Source: an uncultured Methanomicrobiales archaeon (GTDB lineage: Archaea > Halobacteriota > Methanomicrobia > Methanomicrobiales > Methanospirillaceae). From it: 64,000 bases of DNA. This document shows positions 1 through 64,000 of the stretch, piece after piece. The stretch is from positions 1 through 64,000 of the forward strand of contig CAIYHQ010000131.1 in the NCBI GenBank assembly GCA_903926075.1. Direction: 5' to 3'. The notes below the pieces were generated by a model. The model was not told the origin of the DNA. It was given only the letters and a program-made list of their open reading frames with translations, and did not search any database. Position 1 is the stretch's first letter, and the number at the start of each line of letters is the position of its first letter. The position numbers and the translations under genes were made by a program.

Positions 1-1
1 A

Positions 2-262
2 AAATTGGTCCAGGAATTTGCACTGCTAAACAATATTAGATTAATTTTTCTTCCCCCATATTCTCCTGATTTAAATCCAATAGAACAAATATGGAGAGCA
101 ATAAGACGATATCTTTCAACATTATTTATTCAGGATGTAGATCACCTTAAGGCAAAAATTTGTGAGGAGTTTTATGACAAAGTAACAAATAATTCATATA
201 TTTTGGGTTGGGCTAAAAAATTTTTGAGCGCCCATTATTATTTTAAAATGTTATGCAACTAA
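2..262 (+). CDS. IS630-type transposase, C-terminal fragment (partial at window edge)
   Basis: The frame is open from the first bases, so the gene begins before the window. The visible 86 codons contain LPPYSPDLNPIEQIW, the hallmark around the last acidic residue of the DDE catalytic triad in IS630/Tc1-type transposases, followed by a short helical tail. This is the catalytic domain end of a cut-and-paste transposase that inserts at TA dinucleotides. Whether the element is intact depends on sequence outside the window. The right end should lie just after the stop, but no terminal inverted repeat can be confirmed without the left end. Confidence 0.85.
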   Translation, partial: KLVQEFALLNNIRLIFLPPYSPDLNPIEQIWRAIRRYLSTLFIQDVDHLKAKICEEFYDKVTNNSYILGWAKKFLSAHYYFKMLCN

Positions 263-458
263 CTATAATGTCAGAGATAATTTTCCCAATCCTCTCTTCA
301 TCATATTTTACATCATTAATCATTTATTTACATCACCGCGGAAACCCAATTGCATGGCGACAATGTCGCTTAAAAATTGGTGCAAAATCCAGATAAACAA
401 TTACATTAATATTGGTCGGATGTGAAAACAGATCTCATATTTGTCCAAAAAGATTCAC

Positions 459-1637
459 ATGATTCAAAGAACTGCGGGTGAAAAATTAAAACAATTAGCC
501 TTGGGTTTTCCAGCAGTTGTCGTTATCGGGCCCCGCCAGTCAGGAAAGACAACCCTTGTCAGAGAAGTGTTCCCTGATAAACCCTATGTTTTACTCGAAG
601 AACCCGATACCCGCCGTTTTGCTGAAGAGGACCCACGAGGTTTTCTCAGTCAATACCAGACAAACGGGGCGATTATAGATGAAATACAGCATGTCCCTCT
701 TCTCTTCTCCTATCTTCAGGGGGTTCTTGACAGCAAAAGGACGCCAGGGAGGTTCATTCTCACAGGATCACAAAATTTCTTTATGATGGAGAAGATTACA
801 CAGTCTCTCGCAGGCAGAGTAGGTATAATCAGGCTTCTCCCTTTTTCACTTGATGAACTTAAAAAAGCAGGTTACAAAAAAGAGACTTATGAGGAGTATC
901 TGTATCAGGGATTTTATCCCAGGCTTTATGATATGTCCATTCACCCGCGAGATTATTACTCTGCATATGTTCAGACATATCTGGAACGGGATCTTAGACC
1001 GATAAGGCAAGTGCAGAACCGTTCCACTTTTCAGACTTTTATTAGAATGTGTGCAAACAGGGTCGGACAGATTGTTAATCTGACTACTCTTGGGAATGAT
1101 TGTGGGATCAGTAACAAAACAGCAAAGGAATGGTTATCTCTTCTGGAAACATCCTTTATTATTTTCCTGGTCAGGACACATCATAAAAATTTTAATAAAC
1201 GACTCATTCAGATGCCCAAACTATATTTTACAGATCCCGGTCTTGCAGCCTATCTTATAGGAATAAAAAGTCAGGAAGAGGTAATTAATCACCCGATGAA
1301 AGGTGGTCTTTTTGAAACTTTTATTATCGGAGAATTTTTAAAGTACCGCGAGAACCGTGGTCTTGTGAATAACCTGTTTTTCTGGCGGGATAAAACCGGA
1401 CATGAGATCGATTGTCTTATTGACCTTGCAGGAGTTGAATCAATACCTGTTGAAATTAAAGCAGGGAGGACAATCAACAATGATTATTTTAAAAACATTG
1501 AATACTGGAATACATTATCCGGACAGAGTCCTATTAGATCATTTGTAGTTTATGGTGGAGAACTGGAGCAGTTAAGGAGTACTGGCCATATTATCAGCTA
1601 TGAAAACCTTGATCCGGTTTTTGAATTTCTTAATTAA
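459..1637 (+). CDS. AAA_14 / DUF4143 family ATPase
   Basis: Predicted P-loop ATPase of the large archaeal/bacterial AAA_14 + DUF4143 group. Walker A is GPRQSGKT (about residues 24-31) and Walker B is AIIDEIQ (about 71-77), followed by a sensor-like LTGSQNF. The C-terminal half is DUF4143-like and contains EIDCLID...PVEIKAG, resembling a PD-(D/E)XK nuclease-like core. Biological role of the family is unclear; many members sit in mobile or accessory DNA, as here next to a transposase. The ATG at 459 is chosen over an in-frame TTG at 441 because it opens with the usual N-terminal helix. Two relatives lie at 34184 and 35572. Confidence 0.85.
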   Translation: MIQRTAGEKLKQLALGFPAVVVIGPRQSGKTTLVREVFPDKPYVLLEEPDTRRFAEEDPRGFLSQYQTNGAIIDEIQHVPLLFSYLQGVLDSKRTPGRFILTGSQNFFMMEKITQSLAGRVGIIRLLPFSLDELKKAGYKKETYEEYLYQGFYPRLYDMSIHPRDYYSAYVQTYLERDLRPIRQVQNRSTFQTFIRMCANRVGQIVNLTTLGNDCGISNKTAKEWLSLLETSFIIFLVRTHHKNFNKRLIQMPKLYFTDPGLAAYLIGIKSQEEVINHPMKGGLFETFIIGEFLKYRENRGLVNNLFFWRDKTGHEIDCLIDLAGVESIPVEIKAGRTINNDYFKNIEYWNTLSGQSPIRSFVVYGGELEQLRSTGHIISYENLDPVFEFLN

Positions 1638-1710
1638 GACATTATCTCTAATCAATTAAGAAATAGTCCTTCTTTTTTTTCCAACACGGGATTCGTGAAA
1701 TTACTGTGAA

Positions 1711-1720
1711 CTTTATAAAG
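1711..1720 (+). promoter_or_regulatory. TATA-box promoter of the triple-Cache lipoprotein gene
   Basis: CTTTATAAAG lies 39-48 bases upstream of the ATG at 1759, in an AT-rich gap after the DUF4143 ATPase. Archaeal transcription usually starts about 25 bases downstream, here near 1740, giving a short leader. Inferred from motif and spacing only. Confidence 0.5.
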
Positions 1721-1758
1721 ACCTATAAGCTCAAATAGTCTTTTATCCTAAATCATGT

Positions 1759-3111
1759 ATGAATAGACGATCTATTACTCTTATAATTATTTTTACTATA
1801 ATACTGATGTTTGTTGCAGGATGTGTTTCATTAACTCCAGGTTCTGCAAATAAGTCATTGCCTCCGAATCTTCCAGTTTCACCTACGAAGAACCTTACAC
1901 AATCGTCACCTGAAGAAGATCTGTTTGCCTTTGTGAATGAAGCTGATGTATATACCCAGAGGGTTGGAAAAGATGCTGCCATTAAGGAATTTTCAAATCC
2001 AAACGGATCATTTATCAGGGGAGAACTCTACATCTGGGCATATGACTTTAATGGTGTCAACCTTGCACACCCTTATCACCAGGAATTCAAAGGACAGAAT
2101 AAATTATCCCTTACTGATAGTGAAGGTGTCAGGATGATAGAGATGATGCTTGAAGCAGCACGAAATGGGAGCGGTTTCGTGGAATATCAGTATCCCAACC
2201 CTGTGACAGGTGGCACTGAATCAAAACTGGCTTATGTAAAACGGGTAGATGACACCTGGTGGCTCGCATCAGGCATTTACGGGACTGATTTTAATATCCC
2301 CCAGGAGGCTCCCGAAATTATCAGGGATGTTCTTCGTGCAAAAGTTGATTATGCAGCCAGTTTTGCCCGCGAAAGCGGAAAAGAAGAAGCACTTTCCGTA
2401 TTTAATAATGTTTCAGGACCTTTTACGTTAAACGGTTCGTATATTTTCGCGTTTGATATGAATGGTACAACTTTGGCCCTGCCATTTTATAAAGACAGGA
2501 TTGGAAAAGATGAGAGTAACCTGACAGACCCTAACGGAGTAGGAATCGGCAGAGAGAAACTACTCGTTGCAAAACAGGGAGGAGGTTTTTATTATTACAT
2601 CTTTAACAACCCAGATAATTTCGGAAAACCTGAATTTAAAGTAGCATATGTGGAACCAGTCGATTCCAGTTGGGTTGTCGGAGCCGGCACCTATCTTCCT
2701 CTTCTCCCTGCTTTATTCAAAAAAGAGAGTCGTGATAACCTTGTTTCCCATGTCAACAATGCAGCGGATTATGTAGTTAAAAACGGCAGGGAATCTGCAA
2801 TTCGTGAATTCAACGATATGAATAGTAATTTCTCAAGAAAAGACATGTTCATATTCGCATTTGACCGTAACGGGACACTTCTTGCAAATCCGTATTTACC
2901 TGGAATTGTGGGATTAAATCGTCTTTCAGACGTTGACCCATATGGAGAATATCCTGTTAAACATCTCATAGCGAATGCCCTAAATGGTGGAGGTTTTACG
3001 TACTACTTCTTCCCTGACCCTGCAGCCAATTACAGTACCCGCCTGAAACTTGGTTATACAAAAATTGTTGATGACTCCCTTATTGTGGGAGCCGGAATTT
3101 TTCCAGATTAA
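1759..3111 (+). CDS. Secreted lipoprotein with three tandem Cache-like sensor domains
   Basis: The N-terminus is a signal peptide ending in the lipobox FVAGC (Cys22), so the protein should be lipid-anchored on the outer face of the membrane. Three repeats of about 130 residues follow (roughly 53-185, 192-320, 322-450). Each has an A-(I/L)-x-x-F start, a strand of the form Y/F-I-x-A-x-D-x-N-G, a L-A-x-P step and an aromatic G-G-F-x-Y-Y/G-F-x-E-Y strand, as in single Cache ligand-binding domains. There is no transmembrane or output domain, so it may be a stand-alone ligand-binding protein. It has its own promoter, and its stop overlaps the end of the convergent TMEM175-like gene by four bases. 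Confidence 0.8.
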   Translation: MNRRSITLIIIFTIILMFVAGCVSLTPGSANKSLPPNLPVSPTKNLTQSSPEEDLFAFVNEADVYTQRVGKDAAIKEFSNPNGSFIRGELYIWAYDFNGVNLAHPYHQEFKGQNKLSLTDSEGVRMIEMMLEAARNGSGFVEYQYPNPVTGGTESKLAYVKRVDDTWWLASGIYGTDFNIPQEAPEIIRDVLRAKVDYAASFARESGKEEALSVFNNVSGPFTLNGSYIFAFDMNGTTLALPFYKDRIGKDESNLTDPNGVGIGREKLLVAKQGGGFYYYIFNNPDNFGKPEFKVAYVEPVDSSWVVGAGTYLPLLPALFKKESRDNLVSHVNNAADYVVKNGRESAIREFNDMNSNFSRKDMFIFAFDRNGTLLANPYLPGIVGLNRLSDVDPYGEYPVKHLIANALNGGGFTYYFFPDPAANYSTRLKLGYTKIVDDSLIVGAGIFPD

Positions 3112-3740
3112 TCTTTTTCAATAATGTTACCATAGAAATGTTCTATAAGCATCCCGACTGGGATTAGAATTATCCAGAAATACATCGAATAACTGGGTTT
3201 AATGAAAGAAAAAGGGATTGATATGATAAAAACTGAAGGTGTTATTAAGTTCTTCAAGTTTATCAGTTTAATAAATTCCGGGGGAAGCTGATTATCAATC
3301 AGATAATGACCTTTTGACGCGTAATGCCACATAAGGCTTAACAGAAGGCCAGGGATGGCATACGAAAGAGCTGCTATTATTACAGTTATCTGGACCTGGC
3401 CATATTCATTCAGGAGTTTCGTGGTAAATGGCATTACAACTATGAAGAGAAGATAATAGAGATTCAGCCTCATCAGCATATCGTCGTATCTCCTTATGAA
3501 CCGGAAGGTACGATGATGTGAAAACCAGAATGCGCCAGTAATGAGAAATGTAAGGAGGAAATAGACAAAACGCGGCCACTCCCCCAATAGTTGGGATGAT
3601 AATTGTGAGATCTCACCTGGTTTAAGTTCTGGAACAATGAGATCAACTGCCTGTAATGTCAGTGAAAACGCAAAGACTGCATCACTAAGTGAAATGATTC
3701 TATCTAGCGCCCTCTCTTCGTAATATTCACTTCGCTTCAT
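3108..3740 (-). CDS. TMEM175-type (DUF1211) potassium-channel-like membrane protein
   Basis: A 210-residue membrane protein with about six hydrophobic segments. The N-terminal ALDRIISLSDAVFAFSLTL matches the signature helix of TMEM175/DUF1211 proteins (R-x-x-x-F-S-D-x-V-F-A-F), in which the conserved Phe/Ser/Asp line the pore; here the first Phe is Leu. Prokaryotic TMEM175 proteins are leak-like potassium channels, usually one repeat per chain forming tetramers, and the length fits. The ATG is six bases after the stop of the upstream VIT-like gene, so the two are probably one transcript. Confidence 0.85.
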   Translation of the reverse strand: MKRSEYYEERALDRIISLSDAVFAFSLTLQAVDLIVPELKPGEISQLSSQLLGEWPRFVYFLLTFLITGAFWFSHHRTFRFIRRYDDMLMRLNLYYLLFIVVMPFTTKLLNEYGQVQITVIIAALSYAIPGLLLSLMWHYASKGHYLIDNQLPPEFIKLINLKNLITPSVFIISIPFSFIKPSYSMYFWIILIPVGMLIEHFYGNIIEKD

Positions 3741-3746
3741 AATTCA

Positions 3747-4469
3747 TTAGGAGATTAATCTCTGAATAAGTAGTCCGACCAATACGCCTGCTACTGCAGC
3801 CGCAAGCGCTATACCCATTGTTTCCGGAACTGTCCGGAAAACACTCCTGTTTCCAAGCTTCGCACGTCCAATCCCGAGCAGGAGTAACAATGCGGTTGTG
3901 ATGGTAATACAGATAATCCATGCTGTCTGGAGAGGGAACAGGATAAATGGAATTACAGGTGTAAGACCGGCAATAAGATCTGATATAAACATCCAGCATG
4001 CATGGATTACAGGGGACTCCTTTTGACCCGATGTTTTCTGGCTGGAACTTATTGCAGTTTCAAATTCTGCGATTGCAGAAGGATTACTGCCGATATCTGA
4101 CCTGATAGAATCGATACTGGCCTGACTCAGTCTGGCCTCTTTCAACATTTTTTCAAGGTCCCCCAGGGCAGCGTCGGGGTCTCTTGCTATTTCGGTCTCT
4201 CTTTCCCGTTTTTCCATACTCTCTTCGTCCCGTTCGGATTCTATTTCCATGAAACAGCCGGCCATCATGGAGACAGAAGCTGCTATGGCTCCGGTAGCTC
4301 CCGCGAGTACTACAGCATTTGCTGATGAACCACCGGCAGCAACACCAAGGACGAGCCCCAGAATCGAAACAGTACCATCTGACATACCAAACACTATTTC
4401 ACCGGAAGATCCGGTAAGAGAACTTTTTAGACGATGCAGGGTAGATTTAAAGGACATGCATAACCTCAT
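3747..4469 (-). CDS. VIT1/CCC1-like iron/manganese transporter family protein
   Basis: A 240-residue membrane protein. The N-terminal TM region contains EIVFGMSDGTVSILGLVLG, the VIT/CCC1 signature. A second helix (GATGAIAASVSMMAGCFMEI) leads into a charged cytosolic insert of Glu-rich helices (about 75-150) and three C-terminal TM segments. VIT/CCC1 proteins move Fe(II) or Mn(II) across membranes in exchange for protons, and the acidic insert binds metal in characterised members. The start at 4469 (MRLCMSF) could alternatively be the Met four residues later. Probably co-transcribed with the TMEM175-like gene. Confidence 0.85.
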   Translation of the reverse strand: MRLCMSFKSTLHRLKSSLTGSSGEIVFGMSDGTVSILGLVLGVAAGGSSANAVVLAGATGAIAASVSMMAGCFMEIESERDEESMEKRERETEIARDPDAALGDLEKMLKEARLSQASIDSIRSDIGSNPSAIAEFETAISSSQKTSGQKESPVIHACWMFISDLIAGLTPVIPFILFPLQTAWIICITITTALLLLLGIGRAKLGNRSVFRTVPETMGIALAAAVAGVLVGLLIQRLIS

Positions 4470-4654
4470 AACAGCCTGGAATTTTTTTATCCGGGTTATG
4501 TTTATTTATTACTGAATGGCTTTAACAATTCTTTTTTGCAACCAGTGCATTTTAAGTTCAATGTGTTCAAAGTCTCAATTGCGACCTTTCAATGCATGGA
4601 CGTTTCAATAGCAAATACTCATAATCTGATAGTTCCAACATTAACCAGGTACAA

Positions 4655-5503
4655 ATGAACACAATACTTAATGCACAAAGGTCTATTTCCCATTTATTTT
4701 TAAGTCATAGCATGAGGGGATTTATTCTCTTAATTCTATTTGCAGGTCTTCTTTCGGGAACTGTTTATGCTGTGACACCTGGAAAGAGCACGACAGAACC
4801 CGTATTTTCTGGAATCTGGACTGGGGTACTGGGTCAGACGCCAGGTTCGTATTCTGAAACTTATCCATTCAACCTGGTTATTAATGAAAGTGGTAAAAAA
4901 CTTGTGGGTTTTTCAAAGATAGAAGCCAACGGGCCACATGCAGTTATGAGCTTGTCAGGAATAGCAAGCGGGAAAAACTTAACTCTTACTGAAAATAGAT
5001 TTATCGAGAATGTCCCGCCCGAAGGGACCTACTGGGTTTTAAAAAGTCTGAATCTAAGTTTGAATTCAACAAACAGTTCAGTTCTTGAGGGCACATGGGA
5101 GGACACCAGGCATGACCCACTGGCTCACGGAACAATAAAACTCTCAAAATGCACAGATTGCAGGGTAGAGGAAGGTACTTATCTAATAGTCCAGGTGGGC
5201 GTGGTTAAAACATCGACAAGCTCCACAAATGTTTCAAATGTCAGGTTTTATACGAGACCTGGCTGTAAAACCTGTGATACTATCCGTGAAATCTTTAAAA
5301 AGAATAACATAACATTTGAAGAGATAAACCCTGATACTGTAAAAGGAACCGATGCAGCCGCAGTAAAAAAAGACTTCCTTAATAACAACACGAAAAAAAT
5401 TGTCCCTGTTATTGTCTCTGGGAAAAACAGACTTATAAATGCAACGGACAATGATATTAAAAGCCTTATTATAGGTAGTGGTTTTGTTATTACACCCGTT
5501 TAA
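4655..5503 (+). CDS. Exported protein with C-terminal thioredoxin/glutaredoxin-like domain
   Basis: A hydrophobic segment at about residues 20-40 looks like a signal peptide (start at 4655, or the internal Met at 4712). A middle domain of about 120 residues is rich in beta-strand-like segments and N-x-S/T sites, and I do not recognise it. Residues about 193-270 read as a thioredoxin fold: a VRFYTRPGCKTCDTIREIF opening with a CxxC redox site, then a KIVPVIV-like strand where the cis-Pro loop of glutaredoxins sits. A second CxxC (KCTDCR) precedes the domain. Likely an extracytoplasmic thiol-disulfide protein; substrate unknown. Confidence 0.65.
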   Translation: MNTILNAQRSISHLFLSHSMRGFILLILFAGLLSGTVYAVTPGKSTTEPVFSGIWTGVLGQTPGSYSETYPFNLVINESGKKLVGFSKIEANGPHAVMSLSGIASGKNLTLTENRFIENVPPEGTYWVLKSLNLSLNSTNSSVLEGTWEDTRHDPLAHGTIKLSKCTDCRVEEGTYLIVQVGVVKTSTSSTNVSNVRFYTRPGCKTCDTIREIFKKNNITFEEINPDTVKGTDAAAVKKDFLNNNTKKIVPVIVSGKNRLINATDNDIKSLIIGSGFVITPV

Positions 5504-5681
5504 TTTTTTTATTTTTCTTCACCCACTGCATTACAATGTTGGGTGTCAATTTTTTTTAGAATAATATCAGGACTTAAGTCGAGTCCCAGAATCCTGGAAA
5601 CATCCTGCCATATTAGCTCTTGGCAGTTATATCCTAAATAGTGCCTTTACAAATGCCCGGGTATCATGGGAATTGTATTAG

Positions 5682-5918
5682 ATGGAGTTGAGAACTATGA
5701 ATGAATCAGAAGAAAATGAGAATAATCTGATAGAACTTGATGCTTTATTGTCTTTCACACCAGTTCCTATTGTAATATTAAAAGAAAATCAGATACTAAA
5801 AGTAACACCTGCAGCAGTCCGATTATTTGGTGGAAAACGAAAAGAGGATGTAGTAGGAAAAACTTCTTTGAATTCACCCCACATTTACAGCCGAATGGTA
5901 AAAAGACAGGTGATTTAA
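5682..5918 (+). pseudogene. 5' fragment of a frameshifted methyl-accepting chemotaxis protein
   Basis: Encodes the first half of a PAS domain ([18 protein letters not shown]...VVGKTS) and then runs out of homology at about 5867, ending in a premature stop. The other half of the PAS domain ([14 protein letters not shown]...) is in the -1 frame and is continuous with the gene annotated from 5942. Adding one T to the TTT run at 5867-5869 would restore a single frame reading [13 protein letters not shown]. This is a one-base frameshift, a phase-variable tract or a sequencing error. ATG at 5682 or the Met six codons later. Confidence 0.75.
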
Positions 5919-5941
5919 TTAACCAGATATTTGGTAGTCTT

Positions 5942-7522
5942 TTGAAGGATAAAGAAGTCTCTATTGAATTAAAGATGCAGGATTCGAAAAGTGTACTTTT
6001 CAGTGCATCAATAACCTTCTCAACCCTTTCTTTTCTTAAAGAGAAGACAATAATGGCAGTTATTCAGGATATCACCCAGTTGAAAGAATTGAAAAGACGT
6101 AACGAGATGATGATAGAGAAAAACCCAGGTCTTATGTTTCTTGTAAATCCTTCCCTTCAGGTAATTGAGGCAAATAAGACATGGGAGGAAATCAGCGGTT
6201 ATACTCATGAAGAACTTATAAGCATGAAAATTTCTGATTTTAAAGTCTTTTCAAAAAATGGGGGGGATGTTAGAGACAGTTTTTCAAAAGGGTTGACAGT
6301 TTCCGGAGAACTTGGGGTGGAGACTCCAAAAGGTCTGTTATATTTGAATTATTATTATGTCCCTCTTCCCGAAGAAGATGGGAGTATTAAGGAAGTTCTC
6401 GCAGTGTATTTTGATACTACTTCAATAATTGAATTGGATCAGCATCTGAAGAAAAGTATACAGGAAATTGCAGAGACACTATCCTCTCTTTCGCAGAGAA
6501 ACATTTCGGTAAATACCCCGGTTTATACCGGTGATCCGTTGTTGGAGATTAAAAACGACCTGAATAGAACAATATTCTCAATTAATGAAGTACTATCACT
6601 AATCTATCGTCAAACTGAGTTTCTTGAACTTTCAATAACTAATATTAGCAGGGCGACCGGGGATCTCGCTTCTGGTTCACAGCAGGTTGCAGAAATAAGT
6701 CAGGAATCTGCTAATGATATGACAACCGAACTCTCTTTTCTTAATGAAATATCCGGTGAAATTACCGATTTATCTGCATCTATAGAGGAAATAACTGCAA
6801 ATGCACAAGGAGTCCAGAACCTGATATCAGAGATAGCAAAAGCTGGAAATGAAGCTGTTGATCTCGGAAATGATGCTACCGGAAAGATGAAAGTGGTTGA
6901 GGAGATCTCAAAAGAGGCTACCGGGCAGATAATAGAACTTAATGAAAGAATTAAGGAAGTTGGAAAGATAGTCCAGTTAATTGCTGGTATCGCGAACCAG
7001 ACAAGCCTTCTTGCCCTGAATGCTGCGATTGAAGCAGCGAGAGCTGGCGAATATGGAAGAGGGTTTGCAATCGTTGCCGGCGAAGTAAAAAGCCTTGCAG
7101 GTGAAGCAAAAAAGGCAACTAACAGCATTGATGAATTAATATCCTCACTCATGCAGGGAAGTGAAAAGACTGCATCATCGATGAAGAAAGCGTATGAAGC
7201 AATATTTTCAGGGACTGGTTCTGTATCAAGTGCCCTTTTCTCACTGAATAAAATTGCAGGAGATATTGAAGTAGCTGCAGCAAATCTCTCTGAAATCACA
7301 CGAGCAACAGAAAACCAGGCAGATGGTACTAACAGGGTTACGACCAAAATAGAGCAGGTAAGAGTTATGATTGCCGAAGAAGAAAAGAAAATGACCGGTC
7401 TTGCCGCAGTAGCAGAAGAATCCAGTGCTGCTACAATGGAGATATCTCGTGCTTCAGGCGAGATAAATAAACTTGCCCTGGAACTGAAGGGACAGGTCTC
7501 TACTTTTACTTTAAGTGATTAG
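5942..7522 (+). CDS. Soluble methyl-accepting chemotaxis protein (3' part of a frameshifted gene)
   Basis: After the rest of the split PAS domain there is a second PAS domain ([18 protein letters not shown]..., about residues 56-165), a helical linker, and a long methyl-accepting signalling domain. Its hairpin tip reads [20 protein letters not shown], followed by [20 protein letters not shown], the CheA/CheW contact region of chemoreceptors. No transmembrane helices are present, so it would be a cytoplasmic sensor of the PAS-PAS-MCP type. The TTG at 5942 is only the first start-like codon after the shift; the true start was at 5682. No other che genes occur in the window. Confidence 0.8.
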
Positions 7523-7601
7523 GATAAATTCCTTTTTTTAGAGAACTTTATATTACATAAAAAATCCATTTATTTACGGAAATACAGGTCCGCCAAGGGT
7601 A

Positions 7602-8999
7602 GTGCAGATATTGAATTTTAAAAATGTTATCCCTGATACAAGGGGAAGGCAGATAGTTCTCATTATAGCAATCCTTGCGGGTTTTATTACTCAGTTTGAC
7701 AGTTCTGCAGTTAATATTGCTCTTCCCTCAATTGGAAACGATTTTGCCCTTAATGCAATATTGCTTTCCTGGGTCACCACATCATACCTGCTTGCAACAG
7801 CCGCCTTTCTCATTACCTTTGGGAAAGTTTCTGATATTTATGGAAGGGAAAAAGTTTTTCGTACAGGAATAATTGTATTTACAATAGCATCCTTTGGCCT
7901 GACCCTCGTACCTTCAGCCGGACTTCTCATTGCAATGCGGGTTGTCCAGGGGATAGGAAGTGCCATGATATTTGGTACTGCTGTTGCTATCCTGACTAAT
8001 CTTTCCTCCCCTGGTGAACGGGGAAAAGTGCTTGGGATCTATATTACTGCAGTATATTTTGGCCTTTCGGCAGGTCCTTTGTTCGGTGGACTCCTCACCC
8101 ATTACCTGGGGTGGAGAAGTATATTTTTAATAAATGTTCCAATTGGCATTATTGCCGCCCTGCTCACTACCCGTTATTTAAAGAACGAGTGCATTGAGGG
8201 TAGGAAAGAACGTTTTGATATTGTAGGTGCAATAGTATATGGAATTTCAATATTTTCCTTGATGTTTGGGTTCTCCCGGGTCCCTGATCCGCTTGGTATT
8301 TCAATTCTCGCTGCCGGGGTTATAGGGTTATTAATATTTCTTATTTATGAGAGCCGGGTCCGGTTTCCTGTCCTCGACGTCCGGATTTTTTTGGGGAACA
8401 AGGTCTTTGCACTATCGAACCTTGCAGCTCTCATAAGTTATAGTTCCACATATGCAGTGACATTCTTATTAAGCCTGTACCTTCAGTATACACAGAACCT
8501 GACGGCTGACAAAGCAGGGCTTATCCTTATTGCCCAGCCCGTGATGATGGCATTAATTTCATCTTTATCAGGAAGGCTATCTGATACAATAGAGCCACGC
8601 ATTGTCGCTTCAATCGGAATGGCAATTACAACTACCGGCCTTTTCTTACTTATTTTCCTTAGTGCAATTACACCACTCTGGTATCTTATTGTAAGTCTCG
8701 TTATTATCGGCATCGGCTACGGTCTTTTTACTTCACCGAATACAAACGCAGTGATGAGTTCAGTGGAACAGAAAGTGTATGGTGTTGCGAACGGCATTAT
8801 CGGAACTGTAAGGTTACTTGGGCAGATACTCTCAATGGGAATAGCAACAATGATATTTTCGATAATTATTGGTCACGTCATAATTACGCCTGATTACTAT
8901 CCCCAGTTCATGACAAGCCTTAGTGTGGCCTTTACATTTTTTACTGTTTTCTGCTTCTTTGGTATCTTTGCGTCCCTTGTAAGGGGAAAAATCAGATAA
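7602..8999 (+). CDS. MFS exporter, DHA2 (EmrB/QacA, 14-TM) family
   Basis: A 465-residue, strongly hydrophobic protein with about 14 predicted TM helices. The first helix reads FITQFDSSAVNIALPSIG, which is the D-x-x-x-V-N-I-A-L-P motif (D1) of the DHA2 drug:proton antiporters. The loop GKVSDIYGREKVF is the MFS A-motif, and RVVQGIGSAMIFG corresponds to motif B. Likely exports a small molecule with proton influx; the substrate cannot be told from sequence. Start is uncertain: GTG at 7602 or TTG at 7611, the latter better spaced from AAGGG at 7595-7599. Confidence 0.88.
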   Translation: MQILNFKNVIPDTRGRQIVLIIAILAGFITQFDSSAVNIALPSIGNDFALNAILLSWVTTSYLLATAAFLITFGKVSDIYGREKVFRTGIIVFTIASFGLTLVPSAGLLIAMRVVQGIGSAMIFGTAVAILTNLSSPGERGKVLGIYITAVYFGLSAGPLFGGLLTHYLGWRSIFLINVPIGIIAALLTTRYLKNECIEGRKERFDIVGAIVYGISIFSLMFGFSRVPDPLGISILAAGVIGLLIFLIYESRVRFPVLDVRIFLGNKVFALSNLAALISYSSTYAVTFLLSLYLQYTQNLTADKAGLILIAQPVMMALISSLSGRLSDTIEPRIVASIGMAITTTGLFLLIFLSAITPLWYLIVSLVIIGIGYGLFTSPNTNAVMSSVEQKVYGVANGIIGTVRLLGQILSMGIATMIFSIIIGHVIITPDYYPQFMTSLSVAFTFFTVFCFFGIFASLVRGKIR

Positions 9000-9012
9000 A
9001 GTGGGAAAGGCT

Positions 9013-11025
9013 TTACCAGCCTCCTGCTCCACCTCCTCCGAAACCACCTCCCCCGCCAAAACCACCGCCGAAACCCGAAGAACCTCCGGAAGAGGGAGGT
9101 GAATATGAGGTTATTGGCAGGAACATATGATTCAGTGACAAAAACATTACTGGCCCTATTATAGAGATGGGCACTTCTATCTCAAGCCTCTTCATTGAAT
9201 CTGCAACATTTTTCCCCTCACCCAGAGCGGTCCCATAAACAAGCCAGTCTCCCCATATAACAATGTCTTCTGGCGCATATTTCTGTATCATTGCAGAATC
9301 GCGAAGAAACCTTGAGAAAGAATCCCACTGAAGTTTTTCTTTGTAAGTATCCCCTCTCCATACTCCAAATAGTGTGGCAGGGAAAAAATACGCTATTATT
9401 CCCTGCAGGGTGACTATTGTAAAGTTAACTGCAGCGAATCCAAAGAAAAAGGGAGAAATTAAATAAAACTGACTGAAAAAAAGAACCGATAATATCCATA
9501 GTAACAGTGAGACGAGACCACATCCAAATGCAGCTGCTATCAATGGGTAGAGGTACGTCCGTCCATCAATTATTAATGTATCTTCAATACTTTCGTTTCT
9601 ATATTTCACGAGCTCATGATACTCTCTTTGAAGCAGTAGGAGAGTCGTTTCAATACTACTATCTTTCTTTGCCTCTTCTGCCATGGATTCAAGGCCTTCA
9701 GATCTGAAAACATTATCTTCAGCAATACGGGAAAGGAACAGGAGTACTCTCTCTTCATACGGGTCTTCGCTCTCTGTAGCGTTAATCTTTATTTGTATCT
9801 GTGGCAAAGGATCACCGGAGAAAAACCGTCTTACCCTCTTTATGCCATTATTATCTACCGTGTCTTCTTGATTTGTTTCTGAAACCTCTATCTTTCCCTG
9901 CCTGTGAAGGTCGAGTATAGTTGCATAAAACCCGTTTTCATCAAAAGTCTGGGGGTCTTCATGGAAAATAAGGTTAACAACCCAGGGTTTTCGTGACGGT
10001 TCAGGGACAAAACTTATCTCTTTAGGGACTGTGAATGACTTTTCCCTTCCATATTTGTACCATATTCGAAAAAGCAAAACCGGGCTCAATAAAAGAAGTA
10101 AAATGGATATATAATATATATATATTGAAATATCTGAAAAAATGGATTTTTTCTGCTGTGCACTTTCAGTCTTATCTTTGACATTGACAGTTCCCAGGTC
10201 ATTTACGACTCCCTTGACATTGTCTCCAAATCCTCTTTTTAGAAGTAATTCTAAACCAAAATTCTCGTCCTTTTGAACTTCACCTGTTATTATATACCTG
10301 TTCCCCTCTTTCTGAACATTTAGGTTTATTGGCCTTACATAAACCTGCGCTATATTATCTGAAGGAATTGAAACGAAAACCCTGCTGTAAGGTACATGGT
10401 CGGTAGCAAGGTCAATATTTATATGGTCATAGTCTGACCCGCGTTCTATCGGAACAGTCATTGAATAAATGAAACTGAGATTATACAACCCCTGGGGGTA
10501 ATATGAATCCAGGTATGCTCCTATCTCGTTGTTTTTAGCGTGTGAATCGATAACGGATGAATATCCATAGGCTTCTCCACGTAGGTTATCCTTTTGAAAC
10601 CATTTCCCGTTTATAAGCAAATATACGGTCCCGGCAGAGTCTTTCAGATAGGCCAGGGTACCTTTCGGAACATGAATATTAATGAATTCAATGCTGGTAC
10701 CAATTGTAGGACCTAGTGAAACAGGAGAGAGGAAATAACGGTTCAGACTACGGTAATTACTCGTTGGACCTGCATTTTTCAGATCTATGTTGTCATAATA
10801 CTGAGTAGGATTTGTCTGTGAACCAAAAGGATTTACGAGATATGTAATATTTTCTACTAATGTTCCGTTAAAATCATAGTAGATTCTATAATCTGAAACA
10901 GAAAGGTCACTCCCGGTAAATATGTCACCCAAACCAGGAAGGATAAGACCCGTAAAAATGATGCCGAATATAGATAAAATAACTGCAATGCACATTACTA
11001 GTACAAGGCTGAACTTTTCACCCAT
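9013..11025 (-). CDS. DUF2207 family membrane protein with Gly-rich C-terminus
   Basis: A 670-residue protein with an N-terminal TM helix (about 7-29), a large extracytoplasmic beta-rich region (about 40-300), a TM helix near 305-325, a cytoplasmic segment, and a pair of TM helices near 510-575. It ends in a long Gly/Ser-rich tail finishing GGGGAGGW, typical of DUF2207 (YciQ-like) proteins. Function of the family is unknown; the tail is thought to be low complexity rather than catalytic. It is transcribed towards the MFS gene, separated by 13 bases at the stops. Confidence 0.85.
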   Translation of the reverse strand: MGEKFSLVLVMCIAVILSIFGIIFTGLILPGLGDIFTGSDLSVSDYRIYYDFNGTLVENITYLVNPFGSQTNPTQYYDNIDLKNAGPTSNYRSLNRYFLSPVSLGPTIGTSIEFINIHVPKGTLAYLKDSAGTVYLLINGKWFQKDNLRGEAYGYSSVIDSHAKNNEIGAYLDSYYPQGLYNLSFIYSMTVPIERGSDYDHINIDLATDHVPYSRVFVSIPSDNIAQVYVRPINLNVQKEGNRYIITGEVQKDENFGLELLLKRGFGDNVKGVVNDLGTVNVKDKTESAQQKKSIFSDISIYIYYISILLLLLSPVLLFRIWYKYGREKSFTVPKEISFVPEPSRKPWVVNLIFHEDPQTFDENGFYATILDLHRQGKIEVSETNQEDTVDNNGIKRVRRFFSGDPLPQIQIKINATESEDPYEERVLLFLSRIAEDNVFRSEGLESMAEEAKKDSSIETTLLLLQREYHELVKYRNESIEDTLIIDGRTYLYPLIAAAFGCGLVSLLLWILSVLFFSQFYLISPFFFGFAAVNFTIVTLQGIIAYFFPATLFGVWRGDTYKEKLQWDSFSRFLRDSAMIQKYAPEDIVIWGDWLVYGTALGEGKNVADSMKRLEIEVPISIIGPVMFLSLNHMFLPITSYSPPSSGGSSGFGGGFGGGGGFGGGGAGGW

Positions 11026-11191
11026 CAGAGGTCACCTCCGGTTTTATCCCGTTAAAATTAATTGTCTTATCAAATTGATTCATACGTTCTCTCCTTCTCC
11101 CTCTGTATGTGTCCATTTTTGATATACTTACCTGAACTCCTTAAAAGATAAATACTAATAAACTATTCTAATAGTATATAGCAGGTGAAAA

Positions 11192-11860
11192 ATGCGAATA
11201 GGTGAAAATTTAAGCCAGTCATTTGGTTATGCAAAAGAAGGATTCTTTGGAAAATGGGGCAGATGGATAGTCCTTATCATCAGCTCTATCATATTTCCAT
11301 TGATCTTTGGTTATACCCTCAGGGTGATGCGGGGGATTACACCCGCTCCGGAACCCAGTGAATATGGGAGCATGTTCATTGACGGGATAAAAATGTGGAT
11401 AATTGAAATTATTTACATGATAATTCCGGTGATTCTTGCCTTTGTAATCTTTTTACTTAGTGGAGGGCTGTCAGTTGGTACTCTTATTGTAATGGGAGTG
11501 GCAAATCCGGCAGCAATTGGTTCAATGCTCCTTGGAACGCTGGGCCTCTCATTTGCAGTATTGTTAATCTTTGCAATTATTTTCAGCCTCTTTATGACTA
11601 TTGGTTTAATCAGGTTTGCACGGTCCGGAAAGATGGGAGACGCATTTGCATTCAGTCAGATTGCATCAATAATCGGAAAAATTGGATGGATAAAGTATAT
11701 TGTTGCTGTAATTGTTCTGATTATAGTACTTGGAATAATATACTTCATCCTTTCAATAATACCGTTTATCGGATGGCTGCTTGCGTTAATATTCATGCCT
11801 TTCCTCGCGGTTGTTGGAGCCAGGTATTACACAATGATTTATGAATCAGTGCAATCCTGA
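11192..11860 (+). CDS. DUF4013-type multi-spanning membrane protein
   Basis: A 222-residue protein with a short amphipathic N-terminus (MRIGENLSQSFGYAKEGFFG) and about five to six hydrophobic segments. It matches the pattern of archaeal DUF4013 proteins, which begin with an S-F-x-Y-A/x-K motif followed by W-x-x-(I/L). No catalytic residues are apparent and the function is unknown. It is divergent from the DUF2207 gene, with 166 bases between the starts that contain AT-rich promoter-like sequence. Confidence 0.7.
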   Translation: MRIGENLSQSFGYAKEGFFGKWGRWIVLIISSIIFPLIFGYTLRVMRGITPAPEPSEYGSMFIDGIKMWIIEIIYMIIPVILAFVIFLLSGGLSVGTLIVMGVANPAAIGSMLLGTLGLSFAVLLIFAIIFSLFMTIGLIRFARSGKMGDAFAFSQIASIIGKIGWIKYIVAVIVLIIVLGIIYFILSIIPFIGWLLALIFMPFLAVVGARYYTMIYESVQS

Positions 11861-11955
11861 ATTATCTCATTTTTTCTGAATTATAACGTAATATCTAATA
11901 ATTTCTAACAAAGCTCCCGGTTATCCCGGTTATTCAAGGCAGGCTTGAGAGCAGC

Positions 11956-12882
11956 ATGAAAAAAAAGAAAACTATTCTTGTTGTCGATGACGAACCTGAC
12001 ATCCTCGAACTTATATCTCTATATCTAATAGAGATGGATTATTCGGTCCTTAAAACGCAATCTGGTAAGGATGCAATTGCAATTCTTGAAAATAACCCGG
12101 ATATTGCGTGTATACTTCTTGATATGATGATGCCTGGACTCTCCGGGCTCGCTGTCCTAAAGATTATACGAGAAAAGTATTGCGCCGAAGAACTTCCAGT
12201 CATTATGGTTACTGCCCTTACCCATATTTCAGAAAAGAATGAAGCATTTTCCCTTGGTGCCAATGATTATATTATAAAGCCATTTGATTCCGAAGAAGTC
12301 TCATTAAGGGTTGGGACGCATATCAGGCTTGCTGACGCAGTCAGAAATGAAAAATCACTTAATCAAAAACTAAAAGCAATAAATGAAGAACTGAGCGATT
12401 TTGCGTACATTGTATCTCATGATCTGAAAGCGCCATTGAGGGCCATTACTTCACTTGCAGACTGGATATCCATTGACCTTGAGGGCTGTTCAGATGAGGG
12501 GACTATAAGTCATCTTAACCTCTTGAAAAAAAGGGTGAAAAGGATGAACAACCTGATTGAAGGCACTCTTCAATATTCAAGGATAGGAAGATCTCATACA
12601 CCAGTTGAAGAAGTCGATTCAGGGCTCCTTGTTGACTCTGTTATCCAGTCCCTGAAACCTCCCTCAAATATATACCTATATAGGAACGGAAATTTCCCGG
12701 TTATAAGACTTGAAAGGTTAAGGTTAACCCAGATCTTTTTACACCTGATTGAAAATGCTATCAGGTTTATGGATAAAACGGATGGTGGAGAGATCAGTGT
12801 ATCTTCAGAAATCGGAAAAGGATCGAGTTTCTGTTTCACTCTCCCGATAATAATTTCACCTGAAGCTCTTGGGGAGAAATAA
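11956..12882 (+). CDS. REC-HisKA protein with internally deleted ATPase domain
   Basis: Residues 5-122 are a receiver domain with the acidic pair D11/D12, phospho-acceptor D56 and K108. A HisKA domain follows with FAYIVSHDLKAPLRAI (His155). The HATPase domain starts normally with the N-box-like QIFLHLIENAIRF, but jumps from DKTDGGEI straight to the last strands (ISVSSEIGKGSSFCFTLP). About 62 residues holding the G1, F and G2 boxes present in the next gene are missing, in frame. It probably cannot bind ATP or phosphorylate itself, but could still be a phospho-acceptor or dimerisation partner. First of four signalling genes read in the same direction. Confidence 0.85.
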   Translation: MKKKKTILVVDDEPDILELISLYLIEMDYSVLKTQSGKDAIAILENNPDIACILLDMMMPGLSGLAVLKIIREKYCAEELPVIMVTALTHISEKNEAFSLGANDYIIKPFDSEEVSLRVGTHIRLADAVRNEKSLNQKLKAINEELSDFAYIVSHDLKAPLRAITSLADWISIDLEGCSDEGTISHLNLLKKRVKRMNNLIEGTLQYSRIGRSHTPVEEVDSGLLVDSVIQSLKPPSNIYLYRNGNFPVIRLERLRLTQIFLHLIENAIRFMDKTDGGEISVSSEIGKGSSFCFTLPIIISPEALGEK

Positions 12883-12884
12883 CA

Positions 12885-15800
12885 ATGATTGGGAGGAAAC
12901 TAAGCGGGGAATTTTCTCTAAGTCACCGGAATATGCAGATAATCCTTGCGGTCTTCCTTATTTCTGTTATAATATTCTCGGTTGCAACAATAATGAGCAC
13001 CAGCGGACTAATGACTGATGCACTTAAAAATGAACTTAGGGATACCGCGAATGTTGTTGCATCCGGTATTAATGGAGATTCGATATCCTCTATTAAGACA
13101 GGTGATGAGGAAACAACTGCATTTCAGACAATAGATTTATATCTTAACAAGGTACGGAAGCAGAACCCGGATCTAAAATATCTTTATATTATGACGAATG
13201 AAAACGGCACTGTCAGGTTCAAAGTAGATGCTGATTATGGAATTGATCCAACCGCCGCAAAATCAGGAGATGTATATCCAAACCCGAACGAACAAATGAT
13301 AGCCGGTTTTAGTTATCCAACAGCAGATAAACTGGTAATTACCGATAAATGGGGAAGCACTTTATCTGGATATGCCCCAATTTATGACTCCCGCGGGTCT
13401 CCAGTAGGACTACTAGGTATTGATATAGATGTGACAGATGTCACAGCAAGGACAGGAGTTATCCTGCTTTCGCAGATTATTGTATTATTTATTTTAGTCA
13501 TCCTCTCGGTATCAGGCGCATTATTTCTCGAAATACGGAGAGATAAGGCAGAAAGAGAACGAAATCTTGCATTAACAGAGCTCACACTCCTTATTGATTC
13601 AGTTCCTGCTGCCATATCGATAAGGTATGTCGCGACAGATAAAACCCGGGAAAATAGTGAATACAAAAAAATTTCCAACCTGAATGCCAAAGCTAGTATT
13701 CAAAGGTCCCCATACAGAGGATCAGTTAAAGATATTTTAGAAATACTAGAGGCGAATGCCATTCGGACAGATTCTCTTGCCGCAGGAACTGTGATAGAAG
13801 TATCTGAGTCTGATGTAAAAAAATATTATACAACAAGGGTAACACCGTTTCACGATTCCTCAAAAGCACTCATTGCTACAGCATCTGTTCTGACAGATAT
13901 AACCGATATGCGGGCGATTATTGATGAGCTCGAGCACCAGCAGAAATTATTCTGGCAGATAGGTGAGATCTCAGCACTTTTACTTCAGCCAGGTGAGATT
14001 GATTCTCTCCTGAAAAAAGCTCTTTCCTGGATAGGTGAGATGATGGTTGTTGACCGGGTATATTTATATGAAAATTCAATTGAACCTGGTAAAGAACTGC
14101 CCAGGATGAAAAAGAGATACCTTTGGGAAAGAAATTCTATCTGGGCTGGTGAAATAAAAACACAGGAAGGCCCTGAGTCTTATACGAGCCCATATTCATC
14201 AATTATCAGTGAACTTTCAGCTGGTCATGCAGTCCATACTCACACTTCATATCTCTCGCGGGCGACCATGGAAGAATTCAGGTCATTGGGTATCAGGTCT
14301 TTCCTTATCGTGCCAATTATGGTTGGAAAATTATTTTTTGGTTTCCTGGGTTTTGAGGATGTTATCAATGAACGTGAGTGGGCAGGCACTGATGTCTCAA
14401 TTTTAACTGCATTTGCAGCATCATTTGGTCAGTTTATTGTACGTTCACAGGCTGTCAATTCTCTCCAGTGGAATGAGGCACTGTTATCTACAATGGCCGG
14501 GTCGTCACCTCTCGGTTTTTTTGTCGTTGATAACAGGACAGATGCAATACTTTATGCAAACCAGCAATTTTGTGAAATTTGGGGGTTAGGAAAAATTTGT
14601 CCTGATATTCAAACCGGAAACTTAACAAATAACGAGATTATTCCTCATTGCCTCCCGCTTCTATCTGATCCTATAGCCTTTGCAGCATCCTGCGAACCAC
14701 TTCAGGATGAACTAAACCGTATATGTGTTGATGATGAGATCAAGTTTATCGATGGTAGGACAATCAGGCGATATTCGACCCAGATCCGAGGGCCGGAGGA
14801 TGAATATTATGGCAGATTCTATATTTTTGAGGATATAACAGAGAAGAAACGGGCAGTTGAGGCAACGAAAGAAAGTGAAGAGATATTCAGGGTCATATTT
14901 GAAAACCAGCAGGCCATGGTGTTAATTGATGCTGTTACACATCAGATTGTCAATGTCAATCATGAAGCGGTTTCCTTAATTGATCTGCCTAAGGAAGAGA
15001 TAATAGGGAAAGTCTGCCACGAATTTATCTGTCCTGCTGAAATCGGCGAGTGTCCTATAACAGATAAGAAAAATACTATTGACAACTCTGAAAGGATTTT
15101 AATCAGCCGCACAAGGGGTGAGGTCCCGATAATTAAAACGGTTCACTCGGTTAAAATCCGGGGCAATGAGTATCTTGTTGAGAGTATCACAGATATAACA
15201 GAACGTAAACGCCAGGAGGAAAACCTCATGCGAATAAATGAGTGTCTTCTAAACTTTGGCCCTGACCCGGTTGAGAACATTAATTCCCTTACAGCTCTTG
15301 CCGGAGAACTCCTGAAAGCGGATTTCGCCCTTTATAACCGGCTTGATAGAGGGATGCTCTGTTCAATTGGAACATGGCATACCCCGGATGATTACAATAC
15401 TTGTGACAACCCGGAAGGGCATATCTGTTTTGATATTATTAATAAAAAACTCGATGAGATTGTATATATCCCTCACCTTGAAAAGAGTAAATATGCAGAA
15501 AGTGATTCAAATGTAGCAAAATATTCATTAAAAACATACCTGGGGAAGGCAGTAGGGATAGGAAGAAAACTTTTTGGTTCACTATGTGTTGTATACACAA
15601 CTCATTTGGAACCCTCCGAAACCGATAAAAAGATCCTGTCTGTTATCGCAGCTGCAGTCGGAATGGAGGAGGAAAGAAGCATTGCTCTCGAACAATTAAA
15701 AGATTTTGCTTATATTGTATCTCATGACTTAAAAGCTCCTCTTCGTGGAATAACATCACTTGCAAACTGGTTCCATGAGGATTACTTTGACAAGCTTGAT

Positions 15801-16349
15801 AAAGACGGTAAAAAGAGCCTTGATCTGATCTTAGTCCGGGTCAACCGTATGCAGAACCTCATAGATGGAATACTGAAATATTCGAGGATTGGAAGGACAC
15901 CTGAAGTTTTTGAACCGATAGAGATCCGTAACGTTATAGAGGATGTAATAGATTTAATCCAGGTCCCTAAAGGGTTTAAAATTAATATTCCGGAAAATAT
16001 GCCCACAATAACTGCAGACAGGACACAAGTCTCACAGATCTTTGAGAACCTCATATCAAATGCCGTAAAATATGTAAACCGGCCCGACGGAGTTATAACA
16101 ATCCTGACTGAAACTGATGGAGAATTTTGCAAATTTGGCGTGCAGGATAACGGACCTGGCATTGATAAAGCCTATCATGAAAAGATATTCCAGATTTTTC
16201 AGACACTTCATAGTAAAGATGAATTTGAAAGTACAGGTATTGGCCTTACAATAGTAAAGAAAATTGTCGAACATCAGGGTGGAAGGATATGGGTAGAATC
16301 ACAGCTGGGTGAAGGATCAACCTTCTATTTTACAATTAAATCTGTTTGA
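12885..16349 (+). CDS. Membrane sensor histidine kinase (Cache-PAS-GAF-PAS-PAS-GAF-HisKA-HATPase)
   Basis: TM helices at about 17-39 and 190-212 bracket an extracellular Cache-like domain with an SGYAPIYDSRGSPVGLLGID strand typical of dCache sensors. Inside follow a PAS-like region, GAF (about 360-525), PAS (about 530-660), a Cys-bearing PAS (CHEFICPAEIGECP, about 662-775), GAF (about 785-925), HisKA with FAYIVSHDLKAPLRGI, and a complete HATPase (DNGPGID, STGIGLTIVKKIVEHQGG). A full-length, apparently active kinase. It starts three bases after the stop of the REC-HisKA gene with GGGGAG as ribosome site, so the two are surely co-transcribed. Confidence 0.9.
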   Translation: MIGRKLSGEFSLSHRNMQIILAVFLISVIIFSVATIMSTSGLMTDALKNELRDTANVVASGINGDSISSIKTGDEETTAFQTIDLYLNKVRKQNPDLKYLYIMTNENGTVRFKVDADYGIDPTAAKSGDVYPNPNEQMIAGFSYPTADKLVITDKWGSTLSGYAPIYDSRGSPVGLLGIDIDVTDVTARTGVILLSQIIVLFILVILSVSGALFLEIRRDKAERERNLALTELTLLIDSVPAAISIRYVATDKTRENSEYKKISNLNAKASIQRSPYRGSVKDILEILEANAIRTDSLAAGTVIEVSESDVKKYYTTRVTPFHDSSKALIATASVLTDITDMRAIIDELEHQQKLFWQIGEISALLLQPGEIDSLLKKALSWIGEMMVVDRVYLYENSIEPGKELPRMKKRYLWERNSIWAGEIKTQEGPESYTSPYSSIISELSAGHAVHTHTSYLSRATMEEFRSLGIRSFLIVPIMVGKLFFGFLGFEDVINEREWAGTDVSILTAFAASFGQFIVRSQAVNSLQWNEALLSTMAGSSPLGFFVVDNRTDAILYANQQFCEIWGLGKICPDIQTGNLTNNEIIPHCLPLLSDPIAFAASCEPLQDELNRICVDDEIKFIDGRTIRRYSTQIRGPEDEYYGRFYIFEDITEKKRAVEATKESEEIFRVIFENQQAMVLIDAVTHQIVNVNHEAVSLIDLPKEEIIGKVCHEFICPAEIGECPITDKKNTIDNSERILISRTRGEVPIIKTVHSVKIRGNEYLVESITDITERKRQEENLMRINECLLNFGPDPVENINSLTALAGELLKADFALYNRLDRGMLCSIGTWHTPDDYNTCDNPEGHICFDIINKKLDEIVYIPHLEKSKYAESDSNVAKYSLKTYLGKAVGIGRKLFGSLCVVYTTHLEPSETDKKILSVIAAAVGMEEERSIALEQLKDFAYIVSHDLKAPLRGITSLANWFHEDYFDKLDKDGKKSLDLILVRVNRMQNLIDGILKYSRIGRTPEVFEPIEIRNVIEDVIDLIQVPKGFKINIPENMPTITADRTQVSQIFENLISNAVKYVNRPDGVITILTETDGEFCKFGVQDNGPGIDKAYHEKIFQIFQTLHSKDEFESTGIGLTIVKKIVEHQGGRIWVESQLGEGSTFYFTIKSV

Positions 16350-16394
16350 TGAAAAAAAACTTATACATTATGATAGAAGTACCGAGTGAGTGTT

Positions 16395-16808
16395 ATGAAC
16401 AAAGATAAACCCATCCTCCTTGTCGAGGATGACGAAGTTGATGTGATGTCAGTGAAGAGGGCACTTCGTGACCTTAATGTTACAAACAAGCTTTATCATG
16501 CAGGAAATGGAGAAGAAGCCCTGGAAATACTTCGAGATCCTGAGAATGAACGCCCTGCAATAATTCTGCTTGATATCAATATGCCCAGAATGAACGGAAT
16601 AGAATTTTTAAAAGTTATAAAAATGGACCCGGATTTAAAGCTGCTACCTGTAATTATGCTCACAACATCAAGGGCTGATATTGAAAGAAATGAAAGTTTC
16701 TATAGCGGTGCAGCCGGGTATATGGTAAAACCAGTTGAATATAAACAATTTGTTGAAGTAATGCGGGCCATCAATATCTACTGGACTCTTTCGGAACTTC
16801 CTGAGTAA
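16395..16808 (+). CDS. Single-domain response regulator (Rcp1-like)
   Basis: A stand-alone receiver domain of about 137 residues. It has the acidic residues in LLVEDDEVDV, the phospho-acceptor Asp in IILLDINMPRMNG, the Thr in MLTTSRA and the Lys in GYMVKPVE. The extended loop between beta4 and alpha4 and the final AINIYW resemble Rcp1-type regulators that pair with phytochrome-like kinases. No output domain, so it acts by protein contact or phosphorelay, most simply with the kinases on either side. ATG at 16395 is preferred to the GTG at 16386 because GAGTGAG lies just upstream. Confidence 0.85.
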   Translation: MNKDKPILLVEDDEVDVMSVKRALRDLNVTNKLYHAGNGEEALEILRDPENERPAIILLDINMPRMNGIEFLKVIKMDPDLKLLPVIMLTTSRADIERNESFYSGAAGYMVKPVEYKQFVEVMRAINIYWTLSELPE

Positions 16809-16824
16809 GAGGGTTTTATATAAC

Positions 16825-19098
16825 ATGGTTTTACCGGATAAAAAAAATAATAAACCGGCAAATGTGGTCTCCAGGTCTGTCCTGCTTATAGAAGACGACG
16901 AGGTAGACCAGATTGCATTTATCCGGGCTGTCCGCGAGATGGCAATCCCATATAATTACCATATTGCGGGTTCTTGTGCAGAGGCGGTCAGGCTCATGGA
17001 TACAAAATCTTTTGACCTGATAATTAGTGACATAAACCTGGGAGACGGCACGGTTTTTGATATCCTGGACGAGATCAGAAAAACCAGATCTCCACTCATT
17101 GTAACAACTGGTGCCGGCGATCAGGAAACTGCAGTTAAAGCATTAAAAAACGGTGCCATTGATTACCTGGTTAAAGATTCATCAGGCTCGTATCTGCGCA
17201 TGCTTCCCCATTCTGTTGAACGTGCAATTCTTCGGGACCAGGAACAGAGGCTTCTTTCAACACTCATGGCCGCAGTAGAGCAAACTCATACCGCGATTGC
17301 AATCACGTCAAAAGAGCAGATAATAACCTATTCCAATCCAGGGCTTAATAATTTCACAGAAAATTCCAACAAACGCATATTGGGATCAAATCTCTCGTCA
17401 CTCTTCCACGATAACAATGTCTATTCCGAGGCACTTACTACCGCTGAAACCGGAGGGGTCTGGAATGGCGAGGTGGCACAAAAGAGGCCTGACGGAACGA
17501 CAAGGTGGGAGGTTGTCTCTTTATCCGAAATTAAAAACAGGGACGGCGGGCGTGAAGGATATTTATGGATAGCAGAGGATATCAGCCCTCAAAAAAATGC
17601 CGAATTTGCACTTGAAAAAGAGAAGGAAAGGCTCTCAATTACATTACGGTCCATAGGTGACGGTGTGATTGCAATATCAGGGGACGCAAGAATCATTTAT
17701 ATGAATCCAAAAGCCCGTGAATTGTCAGGTTTTCAATTGGAAAGCAATCCAAATGCCCTGATATCTGAGGTTTACACATTACTTGACCCTGTTACAAAAG
17801 AGAAGTTAAATGGAGATCTATTAAAGGTTGACACTAGTGATACCGCATTAAAGGCCAGATATTTGCTTGTGTCAGGGCCGGGAAAAAAAGAGATTTTTAT
17901 AGAGCAGCATGTAAGTCCACTTCCCCTCCCGGACGGCTCAACAGGGAAAGTTATTGTTTTTCACGACATAACAGACACTATAAGAAAAGAAGAAGAACAA
18001 AGAAGGTTACAACAACTAGAATCACTGGGGATTCTTGCAGGTGGAATTGCCCATGACCTCAATAATATTCTCACTATTATTCTATCAAATATCGTACTTG
18101 TAAGGGATCTCACACCTGAAAATAGCGAAGTCCTGGAGAGGTTGAAGGCTGCTGAGAGGGCAGTCGGTCGTGCAAAATCACTCTCCCGTAAATTTCTCAC
18201 ATTCTCACCAGGTGGAGACCCTGTAAAGGAACCTATTCAACTGGGCGAATTCCTGAAAAGTGCTCCGGGTGGCTATATACAGGGGGGAAATGTTCAAATA
18301 GAGTATGATATCCCCCTTGACCTCCCGATGGTTGAAGTTGATCCGGGTCAACTAGGAGTAGCCATTCACCAGATATCAAGAAATGCGGTAGAATCCATGC
18401 CAAGCTCTGGAAAGTTAAAGATCAAGTGCGAAGTAGATGAGGTTGACAACGGGAAATCGAGGCAGGTTTTGATAAAACTTATTGATACTGGTTCTGGAAT
18501 TTTACCTGAAATCCTGCCGAGAGTCTTTGAACCCTACTTCTCGACAAAAGAGGGGATGCAGGGTCTTGGCCTGACAACAGCTCATTCAATTATTACCCGG
18601 CATAAAGGAAAGATTGATGTCCAGTCGACTCCGGGAAAAGGCACTTCTGTCACTCTATCTCTTCCTTTAACGCAAAATGCTTCCCTTTCAGAAAAACCAA
18701 TTGAGATGAAGGAAAAGACAAGTAACAGGGTACTTGTCATGGATGATGAATCTGCCATTCTTGATATACTCTCAATAATGCTCTCAAAAATAGGTTATAA
18801 GGTTGATAAAGCGCTAGATGGCGAAACAGCCCTCAAGCAGTTCAAGATAGCAAAAGAAGAAAAATCACCTTATGGCCTCGTTATTATGGACCTTATCATA
18901 CCTGGTGGTCTTGGTGGGAAGGAAACGATAAAATTCCTGAGAGAAATGGACAGTGATGTCCCGGTACTTGTCTCCAGCGGTTATTCAAACGACCCGGTTA
19001 TGGCGAATTACCAGGATTACGGGTTCTCAGATTCATTGCCCAAGCCCTATGCCCTTAAACAACTCAAGGAAAAATCCCTTGCCCTGGCTCCTCTTTAA
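16825..19098 (+). CDS. Hybrid histidine kinase (REC-PAS-PAS-HisKA-HATPase-REC)
   Basis: A cytoplasmic 757-residue protein. The receiver at about 18-130 has LLIEDDEVD and IISDINLG. Two PAS domains lie at about 150-265 and 268-395. HisKA has GILAGGIAHDLNNILT. The HATPase has DTGSGI and an F/G2 region (YFSTKEGMQGLGLTTAHSI). A second receiver at about 635-757 has VLVMDDE and VIMDLIIPGG. The GGIAHDLNN box is the NtrB-like type, different from the neighbours. It follows the single-domain regulator by 16 bases and closes the four-gene signalling run. Two receivers suggest a phosphorelay; the target is unknown. Confidence 0.88.
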   Translation: MVLPDKKNNKPANVVSRSVLLIEDDEVDQIAFIRAVREMAIPYNYHIAGSCAEAVRLMDTKSFDLIISDINLGDGTVFDILDEIRKTRSPLIVTTGAGDQETAVKALKNGAIDYLVKDSSGSYLRMLPHSVERAILRDQEQRLLSTLMAAVEQTHTAIAITSKEQIITYSNPGLNNFTENSNKRILGSNLSSLFHDNNVYSEALTTAETGGVWNGEVAQKRPDGTTRWEVVSLSEIKNRDGGREGYLWIAEDISPQKNAEFALEKEKERLSITLRSIGDGVIAISGDARIIYMNPKARELSGFQLESNPNALISEVYTLLDPVTKEKLNGDLLKVDTSDTALKARYLLVSGPGKKEIFIEQHVSPLPLPDGSTGKVIVFHDITDTIRKEEEQRRLQQLESLGILAGGIAHDLNNILTIILSNIVLVRDLTPENSEVLERLKAAERAVGRAKSLSRKFLTFSPGGDPVKEPIQLGEFLKSAPGGYIQGGNVQIEYDIPLDLPMVEVDPGQLGVAIHQISRNAVESMPSSGKLKIKCEVDEVDNGKSRQVLIKLIDTGSGILPEILPRVFEPYFSTKEGMQGLGLTTAHSIITRHKGKIDVQSTPGKGTSVTLSLPLTQNASLSEKPIEMKEKTSNRVLVMDDESAILDILSIMLSKIGYKVDKALDGETALKQFKIAKEEKSPYGLVIMDLIIPGGLGGKETIKFLREMDSDVPVLVSSGYSNDPVMANYQDYGFSDSLPKPYALKQLKEKSLALAPL

Positions 19099-19101
19099 TA
19101 A

Positions 19102-20814
19102 TTATATTTGTTCGCAGTACCTCCATGAAATGGCAGGGATAAGGATGTCGAACTTTGCACCTTCACCTGGTACTCCATTTTCATTGATAGAAATTCCTGT
19201 CACACGAAGTATCTCGCGTGAAATTGAGAGTCCAAGGCCGGTGTTCTTTCCAAACCCCTGGCTGAAAATTAATTCCTTATGGTCATACCGGATACCAACA
19301 CCGTCATCCTTTACAGTAAGCATAAGATCCCCCTCAGTTTTTACGATAGTTGAGATCTGTATTATTTTCAGGCTTTCTCCATGTCGAAGTGCGTTTTCCA
19401 GGAGATTATAAATTACCTTTTCAAAAAGCGGATCTGTGTAAATGCAGACATCTGATATGAGAAGATCTATCCGGACCTTGGTTTCCGGGAGTTCTTTAAT
19501 GGCAGCAGTTATCATCCCGTCCAAAGACTTCCAGACCGGCTGATGAGACCCGATACTTTCATATTCACGTGCAAACTTGAGATGAAGGTCAATTTTGGAG
19601 ATAAGGTCGATACATGACGAAATGTATTGGCTGACTTTTTCACTCACTCCATTCTCTTTCATGAGGATAAGATAGCCATGAATAGCTGTTACCTGGTTGT
19701 TGATATCATGACGCGTAAGTCTGCTTAAAAGAGATATTTTCTCGTTTGCAACCTGAAGGGCCCTTTCTCCTCTCTTTCTATTTGTGATATTCCGGATAAT
19801 GAGAACTATTCCGGCTGGAATTCCTTCAGGGTCCTTTACTACTGAACCAGCAATGCTAATAACAGTGTAATCACATCCCTGCAAAACAGCTTCGCTATCT
19901 GTTATCATACCTTTCCCGAATAGGGCTTTCGTCAGGTTTGTATATACCGGTTCGGGTATTAATTCAGGAAGGGTCAGTCCTTTTAATTCATTTTCGGGTC
20001 TTTTGAAAATTTCTGACGATGCGTGATTGGTATTTCGGATAACTCCATTCATACTTGCAATTATTAATCCATCAGGCATTGTTCTCATTATATTCCTTGC
20101 TGCACTTTCAGGGCTTAAGGTAAAGAGTCCATACCGAAGAATTGCATAGGTGATAATAAGAGAAAAAAAGACTATACCTATAAAAACAAGATTTGGGATA
20201 TATATCCCGTAAGCCGGGAGTATTACTCCGGATAGAGAACCAAAAGCAATCACAATAATTAAACCTGCACTGACAAGGTTGCTCTGTTGCCTGTTCCGGT
20301 ACACGGATCTTACCCAGGAAGAAAGGCTCAGAACTATAGCAAATAACATCAATAAAAGATCATAAAACGCCTCTAACTGGTAAATGATGTTTCCATTTGA
20401 TGGAGAATATGCATATCCAAAATTTGGTATATAGGAGATAGTTAAAACATTATCACTGAAAATTTCGATTATTGCAAATACAAATGCAGGAAGGTAAAGG
20501 AAGAGAAGAAGATATTTCAGATTTTTTCTTTCTGAAATTGGACTCTTTGTATACGCCAGCATAAAATGAACAGTAAGTACTGGTACAAGAATCCAGAAAG
20601 AGCTCACTTTAAGCCAGAATTTCATATTTTCATACCCGGTTGCATCCCAGATAAGGAATTCTCCAATCGCCCAGTAGGTAGCTGCAAGCATCAATGCGAG
20701 AAAAAGGCGGTTTACTAAAGATTTCTGGTTTTTTGCATAGACAAAGAGACCAAGACCATACGTAATAAATGCAGATAAAAGACAGAAAGAGACAAGGAGA
20801 GATTCAATATCCAT
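19102..20814 (-). CDS. 7TM-PAS sensor histidine kinase
   Basis: Residues 1-235 contain seven hydrophobic segments in the pattern of the N-terminal 7TM region of histidine kinases. A PAS domain (about 240-345) follows, with the linker ITNRKRGERALQVANEKISL. The kinase core has SRLTRHDINNQVTAIHGYL as its H-box, an N-box YNLLENALRHGE, DDGVGI and GFGKNTGLGLSISREIL. The TRHDINNQ-type H-box and the C-terminal ISWRY tail link it to the REC-PAS kinases at 22028, 27463, 31686 and 38895. It is convergent with the hybrid kinase, with four bases between their coding ends. Confidence 0.88.
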   Translation of the reverse strand: MDIESLLVSFCLLSAFITYGLGLFVYAKNQKSLVNRLFLALMLAATYWAIGEFLIWDATGYENMKFWLKVSSFWILVPVLTVHFMLAYTKSPISERKNLKYLLLFLYLPAFVFAIIEIFSDNVLTISYIPNFGYAYSPSNGNIIYQLEAFYDLLLMLFAIVLSLSSWVRSVYRNRQQSNLVSAGLIIVIAFGSLSGVILPAYGIYIPNLVFIGIVFFSLIITYAILRYGLFTLSPESAARNIMRTMPDGLIIASMNGVIRNTNHASSEIFKRPENELKGLTLPELIPEPVYTNLTKALFGKGMITDSEAVLQGCDYTVISIAGSVVKDPEGIPAGIVLIIRNITNRKRGERALQVANEKISLLSRLTRHDINNQVTAIHGYLILMKENGVSEKVSQYISSCIDLISKIDLHLKFAREYESIGSHQPVWKSLDGMITAAIKELPETKVRIDLLISDVCIYTDPLFEKVIYNLLENALRHGESLKIIQISTIVKTEGDLMLTVKDDGVGIRYDHKELIFSQGFGKNTGLGLSISREILRVTGISINENGVPGEGAKFDILIPAISWRYCEQI

Positions 20815-20927
20815 AAATTTCTGACCTTAACTAATCAAAATGATCTACTTTGATATTCTCGCTTTTAACATGTATATATTTCTTTATAATTACAAATCAT
20901 AAATGAGAAATAAGCTGGGAATAGAAA

Positions 20928-22004
20928 ATGCAAAAAAAAAAATTGGATCCTGTTTACCATCCGGTTAATCTTAATAGAAAGGAGAATGCCCAAAAGGCGT
21001 ATGAAACTTATAAAGAGCGATATCCGGATATTATCAATGGATATAGCGAATATCAGAGAGCCCGCACATTGGAAGACTTCTCTTACCACCTTCAATATAT
21101 TGAGGAGTCGATTGCAGTAAGTGATGCAGCAATTTTAATTGATTATACAAAGTGGGCAAAGGTACTCCTCGCATCCCTTGGGTTACCTGAAAATTGCCTC
21201 AGAACAAGTCTTGAAGTGGTAAGGGATGTCCTTGACCTGGAACTACCTGAAGAACAGAGTAAAAAAACTCATGAATATATTGAAAAGAGCCTCGCAGCGC
21301 TTATAGGGGCCCCAACTACCATTCCTTCCTTTATCACTGACGATAATCCACTAAAGCAAGAGGCACTTAAATATCTCGATTTTTTATTGCTACAGGCAGA
21401 CCGGACAAAAGCTCGCAACCTGGTTGTTGAGTTGGTGAATCAAGGAGTATCGGTCAGGGATGTGTACCTTTTTATTTATCAGCCTATACTCCATGAGGTC
21501 GGCAGACTATGGCAACTTCAGAAGATTAGTGTGGCGCAGGAACATTATGTTACTGCGTCAACCCAGCAGATCCTTGCTCAATTCTACTTTCAATACATTG
21601 CCAGGAACAAAAATATTATAAAACGAGGTAAGACAGTGGTCACGGCATGTGTTTCAGGTGAACTCCATGAGTTAGGGATACGGATGGTTGCAGATTTTTT
21701 TGAAATGGACGGATGGAATTCATATCATATTGGTGCAAACAGCCCTTTACAAAGCATTGAAACGACAATTAGAGAACGTAAAGCCGTGGTAGTTGCTATA
21801 TCATCAACTATGTCTTTTCATATTCCAAAAGCTTTTTCTCTTATTCAGAGTTTAAGAGAATCTCCGGATACACGGAATATTATCATAATTATTGGCGGGT
21901 ACCCCTTCAATATTGTGCCTGACCTATGGCAACAAATAGGGGCAAATGCGTATGCAAAAGATGCAGAAGAAGCGGTATCGCTCTCAAACGAACTTGTTCC
22001 CTAA
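20928..22004 (+). CDS. Cobalamin-binding sensor protein with CarH-like motifs
   Basis: Residues 1-130 are a helical domain I do not recognise. Residues about 145-225 form the four-helix B12-capping domain and contain W195-x9-E205-H206, the motif that in CarH photoreceptors packs against the adenosyl group. Residues about 233-355 are a Rossmann B12-binding domain with E245-x-H247-x-x-G250, in which the His would be the lower cobalt ligand, and IGGYPFN later. There is no DNA-binding domain, unlike CarH, and no catalytic partner. The kinase gene starts 23 bases downstream, so this is likely its sensory partner. CarH has His right after the Trp; here it is Gln. A methyl-corrinoid or redox role is the main alternative. 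Confidence 0.75.
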   Translation: MQKKKLDPVYHPVNLNRKENAQKAYETYKERYPDIINGYSEYQRARTLEDFSYHLQYIEESIAVSDAAILIDYTKWAKVLLASLGLPENCLRTSLEVVRDVLDLELPEEQSKKTHEYIEKSLAALIGAPTTIPSFITDDNPLKQEALKYLDFLLLQADRTKARNLVVELVNQGVSVRDVYLFIYQPILHEVGRLWQLQKISVAQEHYVTASTQQILAQFYFQYIARNKNIIKRGKTVVTACVSGELHELGIRMVADFFEMDGWNSYHIGANSPLQSIETTIRERKAVVVAISSTMSFHIPKAFSLIQSLRESPDTRNIIIIIGGYPFNIVPDLWQQIGANAYAKDAEEAVSLSNELVP

Positions 22005-22027
22005 AAAAAAAGGTGCAGGAATTATTC

Positions 22028-23215
22028 ATGAATTCAGGTGTTGTGTTTAGTTGTGATTATAATGGTCTTGTCCTGAATGTATACAGGGATGACTTCGATA
22101 TCTTTGGCAATCCAGTTGTTCCTGGGAACCACCTGTCACGTTATATCAGTTCTTCTTCAAAGGAAACAGTGACCCGCTTTTTCTTTAAACTATCCTCTGA
22201 TGGACTTTCATCTAGTAAACGAATAGAATTTTTAACAACAAATACACCGAAGATTCTCTATTGCACGGGTATTCGGGCAATGAACGTTTTTCTTGTATTT
22301 GGTGCATCTTCTCCCTCATATTTAGGCTTATTAATCTCCGGAATTCTGTATTCGGATGATGAGCCAGTTGATCTTGCACAGATATGTGGAACGGGCCTAT
22401 ATCAGGATAACAAAAGATTAACAGACTATCAAATATACGAGGATCTTACTCGTCTGAACAATGAACTGGTCGATATGAGTAGGGAGCTCACAGATACTCA
22501 GGTCGAAATGGAGATGAAAGCAGAAGAATTAAATAAAGAAATTAAAGTGAGATGGCAGACAGAAGAAGCGTTATTAGTCGCCAATAAAAAACTTAACCTA
22601 CTCTCCAGTATAACAAGGCATGATATTAAGAACAAAGTTTTGATTATCCAGGGTTTTTTACATTTTGGACGGAAAATTAAAGTTATTGAAGAGATTGATC
22701 CATTTTTTGATAAGATACATGATGCGACAAAGGCCATTGAAAGTCAGATAGATTTTACTAAAGATTATCAGGACCTGGGGGTAAATTCACCGGTATGGTT
22801 AAATTTATCTGATTTGATTAAATCAGTGGGTAACTCTGCCATCGATATGTTTGATGAGTCCGGAAATCTTGAGATATTTGCAGACCCGCTCTTTGAAAAG
22901 GTGTTATACAACCTCGTCGATAACTCAATGCGCCATGGAGAAACTGTAAACCGTATAGATGTATCTGTCATTACTGAAAATGAAGGTATCCGGATTATCT
23001 GGAAAGATAATGGTGTAGGTGTCCCTCAGGATCAGAAAGAGAAGATCTTTGAACGTGGTTTTGGAAAGAACACCGGCCTTGGCCTTTTCCTTATCAGGGA
23101 AATTCTTGCAATAACCGGAATGACTATAGAGGAGACCGGAGAACCCGGGAAAGGAGCACGTTTTGAGATAATGGTTCAAAACGGGAAGTGGCGTCCTGGA
23201 GGAAATAACCCATGA
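22028..23215 (+). CDS. Soluble histidine kinase paired with the B12-binding protein
   Basis: The frame is open from 21926, but that overlaps the upstream gene. ATG at 22028, after GCAGGA, is the likely start, giving 396 residues. Residues 1-150 form a PAS-like sensory domain with no obvious cofactor motif. A coiled coil (about 155-195) leads to the core: SSITRHDIKNKVLIIQGFL, YNLVDNSMRHGE, KDNGVGV, GFGKNTGLGLFLIREIL, then EPGKGARFEI and the GKWRP tail. In the H-box Lys replaces the Asn usually seen (DIKNK for DINNQ). No membrane segment. Adjacent to the cobalamin protein and probably its output partner. Confidence 0.85.
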   Translation: MNSGVVFSCDYNGLVLNVYRDDFDIFGNPVVPGNHLSRYISSSSKETVTRFFFKLSSDGLSSSKRIEFLTTNTPKILYCTGIRAMNVFLVFGASSPSYLGLLISGILYSDDEPVDLAQICGTGLYQDNKRLTDYQIYEDLTRLNNELVDMSRELTDTQVEMEMKAEELNKEIKVRWQTEEALLVANKKLNLLSSITRHDIKNKVLIIQGFLHFGRKIKVIEEIDPFFDKIHDATKAIESQIDFTKDYQDLGVNSPVWLNLSDLIKSVGNSAIDMFDESGNLEIFADPLFEKVLYNLVDNSMRHGETVNRIDVSVITENEGIRIIWKDNGVGVPQDQKEKIFERGFGKNTGLGLFLIREILAITGMTIEETGEPGKGARFEIMVQNGKWRPGGNNP

Positions 23216-23300
23216 ATCCGATGGACCTCAAAGTTACCTCAAAATTATCATATCATTCGTATTCAGAAATGCGATAATGAAAAAAAATTGGAGACAGATA

Positions 23301-23311
23301 TTTTTTTTTGT
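23301..23311 (+). terminator. U-rich terminator after the B12-sensor/kinase pair
   Basis: A run of about ten T residues lies roughly 90 bases past the kinase stop and before the promoter region of the homospermidine synthase gene, as expected for archaeal intrinsic termination. Position approximate. Confidence 0.4.
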
Positions 23312-23372
23312 TGAAATGACTATTAAATGATATATCAATCATGAGAGCAAAACATCATAACCGGAGGTATAC

Positions 23373-24815
23373 TTGGATTTTTCTGGTAATATCCTGATAA
23401 TTGGATATGGTGCAGTCTGCAAGTGTATGCTTCCCCTTCTGTTCAGGCATATAAATATTTCACCTGCGGACATTACAATTATTGATAGCGATGATAAAAC
23501 CGGGGATCTTAAAGACTGGACCTGTCAGGGTCTTCGTTTTTTTCAGAGAAGAGTGACAGAGAAGAACCTGGAAGAAATCCTCGCAGCCTATCTATCACCC
23601 GGGGGATTATTAATTGATCTTGCTTACAATATCGATTGTTGTGAAATTATAAAATGGTGTCATGATAATTTTGTTCTTTATATAAATGCTTCAGTTGAGG
23701 TATGGGATCCTTTTATTGTAAGATTATCAGCAAATCCATACGAAAAATCATTGTATTATCGTCAGATGAAAATTCGTGAGATCACAAAAGACTGGAATGA
23801 TTCAGTGACCTGTGTTGTTGATCATGGTGCAAATCCAGGCCTTATCTCGCACTTTGCTAAACAAGGACTTATAGACATCGCAAACAAGATGATTTTTGAC
23901 GGCATTGCAAAAGAGCCAGAGAGGCTCGAAGAACTCGTAAAAGAAGAAAATTTTGCAAGAATTGCAATGGAGATAGGAATAAAAGTTATTCACTGTTCAG
24001 AACGGGACACCCAGGTTTCGAAAATACCAAAAGAACCTGACGAATTTGTTGGTACATGGTGCGTTGAAGGGTTGATAGAAGAAGGTACAGCACCTGCCGA
24101 AATGGGCTGGGGAATTCATGAAAAGGAATATCCGGGTTTAACCTTCATCCCACCATCAGGGCCGAAAAACGAAGTATTTCTTGCGAAGATGGGAATGAAC
24201 ACATGGGTCAGGTCGTGGATTCCAAATCAGGAAATTGTTGGGATGGCCATACGTCATGGCGAAACTTATGGGATATCTGACAGGTGGACGGTCTGGAAAG
24301 AGGGCAGGGCAATATACCGGCCAAGCGTTTATTATGCATACGTGCCTTGCGATGCTACGGTCGCCTCTCTACATGAACTGAGAGGAAGAAATTATGAATT
24401 GCCTCCAAAGTTCCGTATTATGAATGACGCGGAGATAATATCCGGCGCTGATATTTTAGGGGCACTCCTTATGGGCCATCCATACCAGTCATGGTGGACC
24501 GGGAGCATTCTGTCAATTGAAGAAGCAAGGACCCATGCACCGGGTCAGAATGCCACGACCCTGCAGGTCTCACTCGGGGTAATTGCGGCTGTCATGTGGA
24601 TGATAGAAAATCCAAGGAGAGGGTTTTGTTTGCCTGATGACCTGCCTTACAAGTATATTCTGGATATTGCAAAACCATATCTTGGAACATTCCACTCCGG
24701 ACCCGCTGACTGGAATCCCTTAAAAAACAGGATGATATATTTTAAGGAGAATCCAGAAAATATCTATGACTATGATGATATCTGGCAGTTCAAAAATTTC
24801 TTGTTTGTTCAATGA
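23373..24815 (+). CDS. hss: Homospermidine synthase
   Basis: A 480-residue protein with an N-terminal Rossmann motif (ILIIGYGAVCKCMLPLLFRH, about 7-26). Long conserved stretches such as VVDHGANPGLISHFAKQ and HEKEYPGLTFIPPSGPKNE match bacterial-type homospermidine synthases of the saccharopine-dehydrogenase fold. The enzyme uses NAD to join aminobutyl groups of putrescine (or spermidine) into sym-homospermidine. The TTG start at 23373 is supported by GGAGGT at 23363-23368. The next gene encodes an ornithine decarboxylase-like enzyme that would supply putrescine, 30 bases downstream. Confidence 0.9.
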   Translation: MDFSGNILIIGYGAVCKCMLPLLFRHINISPADITIIDSDDKTGDLKDWTCQGLRFFQRRVTEKNLEEILAAYLSPGGLLIDLAYNIDCCEIIKWCHDNFVLYINASVEVWDPFIVRLSANPYEKSLYYRQMKIREITKDWNDSVTCVVDHGANPGLISHFAKQGLIDIANKMIFDGIAKEPERLEELVKEENFARIAMEIGIKVIHCSERDTQVSKIPKEPDEFVGTWCVEGLIEEGTAPAEMGWGIHEKEYPGLTFIPPSGPKNEVFLAKMGMNTWVRSWIPNQEIVGMAIRHGETYGISDRWTVWKEGRAIYRPSVYYAYVPCDATVASLHELRGRNYELPPKFRIMNDAEIISGADILGALLMGHPYQSWWTGSILSIEEARTHAPGQNATTLQVSLGVIAAVMWMIENPRRGFCLPDDLPYKYILDIAKPYLGTFHSGPADWNPLKNRMIYFKENPENIYDYDDIWQFKNFLFVQ

Positions 24816-24845
24816 ATTGTTCATCATTTTTGAAAGGAGGAGGGC

Positions 24846-26036
24846 ATGAAAGAGTTAAGCAGAGACGAGGACCGGACCAGGGTTTCAAAGCGGGGAAATA
24901 ATCGTAAAAAGATCCTTATGGACCTCGCAGAGAAAGAAGGGACTCCTATATTTGTTGTTGACCATGAAAAAATCCGGAAAAATTATTTGGAATTCAAAGA
25001 ACGCCTTCCTAATGTTCAGATATATTACGCGGTAAAAGCAAATTCCAATCCCGAGATAGTCAGGACTCTTTTTAAGATGGGCTGTAGTTTTGATGTTGCA
25101 TCTATGCCCGAATTCATGATTGTTCATGAAAATATCAAGGATATGCCGGATAAGGAGAGGCAGGACTGGATATGGGACAAAATTATCTACGCAAATACCA
25201 TTAAACCAATCGAGACACTTATTGCCCTCGATAAGTACAATCCACTTGTCACTTTTGACAACAATGAGGAATTGAAAAAGATAAAAAAATATGCTCCACA
25301 TGCAGGACTTGTATTACGGGTTCAGGTCCCAAATACAGGTTCAGTTGTCGAGCTTTCTTCAAAGTTCGGAGCAAACCCTGGAGAAGCCGCAGATCTGATT
25401 GTAATAGCCTTTGATATGGGTCTCATCGTGGAGGGGCTGAGTTTCCATGTTGGTAGCCAGTGTACTAATTTTGAGAACTATATCCAGGCCCTGCAGTTGT
25501 CTGTTAATATTATCAGGGAAGTAGAGACCCGAACAGGTAGAAAGATAGAAATCCTTGATATCGGAGGTGGATTCCCAGTAAAATATCATCCGCAGGTAAA
25601 ATCGTTTAAGACACTTGCGGTCAAACTCAATAAAGAGATAAACCGGCTCTTTAATAACGATATGCAGATCCTCGCAGAACCTGGCAGATTTCTTATTGCT
25701 AATGCCTGTACTCTTGTAGCAAAAGTAATTGGCAAGTCATACCGTGACGGAAAGCCCTGTTATTACATAAATGACGGGGTTTACCACACATATTCAGGCC
25801 AGGTCTTTGACCACTGCACTTATCCGGTCCTTTCGTTCAAAGGTGGTGAGACTGAGATTTCTGCCGTATTCGGACCTACATGTGATGCATTTGATACAAT
25901 AACGCTGAGCGCCGAACTTCCTATGCTCGAGATAAACGACCTTGTTTATTCTGAAAATATCGGAGCTTATTCCCATGCATCGTCAACCTATTTTAATGGG
26001 TTTCCTCCGGCAAAGGTCGTTCATATTAACGAGTGA
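24846..26036 (+). CDS. Ornithine/lysine decarboxylase, fold-III PLP enzyme
   Basis: An alanine-racemase-fold decarboxylase of 396 residues. The PLP lysine is K64 in YYAVKANSNPE. HVGSQC, the GGGFP phosphate loop, AEPGRF and the active-site Cys in GPTCDAFD are all present. GPTCD is the ornithine/lysine-type version; diaminopimelate decarboxylases have G-x-x-C-E. Its position directly after homospermidine synthase supports ornithine decarboxylase making putrescine. A strong ribosome site (AAAGGAGGAGGG) precedes the ATG. Confidence 0.88.
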   Translation: MKELSRDEDRTRVSKRGNNRKKILMDLAEKEGTPIFVVDHEKIRKNYLEFKERLPNVQIYYAVKANSNPEIVRTLFKMGCSFDVASMPEFMIVHENIKDMPDKERQDWIWDKIIYANTIKPIETLIALDKYNPLVTFDNNEELKKIKKYAPHAGLVLRVQVPNTGSVVELSSKFGANPGEAADLIVIAFDMGLIVEGLSFHVGSQCTNFENYIQALQLSVNIIREVETRTGRKIEILDIGGGFPVKYHPQVKSFKTLAVKLNKEINRLFNNDMQILAEPGRFLIANACTLVAKVIGKSYRDGKPCYYINDGVYHTYSGQVFDHCTYPVLSFKGGETEISAVFGPTCDAFDTITLSAELPMLEINDLVYSENIGAYSHASSTYFNGFPPAKVVHINE

Positions 26037-26150
26037 ATATTCCTCTTTTCATCCCCTTCCGGCATGTAAACGTTTCATCAATATCAACTGTATTTTACGT
26101 AACCTTTAGTTCAATATATCACCCATGCAAATAATATAAGGAAATATCCT

Positions 26151-27449
26151 ATGGACTCAAAGATCAGCTCAATTAAAGCCCGTGAAATTATTGACTCGCG
26201 GGGTAACCCGACAGTTGAAGTGGACATACTTCTAGGAGACCGGACTAAAGCGAGAGCAGCCTGCCCGTCAGGAGCTTCGACCGGTGTCCATGAAGCAGTC
26301 GAAAGAAGGGACGGGGGCGCGAGATATTCAGGAAAAGGAGTGCTTGGTGCGGTAAATTCAATAAATAATGAGATCGCACCGGCATTAACCGGTTTTGACG
26401 TTCTTGACCAGAATCTTATCGACTCTACAATGATAGCACTCGACGGGACCCCTAACAAAGGTCGGCTTGGAGCAAATGCCATTTTAACTGTATCAATGGC
26501 TGCAATGCGTGCAGCAGCAAACGAAAAAGGCGAATCACTTTTTAGAAGAATTCATTCCGGGCCATATTTACTTCCAGTCCCCTGCATGAATATCTTAAAC
26601 GGTGGAACCCATGCAAACTGGCAGGGAGCTGACTTTCAGGAGTACATGATAGCACCTGTCGGGGCCCCTGATTTTCCTGAAGCGGTCAGGTGGTGTTGTG
26701 AGGTTTATCAATCACTCAAGGGAGTATTACGAAAAAAGAAATTATCAACAGGTGTCGGCGATGAAGGAGGGTTTGCCCCTGAAGTCCCCTCGAACCGTGA
26801 ACCACTTGAACTTATATGTACAGCAATTGAATCTGCAGGATATAAACCGGGTAATGAGATATCTCTCGCCCTGGACCCGGCCTCCAGTGGATTTTATGAG
26901 AATGATCTCTATAGACTTCGTACCGAAAAGAAGTCACTTACCTCCTTTGAAATGACTGATTATTACAGTGATATAACCTCAACCTATCCTGTCATTTCAA
27001 TCGAAGACGGGCTTGCAGAAGATGACTGGGCAGGTTGGATTGAATTGACCCGCCGGATAGGAAATAAAATACAGATTGTCGGAGATGATCTTTTTGTTAC
27101 AAATACAGAAAGGATAGAAAAGGGAATAAAGGAGAAGGCAGCAAATGCAGTGCTTATAAAATTAAACCAGATTGGTACTGTTACAGAAACAATTGACGCA
27201 ATCGAACTTACCAAAAGAGAAAACTGGGGAGCAATGATCTCTCACCGGAGTGGTGAAACCACGGATTCTTTTATTGCCGACCTTTCAGTAGCACTTTCAA
27301 CAGGGCAGATAAAGACCGGTGCACCCTGCAGGGGCGAGCGGGTTGAGAAGTATAATGAACTCTTACGGATATGTGAAGAACTGGGTTCATCAGCAAAATA
27401 CGCAGGGATGGCTGCGTTTCAATCAAAAAAAGTATGTACCATGAAATAG
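26151..27449 (+). CDS. eno: Enolase
   Basis: Phosphopyruvate hydratase, interconverting 2-phosphoglycerate and phosphoenolpyruvate; in a methanogen it mainly serves gluconeogenesis. It has REIIDSRGNPTVEVD at the N-terminus, the substrate loop SGASTG, GVGDEGGFAP, the metal ligands (SLALDPA, SIEDGLAEDDW, VGDDL), the catalytic Lys in LIKLNQIGT and the signature SHRSGETTD. At 432 residues it is the normal family length. The REC-PAS kinase gene at 27463 begins 13 bases after its stop and may be read through. Confidence 0.97.
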   Translation: MDSKISSIKAREIIDSRGNPTVEVDILLGDRTKARAACPSGASTGVHEAVERRDGGARYSGKGVLGAVNSINNEIAPALTGFDVLDQNLIDSTMIALDGTPNKGRLGANAILTVSMAAMRAAANEKGESLFRRIHSGPYLLPVPCMNILNGGTHANWQGADFQEYMIAPVGAPDFPEAVRWCCEVYQSLKGVLRKKKLSTGVGDEGGFAPEVPSNREPLELICTAIESAGYKPGNEISLALDPASSGFYENDLYRLRTEKKSLTSFEMTDYYSDITSTYPVISIEDGLAEDDWAGWIELTRRIGNKIQIVGDDLFVTNTERIEKGIKEKAANAVLIKLNQIGTVTETIDAIELTKRENWGAMISHRSGETTDSFIADLSVALSTGQIKTGAPCRGERVEKYNELLRICEELGSSAKYAGMAAFQSKKVCTMK

Positions 27450-27462
27450 ACATTAGATTATA

Positions 27463-30400
27463 ATGGCAGATGCTATCCGGATCCTCTATGTCGATGACGA
27501 ACTGGGTCTCCTTGAAATCGCGAAGCTTTACCTTGAGGAATCAGGTGAATTTTCTGTTACAACTATCGATTCGGTATCTGCAGCATTAGACCTCTTGGGA
27601 AAAGAAAAATTTGATGTTATTATTTCTGATTACCAAATGCCAGGCAAGGATGGAATCCAGTTTCTTGTTGAAGTAAGGACACGCTTTGGAAAGATACCGT
27701 TTATCCTGTTCACCGGTAAAGGCAGGGAAGAAGTGGTAATCCAGGCTATCAACAGCGGAGCAGACTTCTATCTCCAGAAAGGTGGCGAACCCGAATCACA
27801 ATTTGCCGAACTTTCACATAAAACTCATTCGGCGATCTCCCGGAAAAGAGCTGATGAAGCGCTACTGAAAAGTACCGAAGAACTACATGCTGCCTATGAG
27901 GAACTGGCTGCAACTGAGGCGGCACTCCGTGCCAATTTAGATGAACTAACACTGCAGGAACAGGCGCAGCGGGAGAGCGAGGAGAAGTTCCGTTCTCTTG
28001 CAGAAAGCAGTCCGGATTACATCATGCGGTATGACCCGCAGTGCCGTCATATGTACATGAACCCTGCGGCACTCCGGGTTTCGGGATTATCAGAAGATAA
28101 AATAATTGGCAAAACACACCGTGAAACTGGGTTTGACGAAAGACAGAGCCAGTTCTGGGAAGAGAAGATAAATGAGGTCTTTAAGACAGGGAAACCATAC
28201 CAGACTCAGTTTGAATGGGAAAGTGTCGGGGGACACGTTGTTCTTGACTGGATGCTGACACCAGAATTCAATGATGGTGGAACGGTTCTATCTGTATTAG
28301 GTGTATCAAGAGATGTTACTCATCTCAAAAAGGTCGAGGATGAACTTCTAAAGAAAAACGAGGAACTCCAAATCCATCAGGTCGAGCTCGAGACACAGGC
28401 GGAAGAACTTAGACAGTCTCATCTCGCACTTGAGGAATCGCGGGATAAGTTTCTTGACCTCTATGAATTCGCCCCGATCGGGTATCTTACGCTCAACGAC
28501 AAGGCATTGATTAAAGAGGTGAACCTCACTTGTGCGACGCTTCTTGGGGTTGAACGGAGCACACTCGTCAACCATGGGCTCGGAGGTTTCATTGCTCCAG
28601 AATGTCATGACGAGTGGGACCAGTATTTTGTAAATATTCGGCAACATGGAGGAAAACATACCTGCAATCTAACATTTATACGGAGTGATGGCTCACTATT
28701 CCCGGCATGGTTAGGAGGGATCAGGTTTATCGACGGTAAGGGGGTGATAGCAATTCGTATCGCTATCAGTGACATCACCGAACGTAAGCAGGTGGAAGAT
28801 AAATTGCGAGAGAGTGAGGCACAAAAAACAGCAATCCTGGATGGCATTACCACCAACATTGCCTTTGTAGACAAAGATTTGAAGATTCTATGGGCGAACA
28901 AGGTCGCCGCAGAATCTGTTCACAAATCGCCTACCGAAATGATTGGTTATACCTGTCACACTTTTTGGGCAGATCCAGCACACCCCTGTGAAAACTGCCC
29001 GACATTAAAGGTATTTGAGACAAATCAGTCTGAACATGCAATTATGCACACCCCTGATGGTAGGGTTTGGGACGAGAGGGGTGAGCCGGTAGTTGATAAA
29101 CAAGGGAACCTAATCGGTGTAGTGGAAATCGCCCAGGACATCACTGAACTGAAACAGACAGAAGATGCGCTACGGGAGAGCGAGGAAAAATATCGCATTA
29201 TCTTTGAAAATGCCGGTGACGCGATTGCAATACATGATTTTGAAGGAAATTTTGTTGAAGTGAACGATGTTATCTGCAAACGGTTAGGCTATTCACGTGA
29301 AGAATTATTAAAGATGAAGGCCGGGGATGTAGATGGACCGGTTCATGCCCTGAAAGTAGAAGAACGGATTCAGGAGCTTAACAAAAATGGTCATCTTATT
29401 TTTGAAACAGTTCACATCACGCGGGATGGAAGACAAATCCCCACAGAGGTTAGTTCAATTGTTTTTAATCTTGGCGATAAGCCATTCGTAATGAGCATCG
29501 CCCGTGATATCACTGAACGGAAGCAGGTAGAGGAAGCCTTGAAAAAGAGTGATGAACGTCTACGCTTTATTAGTGACAACCTAACTTCCGGAGTTGTCAT
29601 TGTAGACGCCGAAACCCATACCATTGAATTTGCCAACTTGGCTGCCTCTGCATTATTCATGACTACCTCTGATAATATCATCGGAAAAAAATGTCATAAG
29701 TTTCTTTGTCCTGCAGATGAAGGGGCTTGTCCAATTTCCGATTTAAATCAGGAAGTGGATAATGCCGAACGATTGCTATTGTGCATCGATGGGACAACGA
29801 TTCCTATCTTAAAATCCGTAAAAAGGATCCAGATTGGTGGCAGGGAAAAGTTACTTGAAAACTTTATTGATATCACAGATCAAAAACGGGCTGAAAATGA
29901 ATTACGAAATATCCGGCAACAACTGGAACTTGCCCTCAAAGGGGCAGATGAAGGGATAATTGACTGGAATCTTACCAGTGGTACCATTACCTTCAACGAT
30001 ACTGTTTCCAATATGCTGGGTTATACACCGATAGAATTTCCTAATAATGGTTCAGAGTTCCTCTCTCTAATCCACCCGGATGATCGTATAGAGGGGAATT
30101 CCCATTTTTTAAATCACCTTCAAGGGAAAACACCGGCTTTCTATCACGAGGAAAGGTTTAGAACTGCTTCAGGTGAATGGAAGTGGATTCTTGCAAGGGG
30201 AAAAATTGTAGAATATGATGAACTGGGCAAACCTCAACGATATGTCGGTACTCATGTGGATATCACAGAGCGCAAGCGAATGGAGAATTCACTAAGGGAA
30301 AGCGAGGATAAATATCGATCTCTTGTTGAGCATTCTCTTGAAGGAATTTTAATTCTTGATTTACAAGGTACTATTCTTTTTGCAAATAATGCAGTGGCTC

Positions 30401-31326
30401 ACACGATAGAAAGTGATGATCTCTCTCTACTTATTGGCAGGAATGTGATGGAATTCATCTCACCGGAATCCCGTGAGGATGTAGTAAGGGATTTGATTCA
30501 AGTAAATCAGGGTCATGATGCATACCTTGCTCAGTACAATGCAATATCGGAAAAAGGGAATAAATTCAGCGTTGAAAGTATGGGCAAAATTATCAGTTAT
30601 GAGGGGAAACCTGCAGATCTTATTTCTATTCGGGACATTACCAAACGCAAACAAATGGAAGAAATAATACGGCAGACAAATCGAAAACTCAACCTCCTCT
30701 CCAGCATCACCCGCCATGACATTAACAACCAGCTGTTGATGCAGAGGGGATATCTCGATATACTCAAAAATAAGCAACATGACCCTTCATTTAACGAGTA
30801 TATCCAGAGGGTTATAACTGCGGCAGAGCGAATCTCTGCTTTGATCCAGTTTACCAAAGAATACGAGAATATTGGAATCAATACGCCTTTCTGGCAGGAT
30901 TGCCGAAAACTCGTAGAAACTGCGGTGCGGCAAGCTCCGCTAAAACATGTCATAGTGAACAACGTTCTCCCTACTGGTGAAGACGTATTTGCAGACCCGC
31001 TGATTATCAAAGTCTTTTACAACTTAATGGATAATGCGGTGCGTTATGGAGGGAAGATCACAACAATACGGTTCTATGTGCTTAAATCTGGCGATGATCA
31101 TCTAATTGTATGCGAGGATGATGGAGAAGGTATTCCAATTGAGGAGAAAGAGAAGATCTTCGAACGTGGCTTTGGGAAGAATACCGGACTTGGTTTAGCA
31201 CTTTCTCGGGAAATTCTGGATATCACCGGTATCACTATCCGCGAAACAGGCGAACCAGGGAATGGTGCACGATTTGAGATCACGGTACCGAATGGGAAAT
31301 GGCGTTATGAGAGTGAAGCGAGTTAA
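27463..31326 (+). CDS. REC-(PAS)7-histidine kinase
   Basis: A 1287-residue soluble sensor kinase. The receiver (1-125) has ILYVDDE, IISDYQMPGKDG and FTGKGREE, with YLQKGG where most receivers have K-P. About seven PAS domains follow, most ending in the DIT-(E/D)-x-K linker; the third has CHTFWADPAHPCENCP and the fifth CHKFLCPADEGACP. The kinase core has SSITRHDINNQLLMQRGYL, YNLMDNAVRYGG, EDDGEGI, GFGKNTGLGLALSREIL and the tail VPNGKWRY. It shares a 69-bp identical tract with the paralog at 31686. Sixteen bases upstream of the ATG, including the enolase stop, resemble the flank of the deletion scar at 43857. Confidence 0.9.
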   Translation: MADAIRILYVDDELGLLEIAKLYLEESGEFSVTTIDSVSAALDLLGKEKFDVIISDYQMPGKDGIQFLVEVRTRFGKIPFILFTGKGREEVVIQAINSGADFYLQKGGEPESQFAELSHKTHSAISRKRADEALLKSTEELHAAYEELAATEAALRANLDELTLQEQAQRESEEKFRSLAESSPDYIMRYDPQCRHMYMNPAALRVSGLSEDKIIGKTHRETGFDERQSQFWEEKINEVFKTGKPYQTQFEWESVGGHVVLDWMLTPEFNDGGTVLSVLGVSRDVTHLKKVEDELLKKNEELQIHQVELETQAEELRQSHLALEESRDKFLDLYEFAPIGYLTLNDKALIKEVNLTCATLLGVERSTLVNHGLGGFIAPECHDEWDQYFVNIRQHGGKHTCNLTFIRSDGSLFPAWLGGIRFIDGKGVIAIRIAISDITERKQVEDKLRESEAQKTAILDGITTNIAFVDKDLKILWANKVAAESVHKSPTEMIGYTCHTFWADPAHPCENCPTLKVFETNQSEHAIMHTPDGRVWDERGEPVVDKQGNLIGVVEIAQDITELKQTEDALRESEEKYRIIFENAGDAIAIHDFEGNFVEVNDVICKRLGYSREELLKMKAGDVDGPVHALKVEERIQELNKNGHLIFETVHITRDGRQIPTEVSSIVFNLGDKPFVMSIARDITERKQVEEALKKSDERLRFISDNLTSGVVIVDAETHTIEFANLAASALFMTTSDNIIGKKCHKFLCPADEGACPISDLNQEVDNAERLLLCIDGTTIPILKSVKRIQIGGREKLLENFIDITDQKRAENELRNIRQQLELALKGADEGIIDWNLTSGTITFNDTVSNMLGYTPIEFPNNGSEFLSLIHPDDRIEGNSHFLNHLQGKTPAFYHEERFRTASGEWKWILARGKIVEYDELGKPQRYVGTHVDITERKRMENSLRESEDKYRSLVEHSLEGILILDLQGTILFANNAVAHTIESDDLSLLIGRNVMEFISPESREDVVRDLIQVNQGHDAYLAQYNAISEKGNKFSVESMGKIISYEGKPADLISIRDITKRKQMEEIIRQTNRKLNLLSSITRHDINNQLLMQRGYLDILKNKQHDPSFNEYIQRVITAAERISALIQFTKEYENIGINTPFWQDCRKLVETAVRQAPLKHVIVNNVLPTGEDVFADPLIIKVFYNLMDNAVRYGGKITTIRFYVLKSGDDHLIVCEDDGEGIPIEEKEKIFERGFGKNTGLGLALSREILDITGITIRETGEPGNGARFEITVPNGKWRYESEAS

Positions 31327-31685
31327 GAGGAGACGGATTAGGTTAAACAATTGACTTCAATCTGGTTTATCTTGAAAAATCATTCTGCGAGCTAGTGTGG
31401 TGGTATTTCATTTGCTGTAGTTGACTCCTATCGAACCCGGCTATACATTGGTTATGTTTCCATTACCATAGGTATCTCCTGTTAACGATAAATGGAATGG
31501 GAACGTCTCACATCCACATTGCACAACATTTAACCGTGTATACCCCTATCATCAATATACTAGTGCATTTGACGAAATGTAAAAGGTTTCCTCGAATGCG
31601 GAAAGGTACGCACAGGAAATAAAATTGAAGAAAGGCACATCGTGTGCATGCACTTCAAGGAAAACTATTAGAAAAACGGTGCATA
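31327..31685 (+). other. 359-bp gap between paralogous kinase genes
   Basis: No credible gene, RNA or repeat is seen. Moderate AT content and no strong TATA-like element immediately before the next start. An in-frame GTG at 31644 exists, but comparison with paralogs puts the start at 31686. Confidence 0.6.
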
Positions 31686-34052
31686 ATGGAAGATGCTATG
31701 CGGGTCCTCTATGTCGATGACGATCCAGATCTCCTTGAACTTGGAAAAATGTTCCTTGAGGAACCAGGGGATTTTTCAGTAATAACCATAAATTCAGCTC
31801 TTTCTGCATTAACACTCCTTAATGAAGAAAAATTTGATGCTATCATTTCCGATTATCAGATGCCGGTTATGGATGGCCTTCAGTTCCTTATTGAAGCAAG
31901 GACACGTTTTGGAAAGATACCGTTTATCCTGTTCACCGGTAAAGGCAGGGAAGAAGTGGTAATCCAGGCTATCAACCACGGGGTAGACTTCTATTTACAA
32001 AAAGGTGGTGATACGAAGGCTCAGTTTGCTGAACTAATACAGAAAATCAGGCAGGCAGTACAGCGTCACAAGGCCGAAACAGACTTGGTTAAGAGCGAGG
32101 CTAATCTCCAGGCAATCATCGCAAATACCAACGATATTATTGCGTTGTATGATCCCAAGGTTCGCCTGCAGGTGTACAATCATGCTGCCAGTGAAACGTA
32201 CCGCAGTCTTTTTGGGATAGAGCTGTGTCCCGGCCTTTGTACACTTGACCTCTTCCCTGAATTGATGCGGGGCTTCTGGAATGCCAACAATGCACGGGCA
32301 TTGGCAGGAGAATCATTCTTGATAGAGTTCAACCTGCCAATGCTAAGAGGCGAGGTGAGATTTTTCGAATCTTCCTATAATCCGATCCGCAGGGATGGAA
32401 TAGTGGTTGGTTTTTCGACGTTTACCCGTGACATTACAGAACGCAAGCGGATAGAGGAGACGCTCGCGAAGAGCGAAGAGAAATTCAGGGCTATTGCTAA
32501 CTATACCGTGAACTGGGAGTCATGGTTTGGGCCAGAAGGGGAGTACATCTGGGTGAGTCCCTCGGTATTACAGTTTACAGGGTATTCGCAAGGGGAGATC
32601 CAGGCAATGTCAGATTTCATCTCAACTTTGATAGCGGAAAAAGATCGAATTATGTTTACCGAACGCTTTAGGAAAGCTATCGGTGGTGCCAGTGGGGAAA
32701 ACTTTGAATTCCGGTATCTTCATCGGAACGGCACTAAAAAATGGCTAAATGTATCCTGGCAACCGATTGTCGATATAAATGGTAACTTCATAGGGACCCG
32801 TTCCAGCGGTCATGACATCACTGAAAAAAAGTGTGCTGAGGAAAACCTTATTTCGACATTGAAAAGGACCCAGGACCAGCAGGCTGTGATGGCAATGATC
32901 TCTTTGTCTCCCCTACTCTTTTCAGGAGACGTTGATGCATTATCAGTTATGCTTACTCAAGAGTCATCAGGTGTATTGGGGGTAGAAAGGGTCAGTGTCT
33001 GGCTTTTTAACAATAAAGAGGATGAACTACGGTGCATTGACTTATTTGAGAGATCACAGGATCGACATTCGCGGGATCTAGTACTGAAACGTCATGAATA
33101 TGTAAATGAATTTGAAGCGTTAAGCACGGAAAATTTTATCGATGCCAATGATCCATTGACTGATCCTCGTACAGCTGGATATGTGGAGGGATACCTCAAG
33201 CCGAATCGCATTACTTCAATGTTAGATGCCGTGATAAGGGTCTCCGGGAAGAATCTTGGGGTAATATGCTTTGAACATGTAGACCGTCCTCATCATTGGG
33301 CGAGTGATGAGATTGCATTTGCCTGTCACCTTTCCGACCAGATTGCAATTGCACTATTAAACCGTGATCGCAAGCGGGTGGAGGAGGCATTGCATCAGGC
33401 AAATAAAAAACTCAATCTACTCTCTGGTATTACGAGGCACGATATTAATAATCAGCTCACAGCTTTGCAGGGATATCTCAGTATTTTCGAAAAATGGCAA
33501 CTCGATTCTACATACAGCGATTATCTCAAAAAAGCCAAAAGAACAGCAGAGCGTATCTCTGCGATGATTCGATTTACCAAGGAATACGAGGGTATAGGTG
33601 TCCATGCTCCTGGTTGGCACAATGTCCGGACGCTTGTTGACAATGCGGCAAAGGAAATCCGACTTGGACAAGTTAAGGTGAAAAACGTTATCCCTGCCGA
33701 CACGGAAGTGTTTGCCGACCCGCTGGTTGTCAAGGTTTTTTATAATCTCATGGACAACGCAGTGCGGTACGGGGGGAAGATCACGACTATACAATTCTTT
33801 GTACAAGAATCCAGAGATAATCATCTGATTGTGTGTGAAGATGATGGTGAGGGGGTTTTATTGGATGAGAAAGAAAAAATCTTCGAACGTGGCTTTGGGA
33901 AGAATACCGGGCTCGGTTTAGCCCTTTCCCGGGAAGTTCTTGATATTACCGGAATCACTATCCACGAAAACGGTGAGCCAGGGAAAGGAGCCAGGTTTGC
34001 GATAACAGTGCCAACAGGGAAATGGCAATTATTGGGGTCGAAGGAGAACTAG
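31686..34052 (+). CDS. REC-PAS-PAS-GAF-histidine kinase
   Basis: A 788-residue soluble kinase. The receiver (1-125) has VLYVDDDPDLLELG, IISDYQMPVMDG, FTGKGREE and YLQKGG. PAS domains lie at about 140-260 and 262-390. A GAF domain (about 400-560) has LGVERVSVWLFN and an HHWASDEIAFACHLSDQIA end. The core has SGITRHDINNQLTALQGYL, YNLMDNAVRYGG, EDDGEGV, GFGKNTGLGLALSREVL and VPTGKWQ. The ATG at 31686 (MEDAMRVLYVDD) is chosen over the GTG at 31644 because paralogs begin M-A-D-A-I-R-(I/V)-L-Y-V-D-D. Located between its larger paralog and two DUF4143 ATPases. Confidence 0.9.
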   Translation: MEDAMRVLYVDDDPDLLELGKMFLEEPGDFSVITINSALSALTLLNEEKFDAIISDYQMPVMDGLQFLIEARTRFGKIPFILFTGKGREEVVIQAINHGVDFYLQKGGDTKAQFAELIQKIRQAVQRHKAETDLVKSEANLQAIIANTNDIIALYDPKVRLQVYNHAASETYRSLFGIELCPGLCTLDLFPELMRGFWNANNARALAGESFLIEFNLPMLRGEVRFFESSYNPIRRDGIVVGFSTFTRDITERKRIEETLAKSEEKFRAIANYTVNWESWFGPEGEYIWVSPSVLQFTGYSQGEIQAMSDFISTLIAEKDRIMFTERFRKAIGGASGENFEFRYLHRNGTKKWLNVSWQPIVDINGNFIGTRSSGHDITEKKCAEENLISTLKRTQDQQAVMAMISLSPLLFSGDVDALSVMLTQESSGVLGVERVSVWLFNNKEDELRCIDLFERSQDRHSRDLVLKRHEYVNEFEALSTENFIDANDPLTDPRTAGYVEGYLKPNRITSMLDAVIRVSGKNLGVICFEHVDRPHHWASDEIAFACHLSDQIAIALLNRDRKRVEEALHQANKKLNLLSGITRHDINNQLTALQGYLSIFEKWQLDSTYSDYLKKAKRTAERISAMIRFTKEYEGIGVHAPGWHNVRTLVDNAAKEIRLGQVKVKNVIPADTEVFADPLVVKVFYNLMDNAVRYGGKITTIQFFVQESRDNHLIVCEDDGEGVLLDEKEKIFERGFGKNTGLGLALSREVLDITGITIHENGEPGKGARFAITVPTGKWQLLGSKEN

Positions 34053-34183
34053 AAATATAATTATCCATCAGGATTCAATTTTACGGATTTATAGAAAACC
34101 CGCCTGCTAAAATTTTAAATGGTAAAGAAAGTGTATTTTAACAACATAATTATAATCCAAAAAGTGTATAATTAACACTGTTT

Positions 34184-35482
34184 ATGGAACGAAAAATTTC
34201 AGGTAGGCTCAATAAATGGAAAAATACTCCCGGTCATAAACCACTTCTCGTATATGGTGCGAGGCAGGTCGGAAAGACCTATTCGATACTTGAATTTGGA
34301 AAAAAGCACTATAAAAATGTTGTATATATAAATTTTGAAGCTAATTCAGAGGCTGCAAGAATCTTTAAACGTGATCTCAACCCTTACAGGATAGTAAAAG
34401 AACTTTCCGCATTATCCGGAAAAACGATTCTAACTAATGATACTTTGCTGTTTTTTGATGAAATTCAGTCATGTGAACAAGCCCTGACATCTCTAAAATA
34501 CTTTTGCGAAGACCTGGAAGAATACCACATTATAGCCGCCGGGAGCCTTCTTGGAGTTGCTCTCAACCGGGAACAATATTCTTTTCCAGTCGGAAAAGTT
34601 GAGATGATAACTATGTACCCTTTTGATTTTGAAGAGTTTCTATGGGCATTTGATAGGCTGGACCTTTCTTTACTTATCAGTGAATCATACAATTCTAATA
34701 ATCAGTTGGCACTACATGATACAGCTCTTGATTTTTACCGGCTCTATCTTGTGGTGGGAGGTATGCCAGGTGCAGTTCTCGAATATAAAGAAAGACAGGA
34801 TTTTGATCTTCTCCATTCAATTCAGAAAAATATCAGTGATGCATATATCGCAGATATGGCAAAATATGCCGCCCCGGCAGAAACAACAAAAATTATTGCT
34901 TTGTTTCGTAGTATCCCAGCCCAATTGGCAAAACCTAACCCAAAATTCCAATTCCGGTTTATAAAATCCGGGGCCCGTGCAAATATGTATGAATCATCAC
35001 TCAACTGGCTAAAAGAATCAGGTGTCATTATCATCTGCAATAGAGCTAAAGAAGGAAGACTTCCACTCTCTGTTTACAGTGAGCCCTCATTCTTCAAGAT
35101 CTACATGACTGACACAGGTCTTCTTTCCGCTCATTTCGGCTTACCTGCACATCTTATTTTACAAAAAAGTTCACACCTGGATACTATCAAAGGCGTTCTC
35201 ACTGAAAATTACGTCTGTTTTGCACTTCTTGTAAATGGCTACACTCCATATTACTGGGAATCGCAGGGAAAAGCAGAAGTAGACTTTATTATTCAGAAAA
35301 AATCCGGAGAGGTAATCCCGATAGAAGTCAAATCCTCTGATAATGTGCGGTCAAAAAGTCTTGCTCAGTTTGTTGACAGATACAATCCTGGATATGCGAT
35401 AAGGGTCTCTTCTAAAAATTTTGGATTTGATAATAATATTAAATCGGTCCCACTGTATGCAGTACATTGCATTAAAGACTGA
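34184..35482 (+). CDS. AAA_14 / DUF4143 family ATPase
   Basis: A 432-residue P-loop protein with Walker A GARQVGKT (25-32) and Walker B TLLFFDEIQS (about 90-99). It carries the AAGSLLGVAL sensor-like strand and the YPFDFEEFLWA motif typical of this group. The C-terminal DUF4143 region ends with YYWESQGKAEVDFII...IPIEVKSSDN, matching a PD-(D/E)XK nuclease-like core (E, D, E-x-K). Role unknown; relatives are frequent in variable regions of archaeal genomes. Own promoter region upstream is AT-rich. Followed by a second, distantly related ATPase at 35572. Confidence 0.88.
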   Translation: MERKISGRLNKWKNTPGHKPLLVYGARQVGKTYSILEFGKKHYKNVVYINFEANSEAARIFKRDLNPYRIVKELSALSGKTILTNDTLLFFDEIQSCEQALTSLKYFCEDLEEYHIIAAGSLLGVALNREQYSFPVGKVEMITMYPFDFEEFLWAFDRLDLSLLISESYNSNNQLALHDTALDFYRLYLVVGGMPGAVLEYKERQDFDLLHSIQKNISDAYIADMAKYAAPAETTKIIALFRSIPAQLAKPNPKFQFRFIKSGARANMYESSLNWLKESGVIIICNRAKEGRLPLSVYSEPSFFKIYMTDTGLLSAHFGLPAHLILQKSSHLDTIKGVLTENYVCFALLVNGYTPYYWESQGKAEVDFIIQKKSGEVIPIEVKSSDNVRSKSLAQFVDRYNPGYAIRVSSKNFGFDNNIKSVPLYAVHCIKD

Positions 35483-35571
35483 TTAGCAAATAAAGAAATT
35501 TATTAATGCAGAGCCTACCGATATATCGGTAATATTTAGTGATATATTCCAAACTAAACCGATGAACCTCG

Positions 35572-36879
35572 ATGCAATCTGCAAAAATTCTTGAAATTCT
35601 TTTCTCTTACAATCGTTTTTGGAATACGGGCAGAATTGATCCCGGAATTAAAAGAGATCTTATTTCATCCTGCCTTAACGAGCTTCAATCCAAAGAAATC
35701 ATTGTTCTAAAAGGAGTCAGGCGGTCAGGTAAATCAACCATTATGGCCCAGATTATTCGCTCACTTCTAGCGAGGGGAGAAAAACCCGTATCCATTCTAC
35801 GAGTCAATCTTGAAGAACCCCTCTTCTCACGGGAATACTCTATTGATCTCCTTGAGCAGATATACCGGACATATCGTGAAAGGGTAAATTCTCTAGGGAA
35901 ATGCTGGCTTTTTTTAGATGAAATTCAAAATATTCCAGGTTGGGAGAGATGGGTACTGGGTCGTAGTGAGACCGAAGAAATAAAGGTATTTGTCACCGGC
36001 CCTTCCTCACAGATGCTATCCCGTGAAACCGGGACAAAACTTACAGGCAGAAATATTTCATTTGAGGTTTACCCACTTTCATTTCAAGAGTTTCTCAGAT
36101 TTAACAATATTAATGTTAAAACTGAACATGACTACATTACGCAAAAATCAGGTATTCGAATGATGTTTTATAACTACCTAAAGTACGGTGGTTTTCCTGA
36201 AATAACGCTAAAAGAATCTGACGATGATAAAGAATTACTTCTTAAAAACTATTTCGAGGACCTGATATATCGGGATATCGTTACCCGCCACGAGATACGT
36301 GACGTTGCTAACCTGCGTAACCTGGCTGTATATCTTCTTACTAATGTGGCGAGGCTGACCAGCATCAATAAGTTTAAGAACAATTTTTCAATTTCTCAGG
36401 ACAAAACAGAGAATTATGTATCGGCAATATTAGAAAGCTATCTCCTTTTTACACTTCAGAAATTTTCATATTCACTCAGGAAAAGTATGAGGGCCGGATT
36501 TAAGCCTTATGCAATAGATACCGGTCTTCGTAACCGGGTTGCTTTTGCATTTTCTGAAGACATTGGGTGGCTTGTAGAGAACGTCATCTATTGTCATCTC
36601 AAACGGCAGCATGAAGAAGTCTATTATTATTCAAACGACAGCGAAACTGATTTTATCATTAAAGAAGGGATGAATATAGTAAAAAGAGTCCAGGTTTGGT
36701 ATGAAGATGTATCCGTAACAGCTATACCAGAGAGAGAGATTGCAGGTTTCACAAATTCAATTGAAGGACTTAGAAATACTAAAAATTTCCTTATAACCAA
36801 TGATTACGAGGATATTATCGATATAGGGGCAGATAAAATCCATTGCATTCCAGTAATAAAGTATCTGATGCAAGGGTGA
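35572..36879 (+). CDS. AAA_14 / DUF4143 family ATPase
   Basis: A 435-residue relative of the preceding gene with Walker A GVRRSGKS (48-55), Walker B CWLFLDEIQ (about 114-122), and the YPLSFQEFLRF motif. The DUF4143 part contains ILESYLLF and AIDTGLRN. The nuclease-like end (YYSNDSETDFIIKEG...RVQVWYED) keeps the first acidic residues, but has VQV where E-x-K is expected, so this core may be inactive. Its sequence differs enough from the 34184 protein that recent tandem duplication is unlikely. Confidence 0.88.
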   Translation: MQSAKILEILFSYNRFWNTGRIDPGIKRDLISSCLNELQSKEIIVLKGVRRSGKSTIMAQIIRSLLARGEKPVSILRVNLEEPLFSREYSIDLLEQIYRTYRERVNSLGKCWLFLDEIQNIPGWERWVLGRSETEEIKVFVTGPSSQMLSRETGTKLTGRNISFEVYPLSFQEFLRFNNINVKTEHDYITQKSGIRMMFYNYLKYGGFPEITLKESDDDKELLLKNYFEDLIYRDIVTRHEIRDVANLRNLAVYLLTNVARLTSINKFKNNFSISQDKTENYVSAILESYLLFTLQKFSYSLRKSMRAGFKPYAIDTGLRNRVAFAFSEDIGWLVENVIYCHLKRQHEEVYYYSNDSETDFIIKEGMNIVKRVQVWYEDVSVTAIPEREIAGFTNSIEGLRNTKNFLITNDYEDIIDIGADKIHCIPVIKYLMQG

Positions 36880-36895
36880 TAACTCAATATGCCGG

Positions 36896-37120
36896 ATGAA
36901 TCCGGTTAATGTCCCTAATGATAATCTACTTAGATTAAAAGATAATGCTATCAAGAGGGTCCTGGAAGTGCATAAGATAGAGGATGTTATTCAATTACAA
37001 ACAGTTATTCTAAAAGATCTGTTTTCAATAAGAACTTTTGAGAATGTTAAGAGGGAGAATCCGTCAGGTTTTTTGGCCTCTATCGAGTTGAGTCTTTATA
37101 GAGAAAGGGAAAAGAGATAA
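36896..37120 (+). CDS. Small hypothetical protein
   Basis: A 74-residue open frame beginning shortly after the ATPase stop and ending 45 bases before HicB. The predicted product is charged and helical (VLEVHKIEDVIQLQTVILKD), with no motif I recognise. Codon use is compatible with a real gene, but there is no clear ribosome site. It could be a leftover of a larger gene. Confidence 0.35.
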   Translation: MNPVNVPNDNLLRLKDNAIKRVLEVHKIEDVIQLQTVILKDLFSIRTFENVKRENPSGFLASIELSLYREREKR

Positions 37121-37165
37121 TGATTAGCAATATTATATTATTATAAAAGGATTTTTTTGGTAAAT

Positions 37166-37405
37166 ATGAAATTAACAATACTTTGTGAAAAAGACGAAGA
37201 AGGCCATTATGTCATGGAATGCCCTGATCTTCCTGGCTGCCTTTCTGAAGGGGATACGCTCGAAGAAGCCCTTGAATCGATCAACGAAGCGATAGCCGGT
37301 TGTATTATAAGTCGAGTGAAAACTGCAACCTGTACACTTCTTGACAATCAAACTCAGGATTCTCTTTCTTTCTCCCTGGAAATTCCTGAGATAACCCATG
37401 CCTAA
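37166..37405 (+). CDS. hicB: HicB-family antitoxin
   Basis: A HicB-type protein of 79 residues with the conserved DEEGHYVMECPDLPGCLSEG stretch, then TLEEALESINEAI, the partial RNase-H-like fold of HicB antitoxins. No C-terminal DNA-binding extension is present. ATG at 37166 is preferred to the TTG at 37157. The partner hicA overlaps its end by eight bases, but is damaged, so this antitoxin is probably an orphan remnant. Confidence 0.85.
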   Translation: MKLTILCEKDEEGHYVMECPDLPGCLSEGDTLEEALESINEAIAGCIISRVKTATCTLLDNQTQDSLSFSLEIPEITHA

Positions 37406-37634
37406 ATTACCCCGTGCATCGGGAGATCTCCACGTGGCTGCTTTCAAAAGAGCAGGTTGGGTAGTAAATCATATCGAGGGTAGTTATTATATCCTGATTC
37501 AAAAAGGGAGTCCTGTTCACCTCTCTATTCCTGTTCATACAGGAAAGGAATCCTATCAGCACCGTAAGTTGGTTGTTAATGTCATGACGGGTGATGCTAG
37601 AGAGAAGGGTAAGTTTTTTATTCGCCTGATGTAG
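37398..37634 (+). pseudogene. hicA: Truncated HicA-family toxin
   Basis: The first 51 codons match HicA: MPKLPRASGDLHVAAFKRAG, then GS-x-x-I-L, a beta hairpin and IPVHTGKE. HicA normally continues with an L-x-x-G-T-L-x-x-I-L-x-x-A helix; here the frame continues into the antisense of a kinase H-box. The homology break lies at about 37540-37551. In addition the catalytic His of the G-S-H motif is Tyr (EGSYYIL). The product is very likely non-toxic. Confidence 0.75.
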
Positions 37635-38339
37635 TGCGTCCTCTGCTTGCCTGCGTTCAGTGATATCACGCATGTAGACATCAATGCCATTTCTCCGCCC
37701 ATACATGAACACTTCATACCAATGCTCATTTAATGGAGACTTCGATTCGTAATGCTCCAGGGAACAGTTTTTCATGGCGTTGAGGTAATGCTCGTGAATT
37801 CTCGTTCCCAGCAAATCAGGATATAAATCCCATATAACTTTTCCAAGCAATTCAGTTGCAGGCCTCCCGAATGGATCTTTCTCTGCTGCTGGATTGACCT
37901 CAATGAAACGCCATTTATTGTCCAAAGAATAGAATGTATCTGCAATACTATCGAGAACCGTTGCAGTTCTCATCTGTGCTTCGAGCATTGTCTCCTCTGC
38001 CCGTTTTCGTTCAATCTGATTTCGCACCCATGCCCTGACAATCCCTGGCTGGAATGGCTTTGAGATATAGTCGACTGCCCCAAGTGAAAGCCCCTTCTCT
38101 TCATCTTCGGTGGCATCCATAGCTGTTACAAAAATTACCGGGATGCTCCTTATCAGCTCGTTTGCCTTAAGTCGCCGGCAGACCTCATAGCCATCCATTT
38201 CCGGCATCATGATGTCGAGCAGGACAAGGTCAGGTGGGTTAACACCTGCCGCAATATCCAGTGCCTTCGCACCATTGGTAGCAATTTGGATATGGTAGTC
38301 TTCAGCAAGCAGTTTAGACAACATGTGAAAGTTCAGCAA
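37407..38339 (-). pseudogene. REC-PAS-kinase remnant, truncated at both ends
   Basis: From about 38330 to 37545 this encodes a receiver lacking its first strand (starts at FHMLSKLLAEDYHIQIATNG, with LVLLDIMMPEMDG, FVTAMDA and YISKPFQPG present), then one PAS domain (LDSIADTFYSLDNKWRFIEV...YMRDITERRQAEDAL), and the beginning of a kinase core (LLSSITRHDINNQLTVLIGF). Homology stops there; the frame then runs antisense through hicA and hicB to 37407. There is no ATPase domain. The N-terminus is fused out of frame to another receiver fragment (38314-38679). Confidence 0.8.
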
Positions 38340-38679
38340 ACTGCGACTCGGGTTCTCCTCCTTTCTGGAGATAAAAATCCGCTCCGTTACTGATGGCCTG
38401 GATAATTACCTCTTCCCTGCCTTTGCCAGTTAATAAGATGAATGGAATTGTCCCAAAATGTAACCGCACTTCAACAAGAAACTGTATGCCATCCATACCT
38501 GGCATTTGGTAATCCGATATGATGGCATCAAATTTTTCTTTATTGAGAAGTTCTATTGCTGCAGGTGCCGAAGCAATTGTAGTTACAGAAAATTCTCCTG
38601 ATTCTTTAAGGAACAACTTTCCAAGTTCAAGGAGAGCTAGTTCATCATCAACATAGAGGACCCGGATTGACTTTGTCAT
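38314..38679 (-). pseudogene. Receiver-domain fragment fused out of frame to the next remnant
   Basis: Starts like the paralogs (MTKSIRVLYVDDELALLELG) and is a complete receiver through YLQKGGEPESQFAELSH, then shifts to V-V-stop. The DNA continues in another frame into a different receiver. The join is at CACAT (about 38328-38333), a short sequence that both parents would carry, so the two were probably joined by microhomology-mediated deletion. A free receiver of 121 residues could still be made. Annotated as a remnant because paralogs continue into PAS domains. Confidence 0.75.
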
Positions 38680-38847
38680 CTATTAATGCCCCCTTTTATA
38701 AGTCATATTTTTGATACAAACGATTCTTCCAGTTGTTCTTATTGATGTTCTGTTTCATTGTTAAGGCACTTAATTTAAAATTTTACTTGATTTTATCAGG
38801 TATTGAATTTAAGTTTCACTCATAATTAAATGCACCCTGTCACCTAC

Positions 38848-38857
38848 TTTTATAAAT
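38848..38857 (+). promoter_or_regulatory. TATA-box promoter of the REC-GAF-PAS kinase gene
   Basis: CTTTTATAAATATT-type box in the divergent gap, about 40 bases before the ATG at 38895. Predicted transcription start near 38880, giving a nearly leaderless transcript. Motif-based. Confidence 0.5.
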
Positions 38858-38894
38858 ATTATCGTCGATATAAGGCTACAGTTGAGTGGCATTC

Positions 38895-41800
38895 ATGTTC
38901 AATGTTCTCTATGTTGATGACGAAACTTCGCTTCTTGAATTAGGTAAACTTTTCCTGGAAGATTCACAGGAATTTAAAGTCACGATATCGAGTTCTGCAA
39001 AAGAGGTCCTCAATAAAGAAGACATAGCATGTTACGATGCTATCATTTCTGATTACCAGATGCCTGAAATAAATGGTATTGAATTCTTAAAGGTGGTCAG
39101 GTCTAAATCCGTTGATATTCCCTTTATTCTCTTCACCGGAAAAGGCAGGGAAGAAATAGTAATTGAAGCAATTGACAATGGTGCAGATTTTTATCTCCAG
39201 AAAGGAGGCGAACCAGAGTCCCAGTTTGCCGAACTTATGCATAAAATCCGGATGGCTGTTGACCGAAGGAGAGCAAAAGAGCAGATAGTTTTTCAGAACC
39301 GGCTTTATTCTGTTCTTTCGGCAACAAACCGTGCAATTGCTTACATAAGAGACAAGAAAGAACTATTTTCTGAAATATGCCGTATACTTGTTGAAATTGG
39401 GGGTTTCAAGGCAGTCTGGATAGGCCTTGCTGACACAAATTCAAAAAAGATTGTGCGGGTTGCTTCTATTGGAGATGTTCGCGAATATGTTGCAGATCCA
39501 AACATAGAGCCCTGGCATGAAACTGAATTAAGAGACGGCCATCTGGCGAATGCAACATTCCCTTTTGCTCCCGGGACCCGGGACTCAGGTATTATATCTG
39601 TTTACTCCCCGAAAAAGGGGTTTTTCGATGAACAGATACTTACTCTTCTTGAAGAGATGTCACGTGATATATCTTTTGCACTTGTAACAATTGAAAAGGA
39701 AGAACAGCGAATTTCTGCTGAAAGTGCTTTGAGAGAGAGCGAAGAACGCCTGTCACTTGCCCTTAATGTTGCACAGATGGGGACATGGGACCTTGACCTT
39801 GTGGGCCATACTGCCTGGAGGTCACTCCGGCATGACCAGATCTTTGGTTACAAGACCCTTCTCCCAGAATGGACTTATGAAATGTTTCTGGAACATGTCG
39901 TGCCTGAAGACCGTGAATTTGTAAACAAGGCTTTCAATGAAGCCCAAACGGACAGGCATGACTGGGAGTTTGAATGCAGGATACAGCGTACGGATGGAGA
40001 GATCAGGTGGATCTGGGCGAGGGGAAGAATCCAGTTCGGCACATCCGGAGAGCTGTCACGAATGCTTGGTCTCGTCCAGGATATTACTGAACTGAAACAG
40101 GCAGAAGAGGAACGCCAGCACCTTGCAAACATTGTAGAATTTTCAGAGGATGCAATAACCGGGAAAACTCTTGAAGGGATAATTGTTTCATGGAATACCG
40201 GGGCTGAGAGACTGTATGGTTACACAGTTCATGAGGTTATTGGTAAATCTGTCTCTATCCTTATTCCTGCCAGAGAAAAAGATGAACTGCAGAATATACT
40301 TGAAAAAATTAAACAAAAAGAGCTTATCAATCATTTTGAAACAAAACGAGTACGAAAAGATGGAAAAATAATTGATGTGTCGCTTACAATCTCGCCTATA
40401 AAAAATGCTCTGGGTGATATAACAGGTGCATCTACAATAGCACGTGATATTACCAAGCGAAAACAAATTGAAGAGGAATTGCGCAAAAGTGATAAACGTT
40501 TCCATATTCTATTTGAGTCAGTTCCAATTGGTATCGGAATTTCAAGTCTCGAAGGTAAAGTTCTTGATATAAATCCGATGATGGAGCAAATTACCGGTTA
40601 TAATCTTCCAGAATTTAAAGTTATTAATCTTATAGATACTTATGTAAATCCAGACGATCGCACGAGGATTGTCAGAAAATTACAAGATAATGGCGAGATT
40701 AAGAATTATAGGGTAATATTAAAAAAGAAAGACGGCACCCTTTATTTTGCCTTATTGAATTCGAAAATAATTGAAATCGATAAAGAAAAAGTTGTCCTGA
40801 CAACCACAATTGACACTACGGAACAGAGCAGGCTGGAAAGAGCGCTTCAGGAGAGTGAGGAGCGGCTTTCTCTTGCATTGAAGTCCTCAGGTATGGGTAT
40901 TTTTGACTGGGATATCAGAAACAATAAACGGATATGGGATGATCAGGTTCACCGACTTTTAGGGATAAAACCCGGGACTTTTGCAGGAACAGAAGAAGAA
41001 TTTTTTGAGATCCTTCATCCTGATGACAGACCGACAGTCCGTGAAGTGTTTAAAAAATCGATTGTTCAGAAAACACCGTATGAAATAGAGGGGCGGGTTG
41101 TCTGGCCGGATGCCAGTGTCCACACCATTGCAGTAAGGGGTATGGTCCATTATGACAATAATGACATTGCAGGCCGGATAAGTGGTATCTGCTGGGATAT
41201 TACTGAACAAAAAAAGATGGATCTGGAGCTTATCGAATCCAAAAAAATCGCGGAGGAATCATTAGCATTATTCAGGACACTCAATGAAAATGCTCCGGTA
41301 GGTTTTGCATTCATGGATACAAATTATCGATTTGTCCAGATCAATTCAACTCTTGCTGAGATCAATGGGAAATCTGTGAATGATCATATTGGGCGGACGC
41401 TTGAAGAGGTTGTACCCGAAATATGGTCCACTGTCAAACCTATTTACGAACAGATTATAAAAACCGGAAAACCGGTTCTAAATATAGAAATATCAGGGAT
41501 GACACCTGCTTTCCCTGATATAATCAAATACTGGATTGGTAATTACTACCCGGTAAAAACAAATAATGACCAGATTATTGGGATTGGCGTTATTGTAATT
41601 GATATAACTGAACGGAAAAGGGCTGAAACAGATCTGAAAGAGAGTGAGAGATTACTTCAGGGAAGCGAAGAACGGTTCAGGCATATCTCTGAAACGATAA
41701 CTGATTTTGCCTACTCATGCAGAAATACACCGAACGGTGGTCCGTTCAGGATAGACTGGCTGACCGGTGCGATTGAGTTCATAACAGGTTATAATGAAAA

Positions 41801-42683
41801 TGAAATCCTGAATATGAACTGTTGGGGTCAACTTGTGATTGATGATGACTTTCCTTTATTTGAAAGTAAAGTTGTAGGTCTTTCCCCAGGGGAAATCGGC
41901 ACATCTGAATTGCGTATCAGAAGAAAAGACGGTGAAATAGTCTGGATTCAATCATGTACAGAATGCGTAGCTGACCCTAAAAATGCGGAAGTGTTGATTC
42001 TTTACGGGGGATGCCAGGACATAACATTGCGCAAACGGGCAGAAGAAGCAATCATGCAGGCAAACCGTCAGCTAAAATTAATGACCACCATTACACGTCA
42101 TGATATTCTCAACAATGTTTCTGTCATCCGGGGATATCTAAGCCTTGCAAACAAGAAATTTACAGACAATGAAATAATCGAATTCTGCAGAAAAATGGAA
42201 CTCGCTACAGATGCAATTGAGTTGCAAATCGAGTTTACCAGGGTCTACCAGAACCTTGGCTTGTATGAACCGCAATGGCAGGAAATCTATAAGATAGTTT
42301 CCACTCTTCTTATACCAGAAAAAATAACGCTCTATTCCGATATGTCAACTGTGCAGGTATATGCAGATCCAATGCTTGAGAATGTATTTTTAAACCTGCT
42401 TGATAACTCCATCAGGCATGCAGAAGGAATTACGGAGATCAGGATAATATCCAGAGAGAAAGAGGAAGGGTTGACTATTGTTTGGGAGGATAATGGGGGA
42501 GGTATACCATATAATGAAAAAGAGCGGATATTCGAACGTGGGTTTGGTAAAAATACCGGCCTTGGACTTTTTTTAATAAAAGAGATCCTATCTATAACTG
42601 GAATTGGGATTAAAGAGACTGGCGAACCTGGAAAAGGCGCCAGGTTCGAGATAGCGGTTCCAAAAGGAATTTACAGACCCTGA
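38895..42683 (+). CDS. REC-GAF-(PAS)6-histidine kinase
   Basis: A 1262-residue soluble kinase. The receiver (1-120) has VLYVDDE, IISDYQMPEING and FTGKGREE. A GAF domain (about 135-280) has GGFKAVWIGLADTNSKKI. Six PAS domains follow, with PAC-type ends such as LGLVQDITELKQAEE and GICWDITEQKK. The kinase core reads TTITRHDILNNVSVIRGYL, LNLLDNSIRHAEG, EDNGGGI, GFGKNTGLGLFLIKEIL, EPGKGARFEI and a VPKGIYRP tail. The ATG at 38895 is preferred to the GTG at 38886, matching the M-F-x-V-L-Y-V-D-D-E start of the 44897 paralog. Convergent with the LytS-type gene, 10 bases between ends. Confidence 0.9.
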   Translation: MFNVLYVDDETSLLELGKLFLEDSQEFKVTISSSAKEVLNKEDIACYDAIISDYQMPEINGIEFLKVVRSKSVDIPFILFTGKGREEIVIEAIDNGADFYLQKGGEPESQFAELMHKIRMAVDRRRAKEQIVFQNRLYSVLSATNRAIAYIRDKKELFSEICRILVEIGGFKAVWIGLADTNSKKIVRVASIGDVREYVADPNIEPWHETELRDGHLANATFPFAPGTRDSGIISVYSPKKGFFDEQILTLLEEMSRDISFALVTIEKEEQRISAESALRESEERLSLALNVAQMGTWDLDLVGHTAWRSLRHDQIFGYKTLLPEWTYEMFLEHVVPEDREFVNKAFNEAQTDRHDWEFECRIQRTDGEIRWIWARGRIQFGTSGELSRMLGLVQDITELKQAEEERQHLANIVEFSEDAITGKTLEGIIVSWNTGAERLYGYTVHEVIGKSVSILIPAREKDELQNILEKIKQKELINHFETKRVRKDGKIIDVSLTISPIKNALGDITGASTIARDITKRKQIEEELRKSDKRFHILFESVPIGIGISSLEGKVLDINPMMEQITGYNLPEFKVINLIDTYVNPDDRTRIVRKLQDNGEIKNYRVILKKKDGTLYFALLNSKIIEIDKEKVVLTTTIDTTEQSRLERALQESEERLSLALKSSGMGIFDWDIRNNKRIWDDQVHRLLGIKPGTFAGTEEEFFEILHPDDRPTVREVFKKSIVQKTPYEIEGRVVWPDASVHTIAVRGMVHYDNNDIAGRISGICWDITEQKKMDLELIESKKIAEESLALFRTLNENAPVGFAFMDTNYRFVQINSTLAEINGKSVNDHIGRTLEEVVPEIWSTVKPIYEQIIKTGKPVLNIEISGMTPAFPDIIKYWIGNYYPVKTNNDQIIGIGVIVIDITERKRAETDLKESERLLQGSEERFRHISETITDFAYSCRNTPNGGPFRIDWLTGAIEFITGYNENEILNMNCWGQLVIDDDFPLFESKVVGLSPGEIGTSELRIRRKDGEIVWIQSCTECVADPKNAEVLILYGGCQDITLRKRAEEAIMQANRQLKLMTTITRHDILNNVSVIRGYLSLANKKFTDNEIIEFCRKMELATDAIELQIEFTRVYQNLGLYEPQWQEIYKIVSTLLIPEKITLYSDMSTVQVYADPMLENVFLNLLDNSIRHAEGITEIRIISREKEEGLTIVWEDNGGGIPYNEKERIFERGFGKNTGLGLFLIKEILSITGIGIKETGEPGKGARFEIAVPKGIYRP

Positions 42684-42693
42684 AAAACATGTA

Positions 42694-43383
42694 TTAATTG
42701 ATTTTTTCAGTTTTTTTCTCTTCATTTCCACATGTATTTTTTTGTCGAAGAAGAAAATCTGAGACAATTATAGAGAATGCTGCCATGCCGATTGCATTTG
42801 CAAGGACCATTGGTACTATCAACACACTGACTATCTCCCAGGCAACAGAAAATGGCTGGACTAAAAGCAAAATCAATAGCATATGTAAACATTCCATGAG
42901 TACAGCGAAAACCACAGCGACTTTCACTCCGCAAAAATGGCGTTTGAATCTGAGATAGATTAAACCTCCTATAAGGCCGGCTAGAATTGTTGCAATTGAA
43001 CAGGGAACTGCAGTAATGCCTCCGAGTGAATAGCGTTGGAGACTACCTATCAGACCTGCAATAATGCCGCCGAAAGGTCCGGCGATCAGTCCGGCAATCA
43101 TAGGGGCGAGGTCCCTCACATTTATCTTTGCCCCGAGGAACTCAAACCCAGTGTATGTACCATAGATAGATAGGAGCCCAAAGATTACCCCAATAATCAG
43201 GGCGTTTCTCCATGTGCTTTTCAGGATCAAGGGTTCACGTAAAATTCTTGAGCTGGTTACTACCTGGGCAACAACGATGATAACACAGACCATCTGGAAA
43301 AGGACAACAATCATATCAACTGGTGAAGCCATAGACATTTTCTCATATGGAGTCAGTGGTCCATCAATAAAACTTCTTGCCAA
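42694..43383 (-). CDS. LytS/YhcK-type 5TM receptor domain protein (stand-alone)
   Basis: A 229-residue membrane protein containing the 5TM-5TMR_LYT signature: NVRDLAPMIAGLIAGPFGG, then GLIGSLQRYSLGGITAVPC and SIATILAGLIGG. In bacteria this module is the membrane sensor of LytS kinases and some diguanylate cyclases. Here no output domain is attached, only a short charged C-terminal tail, so it would have to signal through a partner such as one of the nearby soluble kinases, or act as a transporter-like protein. Its first helix region begins after about 20 residues. Confidence 0.75.
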   Translation of the reverse strand: MARSFIDGPLTPYEKMSMASPVDMIVVLFQMVCVIIVVAQVVTSSRILREPLILKSTWRNALIIGVIFGLLSIYGTYTGFEFLGAKINVRDLAPMIAGLIAGPFGGIIAGLIGSLQRYSLGGITAVPCSIATILAGLIGGLIYLRFKRHFCGVKVAVVFAVLMECLHMLLILLLVQPFSVAWEIVSVLIVPMVLANAIGMAAFSIIVSDFLLRQKNTCGNEEKKTEKIN

Positions 43384-43528
43384 AGTTGACTGTTTAAAAT
43401 ACAGGTTTGTCCAATTGTAGTATAACCTGGTTAGACAGGCTCATGATGAAAAAATAAATTTCCAGCCATTAATTTTAAATAACATCTCCCCTCATGATTT
43501 AATTACCTGAAAAGGGATGAGGTGAGTT

Positions 43529-43798
43529 ATGCTTTTTATTGCACTTGTAAAATTTAAAACTCAATTAAGTAAGGAAGTAGTTGCCCAGAACACTAAGGAT
43601 ATAGAGGATGATATGAAAAGAGAAATCAGCTTTCTGGGCATCTATTGGACACTTGGAAAGTATGACACTGTAGTAATTTTTGAAGCCCCGAATGAAAGAG
43701 TCGCAATGAACATGATGTTAAAGAGGGCAGACCGGATGGAAATAGAGACTCTTGTGGCAGTACCTGCTCATAAAGGAAGTCCTTACGGGCCGGAATGA
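43529..43798 (+). CDS. GYD domain protein
   Basis: An 89-residue protein of the GYD family, dimeric alpha-beta barrel-like proteins of unknown function: LFIALVKFKT strand, I-x-F-L-G-I-Y-W-T-L-G-K-Y-D (the G-x-Y-D signature) and a TLVAVPAH strand near the end. A GATGAGGTGAG ribosome site precedes the ATG. No cofactor motif is visible. Confidence 0.85.
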   Translation: MLFIALVKFKTQLSKEVVAQNTKDIEDDMKREISFLGIYWTLGKYDTVVIFEAPNERVAMNMMLKRADRMEIETLVAVPAHKGSPYGPE

Positions 43799-43856
43799 GA
43801 TGTTTTTTTTTAGTTTAACAAAAAAATATGTACATACAGGTAGACAATAGATTGTA

Positions 43857-43970
43857 ATGGCAGATGCTATCCGTGTCCTGTATGTTGACGATGAACCTGA
43901 AAAAGGAGAAAGGTTTGAGATTAAGGTTCCAACAGGGAAGTGGCGTTATAGGGATGAGATACAAAGATAG
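43857..43970 (+). pseudogene. 37-codon deletion scar of a REC-PAS-kinase gene
   Basis: Opens MADAIRVLYVDDEPE, the exact N-terminus of the REC-kinase paralogs, and passes directly in frame into KGERFEIKVPTGKWRYRDE, the exact C-terminal end of the same family, before a stop. Everything between (hundreds of codons: most of REC, sensor domains, kinase) is missing. The junction is at GAACCTG (43892-43898), which occurs in both D-D-E-P and G-E-P-G coding stretches, so short-homology recombination is the simplest cause. The 16-base upstream flank is also similar to that of the gene at 27463. It has a family-type start and could be translated as a 37-residue peptide. Confidence 0.85.
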
Positions 43971-44100
43971 ATTTATGTCTTATTTATCATTTTTTCCCAC
44001 TGTTACATATACAATAGTACCTCCTTCTGAACAACCCTCTCCTCTTCCCACTGGAACTCATCAGATTCAACTACGGCCATTTCCGTGTTGTCTCCGGTAA

Positions 44101-44292
44101 CTGGCCGACCTGGATGACGAAGGCCTTTGTGAGGATATCACTAGCAATGGTTCGAATGACTTCTCTGACGTAGTGCTTTTCTTTCAAAACATGGGATGGA
44201 TTGTCGAAAATAAGCCGATATAGTACTTTGATTTGAATAACAATGGCCACATAGACTTTGCGGATGTGATCCTTGTGTTTAACAGGATTTAA
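44101..44292 (+). pseudogene. Decayed C-terminus of a surface protein (dockerin-like DFADV repeats)
   Basis: One frame reads a duplicated calcium-loop-like module, GLCEDITSNGSNDFSDVVLF followed by FDLNNNGHIDFADVILVFN, with an in-frame TAG between the halves and a stop at 44290-44292. This D-x-N-x-N-G-x-x-D-F-A-D-V pattern is common at the C-termini of secreted PKD-type proteins of Methanomicrobia. There is no gene body upstream, where the kinase deletion scar lies instead. Remnant of a lost surface-protein gene. Confidence 0.6.
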
Positions 44293-44332
44293 TCAGAGAA
44301 AATTATCACATAAGAAAAAGGATAAGGTCTCT

Positions 44333-44764
44333 CTATAATGCAATTGGATCTTCATTTCTAATTTGTTTTGTCCGTTCCATTCGTTCCGGTTTTTTTAACC
44401 AGACCAGAATATCGTCTTTATAGACAAAATGGCGCATCCTATAAACTGCAATGCCATCAGGAACTTCGGTTGCATCTGTGTTACCCGGTACAAGGAATGC
44501 TTTTCCATGCGTCCTGGTATTATTGCTTGTTTCTTTTTCAAGAGAATTAAGCCTTTCAATAAAAGTTTTTGGAACGTTTGGTGCGAATGTGACTCCCACA
44601 AGATATTGTTCAATCTGTCCCCCTTTTTTTCGGGAAATTGTAAGTATCTGTTCGGGTGATTCCTGTGATACAGGTTTGTGTATAGTCCAGCCATCGTATG
44701 TTGAAAAATGCCGGATCAGATCATTCTTGACTATGGTCTGCATTATTTCAGTTGATGTATGCAT
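44333..44764 (-). CDS. Hypothetical protein, 143 residues
   Basis: Soluble protein starting MHTSTEIMQTIVKNDLIRHF, with a central pattern of alternating strands (QYLVGVTFAP, KAFLVPG, IAVYRMRHFVYKDDILVWLK) preceding a charged tail. The ending FVYKDDILVWLKKP suggests a small alpha/beta fold, but I do not recognise a family. Codon choice fits the minus-strand frame; several overlapping plus-strand frames look like shadows. Probably a real gene of unknown function. Confidence 0.55.
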   Translation of the reverse strand: MHTSTEIMQTIVKNDLIRHFSTYDGWTIHKPVSQESPEQILTISRKKGGQIEQYLVGVTFAPNVPKTFIERLNSLEKETSNNTRTHGKAFLVPGNTDATEVPDGIAVYRMRHFVYKDDILVWLKKPERMERTKQIRNEDPIAL

Positions 44765-44896
44765 AATTTATATTTATTATTTAATTTTTTAAAAAGTTAA
44801 TGATAATGCATAAATTATTGATAAATTACTGTGTATAGTTAAACATATTAGATCAGACGCCAAGATCGATATACCAAGTAATCGGGCTGAATAACA

Positions 44897-46309
44897 TTGT
44901 TCTCTGTTCTTTACGTTGATGATGAAGAGTTATTACTTAGTATCGGGAAAATATTTCTCGAAAAAACCGGAGAATTACTTGTTACAACCGTTTCATCCGC
45001 AAATAAAGCGTTTGAAGCACTATCAAACCAGAGATACGATGCAATAATATCAGATTATCAGATGCCGGATATGGATGGTATTGAATTTCTGAAGTCTATC
45101 CGGGCTTTAGGGAATACTATTCCATTTATCATCTTCACCGGGCGAGGCAGAGAGGAAATCGTAATCGAGGCTTTAAACGCCGGGGCAGATTTTTATCTTC
45201 AGAAAGGCGGGGAAGCAAAATCGCAGTTTGCCGAACTGGCCCATAAAGTCAAACGTTCGATAGTAACCTGGAACGCGGAGGATCAGCGCAGGATGAATGA
45301 AATCCGGCTTAACGTAATGATGCAGTTATATTCGATGCGTGATCTCCCTGTTAAAGAGATAACTGACTTTGCACTTGAAAAAGCTGTTGATATAACTGAG
45401 AGTTCGATGGGATATCTTGCATTTCTTTCAGATGACGAGAAGAAACTGTTCATGTATTCATGGTCGGAAGCTGGCCTGAAAGAATGTAAATTAATAGAAA
45501 AACCTATTGTATACGATGTTGAGAAGACCGGATTATGGGGTGAAGCTGTTCGTCAACGTAAACCGGTTACAACAAATGATTATCCCGCAGAAAATCCCTT
45601 GAAACGTGGGACTCCGATGGGACATGTAACTCTTATACGGCACATGAACCTTCCGGTCTTTGACCATGAAAAAATTGTAATGGTAATCGGTGTTGCAAAC
45701 AAGAAGAGTTATTATAATAATGAAGATGTGAGACAGCTGACTCTTCTCATGAATGGGCTGTGGAATATCGTAAATCGCAAAAAAACGGAAGATGAGTTGC
45801 TTGAGAAAAACCATAAACTTGCTGCAGCATATGAACAGATTGCAGCTTCGGAAGAGGAACTTAAGCAGCAGTTGGAAGAACTTGCCTTAAGAGAAACCAA
45901 ACTCAAGGCAAGCGAGAACAGGCTTCGCGCAATTATAAATGGCTCACCTTTCGGAGCACATATCTACGAGTTAACTGATTTAGGAGAACTTATTTTCAAG
46001 GGTTCGAACAAAGCCGCAGACAGAATTCTAGGAATTGATCATGGAAGGATCATTGGAAAAACTATTGAAGAGGCTTTTCCTTCACTTGTCAATACCGATA
46101 TCCCTGCCTTATATAAGGCAATTGCCAGAACAGGCGATGGGGTAACCCGTGACGAGGTTTACTATTCTGATGACGGGGTAATAAGCGGATCATTTCAAAT
46201 TCATGCCTTCCAAATAAGTCCGGGTAACATTGCAGTGTTTTTCCTTGATATGATTAAGGAAAAAAAAGCCCGCCTTATCGATTCAGATGAAAGGTTCAGA
46301 AATGTTTAA
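44897..46309 (+). pseudogene. REC-GAF-PAS protein truncated before its kinase part
   Basis: The 470-residue reading frame has a receiver (VLYVDDEELLLSIGKIFL, IISDYQMPDMDG, FTGRGREE, YLQKGG), a GAF-like domain (about 135-300, with SSMGYLAFLSDDEKKLF), a coiled coil (about 300-345) and a PAS domain (NRLRAIINGSPFGAHIYEL..., about 347-460). It stops right after SDERFRNV, which in paralogs is the beginning of a further PAS domain. No kinase core follows in any frame. Either a 3'-truncated kinase or a receiver/sensor protein now working without one. TTG start, as the M-F-x-V-L-Y-V-D-D-E start of the 38895 paralog indicates. Confidence 0.7.
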
Positions 46310-46530
46310 AAGCAAATATGGATTTAACAGAAGAATAGAATCTCCAGGTTGCACTTAAAAAAAGAAGCGCATCGTTTGATTTTACAGGGTTTTAATTCGC
46401 CAAATCCAGTATAATACACACTTATTTCAGTATTTTCCCTCAAAAAGTATCGGAAAGAAATTTTCGCGCACAGTTTTTCATTCAGTCCAACAAGTAATTA
46501 ATTTAACAAAACTAAAAAATCAACAATTAC

Positions 46531-46540
46531 TTTATAAGTG
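46531..46540 (+). promoter_or_regulatory. TATA-box promoter of the fwdG-fwdF-hdrCBA-mvhD unit
   Basis: TTTATAAGTG preceded by an A-rich stretch (CAACAATTAC) sits in the 343-bp gap 46310-46652. Predicted start near 46557 gives a leader of about 90 bases. The rest of the gap shows no gene. Confidence 0.55.
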
Positions 46541-46652
46541 TAATAGGAAAACGCGCAGATTTTTGAAATACGGTTCAGAAGATTTAATTACATTCTCTTA
46601 CAACTTTTCCCTGATCGATTATGATATCGATAAATCTTGGTGCGTGAAAGTA

Positions 46653-46916
46653 ATGGCATTTGCAGTTCATGTCAACATGGAACGCTGTACCGGCTGTGGC
46701 AACTGTGTGGTAGCGTGCCCGGTTGATGCACTGGAACTCTTCACGATCGACCCGGTTACAAATGAAAAGATCTATGGGATTGAGGACGGAAAATCAGTTG
46801 TCCTTGACTTTAAGGCCGAACTTTGCGCCGGCTGCGGAGTATGCGTCGAGGCATGTCCCTATGATGTCATTAGACTGGCGTCTTATTCCGCAACGGTGAA
46901 GACAGCGGAAGTGTAG
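46653..46916 (+). CDS. FwdG-type 2[4Fe-4S] ferredoxin
   Basis: An 87-residue ferredoxin with two clusters: CTGCGNCVVACP and CAGCGVCVEACP. Between them is a longer linker (VTNEKIYGIEDGKSVVLDFKA) than in simple clostridial ferredoxins, resembling FwdG, the small iron-sulfur subunit of tungsten formylmethanofuran dehydrogenase. The frame is open upstream to 46563; the ATG at 46653 (or GTG at 46644) fits the family length. Next gene encodes the FwdF-like polyferredoxin, so the pair likely carries electrons between the Hdr complex and CO2-reducing formylmethanofuran dehydrogenase, whose catalytic subunits are not in the window. Confidence 0.8.
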   Translation: MAFAVHVNMERCTGCGNCVVACPVDALELFTIDPVTNEKIYGIEDGKSVVLDFKAELCAGCGVCVEACPYDVIRLASYSATVKTAEV

Positions 46917-46934
46917 TTATTTATTGAGGTTACT

Positions 46935-48095
46935 ATGGCGTTGTTTCCCAAGTTTTCTAAAAAGCGTGATGGCGTTAATGTCATCATGGAACAGCGGCTC
47001 CTTCAGCAGGTGAATAACCTCGTCCTGAACGCCGAGCTATGTACTGGCTGCGGTATCTGTGTCGAGGCATGCCCTGAGGAAGCAATCACCCGGGGACTTG
47101 TAGGAGCGATAGGAAGAGGAATTGTTGATTATGCAGAACCCGTAGATGTCGATGAACAAAAATGTTCATATTGTGGTGTCTGTGTAATCATGTGTCCCTT
47201 TAATGCTCTCGCTCTTAAGATTGATGGTGAGGAGCGGCTTCCGATTCGGGAGAAAGATGGATTTCCGGAATATGATATGGTAGCAGATATTGACGACGAA
47301 AAATGCGTACGTTGTAATATCTGTGAAGATGTCTGTCCGCGTGATGCGATAATCCGTGATGTGCCTGCGTTCGAAGGGGCAGAGACAAACGGTAAAGAAA
47401 GGCAGTTTGCAATAAAATCAAAGATAACTTTCAAAGTAGATGATGAGAAATGCACCAAGTGTGGTATCTGTGGTGCCATCTGTCCTGCAATCACTGTAAG
47501 AACCAAAGAATTTACAGCTGAGTCCGGAAAAGTCGAAGGTGAAGTTATCTGGGATGAAACCCGTTGTGATGCCTGTAAGGTCTGTGCCGAGGCCTGTCCT
47601 GAAGAGGCTATAACGGTTGAACGTGAAGTTATTTCAAAGATCCTGCCCGGTCAGGTCGATATTGATCAAAAATTGTGTTGCACCTGTACATGGTGTGAGC
47701 GTAACTGTCCGACTGAAGCAATAAAAATAGAAAAGATCTTTGATGGTGACATTAACTTCTACCCTGAAAAATGTCCGGGAGGATGTTCAACCTGTGTCGA
47801 GGTATGCCCATGCAATGCAATTTACCTGCCGTCTTCAAAACCAGCCCATGAAATGAAAGGCAAAATTGAAGACAGTATTGCAGTAAACAGGGATTTGTGT
47901 ATGCTCTGTGGGGCCTGTGTCAATGCTTGTCCGGGTGAAGATATAATTATAATGCAGCGGAAAAGCATCAGGATCACGGGTGACGAGACTGATCTCTTTA
48001 AGAAGATAAAGGGAAAACTTTTCGAAAAACGGACTTCCAAGGTTAAGGAAGACAAGACCGGCCAGGTGCAGATCAAGGTAATGGAGACTGTGTGA
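46935..48095 (+). CDS. fwdF: FwdF-type polyferredoxin with eight [4Fe-4S] sites
   Basis: A 386-residue polyferredoxin. I count eight cluster motifs of the C-x2-C-x2-C-x3-C-P type, for example CTGCGICVEACP, CSYCGVCVIMCP, CVRCNICEDVCP, CTKCGICGAICP, CDACKVCAEACP, CCTCTWCERNCP, the seventh as C-x3-C-x2-C (CPGGCSTCVEVCP), and CMLCGACVNACP. Eight clusters fit FwdF/FmdF of formylmethanofuran dehydrogenase; MvhB polyferredoxins have twelve. FwdF forms the iron-sulfur core that wires Fwd to Hdr in methanogen supercomplexes. Directly upstream of hdrC, nine bases between stop and start. Confidence 0.85.
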   Translation: MALFPKFSKKRDGVNVIMEQRLLQQVNNLVLNAELCTGCGICVEACPEEAITRGLVGAIGRGIVDYAEPVDVDEQKCSYCGVCVIMCPFNALALKIDGEERLPIREKDGFPEYDMVADIDDEKCVRCNICEDVCPRDAIIRDVPAFEGAETNGKERQFAIKSKITFKVDDEKCTKCGICGAICPAITVRTKEFTAESGKVEGEVIWDETRCDACKVCAEACPEEAITVEREVISKILPGQVDIDQKLCCTCTWCERNCPTEAIKIEKIFDGDINFYPEKCPGGCSTCVEVCPCNAIYLPSSKPAHEMKGKIEDSIAVNRDLCMLCGACVNACPGEDIIIMQRKSIRITGDETDLFKKIKGKLFEKRTSKVKEDKTGQVQIKVMETV

Positions 48096-48104
48096 GGAAC
48101 CAAT

Positions 48105-48686
48105 ATGGCGAAAGTAAAAGGTTACCCTGAAGCCCTTGAAAATAAACTGCGGGACCGCCGTTTTTATGGCGAAGATACGAATCCCGAGTTTACAAAGACT
48201 GTAAAAAAGATTTCAGACACTATTGCACACATGTGCTACCAGTGTGGGACCTGCACCGCATCATGTCCGTCAGCACCAAGGAGTTCGTATCGAATCCGTA
48301 AATTCATGCGGAGGGCAGTCCTTGGATTTGAAAATGAAGCCCTGACTGATCCGGACCTCTGGCTCTGTACGACCTGCTACAGCTGCACAGACCGTTGTCC
48401 ACGTGATATTGCCCCGACCGATGTTATCATGGCGATGAGAAATCTCGCCTTTAAGAGAGATATAATCCCAGTCAATTTCCTAAAGACGGTTCAGGCAATT
48501 TACACGACCGGTCACGGTGTGCCGAATAATGATGTAAACAGGACCGCCCGCAAGAAACTTGGAATGGCGGCAGATCCTCCGACTACGCACTCATATCCGG
48601 AATTTATACCCGGAATACAGAAAATTCTTGATTATTTCAAGTTAAAGGCAAATGCGGACCGGATAGTTAAAGAAAGAGAAGGGTGA
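48105..48686 (+). CDS. hdrC: CoB-CoM heterodisulfide reductase subunit C
   Basis: A 193-residue iron-sulfur subunit with two [4Fe-4S] motifs, CYQCGTCTASCP (C44, C47, C50, C54) and CTTCYSCTDRCP, and a helical C-terminus. HdrC passes electrons from HdrA to the active site in HdrB. This is the soluble HdrABC form rather than the membrane HdrDE form of methanosarcinas. Followed by hdrB after seven bases, in a tight operon. Confidence 0.96.
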   Translation: MAKVKGYPEALENKLRDRRFYGEDTNPEFTKTVKKISDTIAHMCYQCGTCTASCPSAPRSSYRIRKFMRRAVLGFENEALTDPDLWLCTTCYSCTDRCPRDIAPTDVIMAMRNLAFKRDIIPVNFLKTVQAIYTTGHGVPNNDVNRTARKKLGMAADPPTTHSYPEFIPGIQKILDYFKLKANADRIVKEREG

Positions 48687-48693
48687 GAACGGA

Positions 48694-49593
48694 ATGGAAT
48701 CATCACACCAATATGCATTTTATCTCGGTTGTATAGCTCCCAACCGTTATCCCGGCAGTGAGTCAGCCTCAATCCGGACCGCAAAGAAACTTGGAATTGA
48801 ACTTCTCCCTCTCAAAGGGGCAAGCTGTTGTCCGGCTCCCGGGGCTTTCGGTTCCATTGACCTCAATGTCTGGTATGCAATGGCAGCAAGAAACCTTGTC
48901 CTTGCTGAACAGATGGGCAAAGATATTGCACTCATCTGCAATGGCTGCTACAAATCAATCTGGGAAGTAAACCATAAACTGAAGAAAAATGCAGAACTTC
49001 GGAAAATGGTTAATGAAGTCTTAAAAGAGATCGATATGGAGTATAAGGGTACTATTGACGTATTCCACCTTGCCGAGCTCCTTTATGACCCTGAAATTTG
49101 TGGTCTTCAAAAGATAAAAGACTCGGTGACTACCCCGCTCAAGGGTGCAAAAATTGCAGTCCACTACGGCTGCCACCTTATGAAACCAAGAAAAGAGCGT
49201 CATTTCGGGACTACAGAGCACCCTTACTGGGTGGAAGAGATGGTCGCAGCACTAGGGGCTGAACCGGTTGAATACCGGAACAAGATGCAGTGCTGTGGTG
49301 CCGGAGGCGGTGTCCGTGGTTATGACATTGTCCATTCTCTGGATATCACGAATGAGAAGCTGATAAACATCATGGAAGTCAAGGCAGATGCAGTGACCGA
49401 CCTCTGTCCGTTCTGTCAGCTCCAGTTCGACCGTGGTCAGATTGAAATAGAAGAGAAGTTCGGAGTAAAATACAATCTTCCGGTTCTGCATTACTGTGAA
49501 CTTCTTGGGCTCGCACAGGGAATGACCCCTCAGGAACTTGCACTTGACCTTCACGGAATAAGTTGCGAACCTTTCCTTGAAAAGGTGCTTTAG
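48694..49593 (+). CDS. hdrB: CoB-CoM heterodisulfide reductase subunit B
   Basis: A 299-residue catalytic subunit. It has the two Cys-rich CCG domains: GASCCPAPGAFG (C45, C46) with CNGCYKS, and CCGAGGGVRG with the TDLCPFCQLQFD stretch. These Cys residues bind the two non-cubane [4Fe-4S] clusters that cleave the CoM-S-S-CoB disulfide. All expected Cys are ordinary TGC/TGT codons. Confidence 0.97.
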   Translation: MESSHQYAFYLGCIAPNRYPGSESASIRTAKKLGIELLPLKGASCCPAPGAFGSIDLNVWYAMAARNLVLAEQMGKDIALICNGCYKSIWEVNHKLKKNAELRKMVNEVLKEIDMEYKGTIDVFHLAELLYDPEICGLQKIKDSVTTPLKGAKIAVHYGCHLMKPRKERHFGTTEHPYWVEEMVAALGAEPVEYRNKMQCCGAGGGVRGYDIVHSLDITNEKLINIMEVKADAVTDLCPFCQLQFDRGQIEIEEKFGVKYNLPVLHYCELLGLAQGMTPQELALDLHGISCEPFLEKVL

Positions 49594-49604
49594 GAGTGGT
49601 GCGA

Positions 49605-51695
49605 ATGGCTGAAAAGAAAGTAACAAAGAAGGACGCAGCACAGAAGACGGCCAAGAAGGACGCAGGTATTGCCCCAAATATGGCAAAGGAAGAGAAGAAA
49701 CCTCGCATTGGTGTCTTTATCTGCCACTGTGGAACGAACATTGCAGGTTCAATGAGCATAACTGATGTTCAGGAATATGCAAAGACTCTGGGAGATGTTG
49801 CATTTGCTGACAATTACCAGTACATGTGCTCGACACCAGGTCAGAAAAAGATTGAAGATGCAATAAAGGAACACAACCTGACCGGAATTGTCGTTGCAGC
49901 GTGTTCTCCACGCCTTCACGAACCGACCTTCAGGACAGCAACAAAGGAAGGCGGTCTGAACCCGTTCAGGTTCGAAATGGCAAACATCCGTGAGCAGAAC
50001 TCATGGGTTCATATGCATGACAGTGAAGGTGCAACAAGCAAGGCAAAGGATGCAATCCGGATTGCCGTTGCAAAGGCTGCACTATTACAAGACCTGATTC
50101 CGAAGAGTGTCCCAGTTGAACCTACCGCGATGGTAGTTGGAGCCGGTGTTGCAGGAATGCAGGCAGCACTTGACCTTGCAGCAGCAGGAATCAAGACTTA
50201 CCTTATTGAGCAGGAGCCCTCAATCGGGGGAAGGATGTCACAACTCGATAAGACATTCCCGACACTCGACTGTTCACAATGTATCCTTACTCCAAAGATG
50301 GTGGATGTAGGAAGGAGTAAGAATATCGAGCTCATGACCTATTCCAATGTCGATTCTGTTGAAGGATACATCGGAAATTTTGATGTCACCATCAGGAAGA
50401 AGGCACGAGGAGTCCTCACACCAGATGAAGCGGAAGCACGTGGTTTTGTTGGAGGCGGGTGTAACGGGTGTGGCGACTGTGACGCAGTCTGCCCGGTTAT
50501 TAAGCCAAATAACTTTGAAGTCGGGATGAAACCGAGAAAAGCAATTTACATTAACCACCCTCAGGTTGTCCCTCTCATTTACACGATTGACTTTGAAAGT
50601 TGCGTGAAATGTGGTCTTTGTGTTACTGCATGTGGTGACAAGAAGGCAATTGACCTTGAGATGCAGGACGAACTTATCAAGGTTAAAGTTGGAACTGCAA
50701 TCCTCGCAACAGGTTATGACATCTTCCCAATTGAAAAGAAAGAAGAGTGGGGTTACAAAAAGTATGAGAATGTTATCTCGAGCCTTGAGTTTGAGAGACT
50801 TATCTGTGCTTCAGGACCGACTGGTGGACATCTTGTCCGCCCAAGTGACGGTGTAACACCAAAGAAAATTGCATTCCTGCTTTGTGCAGGTTCCCGTGAC
50901 AATACCGGTGTAGGAAAGCCCTATTGTTCCAGGTTCTGCTGCATGTATTCACTCAAACATGCCCACCAGATAATCGAGAAGATCCCTGGTGCACAGCCTT
51001 ATCTCTTCTACATGGATATCAGGTCATTCGGTAAGATGTACGAGGAGTTCTATTACAGGATCCAGGATGAAGGTGCAAAATTCATCAGGGGCAGAGTTGC
51101 AAATATCCTTGAAGACCCTGAAACAAAGAACCTCAAAGTCTATGCAGATGACACACTGCTTGACAGACCGATGGAACTTGAGGTCGACCTTGTAGTCCTT
51201 GCATCGGCTGTTGAACCCGCAGCAGACACAAACAGGACAAGGAAACTCTTTGGAGTATCCTGTTCCATGGACGGATGGCTTCTTGAGGCCCACCCGAAAC
51301 TGAATCCCTGTGGAACAACAACTGCCGGGGTTTTCCTCGCAGGTGTTTGTCAGGGGCCCAAAGATATCCCTGATACAGTCGCTTCTGCAGAAGGAGCAGC
51401 ATCAGCAGCAAGTATTCCCATCCATATGGGTGAGGTTGAACTTGAGCCGTATTTCGCCATGTGCATTGAAGATAAATGTGCAGGTTGTGGAATGTGCGTT
51501 AAACTTTGTCCATATAGTGCTCTCGACCTTATTGAAAAAGACGGACGTACGGTCATGCAGGTAACTGAAGCAAAATGTAAAGGCTGCGGTACTTGCGGAG
51601 GGTTCTGTCCGGGTGGTGCAATCTGGATGCAGCACTTTACAACACCTCAGATAGTTGCGCAAATTGATGCATTCCTTGTCGGGGGTGAACAGTAA
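49605..51695 (+). CDS. hdrA: CoB-CoM heterodisulfide reductase subunit A (electron-bifurcating flavoprotein)
   Basis: The FAD-containing subunit that bifurcates electrons between the heterodisulfide and ferredoxin. It has an N-terminal FICHCGTNIAG Cys region, a FAD Rossmann motif VVGAGVAGMQAALDLAAAG, the Cys-containing CSQCILTPKMVDVG, and ferredoxin inserts CNGCGDCDAVCP and CVKCGLCVTACG. A C-terminal pair follows: CAGCGMCVKLCP and CKGCGTCGGFCP. ATG 49605 follows GGAGTGGT. The first 27 residues are a Lys/Ala-rich extension before the usual start; an internal ATG at 49680 has no ribosome site. Ends one base into mvhD (TAATG). Confidence 0.96.
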   Translation: MAEKKVTKKDAAQKTAKKDAGIAPNMAKEEKKPRIGVFICHCGTNIAGSMSITDVQEYAKTLGDVAFADNYQYMCSTPGQKKIEDAIKEHNLTGIVVAACSPRLHEPTFRTATKEGGLNPFRFEMANIREQNSWVHMHDSEGATSKAKDAIRIAVAKAALLQDLIPKSVPVEPTAMVVGAGVAGMQAALDLAAAGIKTYLIEQEPSIGGRMSQLDKTFPTLDCSQCILTPKMVDVGRSKNIELMTYSNVDSVEGYIGNFDVTIRKKARGVLTPDEAEARGFVGGGCNGCGDCDAVCPVIKPNNFEVGMKPRKAIYINHPQVVPLIYTIDFESCVKCGLCVTACGDKKAIDLEMQDELIKVKVGTAILATGYDIFPIEKKEEWGYKKYENVISSLEFERLICASGPTGGHLVRPSDGVTPKKIAFLLCAGSRDNTGVGKPYCSRFCCMYSLKHAHQIIEKIPGAQPYLFYMDIRSFGKMYEEFYYRIQDEGAKFIRGRVANILEDPETKNLKVYADDTLLDRPMELEVDLVVLASAVEPAADTNRTRKLFGVSCSMDGWLLEAHPKLNPCGTTTAGVFLAGVCQGPKDIPDTVASAEGAASAASIPIHMGEVELEPYFAMCIEDKCAGCGMCVKLCPYSALDLIEKDGRTVMQVTEAKCKGCGTCGGFCPGGAIWMQHFTTPQIVAQIDAFLVGGEQ

Positions 51696-52123
51696 TGTCT
51701 GATGAATGGAAACCAAAAATTCTCGGAATGGTCTGTAACTGGTGTTCCTATGCGGGAGCAGACCTTGCAGGAAGTGCAAGGACACAGTACCCCCCTGATA
51801 TCAGGATTGTCAGGGTCATGTGTACTGGCCGTTTAGATATGCTCTTCGTCCTCAAAGCTTTTGCGGATGGAGCGGACGGAGTACTCGTTTCAGGCTGTCA
51901 CTTTGGTGACTGCCATTACCTGGAGGGTAACTACAAAGCTGCCAAGCGTATGTTCATGGTCAAGAGTCTTCTGAAGAATATCGGCCTTGAGGACAAGCGT
52001 TTCAGAATGACCTTTGTATCCGCTTCAGAAGGAGTCAAATGGGCAAAAGTCGTTGAAGACGTAGTTAATGTAGTAAAGTCATACGGCCCCAATCCAATAG
52101 CAGGATTTGCTGCAAACAAATAG
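51695..52123 (+). CDS. mvhD: MvhD, [2Fe-2S] electron-transfer subunit linking hydrogenase/formate dehydrogenase to Hdr
   Basis: A 142-residue protein beginning with MVCNWCSYAGADLAG (C14, C17) and containing VMCTGRLD and SGCHFGDCHY, the Cys set of MvhD. In methanogens MvhD docks on HdrA and receives electrons from the F420-non-reducing hydrogenase MvhAG, or from formate dehydrogenase in Methanomicrobiales. No mvhAG or fdhAB lies in this window. Last gene of the unit. Confidence 0.95.
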   Translation: MSDEWKPKILGMVCNWCSYAGADLAGSARTQYPPDIRIVRVMCTGRLDMLFVLKAFADGADGVLVSGCHFGDCHYLEGNYKAAKRMFMVKSLLKNIGLEDKRFRMTFVSASEGVKWAKVVEDVVNVVKSYGPNPIAGFAANK

Positions 52124-52222
52124 ATATAAATCCGGAAAAATTGATTTGAACTCCAAAAATGCCGGAGCGCACATCATATTCCCATTTTTCCATATCATTT
52201 AACGTATAAATTATTACACAGG

Positions 52223-52233
52223 TTTTTTTTTTT
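52223..52233 (+). terminator. U-rich terminator after mvhD
   Basis: Eleven consecutive T residues about 100 bases after the mvhD stop; archaeal intrinsic terminators are U-tracts of this kind without a required hairpin. Marks the end of the hdr unit before the mcr promoter. Confidence 0.6.
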
Positions 52234-52310
52234 CATACCTAATTTGGTTGGAAAATACATTTCGTTTTAATATTTGAATATTCCCTCTCATTTCCCAATT
52301 ATTTTGAATT

Positions 52311-52344
52311 CTTTATAAAAATCAATAATAAAAGCTTTTATAAG
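52311..52344 (+). promoter_or_regulatory. mcr promoter region (two TATA-like boxes)
   Basis: CTTTATAAAA at 52311-52320 and CTTTTATAAG at 52335-52344 are both good archaeal TATA boxes. The second predicts a start near 52366, the first near 52340. Two starts could serve this highly expressed operon. The leader to mcrB is roughly 110-140 bases. Confidence 0.55.
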
Positions 52345-52365
52345 ACTAAACTTAGAGTACCCATT

Positions 52366-52381
52366 GTCCCAATCAGGGGAC
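52366..52381 (+). promoter_or_regulatory. Stem-loop at the start of the mcr leader
   Basis: GTCCC at 52366-52370 pairs with GGGAC at 52377-52381 around a six-base loop. It lies exactly at the transcription start predicted from the downstream TATA box, so it would cap the 5' end of the mRNA. A tandem ACAGTGA repeat (52425-52438) occurs further along the leader. Confidence 0.4.
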
Positions 52382-52477
52382 GTAGAGTGACTATCAGCGA
52401 CCTTCAATGTACGAAGAAAGCCAGACAGTGAACAGTGAAGAAACAGTACGCGGATAACGCACTAAAAGAGGAATACT

Positions 52478-53791
52478 ATGGCGAAATATACTGACACTAT
52501 TGACCTCTATGATGATGAGGGAAAACAGCTCAAAAGCGGCGTCTCACTTGAAAAGATTAGCCCGCTTGTGAACAAGAATGTTTTGAAGCTTATTGACCTC
52601 ACAAAGAGGACCGTTGCCGTCAATCTTGGTGGCATCGATGAAGCATTGAAGACCGGAAAAGTAGGTGGAAAGGCAAACCAGGTACTTGGCCGTAATGTTG
52701 CAACGAGCTGTGTTAAAGATGTTGACATAATCAGTGCAAAGATTAAGGATATGATCCAGGTCACTGAAGGCGACGACACCAAAATCACAAAAGTTGCAGG
52801 TGGCAAGATGCTTCTTATTGAGGTTCCAACTGCACGAATGAATGCAGCAGCAACCTACGATGTATCAAGCACCTCCGTTGCAGCGGCAACAACCTATGCA
52901 CTGGTTGACCAGTACAAGGTCGGCATGTTTGACGCGGCTATGGTTAAGGCAGCCGTGTGGGGTACATACCCCCAGACGATGGACATGCAGGGAGGAAACG
53001 TCGTTTCTATCCTTTCAATCCCACAGAATAATGAAGGTCTCGGTTATGCACTCCGTAACATCCCTGCAAACCACGCAGTGATGATGACCCACAGGAATGC
53101 AATGCAGGGTGCAGCACTCGCAGCAACCTTTGAGCAGGCCGGAGAATTTGAGATGGGTATGGCCATCGGCCCGTTCGAGCGTGCACAGCTCCTTCTATAC
53201 GCATACCAGGGACTTAATGCAAACAATATGGTCTATGACCTCGTAAAAGCAAACGGCAAGACCGGAACAATCGGTTCTGTTGTACAGAGCCTTGTAGAGC
53301 GTGCAATTGAAGACAAAGTCATTACTCCCGGAAAGAAAGGAAAGAGTGGCTTTATCTTCTATGACACAAAAGACCCAATGCTCTGGAATGCATATGCAGC
53401 GGCCGGTACAATGGCCGCAACCATGGTGAACTGTGGTGCAGGTAGGTTTGCACAGGCAGTATCATCAACACTTCTGTACTTTAACGATCTGCTCGAGCAT
53501 GAGACCGGACTCCCAGGCTGTGACTACGGCCGTGTAATGGGTGTAGCCGTTGGATTCTCGTTCTTCAGCCACTCGATTTATGGTGGCGGTGGACCAGGTG
53601 TCTTCAATGGTAACCACGTTGTTACACGTCACGCAGCCGGTGTCGGTATCCCCTGTATCGTAGCTGCCTGTGCACTTGATGCAGGTACCCAGATGTTCAG
53701 TCCTGAAGGAACCTCAAAGATCTACCAGGACACATTCGGACAGATTGACGAGTTTGCCCACCCGATACAGGCAATTGCAAAGGCGGTATAA
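52478..53791 (+). CDS. mcrB: Methyl-coenzyme M reductase beta subunit
   Basis: A 437-residue subunit of the nickel F430 enzyme that makes methane from methyl-CoM and CoB. It has the typical N-terminus ([19 protein letters not shown]), the long alanine-rich core, and the [19 protein letters not shown] stretch near the active site. Start supported by an AGAGG site at 52466-52471. First gene of mcrBDCGA. Confidence 0.98.
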
Positions 53792-53806
53792 GCCTTTCTG
53801 ATTTGA

Positions 53807-54274
53807 ATGACTGAAGCCATATATCCTCAGTGCAGGATTGTCACCGAACGTCTCCTTGACCCGGAAACAACAGAAAAGATACTTAATCTTATTGTTGAGA
53901 CCGGCGGGGTGAGGAGAATGGTCCTTAATGGTCCGCGGCTCCCTGCAATAGTGCCCTATGGGCCTGCCAGGGGGACCGAAAACCCTCACACCCTCAGAAG
54001 GCAGATACATATCGGTGAACAGGAGATACAGCTAGAGGTACATGTAGGGACAATCCTCCTTGAACTTACTTCTGCTGACGTAATACCTGCACTTAAAACC
54101 GCTTCTGACAAAGTATTTACGAATTTTACTTACCGTATCCAGGAAGGAAAATACATAAAGACTGATCCATCTCTCGTTGATTATGCAAAATTCGGACCAG
54201 ATTTTGATAAAGACCTTTTAGGCCTTTGTGATCCGAAAAGCAAGCAGGGTCCGATAATTATTCAAGGTACCTAA
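53807..54274 (+). CDS. mcrD: Methyl-coenzyme M reductase operon protein D
   Basis: A 155-residue protein present in all mcr operons. It contains YPQCRIVTERLLDPETTEKI and GPRLPAIVPYGPARGTENPH, matching McrD. McrD is not part of the active enzyme; it is thought to assist assembly or F430 loading of apo-MCR. Starts 15 bases after mcrB and is followed at once by mcrC. Confidence 0.95.
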   Translation: MTEAIYPQCRIVTERLLDPETTEKILNLIVETGGVRRMVLNGPRLPAIVPYGPARGTENPHTLRRQIHIGEQEIQLEVHVGTILLELTSADVIPALKTASDKVFTNFTYRIQEGKYIKTDPSLVDYAKFGPDFDKDLLGLCDPKSKQGPIIIQGT

Positions 54275-54275
54275 A

Positions 54276-54911
54276 ATGCCGATGGGACGTGTGACACAGG
54301 TCGTGGACTGCCGCGAGGCAATGGGGATGGGAAAAGGCGGAGGTATTGCCCAGAGAGGGACAATATCCGAATGCCGGTACCCGGATGTCATCATCGTAGG
54401 CATGTCACCAGGCAGACGCCATGTGACAAAGCCGGTCTGTGATATCACGTCAGGACTGAGGCAACAGGGCATTGAATACAGCATCAGCACACTAATTCTC
54501 AACGCAGGAAGCGGAGTACCGCCAGACGCACCAAATATCGGCGGAGGTGTGCTTGGTGCATACTTTGGACTCACAGAGAAGGAAGTCAGACAGATAGAGC
54601 GACATAAACTTGCGATCCTTCACCATGGAAACGTGCGTTCCCATGTGGTGCATAAGATCCGGTTCATCCTTGCAGCATGCAATATTAATGCAGTAGTCGT
54701 TTCGCAGGCCCCCATAGATTATGAGGACCTTGCAAAAATAGGCGTGAAAACTGCAATAGTCATGCCACAAGTGGACAAAATAGTGACACAAGGCACAGTG
54801 ATGGCGATTGTAAGCGGCGTAACACGAGGTCAGACCCCGACAAGGGAGAAGATGGCCGAGGTTATTCACGCGGTGATGAAACTTTTAAAGTCGCAGAAAT
54901 TTAAGGAGTGA
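54276..54911 (+). CDS. mcrC: Methyl-coenzyme M reductase operon protein C
   Basis: A 211-residue protein with MPMGRVTQVVDCREAMGMGK, the LNAGSGVPPDAPNIGGG stretch and ILHHGNVRSHVVHKIR, conserved in McrC. McrC belongs to the ATP-dependent complex that reductively activates Ni(I)-MCR. A single base separates it from the mcrD stop. Confidence 0.96.
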   Translation: MPMGRVTQVVDCREAMGMGKGGGIAQRGTISECRYPDVIIVGMSPGRRHVTKPVCDITSGLRQQGIEYSISTLILNAGSGVPPDAPNIGGGVLGAYFGLTEKEVRQIERHKLAILHHGNVRSHVVHKIRFILAACNINAVVVSQAPIDYEDLAKIGVKTAIVMPQVDKIVTQGTVMAIVSGVTRGQTPTREKMAEVIHAVMKLLKSQKFKE

Positions 54912-54919
54912 ACTGAACA

Positions 54920-55684
54920 ATGGCATACAAACCACAATATGGGCCCGGAACATCCATCGTCGCCGAGAACAGGCGAAAGTACATGGACCCGAGCCATAAG
55001 CTCGAAAAGATTCGTGACGTTACGGATGAAGACATAGTTCTCATCCTTGGACACCGTGCACCCGGTTCCGCATATCCAAGTGCTCACCCGCCACTATCGG
55101 AACAGCAGGAACCAAAGTGCCCGATACGCAAACTTGTAGAACCAACTGAAGGTGCCAAGCACGGTGACCGTGTAAGGTATATACAGTTTACAGACTCGAT
55201 GTATTTCGCACCGGGTCAACCATATCTTAGAAGTTATGCAGAATCATACCGATACCGTGGAATAGACCCAGGTACACTTTCAGGCCGTCAGATTGTAGAA
55301 TGCCGTGAGAGAGACCTCGAAAAATACTCCGTGGAACTCGTCGGCACTGAACTCTTTGACCCGGCCCGTACAGGTGTCCGTGGTGCAACTGTGCATGGAC
55401 ACTCACTTCGTCTTGCAGAAGACGGGATGATGTTCGACATGCTCCAGAGGTGCCTGCTTGACAAGAAAACCGGTATGGTCAATTATGTAAAGAACCAGAT
55501 TGGAGAGCCGCTCGACCGTGTGGTTAAAGTCGGTAAGCCAATGGACGAGAAGTGGCTTAAGGCACACACAACAATCTTCCACTCACTTGGCGGTGTAGCA
55601 TTCCGCGATGATGAGGAATATATTGAATATGTACAGCGGATCCACTCGCTCCGTACTAAATACGGATTCATGCCAATGGAGTGA
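54920..55684 (+). CDS. mcrG: Methyl-coenzyme M reductase gamma subunit
   Basis: A 254-residue subunit with the typical opening ([20 protein letters not shown]), [18 protein letters not shown] and [20 protein letters not shown], as in McrG; the last surrounds residues near F430. The stop TGA overlaps the ribosome site of mcrA (GGAGTG). Confidence 0.98.
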
Positions 55685-55689
55685 AAAAA

Positions 55690-57393
55690 ATGGCAAAGAA
55701 GATCGAAAAGACCCAGAAGCTCTTCCTGAAAGCGCTTAAAACAAAGTTTGCAGAGGACCCACAATCCACAACGACCGTCTTCGCCCGCGAAGGCCTGAAG
55801 CAGTCTGCCCGAAAGAGGGAATTCCTTGTAGAGGGGAAGAAAGCCGAGATGGCCCGTGGTATCTCGATGTACGACCCCATACGCTGCCACCTTGGTGGTA
55901 TCCCACTCGGTCAGCGCCAGCTCATGACCTATGAGGTCAGTGGAACCGGTGTCTTCGTTGAGGGTGATGACCTTCACTTCGTCAACAATGCAGCAATGCA
56001 GCAGATGTGGGACGACATACGCAGGACAATTATTGTCGGTATGGACCTCGCCCACCAGACACTCCAGAAGCGTCTCGGAAAAGAAGTTACTCCAGAGACA
56101 ATCAATGAATACCTCCACGTCCTGAACCATGCAATGCCAGGAGCAGCAGTCGTACAGGAACACATGGTTGAGACTCACCCCGGACTTGTCGATGACTGTT
56201 ACGTCAAGGTCTTTACCGGTGACGATGAGATGGCAGACAGCCTTGAAAAGCAGTTTGTTATTCCAATCGAGAAGTTATTCCCGAAGAAGCAGGCAGAAGC
56301 CCTGAAGGCAGCAGTCGGCAAGTCTATGTGGCAGGCTGTTCACATCCCGACAATCGTATCAAGAACCTGTGATGGGGGTACAACCTCAAGATGGTCTGCG
56401 ATGCAGCTCGGTATGTCTTTCATTGGTGCATACAGGATGTGTGCCGGTGAAGCAGCAGTCGCCGACCTTTCATACGCGGCAAAGCACGCCGGTGTCATCC
56501 AGATGGCCGACATCCTGCCAGCTCGCCGTGCACGTGGCCCGAACGAGCCAGGTGGAATTAAATTCGGTCACTTCGCTGACATGATCCAGGGAGACCGTAA
56601 GTATCCAAACGACCCCGCAAAGGCAACCCTTGAGGTCGTCGGTGCTGGTGCGATGCTCTTCGACCAGATCTGGCTCGGATCCTACATGTCCGGCGGTGTC
56701 GGTTTCACTCAGTATGCAACAGCAGCATACACCGACAACATCCTCGATGACTATACATACTACGGTATGGACTACATCAAGGACAAGTACAAAATCGACT
56801 GGAAGAACCCAAGCGAGAAGGACAAGGTCAAACCAACCCAGGAAGTTGTCAACGACATTGCAACTGAGGTCAACCTCTATGGTATGGAGCAGTACGAGCA
56901 GTTCCCAACTGCACTTGAGTCCCACTTCGGTGGTTCACAGCGTGCAAGTGTCCTTGCAGCAGCATCAGGTATATCTGTCGGAATTGCAACCGGTAACTCC
57001 AATGCAGGTCTGAACGGATGGTACCTTTCCATGCTTATGCACAAGGAAGGATGGTCACGTCTCGGATTCTTCGGTTACGACCTTCAGGACCAGTGTGGTT
57101 CCACAAACTCGCTCTCCATGAGACCTGACGAAGGTGCAATCGGTGAGCTCCGTGGCCCCAACTATCCAAACTATGCAATGAATGTCGGACACCAGGGTGA
57201 ATATGCCGCAATCGCAGGCTGTGCCCATTACAGCCGCGGTGATGCGTGGTCACTCTCTCCCCTGATCAAGATCACCTTCGCAGACCCGTCCCTCAAGTTC
57301 GACTTTTCAGAGCCACGCCGTGAGTTTGCAAAGGGTGCACTACGCCAGTACATGCCCGCTGGTGAGCGCTCTCTGATCATCCCGGCAAGATAA
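55690..57393 (+). CDS. mcrA: Methyl-coenzyme M reductase alpha subunit
   Basis: A 567-residue catalytic subunit. It carries the regions that bear the known modified residues: [20 protein letters not shown] (methyl-His and methyl-Arg positions), and [20 protein letters not shown] (thioglycine and the nearby Cys), plus the mcrA marker [19 protein letters not shown]. The ATG at 55690 is used, with GGAGTG at 55678-55683; the GTG at 55681 would overlap the mcrG stop. Single mcr copy in the window. Confidence 0.98.
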
Positions 57394-57403
57394 AATAAAT
57401 CAA

Positions 57404-57412
57404 TTTTTTTTT
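57404..57412 (+). terminator. U-rich terminator after mcrA
   Basis: Nine T residues begin 11 bases after the mcrA stop, immediately followed by AT-rich intergenic DNA. Consistent with separate mcr and mtr transcripts, although read-through is possible. Confidence 0.55.
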
Positions 57413-57503
57413 CATAAACTAAAATTTAGATGAGTTAAAACTGAAAATTATCAGTCTTTTTAATTAAATGGCGAAGATACTTTGTCAGATTTGCGAAACT
57501 TTT

Positions 57504-57517
57504 CGAAACCTTTAATG
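57504..57517 (+). promoter_or_regulatory. mtr promoter
   Basis: CGAAAC (BRE-like) followed by CTTTAATG (TATA-like) lies about 106-119 bases before mtrE. Predicted start near 57537, at the foot of the adjacent stem-loop. The TATA element is less canonical than that of mcr. Confidence 0.4.
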
Positions 57518-57537
57518 CATCTCTTAGTTAACTGTTA

Positions 57538-57559
57538 AACGAACCGGAAAGGGTTTGTT
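57538..57559 (+). promoter_or_regulatory. Stem-loop at the start of the mtr leader
   Basis: AACGAACC (57538-57545) can pair with GGTTTGTT (57552-57559) with one G-U wobble around a six-base loop. Like the mcr hairpin, it sits at the predicted 5' end of the transcript. Confidence 0.4.
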
Positions 57560-57622
57560 CTAAAGAAGTATTGCAATGCGCGATGAACACTCTCGTGCTA
57601 AACGCACGCAGGAGGAGTTTTG

Positions 57623-58516
57623 ATGGAAAACATAGTGTTAGGCATTGGTATTACTGCATTGGCAGGAGCTCTTGCCGCTGTTGCCGGTGCAGCAGAGGAC
57701 ACTGAGTCAAATATCGGTTCACAGGGTGATCCGAACTCTCAGGTCCAGCTTGCACCGCAAATGGGTTACATACACCGGATATTTAACAAGGCCGTGGCGG
57801 GCGAACCGCCTGCATATGGTCTCTGGTGTGCCCTTGGCGCAGGTCTTACATGGGCTTTTCTGGCAATGCAGCTCAACGCAGTCCTTGCGATTGTGCTAGG
57901 TTGTGCCATAACGATATTTGTGCAGGGAGTCTATGCGACTACTGCATATCTTGGCAGGACAGCAAGTCTTGCGAAGTTTGGCCAGCCGGTTTACATCGAC
58001 ATACTGAAATCGATGACTTCTGTTACAATGGCCCATGCTTTTGTAGCAGTATTTTGTACAGTGACTATCTGTTATCTCATGAACTCAGCACTGGGTCACC
58101 CGTTCCCACTTCCGATTCTCGGATTTATCTGGGGAATAGCCCTCGGTGCAGCAGGTTCCGCGACAGGAAACCCGTACTATGGAAAGGAACGTCAGTACCA
58201 GAACCAGAAGTTCGGTGCCGGTGTTCCAATTGCAGCGTCGGGTAACATTGTCAGATATGCAGAAGCAGGAGTCAGAAATTCGCTTGACAACGGATGGTTC
58301 ACCGCTAAGCTTGGTGGTGCTGCATCTGGTCTTTGTTTCGGGTTTATTGTATTCCTTGAACTCTGGCGTACCGTCCTCTTTGAGAAGGTCGGAGCCGGCT
58401 GGGGAGCAATAGTAGTAGGTATCCTGATAATCCTCGTCTTCATGGTCGTAGACCGTTTCATCGAAGTCTGGGCAAGAAAGACCTATGGTCCGTACACAAA
58501 ACCAGAGGAGGCGTAA
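57623..58516 (+). CDS. mtrE: Tetrahydromethanopterin S-methyltransferase subunit E
   Basis: A 297-residue integral membrane subunit of the sodium-pumping Mtr complex, which moves the methyl group from tetrahydromethanopterin (or tetrahydrosarcinapterin) to CoM. It has about six hydrophobic segments and the conserved IGSQGDPNSQVQLAPQMGYI loop. ATG at 57623 has GGAGGAG at 57611-57617. First gene of the mtr operon, before mtrD. Confidence 0.96.
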   Translation: MENIVLGIGITALAGALAAVAGAAEDTESNIGSQGDPNSQVQLAPQMGYIHRIFNKAVAGEPPAYGLWCALGAGLTWAFLAMQLNAVLAIVLGCAITIFVQGVYATTAYLGRTASLAKFGQPVYIDILKSMTSVTMAHAFVAVFCTVTICYLMNSALGHPFPLPILGFIWGIALGAAGSATGNPYYGKERQYQNQKFGAGVPIAASGNIVRYAEAGVRNSLDNGWFTAKLGGAASGLCFGFIVFLELWRTVLFEKVGAGWGAIVVGILIILVFMVVDRFIEVWARKTYGPYTKPEEA

Positions 58517-58517
58517 G

Positions 58518-59375
58518 ATGAGCGCAATAGCCGGACCAAAATCAAGTTTAAGTGTTGAATATAATGCAGTTGCGATAATAGTTTCTCTTATTATTCTTGT
58601 GCTTATCATTGCGGCGACCTTTATGCTTGGAATCCCAATGGCATTGTCAGCACTTATCGGAATAATTGTAGGAGGAGTCCTTATCGGATTCGGTGTCCAC
58701 TTCGTTCCTGTAGGTGGAGCACCTGCAGCCATGGGGCAGGCCCCGGGAATTGCAACCGGAGTTGCTATGCTCGCTGGTGGTGCAGGCCTTGCCGGACTTT
58801 TCGGTGGGGCATGGGCTGCAAGCCAGGGGCTCGTCGTTGCAACTGTTACAGGTGCAATTGGTGGCGGACTCATGATGGCAATCACATGTTTCTTTGTGAA
58901 CGTCATCTACGTGTTCGGTATGGGTGTTCCTGCAGCGTCAGGAAAAGTCAAGAAAGACCCAATCACCGGAGATACACAGCCTGAATTTAAATCACAGGGA
59001 ACTGAAGGACATGGACTTCCGTTTGTATCCTTCGTCGGTGGTGTAATCGGCGGTATCTTTGGTGGAGGTGGCGGTACCCTTGTGTACATGATGCTTCTTG
59101 GCCTTTACACTGCAACGTTACCTAAACTTATGGGTTCCCAGTCAGTTGCAAACAGTGTTGCAATATTGCCCATCGCAGTCTCACTTGCAGGTGTTTTTGC
59201 AATAGGCATATTCCTTGTAAATGCAGTCCTTGCAGCTTACAATATCACCGGTACTATCGAAGGTCCGCACGACCCGAAGTTTAAGAGATTTCCCCGTGAC
59301 ATCATTGCGTCAGCTGTGGCGTCCGGGCTCTGTGGATTTGTCGCAATCCTTATTGCGACTTCGATTGGGATGTAG
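58518..59375 (+). CDS. mtrD: Tetrahydromethanopterin S-methyltransferase subunit D
   Basis: A 285-residue membrane subunit with glycine-rich TM helices, the HFVPVGGAPAAMGQAPGIAT loop and EGPHDPKFKRFPRDI near the C-terminus. C, D and E together form the sodium-translocating membrane part. ATG at 58518 follows GAGGAGGC; the longer open frame from 58485 overlaps mtrE. One base separates it from the mtrE stop. Confidence 0.96.
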   Translation: MSAIAGPKSSLSVEYNAVAIIVSLIILVLIIAATFMLGIPMALSALIGIIVGGVLIGFGVHFVPVGGAPAAMGQAPGIATGVAMLAGGAGLAGLFGGAWAASQGLVVATVTGAIGGGLMMAITCFFVNVIYVFGMGVPAASGKVKKDPITGDTQPEFKSQGTEGHGLPFVSFVGGVIGGIFGGGGGTLVYMMLLGLYTATLPKLMGSQSVANSVAILPIAVSLAGVFAIGIFLVNAVLAAYNITGTIEGPHDPKFKRFPRDIIASAVASGLCGFVAILIATSIGM

Positions 59376-59387
59376 AGGTGTTTTCAG

Positions 59388-60251
59388 ATGACGGTAAAAG
59401 TTGAAGTAGTTGAAGGTGGCGTCCCGCATTCGAAAGTCATGATTGTAGGGCTTATCTTAACGATTGTCTGTATCTACCTCACCTATCTGAACGTTCTCAC
59501 AAAGACAGAGTTATTCTCTTTCTTTGGCGGTCTTGCAGCTGTTGCAGCACTTACCTGGGGAAGTTCAACAATTAAGGTGCTCTGCAGTTACGGCATTGGG
59601 ACCGGAGTCCCATCGGCCGGAATGGTATCGTTCGGTTCTGGTGTGATAGCGATGCTCTTTGCCACAAAATTTGGCATTTTGTCCCCAATTGTAGCAGTCG
59701 TCCTTGCGGCAGTTATCGGAGCAATTCTAGGATATGTTGCTAACCGTGTTATTGCAATGAAGATCCCTGTGATGGTGAAATCACTTACTGAACTTGCCAT
59801 GGTAGGTTCATTAACATTGATGGGTTTCACTGCACTAATTACTGGAAGCTTTAATTTCAGTGCACTTATTGCACCAAACACGGTCCTCACGATAACGTCT
59901 GCGGGACTCACAGCAACAACGAGTTATCTTACCTCCTACATTGGAGGGGCCCTTATTGCGACAGTATTCCTGCTGGGTGCAATTGCAGTTCAGCACCCGT
60001 TTAATGCATGTCTCGGGCCAAATTGGACTCAGGACAGAATGTTAATGCTGGCAGTTGAATGTGGTTTTATCAGTATGATAGTTGCATCACTCATGTCAAT
60101 GCCCTTCGTACGCATTGATGCAGCGATAATAAGCCTCATTGTTTCAATAATCGGATGGTATTACACATATGCGAAATACTTCGAGTTATCGAAGCGTGAC
60201 GCAGCAGCATGGCTGGACCTTTCACCAATTCCAGAGCAGGAGGGACACTAA
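59388..60251 (+). CDS. mtrC: Tetrahydromethanopterin S-methyltransferase subunit C
   Basis: A 287-residue membrane subunit with around eight hydrophobic segments and the conserved QHPFNACLGPNWTQDR loop, followed by hydrophobic helices and a short soluble tail. Third of the three large membrane subunits. Starts 12 bases after mtrD; its stop is adjacent to the mtrB ATG. Confidence 0.96.
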   Translation: MTVKVEVVEGGVPHSKVMIVGLILTIVCIYLTYLNVLTKTELFSFFGGLAAVAALTWGSSTIKVLCSYGIGTGVPSAGMVSFGSGVIAMLFATKFGILSPIVAVVLAAVIGAILGYVANRVIAMKIPVMVKSLTELAMVGSLTLMGFTALITGSFNFSALIAPNTVLTITSAGLTATTSYLTSYIGGALIATVFLLGAIAVQHPFNACLGPNWTQDRMLMLAVECGFISMIVASLMSMPFVRIDAAIISLIVSIIGWYYTYAKYFELSKRDAAAWLDLSPIPEQEGH

Positions 60252-60536
60252 ATGTACGTCCTGGTACTTCCTGAGTATGGACTTGTGGTCGACCCGTTAA
60301 TCGGAGTTCTGACAACTGCCGGAGAATCTCTTTCGCCTATCATCGATAAGCTGGGAGAACTTGAAGCAGTTTCACAGGACCTCGTGAACATGCTCTCAGG
60401 CAAAGGAAACTTTCTTGCATCCTATCCTGGAAGAGAGAAATCACTCGGCATTGCCGGTGGTGTCACTGCTTTCTGGTATGGCATAGCAATCGGTCTCTTC
60501 CTTGCCGGGATCATCCTCCTGTTCCAGATGATGTGA
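60252..60536 (+). CDS. mtrB: Tetrahydromethanopterin S-methyltransferase subunit B
   Basis: A 94-residue subunit with a soluble N-terminus ([13 protein letters not shown]), a central helix, and one C-terminal TM helix ([20 protein letters not shown]). MtrB, A, F and G form the stalk of single-TM subunits. Begins directly at the mtrC stop. Confidence 0.94.
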
Positions 60537-60546
60537 GGTGAAAAGA

Positions 60547-61266
60547 ATGGCAGATAAGAAATCAGCAGCAAGTGGATGGCCGATTGCTCAGGGCGATTTC
60601 CACTCGGGAGACGTAAACAGTCCTGTTGCAGTTGTAACCATGGGTTCCCATCTTGACGAGAAGGGACTCTGTGATGCAGGTGCAGCACTCTGTGGGTCGT
60701 GTAAAACCGAGAACCTTGGACTTGAAAAGGTCGTCGCAAACGTGATCTCAAACCCCAATATCCGGTTCGTTCTCCTTGTGGGGACAGAGGTAAAAGGTCA
60801 CCTTTCAGGCCAGACTTTTATAGCCCTCCATAAGGGTGGCGTAAAAGAAGGCCGGGTTGTCGGAGCTGAGGGAGCTATCCCGTTCATCGAGAACCTGTCT
60901 GACGACGCTATCAAGCGCTTCCAGGAACAGGTCGAGTTTGTCAACATAATGGAATCCGAAGATGTCGGGGCCATAAAGGCAAAGATCGATGAACTCAAGG
61001 CAAAGGACCCGGGAGCCTTTGGGGCTGACCCAATGGTTATCGAGGTGAAAGAAGCCGCAGGTGGAGAAGAACCAGCAGGAGAAGCACGAGCACTCTCCGG
61101 GGAACTCGCTCTTATCCATGCACGCATGAAGATCATCGAGAAGATGGTGACAAGTATCGGTTACAGAGATAAATTTGCAGCCGGTGTTTATTCAGGCAAA
61201 ATTGAGGGCCTGATGATTGGTCTCCTGATCTCGTTCATTCTCGTGGGTATTTTGATAATGAGGTGA
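60547..61266 (+). CDS. mtrA: Tetrahydromethanopterin S-methyltransferase subunit A (corrinoid protein)
   Basis: A 239-residue subunit carrying the cobamide that is methylated by MtrH and demethylated by CoM. The corrinoid domain includes [20 protein letters not shown] and [13 protein letters not shown], with H85 as the expected cobalt ligand. The linker (about 173-215) leads to a single C-terminal TM helix ([16 protein letters not shown]). ATG at 60547 is preferred to the GTG at 60538. About 95 percent identical over residues 1-172 to the MtrA part of the fusion at 61489 (8 differences counted). Confidence 0.96.
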
Positions 61267-61272
61267 GAAAAA

Positions 61273-61482
61273 ATGCCAGAAGAAGCCAAACAGGCATCCG
61301 GACCCATCAGAATGGTTGCGATTGAGAACATGGTGGAGCAGATCCGCTATAAGGGACAGATCATTGCAAGGACCAATAAACTTGACTCGGCAATAATGGG
61401 TTCAGGTTTAGTCGGATTTATACTGGGTCTCGTATTTGCATTGATCGTGATAATTCTGCCCGCTATCCTGATGAGGGGATGA
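61273..61482 (+). CDS. mtrF: Tetrahydromethanopterin S-methyltransferase subunit F
   Basis: A 69-residue subunit: a short soluble helix with GPIRMVAIENMVEQIRYKGQ and one TM helix (GLVGFILGLVFALIVIILP). MtrF resembles the C-terminal part of MtrA in layout. Sits between the two mtrA-like genes; strong ribosome site GAGGTGA upstream. Confidence 0.93.
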   Translation: MPEEAKQASGPIRMVAIENMVEQIRYKGQIIARTNKLDSAIMGSGLVGFILGLVFALIVIILPAILMRG

Positions 61483-61488
61483 TCGAGA

Positions 61489-62229
61489 ATGGCAGATAAG
61501 AAACCAGCAGCCAGTGGATGGCCGATTGCTCAGGGCGATTTCCACTCGGGTGATGTTAACAGTCCTGTTGCAGTTGTAACCATGGGTTCCCATCTTGATG
61601 AGAAGGGACTCTGTGATGCAGGTGCAGCACTCTGTGGGTCTTGTAAGACCGAGAACCTTGGGCTTGAGAAGGTAGTTGCAAATGTTATCTCAAACCCCAA
61701 TATCCGGTTCATCCTCCTCGTGGGGACTGAGGTGAAAGGTCACCTTTCAGGTCAGACTTTTATAGCACTCCACAAGGGTGGTGTAAAAGACGGCCGGGTT
61801 GTCGGAGCTGAGGGAGCTATCCCATTCATCGAAAACCTTAATGAAGCCGCCATAAAGCGGTTCCAGGAACAGGTTGAATTTGTCAACATAATGGAATCCG
61901 AAGATGTCGGGGCCATAAAGGCAAAGATCGATGAACTCAAGGCAAGGGACCCGGGAGCCTTTGGAGCAGACCCAATGGTCGTCGAAGTCAAGGAAGCCGC
62001 AGGAGGCGGTGAGGTTGCAGCATCAGCCGCAAATCCACAATTCCTTGAGATCGAAAAAAGGCTCGATAAGATTGAGAAGCAGATAGAATTTGTTGATGCT
62101 GAGGTTGCTCAGCGTGTCGGCAGAAAGATTGGAAGAGATATCGGCATCCTCTACGGGCTTGTCGCAGGACTTACCGTCTTTATTATGCTCCTCATCTGGC
62201 TTGCAAAGATCTATCAGAATGTAGCATAG
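61489..62229 (+). CDS. MtrA-MtrG fusion: second corrinoid domain joined to subunit G
   Basis: Residues 1-172 are a second MtrA corrinoid domain, with the H85 cobalt ligand in [13 protein letters not shown] and all surrounding residues kept. After EVKEAAGG the sequence leaves MtrA and becomes Mtr[21 protein letters not shown], then [19 protein letters not shown] and one TM helix ending in the cytoplasmic tail. No separate mtrG exists between here and mtrH, so this gene supplies the G subunit. The usual order is A-F-G-H; here it is A-F-(A-G)-H. Frame is clean and has a ribosome site, so it looks functional. Confidence 0.9.
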
Positions 62230-62244
62230 GGAGGTGAAATATTC

Positions 62245-63264
62245 ATGTTCAAATTCGAGAAAGAACAGTCAGTCTGGGACTTCAACGGTACCAAGATCGG
62301 AGGACAGCCCGGTGAGTATCCTACAGTACTCGGGGCTTCTATCTTCTACAACAAGCATGAGATCGTTCTTGACGATCGCACTGGTAAGATAGACAAACCT
62401 AAAGCAGAAGCGCTATGGAACAGATGTCAGGAATTATCGGATATAACCGGTATTCCACACTTCATCCAGATCATTGCAGAATTTGCAGAAGCTTTTGAGA
62501 GCTATTTCACATGGTTTGACAGCATTGACAATAAGACTGCATTCCTCATGGACTCATCAGCACCGGCAGCACGTATGCATGCAGCAAAGTATGTTACAGA
62601 AGTCGGGCTTGCAGACCGTGCAATCTACAACTCAATAAACGGTTCAATAACAGCCGAGGAGATTGAGGCGCTGAAAGCAAGTGATGTCAATTCAGCAATT
62701 GTCCTTGCCTTCAACCCTGCAGACCCATCTGTTGCGGGCCGTGAGAAAGTGCTCGTTGAAGGTGGTGTTGCGGGTCAGACAAAGGGAATGATAGCCATTG
62801 CTGAAGAGTGTGGTATCACACGTCCTATTCTTGACACTGCAGCAACTCCGCTCGGACTTGGTTCAGGCGGCTCATACCGTGAGATCCTTGCATGTAAAGC
62901 AATCCATGGTTACCCGACCGGTGGTGCGTACCACAACATGACAGTGTCATGGACATGGCTCCGCCGCTGGAAGAAGAACCTCCACACAGTGTATGACGCG
63001 AAGCCAATTCTCAAAGAGCAGATGCTGAAGCACTATGCAAATGATATGGAAGCACTTCGTCAGGCAGTCTGGTCAGCACCCGACATCGGATCTAACCTCA
63101 TTGCAAGCACACTAGGTGCAGACCTTATCATGTATGGTCCAATCGAGAATGTCGAACCAATGATGACTTGTCAGGCATATGCGGATATCGCAATCCTTGA
63201 AGCTACCCGTCAGCTTGGTGTCGAGTGTGCAGCAGAAAGCCACCCGATCTTTAAATTAATCTAA
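62245..63264 (+). CDS. mtrH: Tetrahydromethanopterin S-methyltransferase subunit H
   Basis: A 339-residue soluble TIM-barrel methyltransferase that transfers the methyl group from methyl-tetrahydromethanopterin to the Co(I) of MtrA. Typical start KFEKEQSVWDFNGTKIGGQP, the IVLDDRTGKIDK strand and FLMDSSAPAARMHAAKYVTE. GGGAGGTGA ribosome site. Last gene of the operon. Confidence 0.97.
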   Translation: MFKFEKEQSVWDFNGTKIGGQPGEYPTVLGASIFYNKHEIVLDDRTGKIDKPKAEALWNRCQELSDITGIPHFIQIIAEFAEAFESYFTWFDSIDNKTAFLMDSSAPAARMHAAKYVTEVGLADRAIYNSINGSITAEEIEALKASDVNSAIVLAFNPADPSVAGREKVLVEGGVAGQTKGMIAIAEECGITRPILDTAATPLGLGSGGSYREILACKAIHGYPTGGAYHNMTVSWTWLRRWKKNLHTVYDAKPILKEQMLKHYANDMEALRQAVWSAPDIGSNLIASTLGADLIMYGPIENVEPMMTCQAYADIAILEATRQLGVECAAESHPIFKLI

Positions 63265-63268
63265 ATCT

Positions 63269-63275
63269 TTTTTTG
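63269..63275 (+). terminator. U-rich terminator after mtrH
   Basis: Seven T residues begin a few bases after the mtrH stop, before an AT-rich gap that holds the promoter region of the next gene. Confidence 0.45.
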
Positions 63276-63317
63276 AAATCACGATTCCAAAAGGGTCCTT
63301 TCGGAAAATATAAGTTA

Positions 63318-63335
63318 AACGATAATTTTATCGTT
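63318..63335 (+). promoter_or_regulatory. 18-bp inverted repeat upstream of the PKD protein gene
   Basis: AACGATAA (63318-63325) and TTATCGTT (63328-63335) form a perfect inverted repeat with a two-base centre, about 30 bases before the ATG at 63365, where an operator would act. It overlaps the likely promoter region. Binding factor unknown. Confidence 0.35.
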
Positions 63336-63364
63336 AAAGGGCACCCATCAGGATATTGATAATA

Positions 63365-64000
63365 ATGAAAACATTACAGAAGTTGTTAATTTTCTCTTTG
63401 TTTATTATTGTGGCTGCTTCAAACGTAGTATCAGCAGCGGGATCCTTTAGTGTAAGCAATGATCAGATAAACCCTAATACTTATCATTTTATCGAGGACC
63501 CGGACTTTTATCAGGCTGACCAGGTTGTTACAGAGTTTCATTACGATTTTGGGGATGGGACCGGGACTGATGAACATGGCCCTATCTATACCTATACGTC
63601 ACCAGGGAAATTTTTTCCCAGCCTTAAAGTAGTGTGGCAGACTGCAGATGGAAGGCAATATACAACTGTCACTACTACGGAAATTGATGTAAATCCAATC
63701 AATACACCCTTTCAAACTCCAACTCCGGTTGATACAACTGATATAAACCTAAACCCTGATACCGGAATTGGTTTCTCACCCATATTGACTCCGGTTCCTT
63801 CAAATCCTGTCGTAACGACCACACCGTTTTTAATATTAAATGGATTAACCCCGTTGCCTACTCCAACAGGTTTTGTTTCTGACACTTTCTTCCAGTCCCA
63901 GCCTGGAATGTATACGAACAGTGTGCCACAATATAAAGTAGGAGATACATATTGGGGAGAGATCCCAGGGAGTCCCGGGGTTTTTGGGTGGATAACAGTA
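63365..64000 (+). CDS. Secreted PKD-domain protein (partial, runs off the window)
   Basis: Open for 212 codons with no stop before the window end. A signal peptide (LLIFSLFIIVAASNVVSA) is followed by a PKD domain (FHYDFGDGTGTDEHGP...YTYTSPGKFFPSLKVVW, about residues 25-110), and then a Pro/Thr-rich stretch typical of surface proteins of Methanomicrobiales. PKD folds are beta sandwiches used in cell-surface and adhesion proteins. Unrelated to the mtr genes; its own promoter follows a terminator. Confidence 0.8.
   Translation, partial: MKTLQKLLIFSLFIIVAASNVVSAAGSFSVSNDQINPNTYHFIEDPDFYQADQVVTEFHYDFGDGTGTDEHGPIYTYTSPGKFFPSLKVVWQTADGRQYTTVTTTEIDVNPINTPFQTPTPVDTTDINLNPDTGIGFSPILTPVPSNPVVTTTPFLILNGLTPLPTPTGFVSDTFFQSQPGMYTNSVPQYKVGDTYWGEIPGSPGVFGWITV

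Follow-up and report, generated by a model that had tools for sequence, protein, structure and literature searches.

Photoglobins, reportedly described by Schneider et al. in 2022, are said to be fusions of a phycobiliprotein-like globin with a B12 domain, the same combination as in the sensor protein studied here. In CarH, the histidine beside the pocket tryptophan is the second ligand in the light state.

For the photocobilin SasPcob, the accessible part of the published report names Trp61, Glu71-His72 and His108 as the adenosylcobalamin residues and Asp270 and Trp296 as the biliverdin contacts; in the light state the cobalt is water-ligated and the Glu-His helix is shifted by about 2.4 Å (PMC10979010). 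Further, the same part of that source reports, from predicted models, groups that have the AdoCbl domain at either end of the protein. Light-responsive cobalamin domains are described by the motif set GxxW, EH, GxxH and GxxxP (PMC11796333, accessible part), and BBAG-2 globins are biliverdin-binding and have no CXRD motif (PMC10151467, accessible part).

The window analyzed here, that is the whole stretch of 64,000 nucleotides, contains on its forward strand a gene for a B12-binding sensor of 358 residues (20928..22004), followed by a gene for a soluble histidine kinase of 395 residues (22028..23215). An earlier note had described the sensor as a CarH-type protein that lacks a DNA-binding domain and lies 23 bases ahead of the kinase gene. 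The gap is as described, from the sensor stop at 22004 to the kinase ATG at 22028 (22005..22027, forward strand), and the Pfam scan finds no DNA-binding domain in the sensor. The kinase frame is open already from 21926, with a GTG at 22013. Just upstream of the pair, on the reverse strand at 16825-19098 and 19102-20814, lie genes for a two-receiver PAS hybrid kinase and for a 7TM-PAS histidine kinase; after the kinase, two ORFs at 23373-26036 resemble, by eye, a homospermidine-synthase-type protein and a PLP decarboxylase.

Three Pfam domains are found in the sensor: Phycobilisome (PF00502, residues 14-125), B12-binding_2 (PF02607, 154-218) and B12-binding (PF02310, 236-350). The last two correspond to a four-helix B12 capping bundle at about residues 140-226 (21345..21605, forward strand; helices at 143-225) and to a Rossmann B12-binding domain at residues 231-358 (21618..22001, forward strand), which is also matched by 8j2w. 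The first, a phycobiliprotein-like (photoglobin) domain at residues 14-130 (20967..21317, forward strand), was overlooked in the earlier note. PF00502 matches the sensor at E 1.7e-7, which exceeds the Pfam cut-off, and the N-terminal domain alone at 2.5e-8. When a profile of this domain from 78 sensor loci is compared with the PDB, the globin domains of the photocobilins 8j2x and 8j2w come first (4.7e-9), allophycocyanin second (8e-8), and the rest are mostly phycobiliproteins. Of these 78 N-terminal domains, 42 also match the phycobilisome model of Pfam.

The B12 module gives the same answer. In a PDB search with the single sequence, the photocobilins 8j2w, 8j2x and 8j2y are within the best four rows, and these alignments match the globin domain too, with the domain order reversed, although the globin part is weak (i-E 0.044). 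The AF2 model of the sensor (pLDDT 95.3, pTM 0.90, from a 65-row alignment) has 8j2w as its best match in a fold search (Z 24.9, rmsd 2.1 Å over 208 residues, 28% identity). This is followed by 8j2y and 8j2x, and then by the monomethylamine corrinoid protein 3ezx (21.7), MetH (21.2) and CarH (20.7). It should be noted that the fold search covered mainly residues 140-358, the B12 module, so the globin assignment rests on sequence profiles.

Given this N-terminal phycobiliprotein-type globin domain, the sensor is, by its sequence, a photocobilin with reversed domain order (globin first, B12 second) that is made as a stand-alone protein, and not a CarH relative. That it is instead an ordinary CarH-family light regulator minus its DNA-binding domain we consider very unlikely. 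The signature motifs are common to both, and CarH structures do match (Z 20.7; 5c8d at E 1.3e-13 with the full-length sensor profile), but photocobilins score far better in the same profile search (8j2x at 1.4e-45), a phycobiliprotein-like domain precedes the B12 module, and the tryptophan is followed by Gln, not His. Plain CarH is thus disfavored both by domain make-up and by score; of the earlier description the pocket signature stands, while the relationship to CarH does not.

The pocket motifs had been read correctly. W195-Q196-x8-E205-H206 (GxxW ... EH, 21510..21545, forward strand) is the motif of the upper-face adenosyl pocket, and E245-L-H247-E-L-G250 (21660..21677, forward strand) is the lower axial ligand motif. 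In 101 homologous loci, two of which are duplicates, W195, E205 and H206 are unchanged in all, and H247 is kept in 100. The full GxxW/EH/GxxH/GxxxP signature is present in the sensor, which is its sole carrier among the 63 window ORFs of at least 120 residues; written as a single regular expression it fits 69 of the 101 loci. The paralogue L002 fails because of residue 244, where Asp replaces Gly and GxxH is missing. A further B12 protein of the same genome, on contig C5, is without the signature. This is a 235-residue B12-type protein (L003:1417-2121) that has the bundle Trp and no Glu-His motif; it starts where a histidine kinase ORF ends, and so represents a different type of B12-kinase pair.

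The Gln in place of the CarH His was also noted before, there as a difference that would change the photochemistry, if there is any. The residue is indeed Gln (Q196), but SasPcob has the same residue and so do 86 of the 101 homologous loci, so that Gln after Trp is the rule of the family. This suggests photocobilin-type light chemistry rather than an oddity, and the archaeal sensor is probably light-sensing.

The invariant Trp and Glu-His also bear on whether the sensor could be the corrinoid protein of a methyltransferase system. NCBIfam models of MtbC, MtgC and MtaC do match it, and 3ezx is found at Z 21.7. The NCBIfam scores are, however, far under the curated cut-offs, none of which is exceeded (54 against 350 bits for MtbC), and the additional globin domain and a kinase-type partner in 77/97 loci point elsewhere. 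We give this reading hardly any credence at all, in line with the earlier note, which did not take the protein for a methyltransferase subunit.

In the globin domain, the two biliverdin-contacting residues of SasPcob have counterparts. Asp270 aligns with D50 (21075..21077, forward strand) and Trp296 with W76 (21153..21155, forward strand) in both the single-sequence and the profile alignment, where SasPcob residue numbers are the chain index plus 6; the correspondence comes from sequence and not from a ligand-bound structure. W76 is kept in 94 of the 101 loci, a count biased by the search itself, since this Trp is part of DYTKWAK, one of its two patterns.

The partner kinase has all its motifs intact. 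The presumed phospho-acceptor is H198 in the DHp domain (TRHDIKNK, 22619..22621, forward strand), and the HATPase_c catalytic domain (22892..23176, forward strand; E 7e-17) has its N box (N295-N299), DNGVG and GLGL. HisKA is matched at only E 0.086 with Pfam, and the AF2 model has a pLDDT of 88.7. Outside this kinase core, the N-terminal domain (22034..22348, forward strand) gets no name from Pfam. We describe it as PAS-like from the strand/helix order in the AF2 model and from whole-length matches to LOV kinases, these at an rmsd above 20 Å. Ahead of the DHp domain lies a coiled-coil signature, LTRLNNELVDMSREL (22445..22489, forward strand).

The PAS-like N-domain and the coil with LNNEL..QREL are what the partners have in common across phyla outside the kinase core. 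A profile built from bacterial partners only matches the window kinase at E 1.5e-12 for the N-domain and at 4.4e-21 for N-domain plus coil, and no other window ORF scores better than E 2. Two Methanosarcinaceae partners keep the coil part only, which suggests that the coil is the likeliest site where the signal would enter.

In general the sensor gene is followed directly by such a partner. Among 97 loci, which come from archaea and many bacterial phyla, 77 have a downstream protein that matches the kinase profile or its N-region; the 97 are the 101 loci minus the duplicates L006 and L007 and minus L017 and L086, which have insufficient flank. The two genes are often joined by a 4-base stop/start overlap, and a scan of 70 downstream proteins finds HATPase_c in 62 of them and HisKA in 56. 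Methanolobus and Methanohalophilus are among the carriers of paired homologues. In the same genome a second whole pair is found on contig C128 (sensor 68%, kinase 64% identical), and this paralogous sensor likewise combines the Pfam phycobilisome and B12 domains. The pairing is thus real: it is duplicated within the genome and the downstream partner is conserved. The earlier description of a two-gene pair of sensor and kinase in an archaeon is borne out, but the pair is no private possession of archaea.

Several loci show variations. The second pair is directly preceded, in the same direction, by two receiver-PAS-histidine kinase ORFs of 717 and 1007 residues (L106:2357-9878, domains read by eye), which together with the pair could possibly form a phosphorelay. 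In the sister genome L026 two further kinases, one with a receiver, follow the pair (also read by eye). Three Adhaeribacter partners (L059, L068, L074) are only 164-173 residues long and comprise the N-region plus coil but no kinase domain. A 542-residue sensor (L017:295-1920, reverse strand), in which the profile match stops at profile position 296, continues for about 250 residues and is possibly fused to another domain.

Asp50 is present in 75 of the 77 kinase-paired sensors but in only 4 of the 20 unpaired ones, being replaced in the other 16. We rejected this association as a functional test: the tree yields only three independent pairs, so the association comes down to essentially one event, in the Methanoregula-type clade. 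In this clade (L007-L024, L028, L087) the sensor mostly has no kinase beside it, and Glu, His or Arg stands in place of the bilin-contact Asp and, in part, of the Trp.

Taking these observations together, we regard it as fairly probable that the two genes encode a sensory unit of two proteins, in which a reversed photocobilin signals to the adjacent kinase. In the dark the sensor would most likely bind an alkylated (adenosyl-type) cobamide, with H247 as its lower ligand and W195 and E205-H206 holding the adenosyl side. A linear tetrapyrrole would occupy the globin pocket at Asp50/Trp76, and the sensor, as a dimer, would be docked on the kinase. Exposure to light, which would break the Co-C bond, or the loss of that bond as such would then alter the packing of the helical bundle and the globin domain, and the change may reach the PAS-like domain and the NNEL-QREL coiled coil of the kinase through contact between the two proteins. 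As output, autophosphorylation of His198 would be altered, in one direction or the other, followed by phosphotransfer to a putative receiver. Counting against this reading are the failure to find PF01126 heme oxygenase, HutW, a convincing AhbD or either of two adenosyltransferase families in the own genome, the replaced Asp50 of most unpaired relatives, and the missing GxxH of the paralogue L002.

The host is a methanogen, as mcrA lies in the same window (56662-57063); this fits the anaerobic archaeon assumed in the earlier note. The closest named relatives of the sensor are Methanomicrobiales, and a sensor tree of 99 rows, made with a quick method, places 23 rows, those of Methanomicrobiales and of the window's family, together in a single group with full support. 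The other 76 rows are bacteria, two Methanosarcinaceae and one Lokiarchaeon. Within the window's class the globin domain is found in 20 of 199 genomes, all of one family, and in 4 of 37 genera when counted among the more complete genomes.

For a methanogen such as this host, cobamide lies at the core of metabolism, and the pair might instead sense whether this cofactor is in its adenosyl, methyl or cob(II)amide form, and with it redox state or the load of methyl transfer, with light being incidental and the globin structural or free of pigment. The supply of cofactors speaks for such a role, since neither a known bilin-making enzyme nor a known adenosyltransferase is found in the own genome. 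Heme oxygenase (PF01126) has no match there, is absent in 20/20 genomes of the window's family that have the sensor gene, and is found in just 6 of 49 further sensor-bearing genomes. These counts refer to the PF01126 family only and to genomes that are partly incomplete. For the corrinoid adenosyltransferase, two families were searched and neither has a match in the own genome; M. jannaschii is not among the positive controls for these families, so in some methanogens this reaction may be carried out by an enzyme that goes unrecognized. Against cobamide-state sensing stand the residues Trp195 and Glu205-His206, which never vary in the homologous loci and correspond to those that hold the adenosyl group in SasPcob, and the bilin-contact Asp, kept in nearly all kinase-paired sensors. 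We consider this reading possible, though clearly less probable than the light-signaling unit.

The same absence can be read in another way: the globin domain may bind a linear tetrapyrrole other than the biliverdin made by heme oxygenase, either imported or an anaerobic bilane or bilin. The pocket residues are kept, yet heme oxygenase is absent in all 20 family genomes and in 43 of the 49 others. Further, the heme synthase AhbD is unconvincing in the own genome, where the best match (104.8 bits) covers half the model in a 710-residue frame and is read as general radical-SAM similarity; the two Methanosarcinaceae genomes reach 574 and 601 bits. No candidate enzyme or ligand emerged, however, and the limits of the heme oxygenase search, one family and many incomplete genomes, weigh on the other side, so that we hold the alternative pigment to be doubtful. 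Anaerobic bilin making by HutW was considered and rejected, with 0/29 genomes above the cut-off and no match in the own genome.

A wider claim, which we find rather improbable, is that the sensor-kinase unit conserved in archaea and across many bacterial phyla detects light, or the tetrapyrrole state of the cell, through a cobamide plus a linear tetrapyrrole that does not come from heme oxygenase, with the second pigment of strict anaerobes made by an oxygen-free route. If such a route existed, bilin-type photoreception would be independent of oxygen. A conserved bilin pocket without a recognized heme oxygenase raises the question of which pigment, if any, is bound, and whether it can be made without oxygen.

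If the light-signaling reading is true, methanogens have a light-sensing two-component input. Within the photocobilin family there would then be a stand-alone branch of wide distribution that signals through its own dedicated histidine kinase, recognizable by its partner region. Such a module would lend itself to study and to the control of kinases by red or green light.

Compared with CarH (5C8D), the sensor shares the AdoCbl pocket motifs (Trp, Glu-His); unlike CarH it has neither the N-terminal MerR-type DNA-binding domain nor a residue like His132 beside the Trp. With the BBAG-2 globins it shares the photoglobin branch of phycobiliprotein-like globins, but those are, in the accessible part of the source, separate proteins tied to heme oxygenase and bilin reductase genes (PMC10151467), whereas the sensor's genome has no recognized heme oxygenase.

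The closest relatives are SasPcob and AbDPcob (PDB 8J2W, 8J2X, 8J2Y; PMC10979010, accessible part), in which both domains are homologous and the W-EH and E/DxH motifs are the same; SasPcob further shares the Gln after Trp and the two aligned bilin contacts. They differ in that the sensor has the reversed domain order, that its output is a separate, adjacent histidine kinase, and that its host is a methanogen without a recognized heme oxygenase. Proteins with the AdoCbl domain at one end or the other have been reported before, so neither the family of the sensor nor its domain order is new. The kinase pair is unmentioned in the photocobilin and photoglobin literature searched, with most subscription papers and the founding photoglobin paper outside its scope; in the accessible parts of the sources, the main text of PMC10979010 never uses the word "kinase", and "histidine kinase" is missing from PMC11796333. 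Relative to that literature, what appears to be new is the missing bilin route, the methanogen host, and a dedicated kinase whose partner region is conserved over many phyla.

Follow-up and report, generated by a model that had tools for sequence, protein, structure and literature searches.

Wang et al. (2015, PMC4632066) described mtrA-2b, an mtrA–mtrG fusion located between mtrF and mtrH in Methanomicrobiales. Eight mtrA-2b orthologues, all in the same context, came from the eight Methanomicrobiales genomes then available, and the two MtrA domains were inferred to have undergone long-lasting gene conversion. The same study described an mtrA–mtrF fusion of independent origin, mtrA-2a, in Methanococcales and Methanocella arvoryzae. 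A 2018 survey placed mtrA among 26 concertedly evolving genes (PMC6053082), and MtrA fusions have since been cited as frequent, with an A–F fusion reported in TACK archaea (PMC9982363). The words fusion and fused are absent from the Mtr structural papers PMC10998594 and PMC12774963.

The A–G fusion examined here is real and already known. The original prediction had left in doubt whether such a fusion had been described in related genomes, a doubt that the 2015 publication resolves. The gene shares with mtrA-2b the site between mtrF and mtrH, the fusion itself, the homogenisation with mtrA-1 and the host order; there is no difference of substance, its pair of MtrA domains lying toward the more diverged end. 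The mtrA-2a gene likewise carries a second MtrA domain on a stalk helix, homogenised by conversion, but its partner is MtrF and it lies between mtrA-1 and mtrG. The same subunits are found in the canonical mtrEDCBAFGH operon and in the solved complexes 8q3v (Mtr of M. marburgensis) and 9qtq (Mtr of M. mazei), whose MtrG chains (8q3v_G and 9qtq_S) align to the MtrG part of the fusion. In these complexes, however, MtrG is a stand-alone protein and each protomer has one corrinoid head.

The mtr operon and the fusion protein

A complete mtr operon lies at the end of the window, the whole 64-kb stretch of DNA that was analysed. Open reading frames and Pfam matches give the gene order mtrE-D-C-B-A-F-(A–G)-H, as originally predicted, with every gene on the forward strand. 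mtrE (57620..58516; PF04206, 432.9 bits) is followed by mtrD (58518..59375, an approximate start, the longest ORF beginning at 58485; PF04207, 303.8 bits), mtrC (59388..60251; PF04211, 237.9 bits) and mtrB (60252..60536; PF05440, 102.5 bits). mtrA-1 (60547..61266; PF04208, 277.3 bits) begins at an ATG with a good ribosome site, encodes a corrinoid domain with its own C-terminal membrane helix, and exceeds the cut-off of TIGR01111 with 327 bits. Downstream lie mtrF (61273..61482; PF09472, 78.1 bits), the mtrA-2/mtrG fusion gene of mtrA-2b type (61489..62229; 246 residues, PF04208 and PF04210 in a single open frame) and mtrH (62245..63264; PF02007, 339.6 bits).

The membrane tail of mtrA-1 (61114-61251) weakly matches MtrF, with 20.3 bits against a Pfam cut-off of 22 and 24.3 against an NCBIfam cut-off of 25. 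These matches fall just under the cut-offs and suggest that the MtrA tail and MtrF are related helices.

The fusion gene, in frame from mtrA to mtrG, encodes three parts on the forward strand. The second MtrA corrinoid domain (A2; 61489..61995, approximately residues 1-169) is homogenised with mtrA-1, lacks the native MtrA tail and matches PF04208 over residues 4-172 with 273.5 bits. It is followed by a flexible linker rich in Gly, Ala and Glu (61996..62034, residues 170-182; pLDDT <50 throughout) and by the MtrG helix (62035..62226, residues 183-246). Residues 183-235 match positions 10-62 of PF04210 with 81.4 bits (cut-off 27), so that approximately the first nine profile positions are missing. 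Across 69 fusions, the MtrA and MtrG profile matches are separated by 10-13 residues. AlphaFold predicts an MtrA domain followed by disorder across the linker (residues 170-182) and by a single long helix spanning residues 183-245; the predicted A2 domain superposes on the MtrA crystal structures 5l8x and 5laa with TMt values of 0.92-0.93 and an rmsd of 1.6-1.9 Å.

The original prediction of a second MtrA domain about 95% identical to the first, leading into MtrG, was borne out by the alignment and the two profile matches: the first 172 residues of mtrA-1 and A2 differ at eight positions (95.3% identity). At the DNA level, 44 of the first 504 bases differ (91.3% identity). The two copies are similar from the start codon to approximately codon 172 and form direct repeats with a spacing of 942 bases.

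The cobalt-ligand histidine, also predicted to be kept, is present in A2 as His85, together with Glu55. The ligand is retained in 68/68 A1 (mtrA-1) and 68/68 A2 domains, while 42 fusions show no variation at Lys53-Thr54-Glu55, at His85 or across most of the GAIPF segment. His85 and Glu55 correspond to His84, the ligand in M. marburgensis, and Glu54 as numbered in PMC4915002, which also describes the GAIPF segment.

A separate mtrG, which would have spoken against the original prediction, was sought across the host assembly (3.14 Mb in 134 contigs, 96.94% complete) and was absent; the sole PF04210 match lies inside the fusion gene. The only MtrF match in this genome is the mtrF of the operon. 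Three MtrA-type domains were found, namely mtrA-1, A2 and a soluble, distantly similar protein encoded on another contig (G000:C22:30749-31306, or L108:1486-2046). The gene of this third protein (186 residues; PF04208, 124.7 bits) is flanked by those for an ACR3 arsenite transporter and an ArsC-type arsenate reductase, and a permease fragment lies upstream. In 40 further Methanomicrobiales genomes, its matches share approximately 36-45% identity with it, and those examined are ordinary mtrA domains. A corrinoid-type protein within an arsenic operon was unexpected. On the contig of the mtr operon, outside the window, two short fragments (G000:C131:80484-80607) resemble the start and end of this protein, and may be what is left of a second copy.

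Distribution and concerted evolution of the fusion

MtrG was detected in 179 of 232 Methanomicrobiales genomes, and 168 fetched loci, among which several genomes are represented twice and some loci are cut, were checked by profile search. Every uncut, undamaged operon examined has the layout A1, F, A-G, H, so the MtrA–MtrG architecture that the original prediction had proposed to look for across the order is found throughout these operons. In an even sample of the phylum, MtrG lies in frames of 201-319 residues in 28 of 29 members of the order, the remaining one being at a contig edge, whereas all 63 MtrG-bearing genomes outside the order have a separate, short MtrG frame (67-140 residues). 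As the uncut operons are all fused and frame lengths differ outside the order, the A–G fusion is a mark of Methanomicrobiales, normal for the whole order and no quirk of the genome studied here. The closest named loci belong to Methanomicrobiales/Methanoregula, placing the host within Methanomicrobiales. Candidate A–G fusions beyond the order (L087, L089-L091 and L094) were dropped, MtrG there being in its own frame.

Loci of the order that depart from the normal layout are of three kinds: contig ends (L102, L110, L129 and L131), frameshifts within the repeat (L021 and L088), and collapsed operons reading B, A-G, H with neither A1 nor F (L034, L039, L048, L132 and L152, some of which are the same genome twice). 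These exceptions are probably assembly problems. Metagenome-assembled genomes break, collapse or acquire frameshifts in the mtrA-1/mtrA-2 repeat, as also seen in L095/L168 and L109, and some of their MtrA domains are damaged. Such damage calls for caution when Mtr completeness is scored in these assemblies.

In a tree of 38 A1/A2 pairs, the two domains group by genome in 36 of the 38, with support being weak for a few of them. In G024 and G025, the exception, A1 groups with A1 and A2 with A2. The mtrA-1 and A2 of the host form a clade with 100/100 support, and a single A2 clade was rejected by the AU test (p-AU 2.6e-7). This pattern reproduces the gene conversion pattern of Wang et al. (2015). 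The homogenised block extends, on average, from the start codon to approximately codon 172. Nucleotide identity between A1 and A2 has a median of 97.5% over 68 pairs (range 79-100%), with the host pair (91.3%) toward the more diverged end. The longest shared run in this pair alone gives p values of 0.022 for variable sites and 0.08 for all sites; this test is marginal, so it is the tree and the published work that carry the argument for conversion.

Synonymous divergence between mtrA-1 and A2 is 0.38, compared with approximately 1.5-3, near saturation, against near relatives. The dN/dS ratio between the heads is 0.06 in the host pair and has a median of 0.07 in 42 pairs. Judged by these ratios, both heads are under strong purifying selection.

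Corrinoid heads in the Mtr complex

It is proposed, with a probability of about 0.7, that the gene is the Methanomicrobiales mtrA-2b, that its product replaces MtrG, and that each Mtr protomer would carry two tethered corrinoid heads homogenised by conversion. The MtrA corrinoid domain would have been duplicated long ago, the copy losing its own membrane helix and becoming joined to the N-terminus of MtrG, and the resulting protein would occupy the place of MtrG in the complex. The MtrA helix and the MtrG helix would then bear one head each, giving up to six heads per trimer compared with three. Methyl transfer between MtrH and the MtrCDE site may use both heads, which gene conversion may hold near identical so that each remains compatible with the same partners.

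In M. marburgensis, all four stalk subunits have their N-termini on the cytoplasmic side, and a flexible linker carries the MtrA head (PMC10998594), so an MtrG-borne head would also be cytoplasmic. Two heads per protomer are a reasonable reading given the conservation of both domains, the purifying selection on them and the cytoplasmic N-terminus of MtrG. We infer that the intact fusion is built into the complex with both heads loaded and active. The loss of the approximately nine N-terminal MtrG profile positions counts against this intact-fusion model; MtrB is the pairing partner of the N-terminal MtrG segment in M. marburgensis (PMC10998594). The two heads may also be loaded unequally, or processing may set MtrG free. 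The literature searched yielded no proteomics or structure of a Methanomicrobiales Mtr and no experiment testing a second swinging head.

The fusion might instead be made and yet provide only one working head per protomer, in which case the second domain would be a spare or a structural cap whose similarity is maintained chiefly by conversion. Conversion copies an intact sequence whether it is needed or not, and an MtrG-borne head may reach MtrH or MtrCDE less well. This explanation is nevertheless unlikely: no intact A2 domain has lost the histidine ligand, even in pairs at 79-85% nucleotide identity, and Wang et al. (PMC4632066) describe both mtrA paralogues as essential, citing Sarmiento et al. 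(2013). Low dN/dS ratios likewise argue against a dispensable second head. The essentiality work was reportedly a Methanococcus study, and so would bear on the analogous A–F fusion.

Internal initiation or proteolysis might supply MtrG as a separate protein, which would make the complex an ordinary one. An in-frame ATG at Met163, preceded by a weak GGAG, could yield an 84-residue MtrG. This ATG is, however, found in 42/66 A2 domains and in 43/66 A1 domains, where it would be useless; its predicted ribosome-site energy is no better in A2 than in A1, and the linker seldom contains another in-frame start. An internal start for free MtrG is thus without sequence support, and release of MtrG by either route is improbable. 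Least credible is a chimeric assembly of the two repeats. Short-read assemblies do break or collapse at the mtrA repeat, but the identical architecture recurs in complete single-contig genomes and isolates of the order, and the host copies differ at 44 of 504 sites inside a 99-kb contig.

It is slightly more likely than not that the Methanomicrobiales Mtr works with two active heads per protomer and six per trimer, in which case one head could receive its methyl group at MtrH during delivery by the other to MtrCDE. The genetic fact has been in print since 2015, and its mechanistic consequence would lie in the number of working corrinoids per complex. Within methane formation, Mtr is the step that pumps sodium, and, if the proposal is true, a complex with two active heads would have a duty cycle unlike those of the complexes solved so far. 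The Mtr structures found come from one-head lineages, and a whole order of methanogens probably has a differently loaded Mtr.
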